IMG/VR virus record: IMGVR_UViG_3300031576_000555
Location: 1 to 48,004 of that record
Origin: a virus
DNA length: 48,004 nucleotides
Reading direction: 5' to 3' (one strand)
The stretch's first letter is position 1, and every line of letters starts with the position of its first letter. The position numbers and the translations under genes were made by a program. Shown here one piece after another: positions 1 through 48,004 of the stretch. The notes below the pieces were generated by a model. The model saw only the letters and a list, made by a program, of their open reading frames with translations. It was not told the DNA's origin and ran no database searches.

Positions 1-172
1 ATTTTGGAGACAAGCTAGGATAAGGTTCGGTGCGCCCTTGCGCGCGGCCCCCCCCTTCGGGGCATCGTGGTGGCAATAGGGGCGCGGATGTGCAGTAGGC
101 CAATCTCGTGTGCATCGAGGCTGGCGGTGGCACCTGAACGGATGCACCCCTAGACATGCGCGCACCCCCGGG
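1..172. repeat. Left copy of the direct terminal repeat
   Basis: These 172 bases recur at 47832-48004 in the same orientation. The only difference I see is the C run starting at 48, which has eight Cs here and nine in the right copy. T7-like phages carry real direct terminal repeats of this size, generated during packaging. An assembler overlap of a circularly permuted genome would look similar, though such overlaps are usually identical. The repeat contains a small hairpin with a CTTCGG loop in the C run. It has no obvious gene. Confidence 0.85.
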
Positions 173-176
173 CTCC

Positions 177-203
177 CCCCACGAGGGGGTGGGGCTCGTG
201 GGG
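177..203. other. GC-rich hairpin beside the terminal repeat
   Basis: A 9 bp perfect stem (CCCCACGAG at 177-185, CTCGTGGGG at 195-203) closes a 9-base G-rich loop. It sits just inside the boundary of the terminal repeat. No U-run follows on either strand, so it is not a classical terminator. A packaging or processing role at the repeat boundary is only an inference. Confidence 0.5.
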
Positions 204-227
204 CCCCCCTACACTCCATTCACAACG

Positions 228-251
228 TCAAAATTTTGATGTCAGGCCCAC
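228..251 (+). promoter_or_regulatory. Conserved motif: AT palindrome plus GTCAGGCCCAC
   Basis: A perfect 12-base palindrome (TCAAAATTTTGA, 228-239) is followed by TGTCAGGCCCAC (240-251). The core CAAAATTTT-NNN-GTCAGGCCCAC recurs at 38410-38432, also in an intergenic region upstream of genes. Two matches of this length in non-coding DNA at the heads of two transcription blocks suggest a shared regulator or promoter element. The bound protein is unknown. Confidence 0.5.
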
Positions 252-261
252 GGGTAAATCA

Positions 262-297
262 ATGATTTCGGTTGGGGAAACCGATGATTTCGGTTGG
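262..297 (+). repeat. Tandem 14-base direct repeat in the control region
   Basis: ATGATTTCGGTTGG occurs at 262-275 and again at 284-297, a 22-base period or about two helical turns. The repeat lies in the non-coding stretch 173-459 between the terminal repeat and the first rightward gene. It could be a double operator. Nothing else coding is visible in this stretch. Confidence 0.55.
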
Positions 298-317
298 CAG
301 TTTCCGTAGTGCCTAAC

Positions 318-346
318 TTGAATAGCCCACACCACATGTAGTATCG
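318..346 (+). promoter_or_regulatory. Possible sigma70 promoter for the rightward block
   Basis: TTGAAT at 318-323 is followed after 15 bases by TAGTAT (339-344), or after 17 by GTATCG. It is the best promoter-like pair upstream of the first rightward gene at 460. Spacing and -10 match are both imperfect, so this is tentative. Confidence 0.25.
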
Positions 347-459
347 TTCCCCCTGACGAGCGAGCCACCTTCCAGCTCGCGGGGCGGCGGGGGCAGCCAA
401 CGGGCAACCAGGGCGCCTCGCCGCCCCAACTCGCGCGACACGACCAAACGAGGTGCCAA

Positions 460-612
460 GTGGCAAAGCGACAGCCCTCGAGCAAGATCAGCCCACAGAA
501 GGCGGACGAAATGCTCGACAACCCCCCTCACGGCAAGCCCCTCACGCCCAAGCAACGTCGGATGCTCCAGGCAGCCAAACACAAAGGGAAGGGGAAGGAC
601 CGCCACCCGTGA
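460..612 (+). CDS. Small conserved phage protein (HGKPLTPKQRR motif)
   Basis: This is a 50-residue basic protein starting at GTG behind GAGG. The central segment, SPQKADEML followed by HGKPLTPKQRRML, has the layout of a very common small phage protein seen in many tailed phages (SPEKAKEML, then HGKPLTxKQRRFF). That family has no assigned function. Here the usual Gly/Phe-rich end is replaced by a lysine/histidine tail. It opens the rightward late block and lies 46 bases before the next gene. Confidence 0.65.
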   Translation: MAKRQPSSKISPQKADEMLDNPPHGKPLTPKQRRMLQAAKHKGKGKDRHP

Positions 613-658
613 CAGGGGCGGAACACCCCATATATGACGGCGCTCCCCGGAGGTCACC

Positions 659-949
659 ATGACCACCTACATCCCCTCGACAGGAACCAAGCACGCGACC
701 TCGACCAACCCCACAAAACACGAACGCAACGAATCGAAGCGCTGGCGCAAGGAACGCCTCGAGTGCTGCGGCCACCACCCGAAAGCCCACGACAGCGCCG
801 GGTGCGTCGTCTGCCCGTGCAAGGAACCCGCCCCAGCAGACACAGTTCTCAATGATCTCCCCCGCCGAGCCCTCGCCAAGCCACGACCCCTCTACTACAA
901 CACCTCGCCCATTGACAGCGCCTCGGCGAGGAAGCCACCCTCGGCGTAG
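659..949 (+). CDS. Small cysteine/histidine-containing protein
   Basis: A 96-residue protein with a perfect GGAGG ribosome site 8 bases before ATG. The middle (about residues 35-55) contains CCGHH and CVVCPC, so a small metal-binding knuckle is plausible. The N-terminal third is Thr/Ser/Lys-rich and the C-terminus is Pro/Ala-rich and probably disordered. I do not recognise the family. It sits in a run of small rightward genes ahead of the terminase. Confidence 0.6.
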   Translation: MTTYIPSTGTKHATSTNPTKHERNESKRWRKERLECCGHHPKAHDSAGCVVCPCKEPAPADTVLNDLPRRALAKPRPLYYNTSPIDSASARKPPSA

Positions 950-974
950 GACGCCAACGGAAGGAGACCCGACC

Positions 975-1160
975 ATGATCAAGAACGCACCCCCAAGCGG
1001 GGGCAACATCATGAAGTCCGACCGCAAAGACCAACCCGCCGAGGAAGGAAGCTCGACATCACCGCCCATGGGCAACGAGCCTGAAATGAAGGGCATCCCC
1101 AAAGGCGCCGACACGATGAAGTCGAACTACGCGGCCACCAAGGGCCAAACCGCCCACTAG
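975..1160 (+). CDS. Small low-complexity hydrophilic protein
   Basis: A 61-residue protein whose ATG is preceded by AAGGAG at a normal distance. An in-frame start at 852 exists but overlaps the previous gene and lacks a good ribosome site, so I chose 975. The sequence is rich in Gly, Pro, Lys and Met and carries a repeated MKS motif (near residues 13 and 48). It is probably disordered. Function unknown; position in the late block suggests a minor virion or assembly protein, which is inference. Confidence 0.5.
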   Translation: MIKNAPPSGGNIMKSDRKDQPAEEGSSTSPPMGNEPEMKGIPKGADTMKSNYAATKGQTAH

Positions 1161-1199
1161 CGTCGAAGACGACGCCAAAAGAAGAAGGAGGCTGTTCAA

Positions 1200-1397
1200 A
1201 TGAGGAAGGAGAAACCGCTCTCGGAGTCGCGCAGCGATCCAGTCCGACGGTCGAAAGCAACCCCCGATGGTGTCGTCGCCGACATCAACGCCCAGTCACC
1301 GTCCGGTGACGCCCCAGCGAGGATCTATCCCGACTCACCGCCAGTGCTCGGGCACGGTGACCTGGCGGAATATCCTTTCGGCAAGATCAACGATTGA
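1200..1397 (+). CDS. Small hypothetical protein
   Basis: A 65-residue hydrophilic protein with a near-perfect AAGGAGG site 9 bases before ATG. It begins with a charged segment and ends in a more ordered stretch (DLAEYPFGKIND). No domain is recognised. It is immediately followed by the paralogous pair at 1416 and 1773, and its strong ribosome site suggests high expression in the late block. Confidence 0.55.
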   Translation: MRKEKPLSESRSDPVRRSKATPDGVVADINAQSPSGDAPARIYPDSPPVLGHGDLAEYPFGKIND

Positions 1398-1415
1398 CGA
1401 CGAGGAGGGTGGCGA

Positions 1416-1736
1416 GTGCCAGTTCAACACTTCGGAACGAGTCTCCAAATGGCATCGTTGGCGGGTGTCACTGAGAGCGTCCGATGCACCGTCGTCCAAC
1501 TGGGGGCACTCCCGAACGCCACGTCCAAAAACGTCGCCCACGGCATCAACCTCGTGTTCGAGTTCGGCACCATCGTCGACATCGTCGTCATCGCGGCGGC
1601 GTTGCTTGTCCAACGCAAGTTCCCTGATCTCGCGATGAGCGTCGGGGTCGACTTGATCAACGTCGTGCTCACGTCGAACGCGGACCTCTCGGCGTTCACT
1701 CAAGCAACCGCCTACATCTACTACTACAAGACCTGA
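1416..1736 (+). CDS. Small beta-domain protein, paralogue 1 (fibre or decoration type)
   Basis: A 106-residue protein starting at GTG after AGGAGGG. It shares with the next gene an LGALPNAT-KN-AHGI segment (about residues 28-43) and a C-terminal NADLSAFT...YIYY segment. This pattern (GALPN, TKN/SVAHGI, then a TNI-x-I-x-T-x-DLS strand) recurs in my knowledge of phage tail- and head-fibre C-terminal domains. Here it is a stand-alone protein, so a small head decoration, fibre or receptor-binding subunit is likely. The central region is hydrophobic (IVDIVVIAAALLV), consistent with buried strands rather than a clear membrane helix. Confidence 0.6.
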   Translation: MPVQHFGTSLQMASLAGVTESVRCTVVQLGALPNATSKNVAHGINLVFEFGTIVDIVVIAAALLVQRKFPDLAMSVGVDLINVVLTSNADLSAFTQATAYIYYYKT

Positions 1737-1772
1737 GCAGAAGAAGATTATTTCCCTGAAAGGAGACTCCTC

Positions 1773-2096
1773 ATGGCAAACCAGACTTACGGCGTCGACG
1801 AGGCTGTTGGCGACGGGACGAAGATCCAACAGCAGAAGATCATCAAGCGTTACGAGTACGGGGCGCTCCCAAACACCGCGACCAAGAACCTTGCTCACGG
1901 CATCGACGTGACCAAGGTACTGAGGTTCTGGGCGTTCGCGACGAACGGAACCCTCTACTCGAACGTGACCCAGTTATCGACACCCGCAGCGACGTTGACG
2001 ATATTCCATCTGACTGCGACTAACATCGTGATGACTTCGACGGCGGATCTGTCTGCCTACACGGTCTGCACCGTCTACGTCGAACTATTGCCCTGA
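1773..2096 (+). CDS. Small beta-domain protein, paralogue 2 (fibre or decoration type)
   Basis: A 107-residue protein with a strong AAAGGAG site before ATG. Residues 34-47 (YGALPNTATKNLAH) and the C-terminal MTSTADLSAYT strand align with the preceding gene, so the two are tandem paralogues that have diverged strongly outside these motifs. The N-terminal 30 residues carry a polar Gln/Lys-rich lead that could attach the domain to the virion. The domain pattern is typical of the small beta-sandwich at fibre tips. A role as paired decoration or fibre proteins is inferred from that and from adjacency to terminase. Confidence 0.6.
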   Translation: MANQTYGVDEAVGDGTKIQQQKIIKRYEYGALPNTATKNLAHGIDVTKVLRFWAFATNGTLYSNVTQLSTPAATLTIFHLTATNIVMTSTADLSAYTVCTVYVELLP

Positions 2097-2136
2097 CGGG
2101 CAATGAGGAAGGAACGGCACGAACGAAGGAGGGACA

Positions 2137-3918
2137 ATGACGGCAGCAACAGAGGAAACGGAGTTGCTCTGTCTTGTTGCTCCGTCGTCCCCTCCGTCGT
2201 TCGTCCTCGAGGGGGCCCTGCTCGACGTGGCTCGTGAGGGCTGCACCCGCCACTTTTGGCCGTTCTTCAGGCATGGGTTCGGTGCGGCGGAATACTGCCG
2301 GCGCTCGCCGAAAGATGATTGGGTCGACGAGACCATCCATCGGGCGTTCTGCAACGAGTTCGAGCGTCACGTCAGGTGGTGGATGGACCGGCGCGAGCAC
2401 GACAACCACCGCTACATCATCCTCAACGTGTGGCCGCGCAAGATGGGCAAGTCGACGACGATCACCGAAGCCGGCAGCCTATGGTGTTCGGTCATAGACC
2501 CCAACCTCTGCATCGGAATCGGTTCCTACAACGACGAAAAAGCCCAGGATTTCCTGAGCGTGCCCAAGACGATCATGGAAGGACGCGCCTCCAACGGCCT
2601 ATTCAAAGAGTTGTACGGCACGTGGACGACCGACAAGTGGAACGAGTCCGAACTCGTCCATAGTTGGCGCACGATGCCCGAGATACGCGACCCCTCGTTC
2701 GAGTGTTGCAGCGTGAAGGCAGGAAGCACAGGATCAGCTTATGACATCTACTTCCTCGACGACCCGATCCCCGACCGCAGCTCCAAGGACGTGTCGACCC
2801 AGCTCCAGACCGATGTCCAACAGGCGGTGTCACACGTCCGCAAAATGTGGCCGGTGATGAAGAAGAACGCCCTTTTCGTAATCAACTTGACTCGCAAGGC
2901 CGACAACGATGTCGCAGCCTACGCGATGAAGAAGTTCCGGGTGCGGGAGTTCGCCGACACCGGGTGCAAACCGAGGGAATTCGAGTACAAACTCGACCCC
3001 GAGAAGGGCCGAGTGTTCGTCAATTTCCTGTCAGGAAGGGATTCGAAAGGGGTGCCCACGTGTTCCAAGGTGTGGTCCGACGATGAGATGAAGGACTTCG
3101 AGTCGCGCGACCCAGCCAACTACGCCTCCGAGGTGCAAAACATGCCTGCCGAGGGCAGCCACGTCAGTCTCAAAGAGGCGGACATCAAATACGTCAAGCG
3201 TAAGGACGTGCCCCCGAACCTGCGCTACGTGTTGCTCGGTGACACGGCGTTCAAAGAGGACAACGTCGGTGAGGGCAACGAGAACGCGATCGTCCAAGCG
3301 GGCCTCAGCAAAGATGGTCTCGGTGACGTTTACTACTTCTGGGCCCGCCACAGCAACCTATGGAGCAGCAAGGACTACTACGCCCAGTTGGTGATTGCAG
3401 CCCAGGAGTTATTGCAGCGCCGATTGTCTGTGTGGTGCATCACTGACGAGAAGGAACGGGGCGGCAAAGCGGGCCTATTCTCGGAGGCGTACGTCAACAA
3501 TTTCAGAGCGGCAGGGCTCGTGGCGCCACGCCTGATCCAGTTCTCGAGGGCGGGCAAGTCCAAACCGGCGCGCATCAACGCGGCGAAAGATTATTGGATG
3601 CGTGGCAAGGTGTATCTCGTCGAAGGTGGCGAGGGCCTGGACGTTCTGGAACATCAGATGTTGCGCCTCGGTTACACCGCACTCGACGACGTGGCCGATG
3701 CGGCCGCCGACGCGTTCCACCCCGACGTGTACTTCGGCGAGCGAATCGGAGTCAACCTCGAGAAGGGGGGGCCGGCGCGGAGGCCATTTGAAACAACCCC
3801 GATCCATATGATGAGGCCCGAGGAAAAAGCTCAATGGCAGCGCAACAGAATCACCGAGCGCGAACGGGACGCCCGGCGCGTAGTCAACTTACCGTGGTGG
3901 AGGCGCCCAGTCGAATGA
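2137..3918 (+). CDS. terL: Terminase large subunit (packaging ATPase/nuclease)
   Basis: A 593-residue protein with GAAGGAGGG before ATG. The ATPase half has a Walker A-like loop WPRKMGKST (about residues 99-107) and a Walker B strand YDIYFLDDP (about 202-210). The C-terminal half has the RNase H-type nuclease pattern: VLLGDTAFKED (Asp near 369), CITDEKERGG, and DAAADAFHPD near the end. Length is normal for this family. The enzyme translocates DNA into the procapsid through the portal and cuts it to unit length, consistent with the terminal repeat seen here. Its last codons overlap the start of the next gene (ATGA). The candidate small subunit is not adjacent but at 40978. Confidence 0.92.
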   Translation: MTAATEETELLCLVAPSSPPSFVLEGALLDVAREGCTRHFWPFFRHGFGAAEYCRRSPKDDWVDETIHRAFCNEFERHVRWWMDRREHDNHRYIILNVWPRKMGKSTTITEAGSLWCSVIDPNLCIGIGSYNDEKAQDFLSVPKTIMEGRASNGLFKELYGTWTTDKWNESELVHSWRTMPEIRDPSFECCSVKAGSTGSAYDIYFLDDPIPDRSSKDVSTQLQTDVQQAVSHVRKMWPVMKKNALFVINLTRKADNDVAAYAMKKFRVREFADTGCKPREFEYKLDPEKGRVFVNFLSGRDSKGVPTCSKVWSDDEMKDFESRDPANYASEVQNMPAEGSHVSLKEADIKYVKRKDVPPNLRYVLLGDTAFKEDNVGEGNENAIVQAGLSKDGLGDVYYFWARHSNLWSSKDYYAQLVIAAQELLQRRLSVWCITDEKERGGKAGLFSEAYVNNFRAAGLVAPRLIQFSRAGKSKPARINAAKDYWMRGKVYLVEGGEGLDVLEHQMLRLGYTALDDVADAAADAFHPDVYFGERIGVNLEKGGPARRPFETTPIHMMRPEEKAQWQRNRITERERDARRVVNLPWWRRPVE

Positions 3919-4244
3919 CAAGGAACCAGCGCGAGGCCCTCATTATGATGTTGCCGATGTTGGCGCCGTATGTTGACGCCCGGGCGCTCATTGCTCAAGT
4001 TTGGGGTGTCGATCTCGACTGGGATGTGGAGGAGGTGGCTCCTGTGGCGAAGACGTGGGTTTTTGTCGATGCGGCGTCGAAATGGACTCCCGAGGTGTGT
4101 GACGAGTGCCACCACGTGGTGCCGATCGTCCACACGAGAATGAACAACGGAACCGTACGCTGTGGAGCGTGCTTGTTGGTCAGGGCGTTCGACCGGGCAC
4201 TCGTCATCGCGATCAGGAAAGAAGCCTCAAGGGAGAACTCGTGA
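3915..4244 (+). CDS. Small zinc-ribbon protein
   Basis: A 109-residue protein starting at an ATG that overlaps the terminase stop (ATGA), with GGAGG 11 bases upstream. An ATG at 3834 would add 27 basic residues within the terminase gene; I prefer the coupled start. The C-terminal half has CDECHH and VRCGACLL, a CxxC...CxxC pair likely to bind zinc. The N-terminal part is helical and hydrophobic. The GTGA overlap with the next gene indicates translational coupling. The function is unknown. Confidence 0.6.
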   Translation: MTRNQREALIMMLPMLAPYVDARALIAQVWGVDLDWDVEEVAPVAKTWVFVDAASKWTPEVCDECHHVVPIVHTRMNNGTVRCGACLLVRAFDRALVIAIRKEASRENS

Positions 4245-4876
4245 GCGGCGCGTCGGCGTATGGAGTGGTGAAGGCGTGGGACCTCGAGTCTCGCCTCACC
4301 AAGACCGAGACAGCGTCGTGGGACGCCTACCGTCGGTGTTGTGGGTGCTCCATCGCGACGGTGTGGACATTAGGAGACGCGACGGGGTGGAAATTCTACA
4401 GCGATGCCGATGAATATCCCTACGACATGAAGGGGTTATCAGATGATCTTGGGGCCGCTGATCTCACCCTCGGTTACAACACAATGGGGTTCGACAACTA
4501 CGTTCTCAAATCGCTGGTGCCCGAACACCGAGTCAGAGTCGAACTCGATCTTTACCAGCACGTGATCAAGCCCGCATCGAAAGTGTCGGATGATCACTTC
4601 GAGGGAGCATGGTCATTAGGGGCAGTAGGCCAGCGTACGCTCCTGCTCGGTAAGACCCGTTCGGGGGCGATGGCGCCCACCCTCGCTCGATCAAATCGAA
4701 TAGGGGAGTTGGTGTCTTACAACTTCCGGGATGTTGCCATCTTAGGGCGCTTGTTCGAACACGTCCTCGACGTAGGGTTCGTCGTTGCGCCTGACGGTGC
4801 CCATGTCGATTGCTTGGAGGTTCTCATTGCCGCAGTTGAGCGAGCAAGAGATCGGGCTTCAGCTAACGCCGCCTGA
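4241..4876 (+). CDS. DEDD-family 3'-5' exonuclease-like protein
   Basis: A 211-residue protein starting at GTG (overlapping GTGA with the previous stop) behind GGGAG. It shows the three exonuclease motifs in order: Exo I VVKAWDLES (Asp/Glu near residues 12-14), Exo II LGYNTMGFDNYVL (about 80-92) and a DEDDy-type Exo III SYNFRDVAILGRLF (about 163-176, Tyr three residues before Asp). This is the RNase H-like fold used by proofreading domains and stand-alone nucleases. There is no polymerase domain. Its place between terminase and portal is unusual and suggests a packaging or end-processing role, though that is inference. The 3' end overlaps the portal start by about 50 bases. Confidence 0.7.
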   Translation: MSGASAYGVVKAWDLESRLTKTETASWDAYRRCCGCSIATVWTLGDATGWKFYSDADEYPYDMKGLSDDLGAADLTLGYNTMGFDNYVLKSLVPEHRVRVELDLYQHVIKPASKVSDDHFEGAWSLGAVGQRTLLLGKTRSGAMAPTLARSNRIGELVSYNFRDVAILGRLFEHVLDVGFVVAPDGAHVDCLEVLIAAVERARDRASANAA

Positions 4877-6902
4877 ACTCCACGACCAGTATCTAAGACT
4901 GGTGATGGACGGTTACATCAGGGCGAAGCGTTACGCTCAACCATACCTCGACGCGCACCAAGGGTGGTACGACCTTTGGCGAGGCTATTACACCGCCACC
5001 GAGGAAGCGGGGTGGAGCAACGTCCACATTCCGATGCCCTTTGGAGTCGTCGAGTCCGATGTGGCTCGGCTCCTCGATGTGGTGTTCCCTCAACAAGCCA
5101 ACTATCCGTCGATGCAGTTCATACCGTCAGGGCCAGAAGATGATGCCTCAGCGCGAAGAGCCGAGCGGCTATATGATGTGCAGTCCGACGACATGAAGCT
5201 CCGACTCAAGGCCGAGCGTCTCATCAGACGAGCCAATATCTATGGTAAGGGGATGGCCCGGCTCGGGTGGCGACGCTCCTACGGACCCTTGAACCGTGAG
5301 TTCGCCGTCAACTTCGAGCGTGAAATAAGGCTCAAACACACCGCACCAACGATCATGAGGTTCGACGGCCCCGACCTGACGCTGATCGCGAACTCCGAGG
5401 GGATCCCGACCCCAGGGTTCTCCGACATCGACGAGATGCCGGCGTTCTACCACGTCTACTACAGGGAGTGGGAGGAGATCCTCGTCAGAGCGAGCCGGAG
5501 CGATAACGGGGACCTCCCCACTTACGATCCGGTCGCGGTGAAGGCGCTCGAGCAAAGCGTTGGGGCACCTCCTAAGGTCGATACCGACATCCGGGTGAAG
5601 CGCACAGTCGAGGCCAACGAGGATCCCCTTACGGCGGCGATTGCGATGATGGATCGCCCCGTCCAACTGATCGACGCGTTCGTGAGCGTACCACGCCAAT
5701 TAGGAGCCTGGTACGACCCCGACAGCGGACTCTTCTCGAGGGAGCAGTTCGGGGGCCCGAAGGCGTTCTACTCGACCGAGTTCGTCATCACACTCGGAAA
5801 TCAGATGCACGTTCTGAGGGCGGTGCCACTTTGGACGTTGACCCAAGAGCGCCCGATCTTCGCGTATGGGCCGACCGATGATCCTGAGGTGTTCTGGGGT
5901 CCTGGCAAGCTCGAGATCATTGCCAAGTTGGCGTTGGCGATGGACCGCCTGGTCAACGACCAGCTCGATGCCTACACCCGGTGGATTGATCCGCCTTGGA
6001 TCATCAACGTCAACAGTCCGATCGTCCCAGGGACACTGCATGCCGGTGCTGGGGCTCGGATCTGGACCGAGGGTCCAACGACCGAAGATGACATCCGTCA
6101 ACTACAGCCTAATCTCCAAGGTGTTCGCGATGCGTTTGCCGAGAGCGGGTTCTTGTGGCAGTGGGCCCAACGGGCGACCGCCGATGTCGAGGACATCTCG
6201 ATGGGGATCTCGTCCAAGGGGCGTCAGTCGGCGACCGAGTTTGCTGGTCGTTCGAACGCGGTTTCGGTGCGCATCGCCGCTGAAGCGGCACGGTTCGAAA
6301 AGCTGTTCCTCGAGCCGTGCGCGATCCATGCGTTCGACCTCGACCGCCAGTTCCTCCCCTTGCCACAGTTGTTGCGTAAAATTGGCGCGCACGCGGCGTG
6401 GGACCCCATCGCTGGGCGATTCCAGTCGCCCCAGCTCGATGTGATCACCGATTTCGACATGGCGAAGTCGTTCGACATAAGAGCGACGGGTGCCACTCGC
6501 CAACTGACTAAGTTTGCCCGCCAGCAGCAGATCATGGCGCTGTTACCGACGCTCGTGCCATTCATGCAAGGGCTCAACATTTTAGAGTTGTTGCGCGAGG
6601 TGATGACGGTGATGGACTTCAGGAACGTCGACCGGATCGTGCTCTCGGAACAGCAAATGTTGCAGTCGCTCATTGTCGCATCGCAGATGGCGGCGCAGGG
6701 AATGGCAACCACCGGGCAGTCGGCGGGTGTGTCTGGTCAAGGTGGACAGCCAGGTGGTGGCGGTGGTAGTGCTGCCGGGGGTGACCGCAACAGGAGTCGT
6801 GTCTCCGCGACGCGACCTCCTGATGGTGGGATCGGGCAAGCGGCCCAAGACCCCCTCGGGAACTTGAGGGGGCAGATGATAGGGGCGCCAGTCTCGCCGT
6901 AA
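4827..6902 (+). CDS. Portal protein (head-tail connector)
   Basis: About 691 residues. I chose TTG 4827 because GGAGG lies 6 bases upstream (4816-4820); ATG 4803 in the same frame is the alternative. The sequence has the features of large podovirus portals: an N-terminal helical region (HDQYLRLVMDGYIRAKRYAQPYLD), a wing with AERLIRRANIYGKGMARLGW, the stem/clip region around EVFWGPGKLEIIAKL and a long C-terminal helical barrel segment. It ends in a Gly/Gln-rich tail (GGQPGGGGGSAAGG). A ring of portal subunits forms the DNA gate for terminase and the seat of the tail adaptor. Identification rests on order (terminase, portal, scaffold, capsid), size and local patterns. Confidence 0.85.
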   Translation: MPQLSEQEIGLQLTPPELHDQYLRLVMDGYIRAKRYAQPYLDAHQGWYDLWRGYYTATEEAGWSNVHIPMPFGVVESDVARLLDVVFPQQANYPSMQFIPSGPEDDASARRAERLYDVQSDDMKLRLKAERLIRRANIYGKGMARLGWRRSYGPLNREFAVNFEREIRLKHTAPTIMRFDGPDLTLIANSEGIPTPGFSDIDEMPAFYHVYYREWEEILVRASRSDNGDLPTYDPVAVKALEQSVGAPPKVDTDIRVKRTVEANEDPLTAAIAMMDRPVQLIDAFVSVPRQLGAWYDPDSGLFSREQFGGPKAFYSTEFVITLGNQMHVLRAVPLWTLTQERPIFAYGPTDDPEVFWGPGKLEIIAKLALAMDRLVNDQLDAYTRWIDPPWIINVNSPIVPGTLHAGAGARIWTEGPTTEDDIRQLQPNLQGVRDAFAESGFLWQWAQRATADVEDISMGISSKGRQSATEFAGRSNAVSVRIAAEAARFEKLFLEPCAIHAFDLDRQFLPLPQLLRKIGAHAAWDPIAGRFQSPQLDVITDFDMAKSFDIRATGATRQLTKFARQQQIMALLPTLVPFMQGLNILELLREVMTVMDFRNVDRIVLSEQQMLQSLIVASQMAAQGMATTGQSAGVSGQGGQPGGGGGSAAGGDRNRSRVSATRPPDGGIGQAAQDPLGNLRGQMIGAPVSP

Positions 6903-6921
6903 TGAGGAGGAGAATCTGCTG

Positions 6922-7578
6922 ATGAGTGCCGACGACGAGAAGGAAAACCAAGTTCTACCACCTGAGGGGCCGACGCCTCCTGACGGGGATTTCGAACCTG
7001 ATCCCGATGATGAGGCTCCTCTCCATGAGGAGACGCTTCCGACGCTTCCGTCGACTTCTGAGAGGGAGACACTGTTGGCGAGGGCTCGTGAGCCCCGTCC
7101 CTTCGATGCGTTAGAGGCTGAGAGAGCGTCACGCATGAAGCGTGGTCAGCAAGCTGCTGCGCTCGAGCAGTTGATGCGCACCGTCGAGTGGAGGGTCTTC
7201 GCTGAGTTGGCCCGGTCCGAGCAAGAGCACTACGAGTTCGATGCGATGGACCCGAACGAGCTGATGGCTGGGACGACTGTCAAGCGTATCGCTGGGATCG
7301 CGCCTGAAGGACCGTCCGCTGGCAATCCGTCCGCTTCGGCACCAGTGGTGTCGCCTGTAGATGGGTGGACGTGGGTGTTGAAGCGGACGTTCCTCCAAGG
7401 GGCGGCATGGGGCGCCCAAGCGATCCTCTCGTTTCCAGAGAGGTTCATCGACCAATACGTTCGTTCTGAGGAACTCAAGGCGAAAACGGCGCGCGTCGTC
7501 TTGGGGCAAGATGGCAAGCCAATTGCGCGTCGAGGCAGGACCCGGGATGCTGGTTCACTCGGCGTCCCAGTTCCTTGA
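6922..7578 (+). CDS. Hypothetical protein between portal and scaffold
   Basis: A 218-residue protein with GAGGAGG before ATG. The first 60 residues are very acidic and Pro-rich (EPDPDDEAP) and likely disordered. The middle is a charged helical stretch, and about residues 150-175 (WTWVLKRTFLQGAAWGAQAIL) are amphipathic and hydrophobic. No family recognised. Placement between portal and scaffold suggests an assembly or minor head protein. Confidence 0.6.
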   Translation: MSADDEKENQVLPPEGPTPPDGDFEPDPDDEAPLHEETLPTLPSTSERETLLARAREPRPFDALEAERASRMKRGQQAAALEQLMRTVEWRVFAELARSEQEHYEFDAMDPNELMAGTTVKRIAGIAPEGPSAGNPSASAPVVSPVDGWTWVLKRTFLQGAAWGAQAILSFPERFIDQYVRSEELKAKTARVVLGQDGKPIARRGRTRDAGSLGVPVP

Positions 7579-7602
7579 TAAGGAAGGGTTTGGTGAGCGG
7601 CA

Positions 7603-8436
7603 ATGCCGCCAGAAGGTGATGCAACGAACGCCGGTTCCACTTCGGGTGGTTCTGGCGATTCGGCGGGACAGGGGGGAACTGGAGGTTCTTCGCCTCCGAA
7701 AGGTCCGCCCCGTGTGTTCGTCGATGGCCGTTGGATGACGGCAGAGGAAGTGGCGTCTACGGTAGCACAGGCGAACCAAGAGAAGGCCGAACTGAGAGGG
7801 AGACTGTCCGTGCTCGAACAGCAACGCAGCCCTGTCGCTTCGCCTTCGCTTCCTGACTGGGCAATGGATGCGCTCGACAAGGGCGTGCCCGAGGCTGTGG
7901 TCAGGAGTCTCGTTGCGGCACAAGCTGCTGGTTCGCTCCCTTCTGTTGATGTCCGGGATGTGGTTCGTGACGAACTCACCTCGATTACGAGGCAGGCCCG
8001 ACAGGCGATGTCGGCTGCTGACAGGGCTCGGGCCGAGTACGTTGCCGACCATCCCGACTTCAACGAGGCCGAGATGAACCAAGTCCTCACGTCAGATCCC
8101 GTGGTGAAGGATGGTTATGACACGTTCTATCAAGGCGGCAAGTTTTACCAGGCGTACGACTACGCTTGGAACTCTCGCCTTTCGAAGGGACGGGCTGTGA
8201 ATCGTCAAGGACGCTCAGCGGCGGATGTTCCACCGTCGCGTCGACTCGTGCAGACACGTGAGGGAATCGAGGGCGAGCCTGGAGAGGCTCCGTCTCGTCC
8301 GAAGATTCCTGCCGACGTGCTCGAGGCGGCTGCGATCGGTGGAGAAGACGCCGTCACCGCGTACATGCGGCATCGCCGTAAGGGCACCGCGCTCGACCTT
8401 GATTCGGAGCCCCCTCAAGGTTGGCGAGGCCGCTAA
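7603..8436 (+). CDS. Putative scaffolding protein
   Basis: A 277-residue protein immediately upstream of the capsid gene. It has a Gly/Ser/Pro-rich disordered N-terminus (1-35), a coiled-coil-like segment (about 47-70), a long helical middle (VRDVVRDELTSITRQARQAM) and a conserved-looking ADHPDFNEAEM segment (about 150). The C-terminal 40 residues are basic, as in scaffolds that contact the capsid protein. Scaffolds guide capsid assembly and then exit or are degraded. The call rests on position, composition and predicted helicity, because scaffold sequences are poorly conserved. Confidence 0.65.
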   Translation: MPPEGDATNAGSTSGGSGDSAGQGGTGGSSPPKGPPRVFVDGRWMTAEEVASTVAQANQEKAELRGRLSVLEQQRSPVASPSLPDWAMDALDKGVPEAVVRSLVAAQAAGSLPSVDVRDVVRDELTSITRQARQAMSAADRARAEYVADHPDFNEAEMNQVLTSDPVVKDGYDTFYQGGKFYQAYDYAWNSRLSKGRAVNRQGRSAADVPPSRRLVQTREGIEGEPGEAPSRPKIPADVLEAAAIGGEDAVTAYMRHRRKGTALDLDSEPPQGWRGR

Positions 8437-8463
8437 GCCAAGAGTGGTACGGGGAAGGGAAGG

Positions 8464-8488
8464 ACCTCCTACTACTCCTCTTGGAGGT
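8464..8488 (+). promoter_or_regulatory. Hairpin that can hide the capsid ribosome site
   Basis: ACCTCC at 8464-8469 is the exact complement of GGAGGT at 8483-8488, which is the ribosome site of the capsid gene (GTG 8496). The 13-base loop is CT-rich, and TTTTT follows the stem (8488-8492). The structure could sequester the ribosome site, act as a weak attenuator, or be opened by ribosomes leaving the scaffold gene. It is short (6 bp plus flanking wobble pairs). Confidence 0.45.
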
Positions 8489-8495
8489 TTTTCCT

Positions 8496-9674
8496 GTGGG
8501 TATTCTCACCACGAGCGGCCTCAAAGCCGGCACACGCGACGTGTGGGCCGAGGATGTGGCCGATGTCATTGCGGATGTCTCGCCTGACGAGCATCCGCTC
8601 ATGAACCTGATCAACGCGATTCCAATCGACTCGCTCAAGAAGGAGTGGGTCGTCAAGCGGTTGAACGCTGTCAAGGCTGGCGCGGGCGGCTACACGTCGT
8701 CCACGCTCGGTGTCAAACAGCGTTCAGAAACGAATCCTGATCACGTGTCGGCTGATGTGAATCGGCCAGCACGGGCGGTGATCGACTCGTACGTGCAGAA
8801 CTTCTCCCAAGACATTGAAGTGAGCGACCGGACCCAAGCGATCAATCCGTTCGGTGTCAATGATGAGTTCTCGCTTCAGTCTGCCGACGGCACCAAAGAG
8901 TGCGCGAAGGAGATGGAGGCGTGGACGCTGCTCGATGTGCTTACGACCGTGGACAACTCGTCCGCGCTCGGAACCGCGACTGATCCTACTCGCATGAAGA
9001 CCCTCATCGAGCAGATGACCGAGGCACGGGCTGCGACTGAACTCAACTTCCTGCCGAACTTCTTCTCTGCGAACCCGATTGGGACCCGTCTCGAGACGGC
9101 TGGTGCGGCGAAAATTTCGTCGGGAGCTGAGTGGGATGCGGCTGGGTTGACGGCGCTCGCTCCATTGTCCGAGCCGATGGTGACCAAGTCTCAGGAACTG
9201 ATGCAAGGTAGTCGGGACACGGGAGGTACGAACCCCGACATCCTGATGTTGCCGCCTGCCAACTATGGGCAAGCGGGACCATTGGGAAGCGTGACCTCCG
9301 GTTCGTATGGGGCGATCCAGTTCAACATCGACTCGCGCCTCAAGCGGCTCATTCGCATCACTCGGTTCATCGACTCGCAGTATGGACCGTTGGCAGTGAT
9401 GAACAACCGTTGGCTGCAACAGGCGAACAACGCGTCCGGTGTCACCACGTTCTCGCGTACGACTGACCCGTTCACCAAGGGCGCCAACTCGTTCATTGGG
9501 ATCGGGCTGCTCTTCGAACGCAAGTTCGTCGCGATGGGGTTCTTGATCCCGTTCACGTTCGAACGGTTGGCCCGCACCGGCACGTCACACAAGGGCGTTG
9601 TCTCCGGTGATGGCTCGATCGTGCTCAGGCACCCGTTGGCGGCAGGAGTGACCTTCGGCCTCAACAACGTGTAA
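8496..9674 (+). CDS. Major capsid protein (SU10-like HK97 fold)
   Basis: 392 residues from GTG, with GGAGG 8 bases upstream. An in-frame start at 8421 would overlap the scaffold gene and includes the ribosome site itself, so I reject it. The N-terminus (TRDVWAEDVADVIADVSPDEHPL) matches the pattern of the SU10-type/DUF5309 capsid family, where an acidic helix precedes a SP-x-E/D-x-PL/PF turn. The body contains the long spine-like region and the C-terminal beta-rich domain (RHPLAAGVTFGLNNV at the end). It forms the icosahedral shell. Position after the scaffold gene and before a strong terminator supports the call. High expression is expected. Confidence 0.82.
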   Translation: MGILTTSGLKAGTRDVWAEDVADVIADVSPDEHPLMNLINAIPIDSLKKEWVVKRLNAVKAGAGGYTSSTLGVKQRSETNPDHVSADVNRPARAVIDSYVQNFSQDIEVSDRTQAINPFGVNDEFSLQSADGTKECAKEMEAWTLLDVLTTVDNSSALGTATDPTRMKTLIEQMTEARAATELNFLPNFFSANPIGTRLETAGAAKISSGAEWDAAGLTALAPLSEPMVTKSQELMQGSRDTGGTNPDILMLPPANYGQAGPLGSVTSGSYGAIQFNIDSRLKRLIRITRFIDSQYGPLAVMNNRWLQQANNASGVTTFSRTTDPFTKGANSFIGIGLLFERKFVAMGFLIPFTFERLARTGTSHKGVVSGDGSIVLRHPLAAGVTFGLNNV

Positions 9675-9680
9675 AGGGGT

Positions 9681-9739
9681 AGAGGGGGACACCCGGGTCC
9701 TAACTTCGGCGCTCTAGGAGTTCGGGTGGGTCCCCCTCT
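9681..9739 (+). terminator. Large hairpin terminator after the capsid gene
   Basis: AGAGGGGGAC (9681-9690) pairs perfectly with GTCCCCCTCT (9730-9739). The stem continues as ACCCG (9691-9695) with CGGGT (9723-9727) across a two-G bulge, leaving about 27 bases in the loop. A pyrimidine-rich CTCTT follows rather than a pure U-run. It lies 7 bases after the capsid stop. T7 and relatives place their main terminator at the same point, so partial termination that boosts capsid mRNA over tail mRNA is likely. Confidence 0.75.
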
Positions 9740-9760
9740 CTCTTGGCGAGGTGGTGTCTG

Positions 9761-10216
9761 ATGGCGTCGATTTGTGCGCGTAAGCGGCGGGCCGCCGATG
9801 AGCCCGATCCGTGGCGTGAAATACGTGAGATGGAGCGTGGCTACGGCCAGCGTTACCAGCCGCTGGCACATCTCCGAGAGGTGCCGATTCCCGACGAGTA
9901 CGCGTTCGCAGACTGGGCGTGGAAGATGCAAGAGATCAGCCCGATCTTCAAGCAGTTCTATGACGATCAGGCAGCGTGGCAAGCGATGGGGGTGATGGAT
10001 CAGCAAGTGTACGCTGGGCTCGCGGAGTCGTATCCAGGGGCGGCTGGTTTTACTTTCGGGTGGATGCCCCAAGCTATGTTGATGGGGCTCATCGCGTTCG
10101 ATCCCGACATCATCCATGACCGGAAGCGCCTATACAAGTTCTTCCGATCTCATCCCGAGTTTCAGGCTCCTGGTGCACCGAAGGTGTCGCCGTTCGACCC
10201 GGAGTGCACTCTCTGA
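9761..10216 (+). CDS. Hypothetical head or neck protein
   Basis: A 151-residue protein starting at ATG behind GAGGTGG. It is rich in Trp, Tyr and Met, with motifs FADWAWKMQEISPIFKQFYDD and FFRSHPEFQAPG. It has no signal peptide and no membrane segment. Lying between the capsid and the adaptor, it may be a head-completion or decoration protein. Its family is not recognised. Confidence 0.6.
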   Translation: MASICARKRRAADEPDPWREIREMERGYGQRYQPLAHLREVPIPDEYAFADWAWKMQEISPIFKQFYDDQAAWQAMGVMDQQVYAGLAESYPGAAGFTFGWMPQAMLMGLIAFDPDIIHDRKRLYKFFRSHPEFQAPGAPKVSPFDPECTL

Positions 10217-10231
10217 GGGTGGTGGTTTGTC

Positions 10232-11026
10232 GTGGGGTTGTTCATCGTCCAGTCCGCGTCGACCCCAATGTCGTTGACGACATTCGGAGAGGCGAAGTCA
10301 GACGTTGCGAGCGTGGTTGCCCAAGGTTCGACTGACCCCGACGAGGTGGGGGCCGGTGACGCGATCCGGCAGGTGTTTCGCCGGTTCAATGGGAAGCGGT
10401 GGGACTATCTGACGGTGAGAGCCGACGACATCACACTGTTCGATCATCGGACCCGGACGATTGGCCAAGAGGGGTTCGAGGGGCAGTACACCCTCCCTGC
10501 GAGAGTCAGGGATTGGGTGTCGGGGAAGGTGCGGTTTCCTGCTGGCGTCGCTGGTACGATCGGTGGCACCCCGCTCGAGTGGGTCCACCGCAACGAGTGG
10601 GATCGGATGATCAAATCGGAATCCGGACAGGGTGCACGCTACATTACCGACTTCGAATACGGGACAACTGCTCGGATCGAGCTGCTTGATTGGCCGAAGG
10701 CTGCCGGGTTGCTCGAGATGCGGTACTTCCGCATGATCAACCTTCCTGTGGGTAATGACGAGCGGCTCGATGTGCCCGCCGACGGTGCACTTGAAGGTGC
10801 ATTGTTGGACCTTGCTCGTTCTAGGGTGGCGGCGTCGAAAGGCGCTCTTCAAAAGGCGTCGTATTACCATGGCCTTGGTGAGGCTATGTACAAGGAGGCT
10901 CTCGGGGCGGACCGCAAAAAGTACCTGCACGATCCCGACTGGCGCCCACGTCACGAGTGGGAATCTCACTTCCCTGTCAGGCAGAAGTTGTACGACTCGT
11001 GGGGCACCAACAAAAAGGCGCGGTGA
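10232..11026 (+). CDS. Head-tail adaptor (connector) protein
   Basis: A 264-residue protein with the layout of the phage adaptor family: a QYTLPARVRDWVSGKVRFPAG segment (loop after the first helices), then PLEWVHRNEWDRM, a YITDF...RIELLDWP strand pair, RYFRMINLP, and a C-terminal ALLDLARSRVAASKGAL helix. In T7 the matching gene (gp11) sits in the same place, after capsid. These proteins form a ring under the portal that joins it to the tail nozzle. The start is GTG with GAGGGTGG upstream. An internal ATG 36 bases later is possible. Confidence 0.68.
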   Translation: MGLFIVQSASTPMSLTTFGEAKSDVASVVAQGSTDPDEVGAGDAIRQVFRRFNGKRWDYLTVRADDITLFDHRTRTIGQEGFEGQYTLPARVRDWVSGKVRFPAGVAGTIGGTPLEWVHRNEWDRMIKSESGQGARYITDFEYGTTARIELLDWPKAAGLLEMRYFRMINLPVGNDERLDVPADGALEGALLDLARSRVAASKGALQKASYYHGLGEAMYKEALGADRKKYLHDPDWRPRHEWESHFPVRQKLYDSWGTNKKAR

Positions 11027-11029
11027 GCA

Positions 11030-13072
11030 GTGCCAATCCAAATGGAATTGAGCCGGTACGATTTGACTACTCTTGGGTTGAATGCGGCTGGGACTGGTCT
11101 TGTCGCCAAGGCTGGCTCGGCGTTTCTTCGACGCAAGGGTGCGACAGTCACGGTTGCTTCGTCGATCGGTGGCGCCGGGGCTGCCACACTTACGGTCTCG
11201 GATGTAGGCACAATCTTCCCCGGTGACATAGTACAGGTGAACGGCGCTGGCGCCACCGGCACCGTCAACTTGCCCGCCTACACGAGGACCACCCTCAATA
11301 TCACATGGAGTGGCGCCGCGAGTTGGCCGGTGGGTTCTCGTCTCACGCTGGTGACACCGAACGCGGAACTGTTCGGGGATCCGTTTGGGGTGACACCAGT
11401 GAGCCAACCAGTAGCGTTTGGGTCCGCGAGCGGATTGCTGAGTGTGTATTCGCGCATTCCTGAGATGGACATCTTACGCACGGTCGACGCGGTGCTTGAT
11501 GTGATCCCTGATCAGGCTGGGCTCGGGGGGCGGCATGATATTTCGCCGCTCGATTGGGATGCCGAGTTCGATGGGGTCACCAATGATGCGGTGGCGTTCA
11601 ACAACGCGTTCACGGTGGCACAGGTGCGGGGGGTGGCGGTTTTGCAGTTGCCGCCCGGAACGGCGATTCTCGGGTCGTCGATTGCTCTCAATTCGATCGC
11701 CGGGTTGATCGTTCGTGGTGCTGGAAAAGGCGTCACCAAGCTGCTGTTCTCGACCGCCGCTAGCCAATGGAACATCTCCAACTGCACCGATGTCGTGTTC
11801 GAGAACTTGACGATCGGGCGGACGGTTGCAGGATCCAACGTGCTGACGACTGTCGCGGGGGCTTCACTTCGGATTGGGTTCAGGAGTGTCCATTTCACCA
11901 AGGGTCTGTTGCTGTGTATTGACTCTGGCACCGACACGTTTTTCGAAAACTGTTCTGCGGACGGGGACTCGTGGAACGGTGGGTTCTTGTTCCTTGGGGC
12001 CAAGCGCCCGAAGATACGGGACTTCGTGGGGCGGCTCACCAACTCGTTCGCGACGCCGTTCATTGACCTTGATCAGGCAGTGACGAGCCCACGGTTCGTC
12101 GATGTCGATGTCGTGCCGTCCGACCTCGCGTCATTCTCGTTCCCGGTCGTAAGGGTACGCAACTCGGGTGGGGCTGGCGTCGATGGACCCTCGGACGTGC
12201 AGTTTATTTCGCCACATCTTGTGGCGGGCACCGTCGGTACTCCCAGGCCGTGTGTGGAGGTATTGGCTCCATCGGGGGCTGGGCGCCAGCCAGCGGGGAT
12301 CACGTTCAGGGATGCCCAGTGTGAGGACTCCGAGCGGGCGTTCAACGTAACGGGTGGACGAGGACTCTCTATTTCAGGTTTGCGCTCGGTCGGGATGACC
12401 GCCGAGGCGATCTACCTCCGTGATGGGGCTGGCATCGTGTCGCTCGACCACATCGAGTCGTCTCACATTGGGGTGGGGCTCTTAGCGCACATCCGGGTCG
12501 GTCCGACGGCGTTCGATGTGACAATCGATCATGTCGTTGGGGGGAACTTCCTTCGGGCTACCGCCGGCAACACGGCCCAGCAAGTGGTGTTGCTCGAGGA
12601 CGGCGTCGGCTCCAACATCTGGGTGGGGCCAGCGGTGCACCGATTCATCACGGCGGATTCGAATCAAGTAGTCACCAACAACAAGGTTCCTGCTTCGACG
12701 CAACGTACTGGGATTCATGTGTTCCACAACCAAGAATCGTCGTCGGTGTCACTGACCTCTGATCATGATGGGTTCGTGTTGACTGAGAGGCACTATTCTG
12801 ATGGTGACACGACGCCGACTGTCGAGGGTGTTGGCGCATTGACGTTGGCGTATGAAGCGGGTGTCTCGATCACCAACTTCGATGATGGCAAGGGCGGTCA
12901 GTTGTTGTTCGTGACCAACGTTGGGGCGAACTCGATTACGTTGGTGCAGGCGGTTGGGCTGATCGAGCACAAGTCCGGGGCCAACGTGGTGTTGGCGGTC
13001 GACCAGTCGATTGCCTACTACAAGTCCAAAAAAGGTACCAAGGGATGGCTCGAGGTCGACATGGTGCGCTGA
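11030..13072 (+). CDS. Tailspike 1: pectate-lyase-like beta-helix protein
   Basis: A 680-residue protein starting at GTG 3 bases after the adaptor stop. Residues 1-160 form an N-terminal beta-rich, Gly/Thr-rich virion-anchoring region. At about 170 comes DISPLDWDAEFDGVTNDAVAF, the classic start of the pectate-lyase-3 fold (D-x-G-A-x-GDGVTDDxxAF in the family). Repeating short strands with Asn/Gly turns follow to about 530 (LIVRGAGKGVTKLLF, VVFENLTIGRT), then a small C-terminal beta domain. Such spikes cleave or bind host surface polysaccharide. The catalytic residues cannot be assigned by eye. A second beta-helix spike is encoded at 15452. Confidence 0.8.
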   Translation: MPIQMELSRYDLTTLGLNAAGTGLVAKAGSAFLRRKGATVTVASSIGGAGAATLTVSDVGTIFPGDIVQVNGAGATGTVNLPAYTRTTLNITWSGAASWPVGSRLTLVTPNAELFGDPFGVTPVSQPVAFGSASGLLSVYSRIPEMDILRTVDAVLDVIPDQAGLGGRHDISPLDWDAEFDGVTNDAVAFNNAFTVAQVRGVAVLQLPPGTAILGSSIALNSIAGLIVRGAGKGVTKLLFSTAASQWNISNCTDVVFENLTIGRTVAGSNVLTTVAGASLRIGFRSVHFTKGLLLCIDSGTDTFFENCSADGDSWNGGFLFLGAKRPKIRDFVGRLTNSFATPFIDLDQAVTSPRFVDVDVVPSDLASFSFPVVRVRNSGGAGVDGPSDVQFISPHLVAGTVGTPRPCVEVLAPSGAGRQPAGITFRDAQCEDSERAFNVTGGRGLSISGLRSVGMTAEAIYLRDGAGIVSLDHIESSHIGVGLLAHIRVGPTAFDVTIDHVVGGNFLRATAGNTAQQVVLLEDGVGSNIWVGPAVHRFITADSNQVVTNNKVPASTQRTGIHVFHNQESSSVSLTSDHDGFVLTERHYSDGDTTPTVEGVGALTLAYEAGVSITNFDDGKGGQLLFVTNVGANSITLVQAVGLIEHKSGANVVLAVDQSIAYYKSKKGTKGWLEVDMVR

Positions 13073-13094
13073 GGAGCAGAGGGGTGGTTCCTCG

Positions 13095-15455
13095 TTGCCT
13101 GATCAGACGTTCAAGTTCGACAAGGGGCTCCAGACCCGTCGTGACGATCTCGACTCGCCACCTGGGTCGTTGGTGCTGGCGCGCAATGCGAGGTATGTGC
13201 GAGGGCGCGGAGCGGTGGCCCCTGGACGTGGACGGGCTCAAGCTGGTGGGGTGAAGGCATCGTCGGTGGCTGGGGCTGGTTCTCATTCGACAACAAAGGT
13301 GGGCAAGGTCCTTGGGTTGACGTGGGATCCGCTCACGGTGGTCGATGACACCGGGGCTTCAGAGTTGGCACAGATTCTTTACGATTCATCGTCAGCGGTG
13401 CGTACAATCGTTGCTGCTGACTCCGCGTCAGACTCGTCCCTCCTTGCAAGTGGGTCACGAGCGATGCCCGATCTTACAGTGGTGCCTACTCTCGATGCGT
13501 CATTTGACACTGCCTCTTTTGAAAATGAGTTCTTTATTGCCGGACTCGGTGTACTCAAACGGGTTGCAGCTGGTGATCTTACTTACGGGCGGTGGACACA
13601 GCCAGCAGCTGGCGGGGGTCTGCTTCGTCAGGATTTCGGCCTGGCTAAAGTCGGGCTTCGGATACTAGCACATGGGATGCCCGCTGACAGTTCTATCGGT
13701 GACTTGGCCCGACGCGAAACTCTCAACATGGAGATCACAACAAGAGTGCTTGCTGAAGGGGCGCCAGCCGGAGTGGCTCTCCAGCCCGGTGTCTATTTCT
13801 ATTGGTGGACTTGGTACAACCCGCTTGACGACATCGAGGGCCCATCTAATTTCCCGGGGCAGATTTTTACCAAAGGGCTTGAGACTGCGGTAGAGGTGGC
13901 ATATATCAGTACGACGGGCCTTAATGAGATTTGGGTCACGTGGCGTAAATCGATTATGGATGCCCAGATTCCACATCCAGGGGCACGTATTCGACTGTAC
14001 CGGTCGCTAAGGTACTCGACAAGTGCACTTGGTGCAACACCGGGCCTTTTCGGCACTGGGATCAATGTATTCACTGTTACGGTTAATGTTGACCAGTGGC
14101 CTATCGGGTACTTGGTCGGTGAGTTCTCGTTGAGTGGGACGCTTGGGATTGGCGGTGTAATTCAGGAAGTAGTTCAATACCCTCACGCGAGCACTAGCAA
14201 GTTGCAGCTGCGGCAGTTCAGTGATGGCATCAACAGATATGTGTTTCGCAACGAGAACGACTTTAACTTGACGAATGCGGACACGACGATTGCCAACTTG
14301 GGGCATGTGGCACGCACGCCATTTGAGTTTGTGTCGGTGCGAATCGGTGGGAAAATCACCCACTCGGACCGGGATGGAGAGCCTCCGAAGTCGTCAGCGT
14401 TCGAAGTCTTTGACGAGAGTGTCGTCGGAAACGATCCCGATGATCCGCGTAAGACTAGGTTCTCGTTCCCGGGCCGCCCGCACTCGTGGCCGGGGGTGTT
14501 CTTCATCAATCACGAGTCGAAGGAGAGTGACCGGGTGGTGGCGTACCGGGTCATGCGCAATCTGCTCGTGGTGTTGCTGAGGCGTGGTGTGGATCGGGTG
14601 AACTGGCTGCCGCGTCAGAGCGACTTCGACTTTTCTCGTGGCCGCGTCAGGGAGACGATCTCGTCGGATCGTGGGTGCGTGGGGGTCCATGCAGTGGACA
14701 AGTTCCTCCACCCGACCTTTGGTGAGTTGGTGGTGTTCGTGTCCGACGACGGAGTTTGGGTGACCGATGCGATCAGGCCCCAGTTGAAGGAGCTGACCAA
14801 GTGGGTCGATTGGGCGGCGCTCGTTGGTGATCCGAACGCTTGCCTACTCGTTGATGACCCAGCCAACCAACGGCTGCTCCTGGCTCACACGCAGCCGGGG
14901 GGTGAAGCGACCCCAGGCGCACTCACGGCGCTCCATTATGGAGAAGAGTTCCTCGACCAGTCGGGGTTGCCAGCGGTCATTGGGCCTGTTGAGCGTGTAA
15001 ACGGGGTTGTCTCACTGAAGCGGGTGGTTACGGCTTCTGGGCGCTTCCAGGTGGTGTCCACTGATAAGTTGGGCTCGGTGTTCTACGAGGAGGTCGGGTT
15101 TGTTGACGAGTCGACGGCCACGGTGGAGGGTGCTGCCCCGACGGCGCTGCCTATGGTGGTACGTACGGCGCAGATTTACCCCGCCGGTCCGCTTGGAGAA
15201 GTCGAAATCGGCCAGGTGGGTATCAGGGCGAGGGGGACGGGATCGTTGACGGCCCGGACACGGTCGTTCATCGGGCGCCCGGGGGCGCTTCCGAAAGTGA
15301 GGGAGGTGCCAGTCACCCCTTCGTCGGACCCGGTCTCTGTCGGCCAAGGCAACATCGCCGCGACACGGTACGAAGTCGAGTTCGAAGGAGAGGGTGACAT
15401 CGAGGTGTCTCATTTTTCAGCGATGCTTGATCCTTCCGTGGGGGAGCGTGAATGA
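13095..15455 (+). CDS. Tail nozzle-like protein (T7 gp12-type tail tube)
   Basis: 786 residues from TTG, with AGGGGTGG upstream; an in-frame start at 13011 lies inside the previous gene. It begins LPDQTFKFDKGLQTRRDDLDSPPGSL followed by LARNARYVRGRGAVAPGRG, a typical opening of nozzle proteins, where the N-terminal arm and first blade include an N-A-R-Y-V-x-G strand. The rest is beta-rich with blades such as VFVSDDGVWVTDA and RLLLAHTQP. In T7-like phages the nozzle hexamer forms the distal tail and binds adaptor and fibres. Order (adaptor, spike, nozzle, spike) supports this. Sequence similarity to gp12 itself is not obvious. Confidence 0.6.
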   Translation: MPDQTFKFDKGLQTRRDDLDSPPGSLVLARNARYVRGRGAVAPGRGRAQAGGVKASSVAGAGSHSTTKVGKVLGLTWDPLTVVDDTGASELAQILYDSSSAVRTIVAADSASDSSLLASGSRAMPDLTVVPTLDASFDTASFENEFFIAGLGVLKRVAAGDLTYGRWTQPAAGGGLLRQDFGLAKVGLRILAHGMPADSSIGDLARRETLNMEITTRVLAEGAPAGVALQPGVYFYWWTWYNPLDDIEGPSNFPGQIFTKGLETAVEVAYISTTGLNEIWVTWRKSIMDAQIPHPGARIRLYRSLRYSTSALGATPGLFGTGINVFTVTVNVDQWPIGYLVGEFSLSGTLGIGGVIQEVVQYPHASTSKLQLRQFSDGINRYVFRNENDFNLTNADTTIANLGHVARTPFEFVSVRIGGKITHSDRDGEPPKSSAFEVFDESVVGNDPDDPRKTRFSFPGRPHSWPGVFFINHESKESDRVVAYRVMRNLLVVLLRRGVDRVNWLPRQSDFDFSRGRVRETISSDRGCVGVHAVDKFLHPTFGELVVFVSDDGVWVTDAIRPQLKELTKWVDWAALVGDPNACLLVDDPANQRLLLAHTQPGGEATPGALTALHYGEEFLDQSGLPAVIGPVERVNGVVSLKRVVTASGRFQVVSTDKLGSVFYEEVGFVDESTATVEGAAPTALPMVVRTAQIYPAGPLGEVEIGQVGIRARGTGSLTARTRSFIGRPGALPKVREVPVTPSSDPVSVGQGNIAATRYEVEFEGEGDIEVSHFSAMLDPSVGERE

Positions 15456-18439
15456 CGTATCGAATGATGCCACGGCCCGCGTCGCTCGACGAGGCACTCG
15501 AGGTGGTTCAACGTCTTCAAGAGCACCTCTTCCGGGCGAGCGATGGGGATCAAGACAATTCTGATACAGACACCACGGATGGTGTGTCGAGTTCGGCGCC
15601 GCTTGGGAAGACCTCTCCTGACACAGTGAGGCTTATCAGGTTCCCACACGGGGGTGCCGTTGTCGATCGGGCTCGGGGTGCTCAGTTTACTGGTGGGGAC
15701 TTCGTCACGAGCGACCCCGACGAGATCCTTCCTGTCGTCTTTGATGGGCGTACGTGGAGAGAGATTGGGCGCAGGCAAGACAGCGTGTTCGTACCGGCTA
15801 AAAAATATGGGGCACGCCCGAACACCGGCGCGGACATGACAACTGCGATTCAGCGCGCCTTCGACAACTGCCCAATTGGCGCGACCCTCGTCTTTGATCC
15901 GGGGACCTACATCGTTTCGAGTGACTTGACGCTGTCGCGCGAGATCAATGTCTGGGCTTACGGCGCCATCTTCAATGGCGGGACGAGCGTGTTCACGGTC
16001 GCGCTCCTCACGATTGGCGACACGACCGGGGTCGTGGGAACCCAGTCCCAGCGCATGTTCATTGGGGGGCTGACAGTTACGCGAACCGCGACCGTTGACG
16101 TGATCGGCACGCTGCTCCACACCGGCATCCGCGTTTACAACGTCGTTGGGGCACAGCTCGATCTACTGACCGCCGAGAACTTCCAAATTGGCTTCCATTT
16201 CTACGCGAACATTCTTGGCTGCTACACCAACACCCTCGAAAATTACTTTGTCCAACACTGCCAGTACGGGATCGTCATCGAGACCGCCGCGACGGGGTTC
16301 GTGAACGAAAACACTTTCATTGCTGGGCGGCATCTCGTGGGTGGGTGGAGCGCCGCCGTGCGGGAAGCGAACTTCGAGCAGGTCCGCATCCTGTTCCCTG
16401 TTGGCGCAGCGAGCATCCCGAACAACAACCGCTTCTACGGGTGCGACTTCGAGGGCAGCTCGTTGCGGAAGCTCCGTTGTGAGGGCACATTGAATCGGTT
16501 CGATCACTGCCGGTGGGAGCAGCCGAAGGCGGCGGGATTCGAGATCACCATTGGCGAGGCGACCCGTGCGAGTACAGTGTATGTGGGGAACGCGATCACG
16601 CACGGGAATGCGCTCGACGTTATCGCGGAGAACCTCCTGACGAGGGTGGAGTTCCTCAACACGACTGGTGCGCTCAGCAACCTGCTCCTCATCAGCCACA
16701 CCCGCACGTATTGGTGGGGAGGTACGGCGGCAGCACCAACGATGTCGTTGGGGAACAGCATAAATAACACGCACCTAGCGCTCGACATTATCAGCACCGG
16801 AACTGGCGCCAGGAGAATGGGGATCCGAGCGGGCGGGAGCGGGCTTGCTGGCACCCCTCTCGGTACGATTGACTGGTACGACACGTCGAGCGTGTTCCAC
16901 AACGCGCTGGCGCTGGACAACACGAACTTCCCGACCAACCGCCCGCTACGCGTTGAGCGCGGGATGATCTTCAACTTTGGGCAGTCGAACAACGATTTTC
17001 AGTTGCGGGGGCAGACGCTTCTCAACTTGCTCTACGGCGATGCGTCAGCGAATGCTCTCGGAATCGGCCATGCGGCACCGTTACGCCTGTTGGACATTCT
17101 TGATTCTGCGAGCCCGCAGCTCCGCCTCACCCACACCGCGGGCACACGGTTCACGGACCTCCACGCCCACGATGACGCGACCTATGGGGGACTCGCGCTG
17201 TTGCCCGCGACGAACGCCAGCTCGCTCAAGATCGTGACACTGTTCGGGACGACCGAGGGGACCGGGTGGACGTTCCTCGACGACATTGGTGGTGGGAGCG
17301 GGCTCTGGCTCCGAACCACACAAGCGAAGGACGTTAACTTCAACATCGGTTCGGCACAGACGTACAACTTCAAAACGGGCTTCGGCACGATTTTCGCGCT
17401 TCAGGGGCCGGCTGGGGTCACAGGCGTCGCGAACTTCAAAGTCCCGACTGGGTACTCGATCGACGACATGACGACGAACACGGTGCTGCAGGCGCTACAG
17501 CTCGAACGCACGACTTCTGGCGTCGCGGGCGCAGGGATTGGGGTGCGCGTTAACTGGCTGCTCGAAAACGACGCGGGTAGTATCGTGGCTGCGTCCGAGT
17601 GGGACGTGGTGTTCGACTCGGCGGCAGCGGGTGCGCGCGATTCAAGCGGGCGGTTTAAGTTCGTGGATGCGGGCACGCTCAAGGAGATCATGCGCATCGC
17701 GGGGGCGCTGCCTGGGGTGCGGATCGAGAACGCGGTGGGTGGTGCACCGGCTGCGCTGCTGGACGTGCGTGGTGATGCAATCTTCAACGAAGATGGTGCG
17801 TCGGTGAACTCGCGGTGGGAAGGCGATACCGACCCAAATCTCCTCTTCATCTCCGGTGTTTCCGATCGAATTGGGATTGGGGTCGATCCTTCTTCAAAAC
17901 TCCACGTTGTAATCGCAACAGCAAGTCCAGATGCTGTACTTGATTGCTTACGTATAGAACGGCAGGTTTCTGGGGGGAGCGCAACGGCTGGGATTGGAGT
18001 GGAGCAGCGCTGGGTAATTGAGAACGGTGGTGGCTCGGCAGTTACCGCGGGTAATTGGCGTGGGATCATGGACGTTGTCACTGCCGGGGCCGAGGATACT
18101 TCTTTCCGTTTTGAGGCGCGGGATGCAGGGGCAACAAAAGAAATTGTACGAATCGACGGCGCTGTTCCTGGTGTCTTGATCCATAACGGTGCGACGGCAT
18201 CTCCTTTAGAACGCCTCGAAGTCGACGCAAACATCCGTGCCCTCTCGCTTCGTCTTGATGGGGATACTGGCAGCGGCGTGGCCGCGACACTCACAATTCC
18301 CAATGTGGTGGCCGCGGTGAGTGGCGTGACACCCGCGACCCTCGCCACCACGGGCGGTGGACCTACTGGTGCCATGCAGTCGCACTGGCTCAAAATCTAC
18401 GATGGCACAACGGTACGGTACATTCCAGTTTGGACGTAA
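15452..18439 (+). CDS. Tailspike 2: large beta-helix tail fibre
   Basis: 995 residues, starting at an ATG that overlaps the previous stop (ATGA). Residues 1-110 form an anchoring region with acidic linkers. About 115-145 read FVPAKKYGARPNTGADMTTAI, a pectate-lyase-3 type entry, followed by beta-helix rungs to about 560. The C-terminal third carries a duplicated module of about 80 residues: LQLERTTSG...GIGVRVNWLLEN...FKFVDAGTLKEIMRI near 680, and LRIERQVSG...GIGVEQRWVIEN...FEARDAGATKEIVRI near 835. The end (HWLKIYDGTTVRYIPVWT) resembles fibre tips. It likely binds or degrades a second surface glycan. Confidence 0.78.
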   Translation: MTYRMMPRPASLDEALEVVQRLQEHLFRASDGDQDNSDTDTTDGVSSSAPLGKTSPDTVRLIRFPHGGAVVDRARGAQFTGGDFVTSDPDEILPVVFDGRTWREIGRRQDSVFVPAKKYGARPNTGADMTTAIQRAFDNCPIGATLVFDPGTYIVSSDLTLSREINVWAYGAIFNGGTSVFTVALLTIGDTTGVVGTQSQRMFIGGLTVTRTATVDVIGTLLHTGIRVYNVVGAQLDLLTAENFQIGFHFYANILGCYTNTLENYFVQHCQYGIVIETAATGFVNENTFIAGRHLVGGWSAAVREANFEQVRILFPVGAASIPNNNRFYGCDFEGSSLRKLRCEGTLNRFDHCRWEQPKAAGFEITIGEATRASTVYVGNAITHGNALDVIAENLLTRVEFLNTTGALSNLLLISHTRTYWWGGTAAAPTMSLGNSINNTHLALDIISTGTGARRMGIRAGGSGLAGTPLGTIDWYDTSSVFHNALALDNTNFPTNRPLRVERGMIFNFGQSNNDFQLRGQTLLNLLYGDASANALGIGHAAPLRLLDILDSASPQLRLTHTAGTRFTDLHAHDDATYGGLALLPATNASSLKIVTLFGTTEGTGWTFLDDIGGGSGLWLRTTQAKDVNFNIGSAQTYNFKTGFGTIFALQGPAGVTGVANFKVPTGYSIDDMTTNTVLQALQLERTTSGVAGAGIGVRVNWLLENDAGSIVAASEWDVVFDSAAAGARDSSGRFKFVDAGTLKEIMRIAGALPGVRIENAVGGAPAALLDVRGDAIFNEDGASVNSRWEGDTDPNLLFISGVSDRIGIGVDPSSKLHVVIATASPDAVLDCLRIERQVSGGSATAGIGVEQRWVIENGGGSAVTAGNWRGIMDVVTAGAEDTSFRFEARDAGATKEIVRIDGAVPGVLIHNGATASPLERLEVDANIRALSLRLDGDTGSGVAATLTIPNVVAAVSGVTPATLATTGGGPTGAMQSHWLKIYDGTTVRYIPVWT

Positions 18440-18450
18440 AGGAGCTAGCA

Positions 18451-18720
18451 GTGGCATTCGTAATTGCAGAACTGACCGATGCACAGGTGGCGCTTCTGTT
18501 CGAGCGGGGGATCCCGCACCGCGTTATCCCTGCGGATCTCGTGGCGCGGTTCCGGACAGTTGTGCCGCCGCAGATGACCTCCGAGGACGCGCTCGAACGG
18601 CTCATCCGTGAGGCGATTTTGAACACCGAGGCCCGTAACTTCGCGAATGTGGCGGGGCAGCAGCTCGACCAGGCGGTCAGGGCGAAGCGGGTCCAGCTTG
18701 CAGCGGAGTTGGGGCTTTGA
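18451..18720 (+). CDS. Small helical protein after the tail fibre
   Basis: An 89-residue protein from GTG, with AAAGGAG 7 bases upstream and 11 bases after the fibre stop. It is mainly helical and charged (TDAQVALLFERGIPHRVI, then SEDALERLIREAILNTEARNFANVAGQQLDQA). No family is recognised. Genes just behind a fibre gene often encode fibre chaperones or tail accessory proteins, which is the best guess here. Confidence 0.6.
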   Translation: MAFVIAELTDAQVALLFERGIPHRVIPADLVARFRTVVPPQMTSEDALERLIREAILNTEARNFANVAGQQLDQAVRAKRVQLAAELGL

Positions 18721-18775
18721 AGGTGGTCAGTGTGGCTCTTGGTGATGTACACTGTTGGATAGGGGGTGACTTCCT

Positions 18776-19399
18776 ATGCTCGATGTGCTTGAAAAGCTGT
18801 TCCGCAATGGCATGTATGGGATGATGAACGCGGTGCCGGGGACTGGGATCACGGCAGCGATCACGACTGCGTTCTCTGCGACAGCAGCATACTATGCGCT
18901 GTTCAACAGTGCATTGAGTGGTGAATATGCGCTCATCCCGTCGTTCATCAAATTGGATGTAGCGACGGTCCCCGCGTCAGCGACCTCGATGGAAGCGATT
19001 ATTGCGATCGACGTGGGGAACCGAGTTGCCTCTGGTGGCACGGCGTTTTCTCTACTCACTGCCCGTTCGATCGGGCCGATAGCTCAAACGATGACGGTGG
19101 ACGCACGTGTGGGGGCGGTGGTGGCAGGTGCGGAGACTGCCAGTGTGGTGCGATGTGAGCAGCTCGTGATCAAGCCGTCGGTCCCTGTCATTCGCGATCA
19201 GTACCTCATCGACTTTGGACTGTTCGGGCGGCTGGCACATACAGTGGGCACGTCACGGATTGTGGTTCCAGCTGAGCCGGTGATCGTGCTGCCGCAACAG
19301 TCGTTCTTGTTCCACTTGTGGGTGCCAGGTAACACTGTGACGGCTGGGGCGTACGAGTTCCAGGCACATTTCATGCGGGTTCCACTCGCAGAGATTTGA
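18776..19399 (+). CDS. Hypothetical beta-rich virion protein
   Basis: A 207-residue protein with AGGGGGTGA upstream of ATG. After a short N-terminal helix (LDVLEKLFRNGMYGMMNAV) the sequence is Ala/Thr/Val-rich and alternates in the way of beta-strands (RIVVPAEPVIVLPQQSFLFHLWVPG, then EFQAHFMRV). There is no signal peptide. The 55 bases before it hold no clear promoter. It is likely a structural component, possibly a tail-tip or surface beta-sandwich. The family is not recognised. Confidence 0.6.
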   Translation: MLDVLEKLFRNGMYGMMNAVPGTGITAAITTAFSATAAYYALFNSALSGEYALIPSFIKLDVATVPASATSMEAIIAIDVGNRVASGGTAFSLLTARSIGPIAQTMTVDARVGAVVAGAETASVVRCEQLVIKPSVPVIRDQYLIDFGLFGRLAHTVGTSRIVVPAEPVIVLPQQSFLFHLWVPGNTVTAGAYEFQAHFMRVPLAEI

Positions 19400-19410
19400 G
19401 GTGACGCACG

Positions 19411-20043
19411 ATGCCAGTTCCAGCAGCAGTCGCGATAGGCGCCAAAGTGCTGCCGATAGCGCTACCGTACATTTTGGCGCTACTGGCGGGGTCTCCTGAC
19501 CCCATTGACCCTGATGCGGTCTTGAAGCAGCTCTTGTCGAGGTTCGAAGGGTTCTTGCGGCCGGGGATCGAGGCCGAGTCGAGAGCGGCGATAGCGGGGG
19601 GTGCCAGGACGGGGTCGGCCCTCGCCCAAGACGTAGCTGGGAGCCTTGGGAGCCTCGGTGGGGGCTCTACGGGGACCGGACGGGTCACGAGAGGCTTGGC
19701 GTCGTCTGCGGCCTCGTCAGAGGCGCTCGCAGGCGGGGCAGCAGCCGAGTCGAGAGGGCGCCAAGCAATCGCCGGGTTGGCGGCGCAGGCGTTCCCGTCC
19801 GCCATCCAGGGCTCGACCTTGCTCGAGCCTCCGAATCAGTTTCAGAGCTTCGTTGGGGCGCTCGGTGGGATGACTGCGGCAGGGGGGAACCCGTTCATGC
19901 AGATCGCCAGTTCGGCGTTCGGTAGCAAGTCAAAAGGGGCTGGCGGTGGCGATGCTCAGCAACAGTTGATGAAGTTGCTCCAGGAGAACCCGGAGCTTCT
20001 CAACGCGTTGGAGGCGTTATTCAAACCGAGGTTGCGTCAGTAA
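19411..20043 (+). CDS. Ejection-type internal virion protein (small)
   Basis: A 210-residue Ala/Gly/Ser-rich protein. Residues about 5-28 (AAVAIGAKVLPIALPYILALLAG) form one hydrophobic segment; the remainder is flexible and Gly-rich with a C-terminal helix (LMKLLQENPELLNALEALF). It starts the run of three genes that correspond in position to the T7 internal core proteins (gp14, gp15, gp16). In T7 the first of these inserts into the outer membrane during DNA ejection. Function here is inferred from position, composition and the membrane segment. Confidence 0.55.
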   Translation: MPVPAAVAIGAKVLPIALPYILALLAGSPDPIDPDAVLKQLLSRFEGFLRPGIEAESRAAIAGGARTGSALAQDVAGSLGSLGGGSTGTGRVTRGLASSAASSEALAGGAAAESRGRQAIAGLAAQAFPSAIQGSTLLEPPNQFQSFVGALGGMTAAGGNPFMQIASSAFGSKSKGAGGGDAQQQLMKLLQENPELLNALEALFKPRLRQ

Positions 20044-20050
20044 GGGGTGA

Positions 20051-21427
20051 ATGATGGCCGAGCCGCGCCCTGAGACTACTGTTCCTGCCGAACGCCAGCT
20101 CATTCAGCCTATTGGTGCGCTCGATGCGATTGCGGCGGCCGCGTTGGCGTCATCTAATCCACGCATGATCGAAATGGTGGTTGAGGAGCGGCGAGCCCAA
20201 CGGCGAGCGATGGAGGCCCAGGCTCTACAACAGCAACAAGAGGCAGCTCAGGCGCGGCTCCAAGCCGAGTCACAGAGGTTCTCACGCGACATAGAGGCGA
20301 AGCGCGCCGCTGCCGAAGAGAGTCGGTTCGGACGTGAGGCGGCGGCAACCACTGAGTTTAGGAAGTCTTCACTCGACCTTGAGCAACAACGAGTTGACAT
20401 CGCGAAGGGTGAGGCCGAGTCGACGGCAGCGGCTCGGGTTGCCGAAGCCGAGTTGCGCGGGCGCGAGGCGATGGGCAAGGCCATCGACGAGACGCTCGGC
20501 TTCTACCGGCGACTGTCGGCGCCGACAGCGGCAGCCGGGGTCAAGCTCGACCCGAAGGACATCCTCGGAGCGATGGGTGCGGCGGGCCAAGGAGAAATCT
20601 TCGCCATCGCACATGATGAGAGACTCGACGAGGCAGGCAAGATCAAGGCAGTCATGGCGCTACTTACCCCAGTCGCCTCAGGAATCGCTGGCGCTATCTC
20701 TGCTGCCACCGGGGGCATCCAGTCGCCAGATTCGATCATTGGTGAGGCATCGAGAATACTTGTTCTTCAGACTCTTCGGGTTCCGAAAGAGTTTCAGCGA
20801 GAGTTCCTCGCGCAGTTGTCGTTGGCGACGGCGCCGATCGACGAGGCGACCGCTAAGGTGAAGGCGGGCGAGGTGGAGTCGATGACGCCCGAGGAGGAAC
20901 TCCAGTTCAGGACTGAGGCGGCGGGGAAGCTCGCTACATCCATGCGATCTGGATACATGTTGTCGCGCACGGAACAAGAATTGTGGGCCAAATATTGGCG
21001 GGGGACCAAGGGGTTGCCTGCGAAAGCTGAAGCCCTTGAAAAGACCCTTGCGGTCGCGATCAACGGGATCGCGGTGGCTGAGGGCTTCGATGAGGCACAG
21101 ACCACTGGGTTGTACCAGTCGGTGTACGACGCGATCGTGTCGATCGTCGACAACGAGGACGCGCGGGCGGTGGCCGAGGTCATTGTCCCTCGTGACCCGC
21201 GGGCTCGCGTCCACGCCATCAACACTGAGCTTGGGACCCTTCGTGAGCAGATTCGTAAAATTCGTGAGGCACCCAACGCGCTTGAGGTCGCTGACGAGCT
21301 GGATGAGATGGAGAAGCGCGCTCAGCAGTTGGAGCGGTCACGGGTAGAGTTGCGCAAGCCGGTGGTTCAGGCGTTCCCGCCGCCCGGTGTGCCACTGCCT
21401 CCCGGGCTCGGCAAGCGAAAGAGGTAA
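20051..21427 (+). CDS. Ejection-type internal virion protein (coiled coil)
   Basis: A 458-residue protein. ATG 20051 or the adjacent ATG 20054 could be used, both behind AAGGGGTGA. Residues about 50-140 form a long Ala/Glu/Arg/Gln coiled coil (VVEERRAQRRAMEAQAL, then QQRVDIAKGEAESTAAARVA), followed by helical regions and a Pro-rich end (PPPGVPLPPG). There are no cysteines or membrane segments. It corresponds in position and helical build to T7 gp15, part of the periplasmic ejection tube. Confidence 0.58.
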   Translation: MMAEPRPETTVPAERQLIQPIGALDAIAAAALASSNPRMIEMVVEERRAQRRAMEAQALQQQQEAAQARLQAESQRFSRDIEAKRAAAEESRFGREAAATTEFRKSSLDLEQQRVDIAKGEAESTAAARVAEAELRGREAMGKAIDETLGFYRRLSAPTAAAGVKLDPKDILGAMGAAGQGEIFAIAHDERLDEAGKIKAVMALLTPVASGIAGAISAATGGIQSPDSIIGEASRILVLQTLRVPKEFQREFLAQLSLATAPIDEATAKVKAGEVESMTPEEELQFRTEAAGKLATSMRSGYMLSRTEQELWAKYWRGTKGLPAKAEALEKTLAVAINGIAVAEGFDEAQTTGLYQSVYDAIVSIVDNEDARAVAEVIVPRDPRARVHAINTELGTLREQIRKIREAPNALEVADELDEMEKRAQQLERSRVELRKPVVQAFPPPGVPLPPGLGKRKR

Positions 21428-21430
21428 TGG

Positions 21431-24400
21431 ATGCCCCGTCGGTCGCTCCAAGAGGCGCTCGCCGCCCACCTCGACGATGCCAAGCTCATTCGCGAGTCCG
21501 ATCCGCCAGTTGCGGTCGAGCCGGGTGGGATGATCGACCCGCCGCGCAAGATGACCAACCAGGAGATAGATGAGGAGGGCACCAACTTTTTATCAGGAGT
21601 CGCTGAGACTGTCGGGCTCATGGGTAAGGGTACTGTCTGTGCTCTTTCGTTTGCGACCGACAAGATCGACCGGGCGGACTCGGTGTTCAGAGCGACGATC
21701 CTGACCGCAGTCGGGAGGGTTCCGGTCGCCGATTACCCCTCCTATTTTCGTGAAACGCTGTCTGGCAAGCGCAAGATTTCTGGTGACGGGTTCTGGGAGA
21801 TTGCGCTCGGCCAAGCTCTCTCGAAACAGCTCGATGAGATTCCTATTCTGCCTGGTTGGACGAAGCGAGTGGTATCGCCACTTCCACACTTGGCTGGTGT
21901 CGATGTCCGTAATGAGCCTGTCGTCTCGGTCGGTCGGGTCCTTGGCTTGGGAGCCGAGTTCTTCGTGTCGCCGTTCGCAGTGATGGGTGCGTTACCAGCG
22001 AAGTTCTTTACTGCATCTAAGGTGGGGCGGGTGATGGCGAAGGCTCACCTCGACCCGTCGACCTCGTTGTTGACGCTTCCGGTGCGCAAGTTCGCTCAGA
22101 TGGCGACTTCGTCGTCAACGCCTTGGGGCGCGATGCTGCTCCAACTGCGCGACCCATTAGATGCGCTCGGCAAGCACACTAAAGTGGTCGACTCGATGGT
22201 CGATGCTGGGTTACGGCTCGAGGACGCGGGCGACCAGTGGGGCCGGACTCTCGTTGGGATTGCGGAGCGGCACATCTCCAAGGCGTCGTTCATCGGCTTA
22301 GGGGGTCGTCCTGGTTTGGGTCAACGTGAGTTGGCGACGGTGTGGGACCACCTCTTTTTCAAGGACCAATCGCTGAGTGAGGCGCAACGTGCCCTCGTCG
22401 ATGACATCATGGAGAAGGTGCTCAAGCCGGTGCACTCGCGGTTGCAAGAGATGGGGTATGCGTCGCAACGGTTGACGCAAGTGAAGGCTCCAGCTCGCCA
22501 TCGTGGCCCGGGCGTCGAGTTCGAGGCGGTGTCGGCGCCGGTCAGGGGTCAAGTTACCGTCCGGTGGGATCCCGAGAAGGATCTGCTACGCAAGTTCAAC
22601 CCGACACCGTATAACTATCGGTTCCCCGCCAACGCGATCGGCACCAAGAACATCGACGAGAGGCTCGGGGTCAACCTTCATTGGCGACGCAAAGGGGAAG
22701 CCCTCCCGTACGAAGTCACCTCTTTGACTGAGGCTCAAAAGAACCCTCTTCACTCGTTGGAGCAGTGGCTCACCCAAGCCGAGCGCAAGATGATTCTCGA
22801 GGAGAGAGTGAAGGGCACCAAAGGCTCTCTCGAGGCGACTGGGCTCTTGTCCAAGTTCGCGCCCCGTGACAAGGGGGGCCACCTCACTGACAATATGGCG
22901 TCCAACGTCAACGCTGAACTCTCCGCCATGAACAATGCTGAGTGGCGCTACTACATCAATAAGCTGCACGACTTCACTGGCAACCGAGCTGGTAAGCTCG
23001 AACTCACCATCGACAACACGATGGATCGGTTCTTCGCCGAGATCGACAAGGGCTTCGACTCGGTGGCGCGCAAGAGCCGGATCTTCAAGTATTTTTATGA
23101 GAAGTCCAGGAAGTTGGATCCGAGGGGGTTCCCTGCTCAGAACACGACTTCTGCGATCGCGTCGTCGATGACGGCGGGGACGGTGATCGCAACGCTGGGA
23201 CTCAATCTGTCGTCCGCGCTCAAGAACACGTCTCAACTCTTGAACACGATGGCGAAGGAGGGCATCCCTGGGACCATCCGTGGCCTGTACAAGATGGTCG
23301 ATTATTGGTCCGACGAGGGTAAGGCCCTCCGTGACCTGCGCAAGTCAGCGAACTTCAAGTCCGAGTTCCGAAAGGTCATTTACGATGACGTGTGGATCCA
23401 CTCTGGCAAACGTGGGGTGGATGGGTTCCTCATGTGGCCGTTCTCGACCACCGAAATGTGGATGAGGGGGATCGCGTTCAACGTGAGCGTAGGGCGTGAT
23501 CTCCAGCGGCGGGGTATCCATTCGGCGGCTCAACTCGCGGGGTTGCATGCCCGTGAGGTCGCGTCGATTGTTCGGTTTGGCCGGCGGGAGGCGATCGACA
23601 CCAATTTCCTTTATGGGATTGCTGGGCGGTCTCATCTCATGATGAATCCCCTTGCGAGAGTGGGGTTCGCGCTCCAGTCCTATTCGTGGAAACAAGCTGA
23701 GTTCATCGCCCGCACGTGGAAGCGGGATGGTGGGGCCTTCATGCGTCTCGTCGGGTTGCATGGATGGGCAATCGACATGGCCGACAAGATGGCCGGGGTG
23801 AACGCCGAGAACTGGCTCGGGTGGGGGTTCTTGCCGCCCAACACCCTTGGGCGTGGGCCCGCGTTCGAGACCCTCACCAACCTCGTCCACATGAGTTTTG
23901 CCTCTGCCGATGGCAACGACGCTGAGTTCGCCAAACGGGCCGACGCGCTACGGGGGCACATCCGGGAGGTGTTCCGCACGTTTGGCGATCCCGATGACCA
24001 TGTTGGGCTCCAAGCGGCACTTGGTGCGGCATCATTGTCGGGGCTGTTGCCGGTGCCGATGGTTGGGGTAGCCCGGACGTTCAAGGTATTCAATGAGTTT
24101 ATGACGGGGGAGAGGTCGAGTTCGTCGGGGCGCACGTGGCAGCGCGTCGGTAAGGGCGAGGCTCTCAAGTCGTGGTTCTTCACCACCCATCGGCAGGCCG
24201 AGGATGCTAGATTGCGGGCGATGGATTCGGCTGTGCGACGACAGGTCGATTCTGAACTCGATAGGCGCGTCCGTAAGTATCTCAAGGCCATCAAAGGGCG
24301 CGATGGAGATGAGGTGGTTGCAGCGGCAAAGGAGCTGGGGTCGCCGGTGGGCCTTTCGCTTCCGCTATCGGGTTCGTCGTTGGTTCGTTTCCTGCCGTCG

Positions 24401-24610
24401 GGGTTCCGGCTTGGGGATGAGAGGTCATTTTGGCCGCACCCGGAGATGATCGAGAGCCGTATCAAGCTGCGATCGAAGCAGTTGGCGGTGTCTCGTGATG
24501 TGGTCGAGATGATCGACTCGGGGTGGGCTGGGGAGGTCTTGTGGGCAGAATACTCGAACCGGGGGCTGGCGGAACTGGCCCGGGGGGCAATCAGGGTGCC
24601 GGAGAGGTGA
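21431..24610 (+). CDS. Large ejection-type internal virion protein
   Basis: A 1059-residue protein starting 3 bases after the previous stop behind AAAGAGG. It is mostly helical. About residue 580 carries a hydrophobic segment typical of large ejected proteins (MTAGTVIATLGLNLSSALKN), and about 740 reads MMNPLARVGFALQSYSWKQ, resembling the PL-x-RFG signature of phage polyvalent/ejection proteins. I see no lytic transglycosylase motif such as the one at the T7 gp16 N-terminus. It is probably packed in the head and injected with the DNA to form the trans-envelope channel. It is the largest protein encoded in the window. Confidence 0.65.
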   Translation: MPRRSLQEALAAHLDDAKLIRESDPPVAVEPGGMIDPPRKMTNQEIDEEGTNFLSGVAETVGLMGKGTVCALSFATDKIDRADSVFRATILTAVGRVPVADYPSYFRETLSGKRKISGDGFWEIALGQALSKQLDEIPILPGWTKRVVSPLPHLAGVDVRNEPVVSVGRVLGLGAEFFVSPFAVMGALPAKFFTASKVGRVMAKAHLDPSTSLLTLPVRKFAQMATSSSTPWGAMLLQLRDPLDALGKHTKVVDSMVDAGLRLEDAGDQWGRTLVGIAERHISKASFIGLGGRPGLGQRELATVWDHLFFKDQSLSEAQRALVDDIMEKVLKPVHSRLQEMGYASQRLTQVKAPARHRGPGVEFEAVSAPVRGQVTVRWDPEKDLLRKFNPTPYNYRFPANAIGTKNIDERLGVNLHWRRKGEALPYEVTSLTEAQKNPLHSLEQWLTQAERKMILEERVKGTKGSLEATGLLSKFAPRDKGGHLTDNMASNVNAELSAMNNAEWRYYINKLHDFTGNRAGKLELTIDNTMDRFFAEIDKGFDSVARKSRIFKYFYEKSRKLDPRGFPAQNTTSAIASSMTAGTVIATLGLNLSSALKNTSQLLNTMAKEGIPGTIRGLYKMVDYWSDEGKALRDLRKSANFKSEFRKVIYDDVWIHSGKRGVDGFLMWPFSTTEMWMRGIAFNVSVGRDLQRRGIHSAAQLAGLHAREVASIVRFGRREAIDTNFLYGIAGRSHLMMNPLARVGFALQSYSWKQAEFIARTWKRDGGAFMRLVGLHGWAIDMADKMAGVNAENWLGWGFLPPNTLGRGPAFETLTNLVHMSFASADGNDAEFAKRADALRGHIREVFRTFGDPDDHVGLQAALGAASLSGLLPVPMVGVARTFKVFNEFMTGERSSSSGRTWQRVGKGEALKSWFFTTHRQAEDARLRAMDSAVRRQVDSELDRRVRKYLKAIKGRDGDEVVAAAKELGSPVGLSLPLSGSSLVRFLPSGFRLGDERSFWPHPEMIESRIKLRSKQLAVSRDVVEMIDSGWAGEVLWAEYSNRGLAELARGAIRVPER

Positions 24611-24876
24611 TGGTACCATTCAACGGCAAGACCCGTATCATTTACTGGCTCATGGGCATCTTGCAAGTGGGTGTCGTCCTCGCTATCACGTATTGGACGG
24701 GCCAGATCAAGGGGCTCGAAGGGTGGAAAGAGGATCATCTTGAGTGGTCCTCGGCGAGGTTGGTCGAAATCGAAAGCAGGCTCACCCGCCAAGAAGCGCG
24801 CTACGAGGAGATCCTCCGGCGCCTCGAGACGATTGACCAGAAGTTGGACAGGATGGGGGAGAAAAATGTCAAATGA
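24610..24876 (+). CDS. Membrane-anchored coiled-coil protein (spanin-like)
   Basis: An 88-residue protein whose ATG overlaps the previous stop. GGAGAGG is only two bases away, so expression probably relies on reinitiation; GTG 24607 is the alternative. Residues about 10-33 (IIYWLMGILQVGVVLAITYW) form a single membrane helix, followed by a long charged coiled coil (ARLVEIESRLTRQEARYEEI, then RRLETIDQKLDRM). One N-terminal membrane helix with a periplasmic coiled coil is the build of an inner-membrane spanin. A holin-associated role is also possible. It overlaps the next small membrane gene by 11 bases. Confidence 0.6.
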   Translation: MVPFNGKTRIIYWLMGILQVGVVLAITYWTGQIKGLEGWKEDHLEWSSARLVEIESRLTRQEARYEEILRRLETIDQKLDRMGEKNVK

Positions 24877-25042
24877 AGCGTGGGTGAAAATCGGTAAGGG
24901 TGCTTTGCTCGCTGGTGCCGGCGCTGGTGCAGTGTACGGGCTCCAGGCGGTTGATGTGGTGGACTGGGGCGAGTACGACGTGATGATTGCGTCTGCGATC
25001 TCGGTCCTGATCAATGTGGTTAGGAAGTGGGTAGCACGTTAG
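24866..25042 (+). CDS. Holin-like small membrane protein
   Basis: A 58-residue protein with GGGGGAG just before ATG. There are two hydrophobic stretches: LLAGAGAGAVYGLQAV (about residues 13-28) and YDVMIASAISVLINVVRKWV (about 36-55). It ends in a basic RKWVAR. Size, two candidate helices and the basic C-terminus fit a class II holin. It closes the rightward block next to a spanin-like gene, which is a usual lysis arrangement. The endolysin itself lies on the other strand at 35713. The stop codon overlaps the stop of the convergent helicase gene. Confidence 0.55.
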   Translation: MSNEAWVKIGKGALLAGAGAGAVYGLQAVDVVDWGEYDVMIASAISVLINVVRKWVAR

Positions 25043-26337
25043 TCGTAGTGGTGCTCTTCGACAGGTTCGTCGTGTGGCTCGTGTGCGTCGTGTGTTTCGT
25101 GTAGTTCGGTTCCCTCAGTGGCTGGTGAGTCAGGGGCGAAGTGTTCGAACCTGTACCACCGGCCATTTGAGTGTCGGAATCCTATTTTGAACGCCAGCAT
25201 TCCCTCGATGAAGTCTCTTTGACCTCTTGCCGACACGATGCCGGTTCGCATTTTCACGTCTGAGTCGTCCATTCCTTCTCGCCCGGCCACCATCAAGTCG
25301 TCTGCGATAGACCACATGACGCGCATCTTGGGAGGAGCTGAGAGTTCGTTCACCAGCTCCTCAAGCGGGGGGTAGAGAAAGTTGTCGATGAGAGCGAGCC
25401 CAGCGTCGACATCTTCGATCGTGAGTTCGTATCGCCCATCTGAGAGGGCACGGGCGGCGCCCAGCTTGGCAGCGTAGCCAGGGTAGCGATTCCAGAACCC
25501 CGATAGGCCTGCCACCGAATAGGTTTTCTCCTCAGTGAGGTTCTTGAGGGCTTTGACGTACTCCCAGGTGGCAGGTGGTATGGTCATTACGTTGGGGGCC
25601 CCCTCTCTGATCGCGATGGCTTCCTCGGCAAGGTCGTGCACCTCCTTGTCAGTGATGTTGCCTGAGTCGGTGTCGGGCTTCACCCGTTCGTAGGCGATTA
25701 GAAAACGGTGCATGAACCCGTCTGCGAACGAGGTGGCGTCCATCTTTTTGCGCAAGTCGATGATCGTGGTGCAGAAACCGAAGCTGATGGTCATTTGTCT
25801 GATGATGCGGGTGCCTTTAGAGGCGGTAGTGTGCTCGATTCTGTCTTGCTCGAGAGACTTCATCAGAAACTTGTCGACGTTCTCTGAGCCAGTGATGGGG
25901 GCGACAAGGGCCCCCATCTCATCGCAGGTGTAAGCGCCTTCGAGAGGGGCGCCGTCGCCAGGTTCCCCTTCGCGTTGCCACTTGACCCAACGATTGATCA
26001 GTCCGCTCGGGGTCCCTGAGAGTTCATCCGCAACGAAAAATGGGAACCCCCCGTGGGTGGCGACGTAGTTGAGTATCTTGAGAGCGTGGTTCATCGACTT
26101 GGACTTGCCGACTCCTGACGTGCCGATCAGGATGATGCTGAAAGGGGGGTAGAGGGCAACGTCTGGCAAGTCGAGTCGGCATCGCCGACCGACCACAGCG
26201 GTCATGGCGAAGATCCCACACAGCAGGTGGAACGAAACGGGGAACCTGGTTCGCCGGGTGATGGTGCAATAGCGGTCGAGCCACGTGTCTTCACTCGTGA
26301 ACGTCCGGTGGTCGACGATGCCGGTGGAACGAATCAT
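25039..26337 (-). CDS. DUF3987-like P-loop ATPase, putative replicative helicase
   Basis: 432 residues from an ATG with AGGAG upstream; the longer open frame to 26589 is Arg/Gly-rich and overlaps the next gene, so I reject it. Residues 72-79 (GTSGVGKS) are a Walker A loop and YTCDEMGAL (about 137-145) a Walker B. The layout (FPVSFHLLCGIFAMTAVVGRR before the ATPase) matches DUF3987/phage primase-helicase ATPases that act in replication. A C-terminal winged-helix-like part follows, then a His/Asp/Glu-rich tail (HDAHEPHDEPVEEHHYD) that could bind metal. It is the last gene of the leftward replication block and converges on the lysis genes. Confidence 0.72.
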   Translation of the reverse strand: MIRSTGIVDHRTFTSEDTWLDRYCTITRRTRFPVSFHLLCGIFAMTAVVGRRCRLDLPDVALYPPFSIILIGTSGVGKSKSMNHALKILNYVATHGGFPFFVADELSGTPSGLINRWVKWQREGEPGDGAPLEGAYTCDEMGALVAPITGSENVDKFLMKSLEQDRIEHTTASKGTRIIRQMTISFGFCTTIIDLRKKMDATSFADGFMHRFLIAYERVKPDTDSGNITDKEVHDLAEEAIAIREGAPNVMTIPPATWEYVKALKNLTEEKTYSVAGLSGFWNRYPGYAAKLGAARALSDGRYELTIEDVDAGLALIDNFLYPPLEELVNELSAPPKMRVMWSIADDLMVAGREGMDDSDVKMRTGIVSARGQRDFIEGMLAFKIGFRHSNGRWYRFEHFAPDSPATEGTELHETHDAHEPHDEPVEEHHYD

Positions 26338-26372
26338 GGGCGGACTCCTAGGGGCATGGGCTCTCTCTTCTC

Positions 26373-26726
26373 TCAGAGACGCTTCTGGATTGCGTCGGCG
26401 TTGAGACCGCTCACGATGAGCTTGACCGTGATCTTGCCTTGGCCTTCGTCGCGGTCGATGTCGTACTCGACGCTGACCGTGTCGCCCATGCGCATCCCCT
26501 TGCCGAGGGCGCCCATCATCTCTGAGCGTGCCCAGCCTTCCCACTGCTCGAGTTCTTTGCCGTAGTTGGGGGTCGACCCACGAAGCCACGTCCAGCGACT
26601 CAGGGTGAAGTTGGGAACTGGAGTTGAAGATTCATCGCCCGGGCCACTGTCGCTCGGATCTTTTCCTCGTGGAGATTCATCCACTCGACTAGCGACTCCA
26701 ACTTTGCTCTCTCGATCCGTAGCCAT
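26373..26726 (-). CDS. Hypothetical protein in the replication block
   Basis: A 117-residue protein from ATG with GAGGAG 8 bases upstream. The first 45 residues are polar and probably disordered; the rest looks folded (TLSRWTWLRGSTPNYGKEL, then SVEYDIDRDEGQGKITVKL). Its first 127 bases overlap the end of the 84-residue gene at 26600 in another frame. No family recognised. Position between polymerase and helicase suggests a replication accessory role. Confidence 0.55.
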   Translation of the reverse strand: MATDRESKVGVASRVDESPRGKDPSDSGPGDESSTPVPNFTLSRWTWLRGSTPNYGKELEQWEGWARSEMMGALGKGMRMGDTVSVEYDIDRDEGQGKITVKLIVSGLNADAIQKRL

Positions 26727-26854
26727 TGCACACACTCCTCGCGGGTTTTGTGCCGGGTCCCTGTCGCCACTAGGCCGCAGCAGCAGAGCCAGGCATCGTC
26801 CTCGTCAAAATACCACGAAGGGGGTCGTGGCCCCTCATCTCGTCCGGTAGCCAT
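26600..26854 (-). CDS. Small Trp/Cys-containing protein overlapping polymerase
   Basis: An 84-residue protein from ATG with AAAGGA 6 bases upstream, starting inside the polymerase gene (85-base overlap) and ending inside the next gene (127-base overlap). The sequence looks like a real protein: PPSWYFDEDDAWLCCCGLVA, REECVQWLRIERAKLESLVEW, then a helical end. The Cys cluster might bind metal. The two overlaps mean that three frames are used within about 260 bases. Family unknown. Confidence 0.5.
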   Translation of the reverse strand: MATGRDEGPRPPSWYFDEDDAWLCCCGLVATGTRHKTREECVQWLRIERAKLESLVEWMNLHEEKIRATVARAMNLQLQFPTSP

Positions 26855-29439
26855 ATTGCGTCCTTTCGGAGCCTCCATCGGGAACCGATCTTGATCTGGA
26901 CCGGGCATCGGAACCCCGGTGCTACTTGGGGGAATTCCTGTTCCATGATCTCTCTCATCCGCCAGGCCATCAAGGAAGCATTCTGCTCTGGCACTTCGAC
27001 AACGTCCTCGTCGTGCATCGGGATCACGAGGTGACCACCGAGTTCGACAGCGGCGGCCTCTATCTGTGGTGCCACGTCCCACTGCATGTCGGCGCCGCTG
27101 CCTTGGATTGGCGTATTGATGATCTCGTTGCGGTTGCCCTTCACGTCGCCAAACCATCTCTTCCTTCCCCAGCCGTTGACGATGTACCCGTGTTTGAGCA
27201 CGTATCTTATGCACTCGCGTTGATAGGCAGTGACGCCGGGGTACAGCTTCTCGAACCCTTCGATCATGGCTTTGACTTCGTCAGCCTTGACGTGGATGAA
27301 CCCAGCGTCGTGGAACGCCTTGTGGATCGTTTTCCACCCGCCACCGAAGATCCAGCCGTAGAAACAGTTCTTGGCTCGAGTGCGGTCGATGCCCAGCTTG
27401 GTGGCGTTGATCGTGTGGATGGAGTAGAGGGGATCGCCGGGGTGGTCGTCTTGTTGCCTGATCTGTTCCATCAGCGTTGGGTCGCCACTCTTGAACGCCA
27501 TGATGCGCAGCTCTTGGCTGTCGTAGTCGGCCATCACGAACAGGAACCCTGGACGTGGAACCACGATCACTCTCAGTGGCTTCGGCATCTGTTGGATAGG
27601 AGGAGTCTTTGTTGGACGGTGGCCCTTTGCGACGATGCGCCCCGTCGCTGCTGAGACTTGAAATTTCGCGCTGCCTTCGGAGTCGTCTTTTGATCCGGGT
27701 GCGTAGGTGGGGTAGATGTGGTCGCCGCACGAGAGATAGGTGGCGAGGTACTTGTTGCGGTGCTTGGTGTGGAGGAGGGCCATGAGAGCTGAGATACGAT
27801 CATCCGAAGTAAGCAAGCTGTCCAGCTTCGGGGCACCGTTGGCTCTCTTCGATTCCCCGTGCCTGACCAGGGCAATTAGATTCTGGATCGCCTCCTTCTC
27901 AGTAGTGATCTTGAGGATCTTCTGGCCCCCCTCCTTGACCTCTTTGTATTGCGTCGGGAGACCCCACTCTTCGTACAGCAGCTTCTTGAGTTGGGCTGGA
28001 GAGCGGGGGTTGCACCCTCCAGCGCTGGTCCAGCGGGCTTCTGCCCGGTCGGCCCACTTGCGATAGATGGCTTGGAGGCGGTCTCTGACCGTGGCGTCTA
28101 TCTTCAGTCCGCGCATGTGAATGTCAATGAGAAGGGGGAGCACTCGGCGTTCTCGCTCCCACACTTCCCACTGACCTGTCGCGATGATCTCGCGCCGAAG
28201 CACATCCCATAGTGGGAATAGGTTCGAGGCGTCCTGGCGGTTATAGGTCTCTTGGGCCTTCTCGTTGACTAGGACGCGGGCTTCGTGTTTGGGGACGAAG
28301 CACCGTTTACACCAACGGGCTTTCTCTTCGCGGGTCCATTCGTGGACGAGTTTGTTGCACTTGTCACAGGGTTGGCCCTTTTTCGTCTTGCCCTTCGTCC
28401 ACTTGGGTTCGCGTGGGGCTGACCCCGGGTTGCCCTCGTGCTTCCATCGGTGCCCATCGCAGAAGTGGCCGAATACTTGGTTGAGACTGTAGCCGGGGGC
28501 GTCTGGGTCAGCGATGGCTGCGCCCCACATGGGGTCGGTGATTGTGGTGGCGTCGATGGTGAAGCCGGCCTTGCGCAATAAGGGTAGGTCGTAGTTGGCG
28601 TTGAACACGAGGACCTCGGGCCGGTCGAGCGCCATCTGTGAGAGATGGGCGATGCGTCCGCCCATTCGCTCGGAGATCGCTTCGACGCCGCCTTGGGCGT
28701 TACGCCATGCGATTCCGATCCGTTCGATGGGGCCTCGTGGGTTCTCGAGGTCGATAGAGGCGGCGGGCGAGAGTGACAAACTTCCCGGGTCAGAGTTTTG
28801 TCGTGGTGGTCTGACTATACTCAGCTCGTCACGGCTCGCCCGTGCCGCCCGTCCGACTGCCCGACGAAACCAAGGGAACTTCTTGTTGCCTGTGCGCATG
28901 ATGAAGGCCGGATGATACGTGGTCAGAATCCATTCTACCGAGGAGGGGAGGTTCCCTCGGTGGCTACGCTCGACTTCATCCGGCCTGATCAAGTAGCCGT
29001 CCCAGTGGGAGACGGACATCTTTTTACCAGAGAATCCAGTAATTGCTCGAAGGGGCTCGTTGCCGAATAGGAGCAGGGTCTTCACATTGGTGAGCGAGGC
29101 GAGGTCCTTGTGTAAACGGGCTCGGCATGCGGTGAGCTGCTCGGGGGTGGGTTCATCTCCTCCCCCCATCGGGTAACAATTGATGCAATTGACTTTGAAA
29201 CAGTCACTTAGGTTGACACCGAAGGCTCCGAGGGCGGCTCTCGTGAGTGCGCCTGATCCCCCCACAAATGGTTGTGGCCCGAGTCCCTCCTCGTCGATGA
29301 GTTCGCGGAACCCCGGTCCGATGCCGACGATGGCGAGTGTGGCGTCTATTGGTCCGGCTGTGCCACACCACTTGCCACTCGGATCATCGAAGCTGGTGCC
29401 TCGCTCTTCGTTGCGTCTGGGGCACGTTGCACACCGCAC
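26770..29439 (-). CDS. Fused uracil-DNA glycosylase / 3'-5' exonuclease / family A DNA polymerase
   Basis: 889 residues from GTG 29439; an in-frame TTG at 29523 lies inside a hairpin. Residues 1-200 form a UDG domain with Cys pairs (CATC at 3-6, Cys25, Cys85, Cys88, Cys105: possible iron-sulphur cluster), GIGPGFRE (39-46), PFVGGSGAL and YHPAFI (175-180). The exonuclease domain has DLE (230-232), FNANYDLPLL (279-288) and YNRQDA (399-404), with an inserted zinc knuckle (CDKC 358-361, CKRC 377-380). The polymerase has motif A DYDSQELR (from about 638), motif B RTRAKNCFYG (686-695) and motif C MHDED (808-812). SPO1-type polymerases also carry a UDG-like domain. The fusion may keep uracil out of, or tolerate it in, the phage DNA. 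Confidence 0.9.
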   Translation of the reverse strand: MRCATCPRRNEERGTSFDDPSGKWCGTAGPIDATLAIVGIGPGFRELIDEEGLGPQPFVGGSGALTRAALGAFGVNLSDCFKVNCINCYPMGGGDEPTPEQLTACRARLHKDLASLTNVKTLLLFGNEPLRAITGFSGKKMSVSHWDGYLIRPDEVERSHRGNLPSSVEWILTTYHPAFIMRTGNKKFPWFRRAVGRAARASRDELSIVRPPRQNSDPGSLSLSPAASIDLENPRGPIERIGIAWRNAQGGVEAISERMGGRIAHLSQMALDRPEVLVFNANYDLPLLRKAGFTIDATTITDPMWGAAIADPDAPGYSLNQVFGHFCDGHRWKHEGNPGSAPREPKWTKGKTKKGQPCDKCNKLVHEWTREEKARWCKRCFVPKHEARVLVNEKAQETYNRQDASNLFPLWDVLRREIIATGQWEVWERERRVLPLLIDIHMRGLKIDATVRDRLQAIYRKWADRAEARWTSAGGCNPRSPAQLKKLLYEEWGLPTQYKEVKEGGQKILKITTEKEAIQNLIALVRHGESKRANGAPKLDSLLTSDDRISALMALLHTKHRNKYLATYLSCGDHIYPTYAPGSKDDSEGSAKFQVSAATGRIVAKGHRPTKTPPIQQMPKPLRVIVVPRPGFLFVMADYDSQELRIMAFKSGDPTLMEQIRQQDDHPGDPLYSIHTINATKLGIDRTRAKNCFYGWIFGGGWKTIHKAFHDAGFIHVKADEVKAMIEGFEKLYPGVTAYQRECIRYVLKHGYIVNGWGRKRWFGDVKGNRNEIINTPIQGSGADMQWDVAPQIEAAAVELGGHLVIPMHDEDVVEVPEQNASLMAWRMREIMEQEFPQVAPGFRCPVQIKIGSRWRLRKDAIWLPDEMRGHDPLRGILTRTMPGSAAAA

Positions 29440-29510
29440 GCTCGTCCGCCCTTCCAGTTGCGCACCCGCGTTCGAAGAAGTCGATTTAGCTAGAATACTC
29501 CGATGAGTGA

Positions 29511-29542
29511 TCCACCGCAACAACTTTCACTGTTGCGGTGGA
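29511..29542. terminator. Inverted repeat upstream of the polymerase
   Basis: CCACCGCAAC (29512-29521) pairs perfectly with GTTGCGGTGG (29532-29541). A flanking T-A pair and an inner A-T pair give a 12 bp stem with an 8-base loop. On the leftward strand it follows the stop of the 658-residue exported protein and precedes the polymerase start. Neither side has a clean U-run, so it may be a partial terminator, an mRNA-stabilising hairpin or an operator. Confidence 0.6.
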
Positions 29543-29550
29543 GATTCTTG

Positions 29551-31527
29551 TTAATTGAGTTCTTCACATAGCTTTGGCTTGCATGGAAGCCCGCTGTCGT
29601 ACGTGACGGCGATGAACAGGGCGCCACGTGCGTTGGCGATGAGGAACGTGTCGCCGGTGCCATACTGCTCAGAAGCGACGGTGCCGTCCAATAGTACTGA
29701 GCGCCACACCTTGCCGGTCGGTTTCGTTGGTAAGCGCACGCTGACGCGCGTGAGCAGCGAGTCGAGGTTGGTGCTCCCCGCGTCCCGGGCACGCACGTAA
29801 GCGAGGGCGTTCACTTGGCCGGTGTACGGTACGACCTGGTCGTAGTCACGGCGGTAGATGTGGGCGGTGAATCCGTTCGACGGTGCGGTGAACAAGGTTG
29901 TCGCTTCGCTTACGGGAGTGCCCATGTACGTGAACTGGAGAGGGTCCGATGTCGTCGCGAAGGCCGAGATCCACGTTCGGTTGTCGACGCATTTGGAGTA
30001 ACGGGCCCCACATGGGTCGAACCCGCCACCGAAGTTGCAGCACTTGCCGACTGGGGCACTGCAAGGCGGGCATGCCCCGCAGAACTGGTTCCCGCAGTTC
30101 CCACAATAGATGTTCTGACGGCCCCAGTACGGCGAGCCCCAACCGTCGGTGGGGTCTTTGTCCCGTACCACATGCATGAACGCCAAGTCACCCATCAGAA
30201 CTGTTCCGAACGGGAGGCATGTGGCGGCGGGTGGGTTGCATCCAAATGCCGTGCCCCCTGCGGGGTGGCTATAGTTGGCGCTGAACATGATGTCGTTCGA
30301 TGAGGAGAGGTTGTTGCGCTGGCGCATTCGTTCGGGAAACGTGCCGTCGTTCCTGATCAGAGTGCCTTCGAACTCCATGAATAGTAGGTCGCCAAGGTCC
30401 TGTGTAAACACGCTGTCTTGGGGCATGTTGAGGGCGGGATTGGAGTGGACGTACCCGAGACTACCGTTGCGGAGCAACCACCCGCGAGTCGCGCTCTGGT
30501 GGTAGGCTGCCCCTAGGGCCAGCGTATCGTCAAGCGCCTTCATGAACGCTGACCATTGACACTGGTTGCGGTACCACTTATTGAACATGTCGTTCTCGTT
30601 CGTGTCGCAGCCACGTGGGTAGTCACCGATCTCGAAGTTGCAGTCGTATGCGACCCACGCTTCACTGAAGTCGTCGGCCTCTTTGATGCCACCGCCAGTC
30701 AGCGTCCTGAAGTCGAGGAACTGGAGTCCCCACTGAGCGTTGTCGGCGAAGATCCCTCTGAAATACGGGCCGCTTCCTGAGCCGCCAGGGAGTTCTTGCT
30801 TGTAGATTTGGGTGACGAGAAACTCGAGGTAGGCGTGGAAGACCCAGTTGTTGCGCCAGTTGAGCAGCTCGCGATCGAACTCTGTTTGAAATACACCGCC
30901 TATGTCACATGGCTGGAGGAACCCAGCATAGCCCGGGTGCGGCACTCGCGAGAGAACTGGGTTGTTCGAATCGTAAGCGGGGAAGGTCTTGGTCGTACAG
31001 ATGATCGGGTCTGTTGGGTTTTGACCGCTGCCACACCCGAATGAGCCTGCGGGGCATCCGCCGAGTGCGTTGCATCCCTGACAGCGCCAGTAGCGGATCG
31101 TGGTCTCTTCGCTGAAATGGAGGTAGATGCCCTCGTAGATCGTTTGCCAGTTGGCGGGGAATCTCGCTTGGACCCACGCTTTCCATTTGGCGTCGGCGCT
31201 GTTGACCGGGTCTGTGGTCCGGTGCTCGGTCATGGACCAGTAGTTGAACACCCGCAGGCGCTGGCTGGGTGAGGCCAAGACGGCGGTTCGGAGTGCCGAG
31301 CCGGCTCCGGCGGTTTGACCGCCGATTAGGATCTGCATCCGTTGGGCGATCCTGCATAGTACACTGTCAGCGACGGTGCCTTTTTCACAGATGGTGCCAA
31401 CGTCTGTGTGGCCCGAGCAACCATACATGAGGTGTTGGAACACCGGTTGTGTGAACGCCTGCCAAGCCCCCACTGTCACGATCGCGAAACACACGAGTGC
31501 TGCGATCAAGTACTTGAGACGGATCAT
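29551..31527 (-). CDS. Large exported cysteine-rich protein
   Basis: A 658-residue protein from ATG with AGGGGG upstream. Residues about 4-22 (LKYLIAALVCFAIVTVG) form a signal peptide or membrane anchor. The rest carries many cysteines, densest at about 495-530 (YCGNCGNQFCGACPPC, then GKCCNFGGGFDPCG), so disulphide bonding or metal binding outside the cytoplasm is likely. FRGIFADNAQWG (about 258-269) resembles the end-of-strand pattern of TIM-barrel glycosidase-like proteins (G-x-F-x-DN). I do not recognise the family. It lies behind a second exported protein. A role in host envelope modification, superinfection exclusion or lysis is speculative. Confidence 0.7.
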   Translation of the reverse strand: MIRLKYLIAALVCFAIVTVGAWQAFTQPVFQHLMYGCSGHTDVGTICEKGTVADSVLCRIAQRMQILIGGQTAGAGSALRTAVLASPSQRLRVFNYWSMTEHRTTDPVNSADAKWKAWVQARFPANWQTIYEGIYLHFSEETTIRYWRCQGCNALGGCPAGSFGCGSGQNPTDPIICTTKTFPAYDSNNPVLSRVPHPGYAGFLQPCDIGGVFQTEFDRELLNWRNNWVFHAYLEFLVTQIYKQELPGGSGSGPYFRGIFADNAQWGLQFLDFRTLTGGGIKEADDFSEAWVAYDCNFEIGDYPRGCDTNENDMFNKWYRNQCQWSAFMKALDDTLALGAAYHQSATRGWLLRNGSLGYVHSNPALNMPQDSVFTQDLGDLLFMEFEGTLIRNDGTFPERMRQRNNLSSSNDIMFSANYSHPAGGTAFGCNPPAATCLPFGTVLMGDLAFMHVVRDKDPTDGWGSPYWGRQNIYCGNCGNQFCGACPPCSAPVGKCCNFGGGFDPCGARYSKCVDNRTWISAFATTSDPLQFTYMGTPVSEATTLFTAPSNGFTAHIYRRDYDQVVPYTGQVNALAYVRARDAGSTNLDSLLTRVSVRLPTKPTGKVWRSVLLDGTVASEQYGTGDTFLIANARGALFIAVTYDSGLPCKPKLCEELN

Positions 31528-31549
31528 GGCAACCCCCTATTTGAAAGGA

Positions 31550-31561
31550 GGGCTTCGGCCC
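31550..31561. terminator. Short GGGC-TTCG-GCCC hairpin
   Basis: A perfect 4 bp GC stem with a TTCG/CGAA loop lies between the stop of the exported gene at 31579 and the start of the next at 31527. In the leftward direction TCCTTT follows. It may attenuate transcription or punctuate the mRNA between the two exported-protein genes. It is short, so confidence is limited. Confidence 0.35.
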
Positions 31562-31578
31562 CCCACACCCCTCGGCGA

Positions 31579-32283
31579 TCACCGAAACAACGACTTCATA
31601 TTCTGCCACGTCGAGCCCTCGGTCGGCAACGGTTTCTCGGTCACGTTTTCACACTCGGGCTTGCAGCCGCTCGGCGCGCCACCGATCGTGCGCAGGTAGC
31701 TCTTTGAGTGTACCGCCTGGAACGGGATCCCGCAGGCGGCGCTGATGTCGGCGTGCCAGATGTAGGACCCGACGCCGCCACCGTAGAACGGCGGGATGAT
31801 CGTGGTGCAAGTCCCAGTAAACGGGACATGATCGCTCGAATAGGATCCCAGGTAAAACGTCGGTTCGGGCGCGCCGTTCAGCCACGCGTGAATCGCGGTG
31901 TTCATCGAGCCGTTCGGGTCGTTCGGCGTCTGTAGGTGATAGACCCAAGAGTCGTTGTACTGCGACCCGTAGGTGCGGTCGATGAGAGTGAACATCGCTC
32001 CCGGCGTGAAGCTTTCGAGCCCCGTGCACTCGCTCGTGCCGCAGTCCAAGTAGACGTAGAAGTCGGTGAACCACCAGTTGGGGCGGTGAGCCGCGGCGAG
32101 GTCGGTGCCGGTCGCACAGCGTAGCCCGAGGCCACTGCACGGCACCCCACCATCGAGCTTGCTCACTTTCATCCACACCTGCCGGGTCGCGGTCCGCACC
32201 ATCGCGTCCCCGGCTGTGATCTTGCTCCCGACCGCGAACGCGAGGCTCGGGACCAACATTAGAACCATGAACAGTCGTCTCAT
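31579..32283 (-). CDS. Exported protein with signal peptide
   Basis: A 234-residue protein. ATG 32283 follows GGAGGA and overlaps the upstream stop (ATGA). MRRLFMVLMLVPSLAFA is a clean signal peptide with an AFA cleavage site. The mature part has about eight cysteines (PCSGLGLRC, DCGTSEC, GTCTTI, AACG, GCKPEC), likely paired, and is Trp/Tyr-rich (NWWFTDFYVYLD, GSYIWHADI). No lipobox. No family recognised. Together with the next gene it forms an exported pair. Confidence 0.68.
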   Translation of the reverse strand: MRRLFMVLMLVPSLAFAVGSKITAGDAMVRTATRQVWMKVSKLDGGVPCSGLGLRCATGTDLAAAHRPNWWFTDFYVYLDCGTSECTGLESFTPGAMFTLIDRTYGSQYNDSWVYHLQTPNDPNGSMNTAIHAWLNGAPEPTFYLGSYSSDHVPFTGTCTTIIPPFYGGGVGSYIWHADISAACGIPFQAVHSKSYLRTIGGAPSGCKPECENVTEKPLPTEGSTWQNMKSLFR

Positions 32284-32942
32284 TCCGTTCCTCCGATTTC
32301 TAGAAACTGGTTGAGTGTGTACTGCCTGCTCACTGGCGACCAACCCTGCACTCCGCTCTCAAGACAGAACGTCGCCGGGTCGAACGCCACGAGCCCAGGA
32401 TACCCCATTCGACTCGCCCATGACCACGGCGCATGCGCACCACCGCGCATCCATCGCCCGTGCTCGTTCTGGGTGAATAGTTCCTTGCGGCGGATCCAAA
32501 GTCCAGTCGGGCCGAACATCGAAACTGGGACGTAGTCGTCGTATTTCTTGGTCGGATCGTCACCGACGGCATGCCCGTAAATTCCGTGCCCCTTCGCCTC
32601 GATCCACACGACCGGCCTTCTGGCTAGAGTTTCCCAGACTTTCTCCAGCGGCCTTCGCGCCTGTGACAGCACCATGCCTTTCAACCCGGCGTAGCAATTC
32701 CAGTCGAAGTGCGCCTGTGTCCACATCCCTTCCAGCCCATCCGCCCCTTCGACGAGCAGAATCCCTTCGAGATCCCAGTCGTGTCCGCCAATCGCCTTCG
32801 TGTCGCTCGCGTGCGCGACCGACAACAATGTAAACTTGTGTGTCGTCGTTATAACCTCGGCGACTTGAATTTCGGTAACGGCGTCGGCAGCCGGGTCAGG
32901 GCCGAGGCGCTGGTAAATGATCGGGAGCATCAAATTGTTCAT
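32280..32942 (-). CDS. Hypothetical protein with HDWDLEG and GHGIYGH motifs
   Basis: About 220 residues; ATG 32942 or the ATG four codons later, both behind GGAGAGGG. Two spaced motifs stand out: GGHDWDLEGILLVEG (about 52-66) and WIEAKGHGIYGHAVG (about 113-127). This order (H-D-W-x-E in a strand, then G-x-H-x-x-Y) recalls the folds of Vps62/DUF946-like and NPP1-like proteins, where D-W-E and a later S/G-H-A/G-x-Y mark the core. The likeness is by eye and weak. No signal peptide is seen. It is coupled to the exported protein downstream through ATGA. Confidence 0.55.
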   Translation of the reverse strand: MNNLMLPIIYQRLGPDPAADAVTEIQVAEVITTTHKFTLLSVAHASDTKAIGGHDWDLEGILLVEGADGLEGMWTQAHFDWNCYAGLKGMVLSQARRPLEKVWETLARRPVVWIEAKGHGIYGHAVGDDPTKKYDDYVPVSMFGPTGLWIRRKELFTQNEHGRWMRGGAHAPWSWASRMGYPGLVAFDPATFCLESGVQGWSPVSRQYTLNQFLEIGGTE

Positions 32943-33096
32943 CCCTCTCCGGGTCAAGCTGTTTCAGGTTACATGGACAGGCACACTTGCCATGACGCCA
33001 TCTCCCACACCGCAAACAGTGTCCTGCGTTCGGCCACCGTCCTCGCTTCCCGCACGCATCACAGGTGCCCGATCTACCCACCGGATCTTGCGGCAT
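32896..33096 (-). CDS. Small zinc-finger protein
   Basis: A 66-residue protein with an excellent AAGGAGAGG site 5 bases before ATG. Residues 12-42 contain CDACG, CLRCG and CACPC, a zinc-ribbon layout (CxxC ... CxxC plus extra Cys), followed by an acidic Pro-rich tail. It overlaps the next gene start by about 47 bases. A small nucleic-acid or protein-binding regulator is plausible. Confidence 0.62.
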   Translation of the reverse strand: MPQDPVGRSGTCDACGKRGRWPNAGHCLRCGRWRHGKCACPCNLKQLDPERDEQFDAPDHLPAPRP

Positions 33097-33186
33097 CTGG
33101 TCCTCTCCTTTCGTGGCCCCGGCTGTGGGCGGACTGGAGCATGCCAGCCCGATTACACTCCCCAGTTCGCCGGTCGGGAATCGCCG

Positions 33187-33426
33187 TCAGATCACCATTA
33201 CCGGTTTCTTTTTCAGCCGTGGGATGTACAACAAGACCCCACGCTTCCGCTTGATTTTCCTATCGCGTTTGATGATGTAGCAGGAAACCGAACCATCCTT
33301 GCAAAGCGCCGCTCCACCGATCTCGATGTACGGGTGTCGATCTTCCCATCGTTCGATCACGTTCTGCAAAGCAACCGCCAACTTCCAACAGTCCTTGCGC
33401 TCACGCGCGTTTAGTTCTGCCATCAT
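33187..33426 (-). CDS. Small basic hypothetical protein
   Basis: A 79-residue protein with GGAAGGG before a double ATG (33426 or 33423). An N-terminal helix (NARERKDCWKLAVALQNVIERWED) is followed by strands (YIEIGGAALCKDGSVSCYII) and a very basic end (KRDRKIKRKRG, then RLKKKP). The charge suggests nucleic-acid binding. The 90 bases between its stop and the next gene start hold nothing I can identify. Confidence 0.58.
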   Translation of the reverse strand: MMAELNARERKDCWKLAVALQNVIERWEDRHPYIEIGGAALCKDGSVSCYIIKRDRKIKRKRGVLLYIPRLKKKPVMVI

Positions 33427-33438
33427 TCGCCCTTCCCG

Positions 33439-33638
33439 TCAGATCACCTTCTTGCCGAGCACCCCGCGCGCTTGCCGCTCTCGCGCCCGTCCCTCCAGCG
33501 CGTCGAGGGCTTTTTCGATGTACATGATGGCTTCGGCGTTCGCCGGGTGCTCGAACCGGCTGCGCTGGAAAAACTCCAGCCGCCGTCGCGCGGCCTCCGG
33601 CACCGTCCCGACGAACGCAAGTCGTGTGGTTCAGTCAC
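33439..33638 (-). pseudogene. Frameshifted small gene coupled to the methyltransferase
   Basis: GTG 33638 overlaps the methyltransferase stop (GTGA) behind AAGGAGGAG, the normal coupling in this cassette. That frame begins MTEPHDL and then becomes Arg/Ser-rich noise. From base 33621 another frame reads LAFVGTVPEAARRRLEFFQ and then a well-formed helical protein ending RQARGVLGKKVI. One extra base between the two would give an intact protein of about 66 residues. Either a sequencing indel, a broken gene or a ribosomal frameshift could explain this. The distal part alone could start at GTG 33603 (54 residues). Confidence 0.6.
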
Positions 33639-34447
33639 GTCTCCTCCTTCGGTTCCAGAAACGCATCGACTAGAGTTCGCCACGCATGCGCCGCAGCCAG
33701 AGGGACCACGGAATTGCCAATGGCCGCCAGTCGCTCTGCCCGATTGGTAGACCCATCAGCCACTCGACGAATTGCGGGTTCAAGACCAGGGGGCCATTGC
33801 CCACGATCTCCGCCAGTGCCTTCCCTCCCTGGCGGCCATAGTCCGGCGTAGGCCACATTTTCGCCTGATTTACCAGATCGTGTGGGAAATGATGATGGTC
33901 TGAATATTGTCCCCTTTCCCCCCTGCCACCAGTCCCGTCGTGAGCTTGCGGAGTAGCCCAGGATGAAGAGTCGTTGCCGCCGATGCGGCGCCCCAACTTC
34001 TGCCGCCGAGAAGAGGCCTGCTTGAACGCTGTAACCCATCCGTCGAAGATCGCTCCACACGATTCGCAGTCCGTGATGCACGAGGCCTGGCACGTTTTCA
34101 AGAAAAACGATTCCTGCGTCCACGTCCCGGACGATCCGTGCGATGTCGGGCCAGAGCCAACGCTCGTCGGCTGTTCCTTTACGTTTGCCAGCGACGCTGA
34201 ATGGTTGGCACGGGAATCCCGCAGAGACGAGATCCACCGTTCCACGCCAAGGGTGGCCGTCGAAGGTTGCGAGATCGTCCCAGACAGGAGCCGGATCCAG
34301 GGCCTGGTCCGCCATCCGCGCCACGAGACAGGCCGCAGCGTAGGCTTCCCGTTCGACGTAACACACAGTTCGGCAGGCATCTCCGAGGGCGAGTCGGAGG
34401 CCGAGTTCGAGTCCCCCAATTCCGGCACAAACAGCCATCCCATTCAC
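33635..34447 (-). CDS. DNA (cytosine-5) methyltransferase
   Basis: A 270-residue protein from GTG with GGAGGA upstream. C5-methyltransferase motifs are in order: I VCAGIGGLELGL (6-17, SAM binding), IV SAGFPCQPFS (75-84, catalytic Cys80), VI FLENVPG (115-121), VIII GAPHRRQRLFIL and X RLAAIGNSVVPLAAAHAW near the end. The target-recognition part is short (about 60 residues). No restriction endonuclease is adjacent, so it is an orphan enzyme that probably protects phage DNA from host restriction. It overlaps both neighbours by 4 bases, indicating translational coupling. Confidence 0.92.
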   Translation of the reverse strand: MNGMAVCAGIGGLELGLRLALGDACRTVCYVEREAYAAACLVARMADQALDPAPVWDDLATFDGHPWRGTVDLVSAGFPCQPFSVAGKRKGTADERWLWPDIARIVRDVDAGIVFLENVPGLVHHGLRIVWSDLRRMGYSVQAGLFSAAEVGAPHRRQRLFILGYSASSRRDWWQGGKGTIFRPSSFPTRSGKSGENVAYAGLWPPGREGTGGDRGQWPPGLEPAIRRVADGSTNRAERLAAIGNSVVPLAAAHAWRTLVDAFLEPKEET

Positions 34448-34599
34448 GATTCCTCCAGAAACGCATCAAGCTGCGCCCACACACACTCCGGTCGAACCTG
34501 CGGGACGACGAGGTGGCGCTCACGGCCTTGCACCGGCAGCTCTTGGCTTCTCTCTTCCACCTCAATCGCCCGCATGAACAAAGTCTGAATCTTTTTCAT
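34444..34599 (-). CDS. 51-residue hypothetical protein
   Basis: The ATG follows GAGGATGAA and overlaps the stop of the upstream 30-residue gene; the stop overlaps the methyltransferase GTG. The sequence is one helix (KKIQTLFMRAIEVEERSQEL) plus a short strand region and an acidic end (WAQLDAFLEES). No family recognised. Overlaps at both ends argue strongly that it is translated. Confidence 0.6.
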   Translation of the reverse strand: MKKIQTLFMRAIEVEERSQELPVQGRERHLVVPQVRPECVWAQLDAFLEES

Positions 34600-34688
34600 T
34601 TCATCCTCGCAAGCGTCACGATCATGATGACGTATGGGACCACGATTCCAGCGAAGAGAAGCAATCCCCAGAGCGCAGCGCCGTTCAT
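34596..34688 (-). CDS. 30-residue membrane peptide
   Basis: A very small gene: ATG 34688 behind GGGAG, stop overlapping the next ATG. The peptide is almost entirely one hydrophobic helix (WGLLLFAGIVVPYVIMIVTL) with a short basic end (ARMK). It overlaps both neighbours by 3-4 bases, as other genes in this cassette do. It could be an accessory lysis or membrane-signalling peptide; no function can be assigned. Confidence 0.6.
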   Translation of the reverse strand: MNGAALWGLLLFAGIVVPYVIMIVTLARMK

Positions 34689-34975
34689 CCCAGCTCCCTA
34701 TACCAAAGCGTCCGTGGCACCGGCTTGAGGCCGACCTGGCGCAGACCTTTCTTGCACCACCCAACATTGGAGCTACTGCTCAGCAGCACATGAGGATTAA
34801 CTGGGTGTTCATACAGGATGATTGACTGCCACCTGGCCTCCGGCTCCGTCGAGACTTCGATCTTGCCTGCTCTGTTTTTCAGACCGAGCCGCCATGCGAG
34901 CCAGACGGCAACGCGAAGTCGTTTGTGCCCCTTCGGCCACGCCCCCGTCTCGTCGTAGTAGTAGACCCTTCGCAT
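34685..34975 (-). CDS. 96-residue hypothetical protein
   Basis: ATG behind GGAG, overlapping the MazG-like stop (TAATG), with its own stop overlapping the next ATG. The protein is basic, with Trp/Tyr-rich strands (MRRVYYYDETGAWPKGHKRL, AVWLAWRLGLKN) and NVGWCKKGLRQVGLKPVPRT near the end. No family recognised. It sits between the MazG-like gene and the membrane peptide. Confidence 0.58.
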   Translation of the reverse strand: MRRVYYYDETGAWPKGHKRLRVAVWLAWRLGLKNRAGKIEVSTEPEARWQSIILYEHPVNPHVLLSSSSNVGWCKKGLRQVGLKPVPRTLWYRELG

Positions 34976-35226
34976 TAGCCCGGCTCCTTGTCGTCTCTCC
35001 GCCGGATAGCCTCAGCCCAAGCGGCGGCGACGGCGGCAACTTGAATCACTTCGTCGTAAACGAGTTGTTCGGGCATATTCTCCAAGCTCGCCTTACACGC
35101 CTCGCCGAACTCCTCGCCCAATATGAGCGCCCACTTGGCGTCGTCGTGATCCTGTCGCCCCCATTTGCAATCTTGGGAGGCGCGTTCCATGCCGATGTCT
35201 GCCAGTACGCTCATTTTGTCAGTCAT
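34975..35226 (-). CDS. MazG-like/NTP-pyrophosphohydrolase-type small protein
   Basis: An 83-residue protein; ATG 35226 lies behind GAAGGAG and overlaps the upstream stop (ATGA). The segment ERASQDCKWGRQDHDDAKW, then LILGEEFGEACKASLE and EVIQVAAVAAAWAEAI, has the all-alpha EE-x-x-E signature of MazG-like phage proteins (EEFGE, then E of the second helix). Relatives hydrolyse non-canonical or canonical NTPs. As sequenced, this frame is open upstream through 35703 because of a 14-G tract. I treat that long read-through as artefactual or regulatory rather than as one protein. Confidence 0.68.
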   Translation of the reverse strand: MTDKMSVLADIGMERASQDCKWGRQDHDDAKWALILGEEFGEACKASLENMPEQLVYDEVIQVAAVAAAWAEAIRRRDDKEPG

Positions 35227-35456
35227 CCCGGCTCCTTCTCGCTCGCGTTGTCTCTCCACGACGACTTCCCGGTCCCGTTGCAGAACGGACACGGAAACGT
35301 CGGATTCTGGTCGAGCCAATTCGCCCCGGCCGCTCTCGCGCACAGCCGACAGAGCATGTTCCCGTCCACCCAGTAGGTCGGATTCGACGGCACTCCACAG
35401 CCCGCGCACCGCATGCAAAGCGTGGCGTCGCTTGGGTTGCTCGTTCCAACGGTCAT
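35223..35456 (-). CDS. Small zinc-ribbon protein
   Basis: A 77-residue protein. ATG 35456 sits 5 bases after the G tract, which may itself serve as ribosome site (GGGGAAAGGC). Cysteine pairs CMRCAGC (about 14-20), CRLC (about 36-39) and CPFC (about 55-58) give a double zinc ribbon. The end (SEKEPG) overlaps the MazG-like start. Its frame equals that of the upstream gene if the G tract has 13 or 16 Gs, which would fuse the two. Confidence 0.62.
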   Translation of the reverse strand: MTVGTSNPSDATLCMRCAGCGVPSNPTYWVDGNMLCRLCARAAGANWLDQNPTFPCPFCNGTGKSSWRDNASEKEPG

Positions 35457-35703
35457 GCCTTTCCCCCCCCCCCCCCAGAAACTCCGCCGTGTCTTTGCGC
35501 AGGTCGTCGAGGCCGCAGGTGCACTGCGTGGAACCATCGCTCTCAGCCGTCGTCAGACAACTCCACTCGTGCTCTATATCCCACTCATCGAGCCGCCTGA
35601 GCAGCGCGATTGCCTTTTCCCCGATCTCACGTGTCGCCACTGGCTCTAGGTCGCCCACCATGTCCTTTGCGACCGCGCGTACCAGCTTCTCCTCAGCCGT
35701 CAT
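35453..35703 (-). CDS. Small protein ending at a 14-G tract
   Basis: ATG 35703 lies behind GAGGAG. About 77 residues are clear: a helical N-terminal part (EEKLVRAVAKDMVGDLEP, REIGEKAIALLRRLDEWD) and a HEWSC...CTCGLDDL segment with possible zinc ligands, then DTAEFL and the glycine run. With 12 or 15 Gs the frame stops at 35453, overlapping the next ATG as do its neighbours. With the 14 present, it reads through to 34975. With 13 or 16 it fuses to the zinc-ribbon gene. I give the end for the coupled version. Confidence 0.5.
35463..35476. repeat. 14-base C/G homopolymer
   Basis: Fourteen consecutive C on this strand (G on the coding strand) at the junction of two coupled genes. It is the longest homopolymer I noticed in the window. 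Its length modulo three decides which downstream frame the upstream gene enters. Tracts like this are classical slippage sites, and also classical sites of sequencing error. Confidence 0.9.
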
Positions 35704-35712
35704 GGCTCCTCC

Positions 35713-36147
35713 TCATAGTGCTTCCCACGGGAACGTCCCGGGGCACGTCTTGCTTGCGTTGATGGCTCGGTGGGGGATGATGGTCATGATGCCTTGTTTG
35801 CGTAGTGCCGCGACGAGCTTGGTTACGCTTGCTACTTGAGCGTCGGGCCAGATGGTTTGTGCGCCTGTACCCTCGATCTCGATTCCGACTGTGTAAACGT
35901 TGGGGCTCACTCCGGGTATTAGGCTGTCCCATGTTGGGTGGTCGACTCGCCCGGCGTGCCAAGCGGCCTCGTCGAGCGGCACCAACTGGTGTACTCGCCC
36001 GTTCGCCTGGACGAGGAAGTGGGCACTCACGTGGGATTCGGCGTTCGTGAGCCACGCGAGCGCCCCTTGGCCCGAGCCGTCAGTGATGTGGATCACGGTC
36101 GCGATCGGGCGCCACCCGTCGCGGGGACTACGATTCGGCGACAACAT
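35713..36147 (-). CDS. N-acetylmuramoyl-L-alanine amidase endolysin (T7 lysozyme type)
   Basis: A 144-residue amidase-2 protein, close to T7 lysozyme in size (151). Zinc ligands fit: His20 in TVIHIT, His126 in IIPHRAI, Cys135 in SKTCPG, with Lys133 two residues before Cys as in T7. Other family segments are SAHFLVQANGRVHQLVP, AAWHAG and VGIEIEGTG. It cleaves the amide bond between muramic acid and the peptide stem at lysis. There is no signal peptide, so a holin is needed; candidates are at 24866 and the small membrane genes. T7 lysozyme also inhibits T7 RNA polymerase, but no such polymerase is encoded here. Confidence 0.9.
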   Translation of the reverse strand: MLSPNRSPRDGWRPIATVIHITDGSGQGALAWLTNAESHVSAHFLVQANGRVHQLVPLDEAAWHAGRVDHPTWDSLIPGVSPNVYTVGIEIEGTGAQTIWPDAQVASVTKLVAALRKQGIMTIIPHRAINASKTCPGTFPWEAL

Positions 36148-36166
36148 TTACACCTGTTTCTTCCTC

Positions 36167-36640
36167 TTACAGTTGGAACCCGAACGAGAACACGTACTTG
36201 ATGTCATAGCGTGAGTCGAGGTCGATGAACACGCCTGATTGGGCTTCTGTGTCAGCGAGCGCGATCAGAGCGCCGAACCCGAACCCAGCGTTACCGGGCA
36301 AGGCGCCGCGCAAGAACTCGACCCTGAGTCCGGTGAGGTAAGCGAACTTGTCGTTCTCACTGTCGAACTGGACCGCGTGTGGGTTGAGCACCGTGAGCCA
36401 CTCGAAGTTCGCACCGTCGACGAGGTCGAAGCCCCATTCATAGCCAGCCATGTCGAACGCCTTGGCATGGACTCGGTCGTCGGCTCTCGAGCGTTCGACG
36501 GTGACTGCCGCCGCCATCACTCCATGTGTTAGACGTGGGTCGAGGGCTTGGGCGTTGGCAAGAGAAGCGACCGTGAGTAGTAACATTGCAACAAGTGACC
36601 GAGCACATAGCCGTTCGCTTGTGGTTGGTGATCGTTTCAT
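36167..36640 (-). CDS. Exported outer-membrane-like beta-barrel protein
   Basis: A 157-residue protein with AGGAGG upstream of ATG. Residues 1-31 (ARSLVAMLLLTVASLANA) are a signal peptide with an ANA-type cleavage site. The mature part shows alternating strands with aromatic girdle positions (AGYEWGFDLVDGANFEWLTV, YLTGLRVEFL, AGFGFGALIALA) and ends DIKYVFSFGFQL, close to the C-terminal signature that the Bam machinery reads. A phage-coded outer-membrane protein could alter receptors or exclude other phages. Only about six to eight strands fit. This is a main pointer to a Gram-negative host. Confidence 0.6.
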   Translation of the reverse strand: MKRSPTTSERLCARSLVAMLLLTVASLANAQALDPRLTHGVMAAAVTVERSRADDRVHAKAFDMAGYEWGFDLVDGANFEWLTVLNPHAVQFDSENDKFAYLTGLRVEFLRGALPGNAGFGFGALIALADTEAQSGVFIDLDSRYDIKYVFSFGFQL

Positions 36641-36759
36641 GTCGTCATTACCTCCTGTTGGGGTGTGGGAGCACCGTCGCTCAGAGACCGGATGGGACCT
36701 GTAGTTTCAGTGCCCCCGACACCTTTACGTAAATCAGCGTGGTGGTTTGTCCGTCTTCA
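36641..36759. other. 119-base intergenic gap
   Basis: This non-coding stretch separates the exported protein gene from the leftward gene at 36760. It contains the ribosome site of the exported protein and a GC-rich portion, but no convincing terminator or promoter that I can see. A promoter here would allow separate expression of the exported protein and endolysin. Confidence 0.4.
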
Positions 36760-37377
36760 TCATGCCTTCTTGTACCCCACTACGTTTTCCTGGAGTTGGC
36801 CTTGGGCATCTTCGCCCTGCTCGAACACGGCTGTCACGTGGTGGCCCGGGAACGTAGGGACCAAGTCAATGATCTTGGAGAGCCCACGGAACACTGTCCT
36901 GTTGATGAGGCGGTCTTGGGCACCCATCGCCTTGCAGAACGAACTCATTCGCTTCGACGAGTAGCCCATCCGCTGGAGGCGCTTGCCCCATACCTTGCGT
37001 GTGGGCTCGCCACCATTCGCGTTGGCTTCCTCAACGATCTTGGCGATCTGCTCGTCGGAGTAGACGGCGAGGTCCCACCACCAGTTGCCGAAGTCCGACC
37101 GCACCTTCGATGTGTTCTTCGAGGGCTTCCTCGTCGTGACTCGGATCTGGATCCGGGATTGCTCCTGCTCGAGAGCTGCCTCTTTGTCGAACAGCTCTTT
37201 GATCTCGACATCGTCGATGACGCAGTCTTCTTCCCATCTGTAGATCGTCGACTCATAGCCGTTGTCGAACTTTTTCTTGCGCGTGGTCAAGGTGGAGTTG
37301 TCTTCCACCTTGGGGACCGTGAGGAAGTCTCCCCCCACACGTACGGCCTGATCATCAGGGACATCTCGTAGTGCCAT
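36760..37377 (-). CDS. Hypothetical protein beside the Sak4-like ATPase
   Basis: A 205-residue protein, ATG 37377 behind AAGG. It is rich in charged residues with a beta-rich N-terminal half (FLTVPKVEDNSTLTTRKKKF, SRIQIRVTTRKPSKN) and a helical C-terminal half with KVWGKRLQRMGYSSKRMSSF, ending in an acidic linker. In other phages Sak4-type ATPases are often next to single-strand-binding proteins, and this gene takes that position, 6 bases away. I do not see a clear OB-fold signature, so the function stays open. Confidence 0.6.
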   Translation of the reverse strand: MALRDVPDDQAVRVGGDFLTVPKVEDNSTLTTRKKKFDNGYESTIYRWEEDCVIDDVEIKELFDKEAALEQEQSRIQIRVTTRKPSKNTSKVRSDFGNWWWDLAVYSDEQIAKIVEEANANGGEPTRKVWGKRLQRMGYSSKRMSSFCKAMGAQDRLINRTVFRGLSKIIDLVPTFPGHHVTAVFEQGEDAQGQLQENVVGYKKA

Positions 37378-37383
37378 CGTCGC

Positions 37384-38349
37384 TCAACCTTCCTTTCCTA
37401 GAGACTGTATCCAACGCCAAAAGACCTTTGTAGTTTCTGGGTTCGGGTCGAGAATCTTGTGAGTTTCCTTGATCGCCTCTTGGATCTTGACCGACTTGCT
37501 TCCTGCGACGTGGTAGTCGGCCTGCACCAATTGCACCATGATGTAGCCGTTGGGGTTCTTGTCGCCACGTTCGCGAGTGAGATACAGATTAATGTCAGCT
37601 CGGTTGGGAACTTGGCGCGGTCCGGCTTGCCCTACCGTGCACGGTCCGAACAATAGAAAACGGTGTTTGGCAGTGTCTTGTTTCTGCACCGACTCTTGGT
37701 AGGTGATGAGCGTGTGGCCGGGTTGCTTGTGCCAGTGTTCAATGATCTCGTTGAGTTGGGCTTGGACCATGTTGTAGTCGCCCTCGTCGGGCTGCGTGTA
37801 CTTGCGCCCGTAGTCGATCTCGGGCGACTTGGGACCTGATGTGGGGCCACCGTCCTTGAGGAAGTAGTGCTTCTTGGCGTTTTCGCGCAGCATCTCGTCG
37901 CCGGTGCCGGACATCCCATCCCAGTTGTACCACCCGAGCGCTTCGGCAGCCTTGATGTAGGAGGTGCGCTTGGTGGGGTCGGCGATGCTCTTCTCGGCCC
38001 ATTTGATCAGCCAGCGCTTCCAGTCACGTTGGGCGAAGTCGAATGCCTCCTCTTTCCATTGGGTGATGATGATCTGGTCGCCGTCTTCGCCAGCGTAGTT
38101 GGGTTGGTCGCGCTTGCGCTTGGTGTACCCAGTGGGGACGATCCTGAATATCCTCTTGCGGGTCTCAAGTGGAACGGATCGTAGTCTTGGCGAGGTCTGA
38201 TCGCTCGCGATGTAGACGCCGGTTCCCCACTCGTCAGGGACCGTGGTCGAGGTCGCGGTCTTACCCGAGCTTCCGATTCCGTAGAGGTTGGCTTTGACGT
38301 AGCCTGTCTCGACGAACTCGCCAAAATCGACGAGCGAACTCATGGTCAT
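37384..38349 (-). CDS. Sak4-like RecA-fold ATPase (recombination)
   Basis: About 321 residues. ATG 38349 is chosen (AAGGTGG upstream); a TTG eight codons earlier is possible. Residues 24-31 (GIGSSGKT) are a Walker A loop near the N-terminus after a short strand (VKANLYG), the layout of phage AAA_24/Sak4 single-strand annealing ATPases. A long middle insertion (about 90-200) is helical and Trp-rich. The C-terminal part holds the ATPase strands (HTLITYQESVQ, GYIMVQLVQ). It probably works with the RecB-like nuclease at 38627 in recombination-dependent replication. Confidence 0.66.
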   Translation of the reverse strand: MTMSSLVDFGEFVETGYVKANLYGIGSSGKTATSTTVPDEWGTGVYIASDQTSPRLRSVPLETRKRIFRIVPTGYTKRKRDQPNYAGEDGDQIIITQWKEEAFDFAQRDWKRWLIKWAEKSIADPTKRTSYIKAAEALGWYNWDGMSGTGDEMLRENAKKHYFLKDGGPTSGPKSPEIDYGRKYTQPDEGDYNMVQAQLNEIIEHWHKQPGHTLITYQESVQKQDTAKHRFLLFGPCTVGQAGPRQVPNRADINLYLTRERGDKNPNGYIMVQLVQADYHVAGSKSVKIQEAIKETHKILDPNPETTKVFWRWIQSLGKEG

Positions 38350-38409
38350 GTGTGGGGGCCACCTTCCTTCCAACGAACTAGCGTATCACATGAGGCGAAA
38401 TTTTCCGAG

Positions 38410-38432
38410 CAAAATTTTCAAGTCAGGCCCAC
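38410..38432 (+). promoter_or_regulatory. Second copy of the CAAAATTTT-GTCAGGCCCAC motif
   Basis: This matches the motif at 229-251 apart from three bases in the spacer (CAA for GAT) and lacks the full palindrome. An additional GAAATTTTC lies just to the left (38397-38405). It is in the 87-base gap between the leftward genes starting at 38349 and ending at 38437. An operator or promoter element for the Sak4-like gene is likely. Confidence 0.5.
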
Positions 38433-38436
38433 CTGG

Positions 38437-38646
38437 TCACTTGCGCTTTGGTAACTTGTACCGATACACGTAGATGACTTCATCAAGCACGTACACCTCA
38501 CGCTTCCAAGCGAGTTGACCACGCGCCGGGGCAAGGGCCTCGACTCGTCTATGTGCGAATCGCCGTTTCTCCCAATGACGGTCTTTTCCCCCGCCAAGGA
38601 ACAACAACGATTCTTTCCACATCGCTTTATTCGTCGTCTTCGGCAT
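38437..38646 (-). CDS. Small basic protein overlapping the nuclease gene
   Basis: A 69-residue protein, ATG 38646 behind AAAGG. It is strongly basic (WEKRRFAHRRVEALAPARGQ) with strands at the end (REVYVLDEVIYVYRYKL, then PKRK). It overlaps the nuclease 3' end by 20 bases. The longer open frame to 38802 is a shadow of the nuclease gene. Probably nucleic-acid binding; family unknown. Confidence 0.55.
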   Translation of the reverse strand: MPKTTNKAMWKESLLFLGGGKDRHWEKRRFAHRRVEALAPARGQLAWKREVYVLDEVIYVYRYKLPKRK

Positions 38647-39691
38647 CGGCGTACCTTTCGAGCGGGTTCGCGTCTTCGTAAGCGACATCAGTGAGTGGCA
38701 CCTCGCCATCGCACGTCGCCATGTACTGGCAGCGTGAGCTGCCGTAGGCACCCCCACAATAGTGTTCGCGTTGCTCGACAGGAAGCGGGTACAGCGAGCC
38801 ACGTGCCGGACCTAAGTTCCGTTCTTCAATGATGATGTTGCGGACGACCTCTTTTATGTCGGCTAAGCGTTGGCTTCTTATCGCTTGGCTGATCACGAGG
38901 TCGGTTTCGACGATGGTCTCGGCGGGGTTGCGGTCGAGCAACACCCCCGAGTCGTCTTTCTTGCGCAAGCCGACTTTGAGAACGAGAAAGTGGTGGGTGC
39001 CGCCCCACAGCTCAGGTCCCCAATGGCCCTCGGCGATGTAGCTGTAGGCGCTCTCGTGGAGCGACCGTTTCACTTTGGCGATTTTGAGGTCGAGGTGCTG
39101 GGGGCCCGAGGTCTTCACTTGCCAGTGCTTGAGAGGGCGCAGATCGTCGTTTCTTCGCACTACCGCGTCGAGCCGTCCGAACAGCACCACGTCGACACCC
39201 TCTATTGTCCCTAGTGGGCGCTCGCCAGTCCATTCGACCTCGACGACCTCGTCGAACGGGGGGTTCGCGTCTTGACCCCACCACCAGGCGGCCCAGGTGC
39301 CGAGCCCCTTGAGGGTGGTCAAGTCCTTTGTCAAGACGGGGATTCCACGCTGCTCGAGTTCCATCGTGTAGGTGAGCTGGAGCGAGTTCACCCACTGATC
39401 CACGTCGGCGAGACCCGGTTTATGTGGTGCCTGCTGCTTGTAGTGGCGCATGGCTTGTTCCCACGACTTGTGGAACGCGGTGCCGATGTCGAGCGCGGTG
39501 CGCTTGGTGCCTCGAAGCGACCTCTTATAGTGGTAGGCGCTTGCCCAGTATGACGGGCAGTTCTGGTAGGCGAGGATCTCCGACACGTTTACACGGCGAG
39601 TCGGGGCGGGGGTGTTGTTGATGCCGATGATGCTGTGGTGCCCTTCAGGGTGTTTCAGTTCGACGATGTCGCCGTCTTGGATGGCGGTCAT
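38627..39691 (-). CDS. RecB/Cas4-like PD-(D/E)XK nuclease with cysteine cluster
   Basis: A 354-residue protein from ATG 39691, overlapping the upstream stop (ATGA). NCPSYW holds Cys45; GTAFHKSWEQAM (about 70-81) is the RecB-motif helix; LFGRLDAVVRR and WQVKTS carry the catalytic Asp and Lys. The acidic residue usual before x-Lys appears as Gln, a known variation. Near the C-terminus HYCGG...RCQYMATCDG gives three cysteines, which with Cys45 would make an iron-sulphur cluster as in Cas4 and AddB-type nucleases. It likely resects double-strand ends for recombination with the Sak4-like ATPase. Confidence 0.82.
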   Translation of the reverse strand: MTAIQDGDIVELKHPEGHHSIIGINNTPAPTRRVNVSEILAYQNCPSYWASAYHYKRSLRGTKRTALDIGTAFHKSWEQAMRHYKQQAPHKPGLADVDQWVNSLQLTYTMELEQRGIPVLTKDLTTLKGLGTWAAWWWGQDANPPFDEVVEVEWTGERPLGTIEGVDVVLFGRLDAVVRRNDDLRPLKHWQVKTSGPQHLDLKIAKVKRSLHESAYSYIAEGHWGPELWGGTHHFLVLKVGLRKKDDSGVLLDRNPAETIVETDLVISQAIRSQRLADIKEVVRNIIIEERNLGPARGSLYPLPVEQREHYCGGAYGSSRCQYMATCDGEVPLTDVAYEDANPLERYADAEDDE

Positions 39692-39912
39692 GGTTGCCCT
39701 ACTCGTTTCCCGAGGGTGTCGAGCACGAGCCTGGTGGCGATGCGCCGGCACACCAGGTCGATGTCCTTGTGCTCCTGGTCGGTCTCTGGCTCGACGAGGC
39801 TACACAGAGTGGCGTCTTTGTGCCTGATCACGATCTCGATTTCCCCGCCCCTGTCGAGCAGGTCGAGGAACTCTGCTGCGAGCATTGCCCGTTTCCAGGC
39901 GCCTTCTTTCAT
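39688..39912 (-). CDS. Small hypothetical protein
   Basis: A 74-residue protein, ATG 39912 overlapping the upstream stop (ATGA), with GGAAGGA about 12 bases away; its own stop overlaps the nuclease ATG. An N-terminal helix (KRAMLAAEFLDLLDRGG) is followed by a strand pair (EIEIVIRHKDATLCSLVEP) and a C-terminal helix. The longer frame to 40134 is Arg/Pro-rich noise opposite the neighbouring gene. Family unknown. Confidence 0.6.
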   Translation of the reverse strand: MKEGAWKRAMLAAEFLDLLDRGGEIEIVIRHKDATLCSLVEPETDQEHKDIDLVCRRIATRLVLDTLGKRVGQP

Positions 39913-40202
39913 TTGGTCTGGGGTCCTTCCTCGCCGACGACGCGCTCGGCAGCTTCTTTGAATATGACCTGGTCCCTTTGTTCGATTTCGTCGTGGACCT
40001 GGCCGAGGATGGTGACTCGGTTGGCTAGCTTGTCGCCGGCTGTAGATCGGGCGTCCTTCACCTTGTCGTAGTTGGCGACGCACCACTGGGACATGAGCCG
40101 CTCGAGGACCCGGCTTCGCTTGCCGTGGGGGCACATCAGTTGGAACAGGCGCACGACGCCAGGGTCCAAGCTGTAGTGGATGCGGTGTTTACGAATCGCC
40201 AA
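39909..40202 (-). CDS. Ribbon-helix-helix-like DNA-binding protein
   Basis: A 97-residue protein starting at TTG behind AGAGAGG. Residues 7-40 (RIHYSLDPGVVRLFQLM, then GKRSRVLERLMSQWC) have the pattern of ribbon-helix-helix repressors: a basic strand with alternating residues, a first helix, then G-K-R-S before the second helix. A charged coiled-coil-like tail follows. It is the second gene of the leftward block and may autoregulate the repeats at 40.72 kb. The assignment is by pattern only. Confidence 0.58.
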   Translation of the reverse strand: MAIRKHRIHYSLDPGVVRLFQLMCPHGKRSRVLERLMSQWCVANYDKVKDARSTAGDKLANRVTILGQVHDEIEQRDQVIFKEAAERVVGEEGPQTK

Positions 40203-40386
40203 CCACCTCTCTCTTGCCGCGCAGCTTCAAGTCGAGTCGCTTCAACCCGAGGCGGTCTCGACGCCTTCGCCTGGCCGCGCTTCGCCTCATTGCCTCCCGG
40301 TGGCACTCCCTACACCAACGCTTGCCATCCGAGCGCAGCCAGTCCTTCTCGTGCCCCCTCGGGCAGTGTGTTTTTGTCGTTGCCAT
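40189..40386 (-). CDS. Small zinc protein (HNH-like zinc knuckle)
   Basis: A 65-residue protein; ATG 40386 without a good ribosome site. THCPRGH (about 6-12) and RWCRECHREAMRR (about 23-35) form the CxxGH...CxxC knuckle frequent in small phage proteins and at the start of HNH nucleases; the HNH core is absent. The rest is very basic (AARRRRRDRLGLKRLDLKLRG). It is the first gene of the leftward block, transcribed out of the AT-rich intergenic region. Confidence 0.6.
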   Translation of the reverse strand: MATTKTHCPRGHEKDWLRSDGKRWCRECHREAMRRSAARRRRRDRLGLKRLDLKLRGKREVVGDS

Positions 40387-40462
40387 GTGGGCACTCTACC
40401 ATAAAGGCCCACGATTTGCAACGTCCTCGAGTTAGGACACCGAGGCTGCAAATAATGTGCCC

Positions 40463-40472
40463 TCAGGTTATC
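40463..40472 (-). repeat. Inverted outlying copy of the GATAACCTGA repeat
   Basis: TCAGGTTATC is the exact reverse complement of the 10-mer GATAACCTGA found twice at 40745 and 40765. It lies near the left edge of the intergenic region, about 80 bases upstream of the leftward gene start. Confidence 0.6.
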
Positions 40473-40578
40473 AACTAGGCACGTCAAACGCCACCTCAGA
40501 CTAGTACATGAGTGCTGTAGAGTGTGTGTTGCTTATAAGAAAAAGAGATAGGATTGAAGAGCAATAGGTGTGCCGTTG

Positions 40579-40603
40579 GTGTAACCTCTTAGGAGGGTTA
40601 CAC
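40579..40603. promoter_or_regulatory. Inverted repeat GTGTAACC / GGTTACAC
   Basis: A perfect 8 bp inverted repeat (40579-40586 and 40596-40603) with a 9-base centre whose CTC/GAG ends can extend the pairing. It shares the TAACC core with the direct repeats further right. It is likely an operator for a dimeric DNA-binding protein, or a hairpin. Confidence 0.55.
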
Positions 40604-40723
40604 TTAGGTTGGCTAGTGTAGCATTAGGATACGCTTTTGTTATATATTTTATCCTTATGGTTAACAATGCTGACCGCCCTATAATCGCTCCCGCGCCGAC
40701 TTGCGGTCTGGTTATAAATAATA

Positions 40724-40815
40724 GTCAACCTGGAAGTCGAAAGAGATAACCTGAGTTTTAAACAGATAACCTGACGCTTTTGTTGTTAACCATGGCGCTT
40801 TAGTTTGTAACCATT
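40724..40815 (+). repeat. Five phased AACC repeats (candidate iterons)
   Basis: Copies are GTCAACCTGG (40724), GATAACCTGA (40745), GATAACCTGA (40765), GTTAACCATG (40785) and TGTAACCATT (40806). The shared AACC starts at 40727, 40748, 40768, 40788 and 40809, so spacing is 21, 20, 20 and 21 bases: about two helical turns each. All copies lie on the same face of the helix, as in iterons of replication origins or arrays of repressor sites. Confidence 0.62.
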
Positions 40816-40962
40816 TTTAGTTAACTTGTTATTCTAGTACCGGTTACGTCTGCCGTAGCCCCACAAACATATATATATTTAATACCTATTTGTACCATCG
40901 TAGAATTACGATGAGTTTGGTTGTGGTTCAGGGTCGATTTTGTCAACTTCGTCTTCGCGTCG

Positions 40963-40971
40963 TGGTATACT
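40963..40971 (+). promoter_or_regulatory. Extended -10 promoter for the HTH gene
   Basis: TG-G-TATACT (40963-40971) is an extended -10 element. The -35 region is weak (TTGTCA at 40940 with a 20-base spacer, or GTCAAC with 18). Only six bases separate TATACT from the ATG at 40978, so the predicted transcript would begin at or next to the start codon and be leaderless. Confidence 0.6.
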
Positions 40972-40977
40972 GCTCGT

Positions 40978-41667
40978 ATGGAGTCGGCTGATCGAAAAGC
41001 CCGCATCATCGAGCTGGGTAGGCTGGGGACTGCCCCTTACGAGATCGCCCGGGTGCTCACGCTCGAGTTTGGCATCAAGGTGTCATCGGCGCTCGTCTAC
41101 TACCACCTCGGTAAGGCGGGCCTGTGGAAAAAAGGTCGGGTTGGAGAGAGGCGGCAGACTAACCCCAATGACCCGTACCGGGCCCGTGTCGATGGGATCC
41201 TCGCCAAGGTCGACGGGCTCGCCATCGAAGTACTCGAAGGAACGGGGATCGAGACCGACCTGATCCTCCAAGAGACGATCCTTCGAGTGGATGACCTGCC
41301 ACCCCCACCCCAACCGCGACGGGGAACAAGAGACGCTCCTTACGGAGACGGCCCCTACGGAGACGGCTCGCAAGAGGGCCCCCGCTCCCCCGATGGACGC
41401 ACGCTCGATCAAATCGACGCCACAAGTGCAACCGACGAGGACCTCGAGTGGCTCAGGTGGTTGCGCCGTAGCCCCGACGGCACAGTGACCGATCGACTGC
41501 GTGCGACCGAGGCAATCCTAAAATGGCGCCGACAAGGCACCGACGACTCCCGAAAACGCCTGGACGACGACCAGCTCGTCACCCTGCTCGGTGACATCAT
41601 CGTTTCTCTACCAGAGTCGCTCCGACAGCGGGTCCTGGCAGCTGCGACGGCGGCGTACCAGAACTAG
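40978..41667 (+). CDS. Helix-turn-helix protein, candidate small terminase subunit or regulator
   Basis: A 229-residue protein from ATG 40978, without a ribosome site and directly downstream of a -10 box. Residues about 5-45 (RKARIIELGRLGTAPYEIAR, then SSALVYYHLGKAGL) form a helix-turn-helix with the second helix at VSSALVYYHLGK. The middle is Pro/Gly-rich (about 110-140), and the C-terminal 80 residues are helical and charged. An N-terminal HTH plus helical oligomerisation and tail regions is typical of small terminase subunits, and none is seen beside the large subunit. A transcription regulator acting on the adjacent repeats is the alternative. Confidence 0.6.
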   Translation: MESADRKARIIELGRLGTAPYEIARVLTLEFGIKVSSALVYYHLGKAGLWKKGRVGERRQTNPNDPYRARVDGILAKVDGLAIEVLEGTGIETDLILQETILRVDDLPPPPQPRRGTRDAPYGDGPYGDGSQEGPRSPDGRTLDQIDATSATDEDLEWLRWLRRSPDGTVTDRLRATEAILKWRRQGTDDSRKRLDDDQLVTLLGDIIVSLPESLRQRVLAAATAAYQN

Positions 41668-41959
41668 ACGCCCCCGTCGACCTTACGTCCTGCCGCACTT
41701 CCCACTGTGTTGCCATGAGCCGCAGCCGGTCCGCCTCCACCCACCCCAAGCCCTGCCTGAGACCCCACCACGCGGCAGCCTTGCGACCACCCACTTTGCC
41801 GGTATCGACGTAGAGGGCGCTCACCGCGACCGACGCGGGGTCGACCCACCTTGTTGTGCGCAACGACTCAGCGACCGTCTCGGCCTCACGCTTCGTCAGC
41901 GTCACGTCACGGCGTTGCTCAGTCGTAGCAGTGCGCCAGGAGACCAACCAAAATCTCAT
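41597..41959 (-). CDS. Hypothetical protein convergent with the HTH gene
   Basis: About 120 residues from ATG 41959 (or GTG one codon earlier), behind GGAAAGGG. The N-terminal half looks folded (RFWLVSWRTATTEQRRDVTL, REAETVAESL, ALYVDTGKVGG). The last 25 residues are Ser/Gly/Pro-rich and overlap the end of the rightward HTH gene by about 70 bases. No family recognised. The real protein could be regarded as ending in a disordered tail. Confidence 0.5.
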   Translation of the reverse strand: MRFWLVSWRTATTEQRRDVTLTKREAETVAESLRTTRWVDPASVAVSALYVDTGKVGGRKAAAWWGLRQGLGWVEADRLRLMATQWEVRQDVRSTGASSSGTPPSQLPGPAVGATLVEKR

Positions 41960-41965
41960 CACAGG

Positions 41966-42088
41966 TCACCCTTTCCTTCGTTGAATGTGTTCTCTGATGG
42001 CGGTTGCGGCTGCGTGCCCGATCGCCGCCACGATCGGAAACACGATGATGACGAGCGCGACAACGAGGCCAGAGTCAACGTGGGTCAT
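41966..42088 (-). CDS. 40-residue membrane protein
   Basis: A short gene with ATG 42088 overlapping the upstream gene by 14 bases and stopping just before the next start. It has one hydrophobic helix (SGLVVALVIIVFPIVAAIG, residues about 6-24) followed by a basic amphipathic end (AIREHIQRRKG). It resembles the other single-helix small proteins of this phage. Function unknown. Confidence 0.58.
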   Translation of the reverse strand: MTHVDSGLVVALVIIVFPIVAAIGHAAATAIREHIQRRKG

Positions 42089-42326
42089 CGTCGAACACCA
42101 GCTCGATGTCAGGAGCACGTCGATGGAGTTCGTCACGGATCGCCACTGAAATCACACTGAATGAAGGTGATGACTCGTCGATCCCGATGCTGGCGGCACC
42201 AATAGTCTCATAAGCAGGATCGGTTTGAATGTTCACTGTGAACTTGCGCACTCGGTCGAGTATTCGACCTGCTGAGACGGCGTCAGCTTGGGCGCGCAAC
42301 TTGATGACGTATTCGGCGCGGGTCAT
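42075..42326 (-). CDS. 83-residue hypothetical protein
   Basis: ATG 42326 lies 9 bases after AAGGAG. The sequence has a helix (TRAEYVIKLRAQADAVSAGRI), strands (KFTVNIQTDPAYETIGAASI, SFSVISVAI) and an acidic end (ELVFDDDPR). It overlaps the membrane peptide start. No family recognised. Confidence 0.58.
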   Translation of the reverse strand: MTRAEYVIKLRAQADAVSAGRILDRVRKFTVNIQTDPAYETIGAASIGIDESSPSFSVISVAIRDELHRRAPDIELVFDDDPR

Positions 42327-42561
42327 GGTTGGGGATCTCCTTTTTCTTGTTTTCATCTCGGCATACACACAGATCAAGTGGTTGTAGGCACGGTTGAGCG
42401 AATCGCGCGCGAAACAATCGTACTGTGCAGCAAAACTCCTCGCGCGAAAGAGCCTGCTCCTCCATCGAATAGCCGCTAGCTGCCTGGCGTAGGCACCAGG
42501 CAGCGTGCTCGGCCGCTTTAGCGGCCTTGCGCAGATGATTTTGCGCCCGTCCCCTGTACAT
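42283..42561 (-). CDS. Small Cys-containing protein behind the helicase
   Basis: Up to 92 residues; the ATG overlaps the helicase stop (TGATG). The first 60 residues look coding (GRAQNHLRKAAKAAEHAAWC, EEQALSREEFCCTVRLFRAR). The last 30 overlap the next gene's ribosome site and start in another frame and are less convincing. No family recognised; moderate confidence only. Confidence 0.45.
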   Translation of the reverse strand: MYRGRAQNHLRKAAKAAEHAAWCLRQAASGYSMEEQALSREEFCCTVRLFRARFAQPCLQPLDLCVCRDENKKKEIPNHDPRRIRHQVARPS

Positions 42562-44048
42562 CACGCGCCAGCCTCTTCGTTGATTGTGGCCTCTTGCTCG
42601 CGTCGTGATTTGATCTCTTCGATGGTGAGCTGGTCGCGGGCACGGCTGACGCCGACGTACCACACGAAGGTGTCGCGCCGGAGCCTCTCGTCGACCTCGG
42701 GGATGCCCACCCAGACGTACTCGGCACCTTTGGCCTTGTGGATGGTCGAGACACGGATCCCGTTCTCGTCTTGGAGGCAGTTCTGAAGTAACTCAAAGTC
42801 AGGCTTGCTGAGTGAATGCAGCCACATTGCGTCACGGACAACCTCGTCCCAACGGGCGGCACCACCTTCGCCCTGGTAAATGCGAGATTGCTTCATCCGC
42901 CCCCAACGGCGGTCGGCCTCGACGGCTGCCCAGGGCTCGCCCTTGTCACGCATCTCAATGACCAGCTTGACGTGCCGCATGTTCCAAAAGTCACCCTTGC
43001 CGACGAGATAGACGGGGACACCCGCCTTGGCGAGCTTGAGCTGCCAATGTGCACAGGTGCGGTTGTAGCGGCAGAGCACCGCGCGTTCTCGGAGCGGCGG
43101 CGACCCTGGCCCGTCAAGGGTGAGTCGGGACCAGAACTCGGCCGGGTCGAGCGTGGTGACGACGGTGCCGTCAGTATCGCCACGGACGCCGTACATCCCC
43201 GACGGGCAGATCGCCTCGCCAAGTTCGATGATGGCGTCGCGAGAACGAAAGTTACACGAGAGGGGGAGCCGCACCGAGCCAGTGAACTTGGTCTCAAGTC
43301 GTGTAAACGAGTCGGCGAGGGCCCCACGCCACTCGTAGATGCGCTGGTTCGGGTCTCCTACGACGCACAACGATTCTGGTCTGAGCGCCCCCATCCGCTC
43401 GATGATGTCGTACTGGAAACGGTCCACGTCCTGGTACTCGTCGACCATGACGTGATCGTAGGGAAGATCAAAATAGTCAGGATTTTCCGCGACGAGGCGC
43501 ACCATCGCGTCGAAGGTGACCTTGGACTCGTCGAGGAGCCAGCCCCGGTAGGCGTGGAGCGCCTCAAGGGTGCGCCGGGCGACCGTGTCACCGTCACTCT
43601 TTGCTGCGTCGATCTCGGCCTCGAGTTCGGTGGTGTATAGCGACCGCTCCGAGAGGTTGATCAGGTCCTGGTCCCAGCCCGACTCGTCCCATGAGGTGTA
43701 CTCCTGGCCGGTGGCCTCGGTGAGCATCGAGAACAGGCCGCCAGTGACGACGGTGGGGCGCTTGGTGAACCCGTAAGCGGCGGGCTGGCGAGTGATCTCT
43801 CGCAAAGCCCATGAGTGGAACGTCTTAGCGGTGCGTTCGTCGCAGTCGGGATCAAGCTCGAGTGTCCTCGAGACGAGGGTGGCGGTTTTGCCCGATCCTG
43901 GTCGGGCGTCGACGATGATGACACCCTCGGTAGTGTCGATGACGGCTTGCTGCTCGGGAGTGGGGCGCTCGAGTCCTCGTCGGGCCCTCAGACGGCGCCC
44001 GAACTCGTCGGCGGCTAACTTGTTGAACGCGAGGACGAGGGCGCTCAT
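42561..44048 (-). CDS. UvrD/Rep-like superfamily 1 DNA helicase
   Basis: A 495-residue protein; ATG 44048 overlaps the upstream stop (ATGA). All SF1A motifs are visible: Q motif RPTPEQQAV (28-36), I ARPGSGKTA (48-56), Ia KTFHSWALREI, II MVDEYQDVD, III VVGDPNQRIYEWRGA, IV LSCNFRS, V VSTIHKAKGAEYVWV and VI WYVGVSRARDQL. It is shorter than UvrD (about 720) because the 2B-type insertions are reduced. It unwinds DNA 3' to 5' in family members. With the polymerase, clamp-like protein and second helicase it completes the replication set. A near-consensus promoter lies about 500 bases upstream. Confidence 0.9.
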   Translation of the reverse strand: MSALVLAFNKLAADEFGRRLRARRGLERPTPEQQAVIDTTEGVIIVDARPGSGKTATLVSRTLELDPDCDERTAKTFHSWALREITRQPAAYGFTKRPTVVTGGLFSMLTEATGQEYTSWDESGWDQDLINLSERSLYTTELEAEIDAAKSDGDTVARRTLEALHAYRGWLLDESKVTFDAMVRLVAENPDYFDLPYDHVMVDEYQDVDRFQYDIIERMGALRPESLCVVGDPNQRIYEWRGALADSFTRLETKFTGSVRLPLSCNFRSRDAIIELGEAICPSGMYGVRGDTDGTVVTTLDPAEFWSRLTLDGPGSPPLRERAVLCRYNRTCAHWQLKLAKAGVPVYLVGKGDFWNMRHVKLVIEMRDKGEPWAAVEADRRWGRMKQSRIYQGEGGAARWDEVVRDAMWLHSLSKPDFELLQNCLQDENGIRVSTIHKAKGAEYVWVGIPEVDERLRRDTFVWYVGVSRARDQLTIEEIKSRREQEATINEEAGA

Positions 44049-44476
44049 TGGGGCACCCCTCGCCCCCGTGCCTTGGCGCACGAAGCACAGAAAGCGGTTG
44101 AGCGGCCCTGGCGGACCCCCAGCACCCTTAGACCACAGGCGGTCGTGTAAACGGCGCAGGAGAGGGTCGATGCGTCGACCTGGTCTACCCAGTGGCGCCG
44201 GGCGGCGGTCTCCCCGTGGGTGCGGCCAGCCTCAGCGACCCAGCCAGCAGCGGTGAAGTACGACCGAGACGCCTGGACTGGTGCGTAGACTGGCGACGGT
44301 CTCGGCGGGGTCTCGTCGACGGTCTTCCAGTGCTTCGGCTCGTCGTAGATCCCAAGGGAGTTGCGGTATCCCTCGTCGGTCCAAGGTCCCTCGTCGGGCT
44401 CGGACGGGTCTTTTGCCTCATCGTCGTCCAGATCGGCGGGTTCGGGCTCGTGGATACCCTCTGGATTTTGTGCCAT
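44045..44476 (-). CDS. Acidic zinc-containing protein upstream of the helicase
   Basis: A 143-residue protein, ATG 44476 behind GGGAG. The first 55 residues are acidic and probably disordered (EPADLDDDEAKDPSEPDEGP). The C-terminal part has SCAVYTTACG and FCASCAKARG, two Cys pairs that could bind zinc. The sequence WKTVDE, then SRSYFTAAGWVAEAG lies between. It is coupled to the helicase (ATGA) and may be its partner. It is the first gene behind the promoter at 44536-44565. Confidence 0.62.
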   Translation of the reverse strand: MAQNPEGIHEPEPADLDDDEAKDPSEPDEGPWTDEGYRNSLGIYDEPKHWKTVDETPPRPSPVYAPVQASRSYFTAAGWVAEAGRTHGETAARRHWVDQVDASTLSCAVYTTACGLRVLGVRQGRSTAFCASCAKARGRGVPQ

Positions 44477-44526
44477 TGTAAGGCTCCCAAGTCGTTTAAA
44501 CAGTGCGGTTTGGTGCCACTTTGTGC

Positions 44527-44838
44527 CTATGGCCCATTGTACCTACTGGGCGCCCGTTCTGTCAAGTACTGATCGTGTGTGTAGCAAACAAATGTCAGGT
44601 GGTTCTCGCGGGCCCTTTCAGACGTTCGGCCTGACGTGTTTGCCCGTTGTGAGATGGCCGGTTCCCGCCAAGTAGCCGACCTCGCGGGTGGAGCGGGAGA
44701 GCCTGCAAGGGTGCCCCCTCGCCCTCTCCCTCTTGGCGCCCGCACGCTCGAGAGTGCCCCGTTTACACGGCCAGGGTTGTGCTCCGGGTTGGGGTGGATT
44801 TGGTCGATGATGTTGTCGCCTAGGCGTGAGCCATTCAA
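44527..44838 (-). CDS. Doubtful small gene in the 44477-44834 gap
   Basis: An open frame from TTG, overlapping the previous stop by 4 bases. The first 28 residues look plausible (NGSRLGDNIIDQIHPNPEHN), but the rest is Arg/Pro/Ser-rich and runs through the sigma70 promoter at 44536-44565. If real, it may be shorter than the open frame. The gap holds in addition a GTTTACAC motif at 44761 and an AT-richer stretch around 44570-44600. Confidence 0.25.
   Translation of the reverse strand: MNGSRLGDNIIDQIHPNPEHNPGRVNGALSSVRAPRGRGRGGTLAGSPAPPARSATWREPAISQRANTSGRTSERARENHLTFVCYTHDQYLTERAPSRYNGP
44536..44565 (-). promoter_or_regulatory. Near-consensus sigma70 promoter (leftward)
   Basis: On the leftward strand TTGACA (44565-44560) is followed after 18 bases by TACAAT (44541-44536). 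The -35 is perfect and the -10 matches five of six positions. A GTTTAAAC element (44494-44501) lies between it and the gene at 44476, giving a leader of about 50 bases. It drives the zinc protein and helicase genes and shows use of host RNA polymerase. Confidence 0.8.
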
Positions 44839-45008
44839 CGCCTGGATGGTGGTTCTGGCTTGCGGCCCTCGATCACGTTTCTAATCACTTCGTCGATCTC
44901 GGCCCGGTGCTGGCGCAGGAACTCGCGCATAGAGAGGCGAGTGCTGCGGCGCCAGTTGTATAGGCCCTCGTCGTTTTCGACCCACTGGTGGCGCTCGGTG
45001 TCGTTCAC
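44835..45008 (-). CDS. Small helical protein coupled to the clamp-like gene
   Basis: A 57-residue protein whose GTG overlaps the stop of the clamp-like gene (GTGA). It is helical and charged (NDEGLYNWRRSTRLSMREFL, then HRAEIDEVIRNVIEGRKP). The tight coupling suggests co-function with the clamp-like protein. Family unknown. Confidence 0.6.
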   Translation of the reverse strand: MNDTERHQWVENDEGLYNWRRSTRLSMREFLRQHRAEIDEVIRNVIEGRKPEPPSRR

Positions 45009-45745
45009 GATGGCACCCCCCATGTGATGGCGTCGTTCTCGAATTGCATCGGCATGAGCAGACCACGCAACGTCGCGTCAGCGTTGCCGACGTAGAACTC
45101 GACGGCCTTGTTGGGCCCGTGGAAACGCCAGACCGCCGTGATGTTGTTAGCGAGACGCTTGGTGAAGCCCGTGTAAACACACTGGCGAGCGACGCTCTCG
45201 ACGAGAGCGAGGCAGCCGGCGCTAAGGGCGATCGTGGTGGTTGGTTCGGCGTCGCCCGTGTCGTTCCACACACGCCGCCAGTCAGGGTAGGGGCCCATCT
45301 CGTCGAGACGCCAGTCGTGCTCCGCCCAGCCTTCGAGGTCGGTGGTGTAGAGTGCGGCCCGATCGTGGCCGATCCACAACGCCGCCACCGAGAGCGTCGA
45401 TTTTTTGATCGTACCGGTAGCGGCGTTGATGACGCGTGTGGGGATCGTGAGACCTTGAGGGGGAATCGGGAACGAATCCGCAAGGCCGTAGCGTAGGGGG
45501 AACTCTTCTGGCGGTGTCGTGCTCGTGAGTCTGAGCGTTCCCAGTACGTGGGCGTTGGTTGCGGTGAGCAGCCCGCTCGGCTCGATGTGGACGCCAGACA
45601 TCATGGATGCCCTGCTGGCGTCGTCGCCCGCGAGTGCTACCAGTGCCAGCTCGCGCTTGGATAGTAAGCGGGTGAACTGTGGTGTCGGCGTTGGTGTTGG
45701 CGCCGGTTGGTCTTGGGTGCCCGTTTGGGCTTGATCGTGCTGCAT
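45005..45745 (-). CDS. Sliding-clamp-like (DnaN-type) protein
   Basis: A 246-residue protein with GAGGAG before ATG. After a Pro/Thr-rich lead (1-25), the segment LALVALAGDDASRASMMSGVHIEPSGLLTATNAHVLG follows the DnaN pattern in which a strand with I/V-x-x-x is followed by L-x-A-T-D/N-x-x-x-L. The C-terminus (VEFYVGNADATLRGLLMPMQ) recalls the closing strands and MPM end of beta clamps. Length suits two clamp domains rather than the bacterial three. Clamps tether polymerase to DNA. A clamp-like protein with a family A polymerase is unusual. I describe the long segment here in two stretches because it exceeds a single motif: GDDASRASMMSGVHIEPSG and LLTATNAHVLG. Confidence 0.6.
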   Translation of the reverse strand: MQHDQAQTGTQDQPAPTPTPTPQFTRLLSKRELALVALAGDDASRASMMSGVHIEPSGLLTATNAHVLGTLRLTSTTPPEEFPLRYGLADSFPIPPQGLTIPTRVINAATGTIKKSTLSVAALWIGHDRAALYTTDLEGWAEHDWRLDEMGPYPDWRRVWNDTGDAEPTTTIALSAGCLALVESVARQCVYTGFTKRLANNITAVWRFHGPNKAVEFYVGNADATLRGLLMPMQFENDAITWGVPS

Positions 45746-45842
45746 CGTTTGCTCCTCGTGTGGTGAGGGTGCCTATCTCCCTCGTGTGGCGTGGTGTGGG
45801 GCGTTTAAACGAGGCACGCCCCACGAGCCCTCGGGGTCAACG
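45746..45842. other. 97-base gap with a GTTTAAAC element
   Basis: The stretch between two leftward genes contains the clamp-like gene's GAGGAG site and a GTTTAAAC palindrome at 45803-45810, one of three in this block. No clear terminator or promoter is seen. Confidence 0.35.
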
Positions 45843-46256
45843 CTACGTGACTTCCTTCGTTGCGTTGTCGCTGGCTTCGATGGCAGCGATGGCCTTGCGG
45901 CGCATCTCCCAGTACTTAAACCCTTCGAGAACATCGTCGAGGTTCGCCGTGCCGTTCTGGGAGACGCGGGCGACTGGGCCTCCCGTCTCGTCTGCGGAAC
46001 ACTCGATCATCTCGCCGTCACAAGCAGCGAAACAGTAGGGGCCATAGTTGCCGCCTTCGCCGTGGTAGCCATAGAACGGGACGCCCCGCTCGGCGAGCAT
46101 GCGCCGTTCATCCGAGGCGCCATAGTTGGATTCGTGGTCAACTAGCGGCTCGCCGGCTTTGGGCTCGGTGTACTCCTGGCTCACGCCGACGATCTCCTCG
46201 GCGAGAGCGTAGTGCTCACGCGCGGTCCGGAGTGAGAGTGAGCAGCGGTCTGACAT
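45843..46256 (-). CDS. 137-residue hypothetical protein
   Basis: ATG behind GGAAGGGG. The N-terminal helix (SLRTAREHYALAEEIVGVSQ) is followed by a Gly/Tyr-rich part (PFYGYHGEGGNYGPYCFAAC), an acidic strand and a C-terminal helical end (GFKYWEMRRKAIAAIEASD). The pattern YG-P-Y-C-F-A-A-C-D-G-E might hold a metal or active site, but no family is recognised. It is single-standing in the second leftward block. Confidence 0.6.
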   Translation of the reverse strand: MSDRCSLSLRTAREHYALAEEIVGVSQEYTEPKAGEPLVDHESNYGASDERRMLAERGVPFYGYHGEGGNYGPYCFAACDGEMIECSADETGGPVARVSQNGTANLDDVLEGFKYWEMRRKAIAAIEASDNATKEVT

Positions 46257-46276
46257 GATTGAACCCCTTCCATGTT

Positions 46277-46717
46277 TCAGTAAAAGAACGACTCTCGTTT
46301 GACGCCGACGCTGTAGGTGGTCGGGATGCGCACGTAGGTGCGGCCTGGTCGGGCGATGGACGTGCGAGGGGGCCAGTCACGGTGACGGAACTCGTGATAG
46401 AGACCGCCGACGGTTCCAAGGTATTGCCACGTCTCGCCGTAGGGTGTCGCGGCACAGCGGTGCGGGGTGTCACAGTCGCACGCGTGCGCTGGGTTGGTGC
46501 CCGGGTCTAGTTGGGCTTTGCTCCATGCTTCGAGTCCTTGCCAGGCGCGTTCCCACTCGGGGTCATCGGGTGACAGCATGGTGAGCGTTGGCGGTGTGGC
46601 GCGCGGCGTCATCCGGTGCCCGTCCACGGTGCCGCAGATTGGGCACAGGGGTGCGGGTCCGTCACACTCAATCATCGGAACGTAGTCGCCACAGCGTTTA
46701 CACGTGTACAGCATCAT
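46277..46717 (-). CDS. Zinc-ribbon protein
   Basis: A 146-residue protein; the first ATG overlaps the previous stop (ATGA) behind AGGGG. The N-terminus has YTCKRCGDYVP and LCPICGTVDG (residues 4-32), a canonical zinc ribbon. ACDCDTPHRCA near residue 80 may be a second site. The end (YVRIPTTYSVGVKRESFFY) is strand-like and aromatic. Function unknown; zinc ribbons of this kind often bind DNA or RNA. Confidence 0.62.
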   Translation of the reverse strand: MMLYTCKRCGDYVPMIECDGPAPLCPICGTVDGHRMTPRATPPTLTMLSPDDPEWERAWQGLEAWSKAQLDPGTNPAHACDCDTPHRCAATPYGETWQYLGTVGGLYHEFRHRDWPPRTSIARPGRTYVRIPTTYSVGVKRESFFY

Positions 46718-46917
46718 GCACCCCTACAGTGGTTTACCCAGGCGATGAACGTCTCAGGCTCTTCTTGAAGGATTCTGCACAGTTCCGACATGCCACGATG
46801 CACACGACTGCCTGGCTCAATTGTTGTCAAGCCGCTGTCAATGTTGATAACACCCTGGGCGATGTAGGCCACTGCTTCAGCGGGTGTCATTGGGTTTCCT
46901 AGTTTGATTGCCGGCAT
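46714..46917 (-). CDS. 67-residue hypothetical protein
   Basis: ATG 46917 with GGGGAG about 10 bases upstream. A compact helical sequence (MTPAEAVAYIAQGVINIDSG, then MSELCRILQEEPETFIAWVN) without membrane segment. Its stop overlaps the zinc-ribbon gene start. Family unknown. Confidence 0.58.
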   Translation of the reverse strand: MPAIKLGNPMTPAEAVAYIAQGVINIDSGLTTIEPGSRVHRGMSELCRILQEEPETFIAWVNHCRGA

Positions 46918-46922
46918 GTTTT

Positions 46923-47066
46923 TTACGCTCCCCTTGTCAGGATGCCTGAGAGTAGCAGCATGATTGCCACGAGAGACGCGCCGACAAGCCAGCACGCCAC
47001 GGCTGCGGTCGAGTCGGGCGGCGTTGGTTGCCCCCCGTTTAAACGTGGTGCGCGGTTAGTTGGCAT
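46923..47066 (-). CDS. 47-residue membrane protein
   Basis: ATG 47066 overlaps the protease gene end by 11 bases and the stop is 5 bases before the next gene. A polar Pro-rich N-terminus (NRAPRLNGGQPTPPDS) is followed by one membrane helix (VACWLVGASLVAIMLLLSGI, about residues 23-42) and a basic end (TRGA). The sequence of its N-terminus includes a GTTTAAAC element. Candidate accessory lysis or membrane protein; function unknown. Confidence 0.58.
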   Translation of the reverse strand: MPTNRAPRLNGGQPTPPDSTAAVACWLVGASLVAIMLLLSGILTRGA

Positions 47067-47727
47067 CGCCGCTCCAGTCAGAGCGCATGGCGACGCCACA
47101 CGTGGGGCACAAGGGCGCGCCCGCCCTGGCGAGCCACATGCGCGAGACGCGACAGAGATAGCCGCATGTGCCGCAAGCGGCCCGCATCATGCGCGCGTCT
47201 TGCTTGCGAGGTGAGTCGGGCGGGCGTGGCGCGGGCATGCGTGGCAACGAAGGGTCACGCGGTTGCTCAGTGTCACCGTCGCCGATGCGCAGGGGTGCGT
47301 GCGGGTAGGTGCCGACTGCACGAACGAAACCGTCAGCCCAGAGGGCGAAGTCTGGGCCCGCGACGGTTGCCGTGGGCTTGCCGATGAGGCCGATTGCCCG
47401 GACGGCGCGAGAGAAGATGGCATCGTGCCCATGTTGGCAACCAACGGCGGCGTGGATCAGCTCGTGGGCGAGGGTGGCGAGAGTTGCGGTGGGGTTGGCA
47501 TCGAGTGGGGTTATCATGATCTGGGCGATGCCATCAGCGGTTAGTTGCGGCGGCCAGCATTCGCCAATGACGCGTCCGACGCCAAGGTGTGCGGTGCCCC
47601 GAGCGTGAGGGAATGAACAAGAGACGCGCACGGGCGGGAGGGTGTGGCCCGTGAGGGTGGCAATGTCGGGAGCGAGGCTAGCGGCGGCGGCGCCTAGCCA
47701 GGCTTCCCGAGTGGACTGCGGGTGCAT
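47056..47727 (-). CDS. SprT-like zinc metalloprotease
   Basis: A 223-residue protein from ATG 47727 with GGAG 9 bases upstream; an in-frame extension into the terminal repeat is unlikely coding. HELIH (88-92) in LAHELIHAAVG is the HExxH zinc site, followed by GCQHGHDAIFSRAVRAIGL with the third His, as in SprT/SPRTN-type enzymes. The C-terminus has CGTCGYLC (185-192) and CPTCG (207-211), the zinc ribbon common in this family. SPRTN relatives digest proteins crosslinked to DNA; bacterial and phage SprT proteins are less known. As first gene next to the genome end it is probably expressed early. Confidence 0.78.
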   Translation of the reverse strand: MHPQSTREAWLGAAAASLAPDIATLTGHTLPPVRVSCSFPHARGTAHLGVGRVIGECWPPQLTADGIAQIMITPLDANPTATLATLAHELIHAAVGCQHGHDAIFSRAVRAIGLIGKPTATVAGPDFALWADGFVRAVGTYPHAPLRIGDGDTEQPRDPSLPRMPAPRPPDSPRKQDARMMRAACGTCGYLCRVSRMWLARAGAPLCPTCGVAMRSDWSGDAN

Positions 47728-47772
47728 TTTTGAGTGCTCCAATTCATTACAGGACAACAACTTAACACTCGA

Positions 47773-47801
47773 ATGATAGGCCATTGGCCCAACACGCGCA
47801 A
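47773..47801 (-). promoter_or_regulatory. Possible promoter of the SprT-like gene
   Basis: On the leftward strand TTGCGC (47801-47796) is followed after 17 bases by TATCAT (47778-47773). The -10 matches five of six positions, the -35 three of six. It lies 46 bases upstream of the start codon at 47727, in the non-coding stretch that runs into the right terminal repeat. Confidence 0.4.
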
Positions 47802-47831
47802 GAGGAAAATGCACGAAATCGAAGATGTTAC

Positions 47832-48004
47832 ATTTTGGAGACAAGCTAGGATAAGGTTCGGTGCGCCCTTGCGCGCGGCCCCCCCCCTTCGGGGCATCGT
47901 GGTGGCAATAGGGGCGCGGATGTGCAGTAGGCCAATCTCGTGTGCATCGAGGCTGGCGGTGGCACCTGAACGGATGCACCCCTAGACATGCGCGCACCCC
48001 CGGG
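47832..48004. repeat. Right copy of the direct terminal repeat
   Basis: These 173 bases match 1-172 except for one extra C in the run that starts at 47879. If the genome is circularised through this repeat, the divergent control region between the SprT-like gene and the first rightward gene measures roughly 560 bases. It is non-coding on both strands as far as I can see. Confidence 0.85.

Follow-up and report, generated by a model that had tools for sequence, protein, structure and literature searches.

A poly-G tract at a gene junction of a viral genome: reading frames, predicted Shine-Dalgarno pairing and candidate explanations

Slipped-strand poly-G and poly-C tracts are described from Neisseria, Campylobacter and Bordetella, and the run that we analyze here is likewise a coding G run far above chance in length, in which a single base is enough to shift the frame. 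Among phages, the methyltransferase of Campylobacter phage CPt10 has a poly-A frameshift near the distal end of the gene, for which slippage has been proposed (PMC2853527); there, as here, a homopolymer disrupts the frame of a phage gene close to its distal end.

The tract and the genes around it

The window (i.e., the whole virus record, 48,004 bases at 60% G+C) contains a run of exactly 14 Gs on the minus strand, which is 14 Cs on the plus strand; its position and length had been given in a preliminary description, which placed it between coupled genes, and were verified in the sequence (Table 1). Of the other homopolymers, the C8 and C9 of the terminal overlap are the longest, followed by a single G7. 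For each base type, Markov models of order 1 to 5 give between about 0.00002 and 0.0066 expected runs of at least 14 per window. With no more than about 0.007 such runs expected per window, the tract is too long to be attributed to chance; and a homopolymer that exceeds chance expectation, as this one does, is a criterion by which contingency loci are recognized.

The ends of the window overlap by 172/173 bp (positions 1-172 and 47832-48004), with zero mismatches and one single-base gap; the C-run difference that had been noticed between the terminal repeats is this gap, C8 on one side and C9 on the other. Since the overlap differs in nothing else, the genome in this record is probably complete, either circular or terminally redundant, without having been recognised as such.

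Table 1. Features of the locus in window coordinates
Feature	Coordinates	Strand	Description
Gene 1 up to the tract	35477..35703	-	opens with the ATG at 35703 and runs for 75 full codons (ending ...CTCGLDDLRKDTAEF) to the tract
G14 tract	35463..35476	-	3' end of gene 1 and predicted Shine-Dalgarno position of the next gene
Small Cys-rich (zinc-ribbon-like) gene	35223..35456	-	77 aa; own ATG at 35456
MazG-like gene	34975..35226	-	83 aa; own ATG at 35226, overlapping the end of the Cys-rich gene as ATGA
242-aa ORF at 14 Gs (probably not a real product)	34975..35703	-	gene 1, the Cys-rich gene crossed in another frame over about 78 codons, and finally the MazG-like protein

Codon usage supports gene 1, up to the tract, as a gene: its frame scores +12, vs. 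-27 and -22 for the other two, and it is preceded by a strong Shine-Dalgarno sequence (AGGAGGAG, predicted pairing -12.3 kcal/mol). The protein had zero matches in Pfam, PHROG, NCBIfam and PADLOC and belongs to no known family, and its HEWSC...CTCG residues could form a His/Cys metal site. By the frame analysis and the separate downstream starts (see below), slippage would change no more than the C-terminal tail of this protein.

The Cys-rich gene has a weak match to phrog_12902 (E 4.5e-5), together with sub-threshold matches to the DnaJ CXXCXGXG motif and to anti-TRAP. Codon usage alone does not separate its frame from the read-through frame (0.1 vs. -0.2), and it is mainly the CxxC pattern that suggests this open reading frame to be a gene. 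Pairing of the tract with the anti-Shine-Dalgarno sequence is predicted at -10.9 kcal/mol for every length of at least 9 Gs, which is among the strongest values of the 14 starts examined, and the tract is thus predicted to serve as the Shine-Dalgarno sequence of the Cys-rich gene at any such length.

The MazG-like gene matches phrog_2831 (E 4.1e-20), a family of unknown function, and some of its relatives are annotated as MazG-like. It has zero match to any Pfam MazG family and by Pfam would not be called a MazG nucleotide pyrophosphohydrolase; the EExxE metal-binding motif is present as EEFGE, and is kept in the aligned relatives except one (L157). Its own Shine-Dalgarno sequence, AAGGAG, has a predicted pairing of -8.0 kcal/mol. 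In annotated phages, the homologues of this gene are separate genes; a few relatives appear joined to other small N-terminal domains, e.g., a helix-turn-helix (HTH) domain in L187 and a Cys-rich stretch in L207. The match region of L187 has an XRE-type HTH-like N-terminal stretch in frame with the MazG-like protein.

Frame outcomes and coupling at the junction

Rebuilding the locus in silico with 9 to 19 Gs gave three phases. With 12 or 15 Gs, gene 1 encodes 82 or 83 aa, ending in GGGGKA* or GGGGGKA*, and its stop lies in an ATGA overlap with the next start; with 13 or 16, it is fused in frame to the Cys-rich open reading frame (159 or 160 aa); and with the 14 recorded, at which the ATGA overlap is absent, a 242-aa open reading frame reads into the MazG-like one. 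These are exactly the outcomes that the preliminary description had assigned to each length, i.e., a coupled stop, a fusion to the zinc-ribbon protein and read-through to the MazG-like gene. The notion that the recorded 14-G fusion is meaningful in itself was set aside, since its frame through the Cys-rich gene is not that gene's own.

Genes of this cluster commonly overlap by four bases or one base, with an embedded Shine-Dalgarno sequence (34444/34447, 34975 and 35223/35226), and at the last of these the stop of the Cys-rich gene overlaps the start of the MazG-like gene as ATGA. With 12 or 15 Gs the junction at the end of gene 1 has the geometry of these neighbours, and ATGA translational coupling would then be common to it and the Cys-rich/MazG-like junction; the difference is that, at gene 1, a homopolymer replaces the ordinary AGGAGG. 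Going by their own starts and good predicted Shine-Dalgarno pairing, both downstream genes should be made whatever the length of the tract, and tract length would therefore not turn them on and off.

Each ATGA overlap moves the frame by one, so that two such overlaps (as at 12 or 15 Gs) place three genes in three frames, and slippage upstream must therefore lead into one of these frames. One coincidence is all that three partners require beyond this, namely that the MazG-like frame stays open over the 231 nt of the Cys-rich gene, and stretches of that length without a stop make up 11% of those sampled from genes of this phage (111 of 974 overlapping samples). Because arithmetic and an 11% event suffice, the three-way outcome is not strong evidence of design.

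Relatives of the locus and G tracts in other viruses

Searches of viral contigs, phages and genomes with gene 1, the Cys-rich gene, the MazG-like gene, the terminase and a neighbouring gene found no syntenic relatives of the locus, and none of gene 1 or the Cys-rich gene individually; matches to plasmid DNA fell only in the methylase end of the query. The phage appears to belong to an isolated lineage, since its terminase (window 2137-3918) has zero tblastn match among 50,697 phage records and its DNA polymerase (window 26770-29523) has relatives that are only about 22% identical and too distant for synteny. For the MazG-like gene, 80 related viral loci were kept for comparison: none has, in the 600 nt upstream, a G run of at least 8, and neither gene 1 nor the Cys-rich gene is detectable beside the homologue in any of them. 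Because these loci are relatives of one gene and not of the whole locus, they speak neither for nor against conservation of the tract.

Across the viral collection, 105 stretches have 13 or more Gs within 8 nt of ATGA, vs. 55 for the scrambled word AGTA, against a background ratio of 1.7 between these words. The ATG that follows such a tract opens a reading frame of at least 60 aa in 43% of interior cases, vs. 31% for other ATGA (p ~0.01), and junctions flanked by two open reading frames are not enriched (17/64 vs. 25%). In general, G tracts are therefore at best weakly enriched where viral genes start, given 105:55 against 1.7, and they are not enriched at two-gene junctions.

Several related contigs share a tract at differing lengths. 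In the clearest pair, L015 and L072 (IMGVR_UViG_3300033743_000015 and 3300033827_000015), 5747 bp align with zero mismatch and one gap, which is the tract itself, 15 vs. 16 Gs. At 15 Gs, a Cys-rich protein of 58-60 aa ends with an ATGA stop, and at 16 it is fused to the next protein (the junction lies around 2337-2720 of L015). The likeness to the window is close, i.e., a small Cys-rich reading frame that ends in G15/G16, an ATGA overlap and a next frame that fuses onward, but the pair has zero detected homology to the genes of the window, and its third phase ends after about 20 codons without reaching a further gene. The two records differ in tract length by one, and the pair does not distinguish biology from error.

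G tracts are also kept between diverged relatives, in L007/L073 and in L011/L084. The first of these pairs has two tracts about 200 nt apart (L007, minus strand, ~110-325; L073, 1383-1600), of 13 vs. 15 and 10 vs. 11 Gs, in an apparent DNA methyltransferase gene (SCPPY and DPFAGG motifs); since the flanks are only 73-91% identical, the tracts have evidently been kept, and this gene is a better candidate for phase variation than the tract of the window. In another pair of related contigs (L076 and L107), with flanks 94-97% identical, a G43 and a G22 stand directly before ATGATGG.

Explanations for the tract and comparison with known systems

On balance, we favour an explanation in which a slippage-prone homopolymer has grown where gene 1 ends and would now act as the Shine-Dalgarno sequence of the gene that follows and is translationally coupled. 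As normal length, a multiple of three is most likely, i.e., 15 or 12 Gs, with gene 1 ending in ...GKA* within the ATGA overlap, and the 14 recorded would be a one-base variant, whether biological (slippage in the phage population) or technical (sequencing or assembly); the fusions would then be functionless. The tract, its frames, the ATGA geometry and the predicted pairing are read directly from the sequence. Counted in favour of this explanation are the 14-G reading frame crossing the Cys-rich gene out of frame (with an 11% chance of being open), the L015/L072 pair, the junction geometry at 12 or 15 Gs, the occurrence of the homologues as separate genes, the C8/C9 ends, the strong predicted pairing of the tract at every length of at least 9 Gs, and the spurious homopolymer indels that Illumina sequencing can introduce (PMC8808543). 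Against it, one would expect a G14 tract to be unstable and costly if nothing maintained it; the persistence of tracts across divergence in L007/L073 and L011/L084 makes selection for tracts in general possible; and the 14 Gs recorded are not divisible by three.

The locus might alternatively be a contingency (phase-variable) one, at which replication slippage would yield a mixture of phages in which gene 1 ends free in some and is joined to either the Cys-rich or the MazG-like protein in others. Such a locus would account for a tract so far beyond chance and for long open products in all three phases, and it finds a parallel in L015/L072, which have a like anatomy and pass from a coupled stop to a fusion in DNA that is otherwise identical, as well as in those MazG-like relatives that seem naturally joined to small domains. 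We nevertheless regard it as unlikely: the three-way outcome needs only arithmetic and one open frame, runs of 13 or more Gs before ATGA are not flanked by two open reading frames more often than other ATGA, the search for relatives of the locus and the upstream regions of the 80 MazG-like loci both came up empty, and nothing hints at an immune- or receptor-facing product. The preliminary description had proposed that slippage could make three products in the manner of phase variation; the frames and the one-base difference between L015 and L072 agree with this, but the switch of fusion partners goes beyond the evidence, and a functional fusion switch, though conceivable, is unsupported. Going further, one could conceive of the tract as a three-position selector, which leaves a small Cys-containing protein free, joins it to a zinc-ribbon protein or joins it to a MazG-like protein, and which arose independently in, e.g., L015/L072; this we consider very improbable.

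The recorded length may also be a simple error, as the preliminary description had likewise allowed. That the tract itself is a sequencing or assembly artefact, the true run having another and perhaps much shorter length, seems to us quite unlikely: the C8/C9 conflict in the terminal overlap, the position of some surveyed tracts at contig ends and the error-proneness of long homopolymers in short reads (spurious indels are possible in Illumina data, especially above 14 bp; PMC8808543) point that way, but the contig runs through the tract with coherent coding sequence on either side, a contig would be expected to break off at an end-of-read poly-G artefact, and similar tracts are conserved between diverged contigs. 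Slippage of the polymerase during transcription or of the ribosome, which other slippery runs are known to cause in bacteria and phages (PMC5009743), could give coupled and fused products in constant proportion from a genome of one length, and a tract at the 3' end of a reading frame with long alternative frames would suit it. However, the locus, whose RNA structure was examined by a simple fold, has zero Rfam match, conservation evidence is absent and the fused products are without known counterpart; we consider this mechanism very improbable.

If the length of the tract truly varies in the phage, the locus would be a rare case of homopolymer contingency in a phage, acting on fusions and not on on/off expression. 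If it does not, the locus carries a caution, in that the length of a homopolymer in an assembled viral contig can yield long false fusion reading frames, such as the 242-aa one. The locus departs from the tracts of Neisseria, Campylobacter and Bordetella: Here the run is 3'-terminal in the first gene, and each downstream gene retains a start of its own, so that an on/off effect is not expected, and the setting is a phage, with putative variation only and without a surface product. It differs as well from the CPt10 methyltransferase, in which the homopolymer is a poly-A run inside one gene, whereas the tract described here is a poly-G run at a coupled junction.
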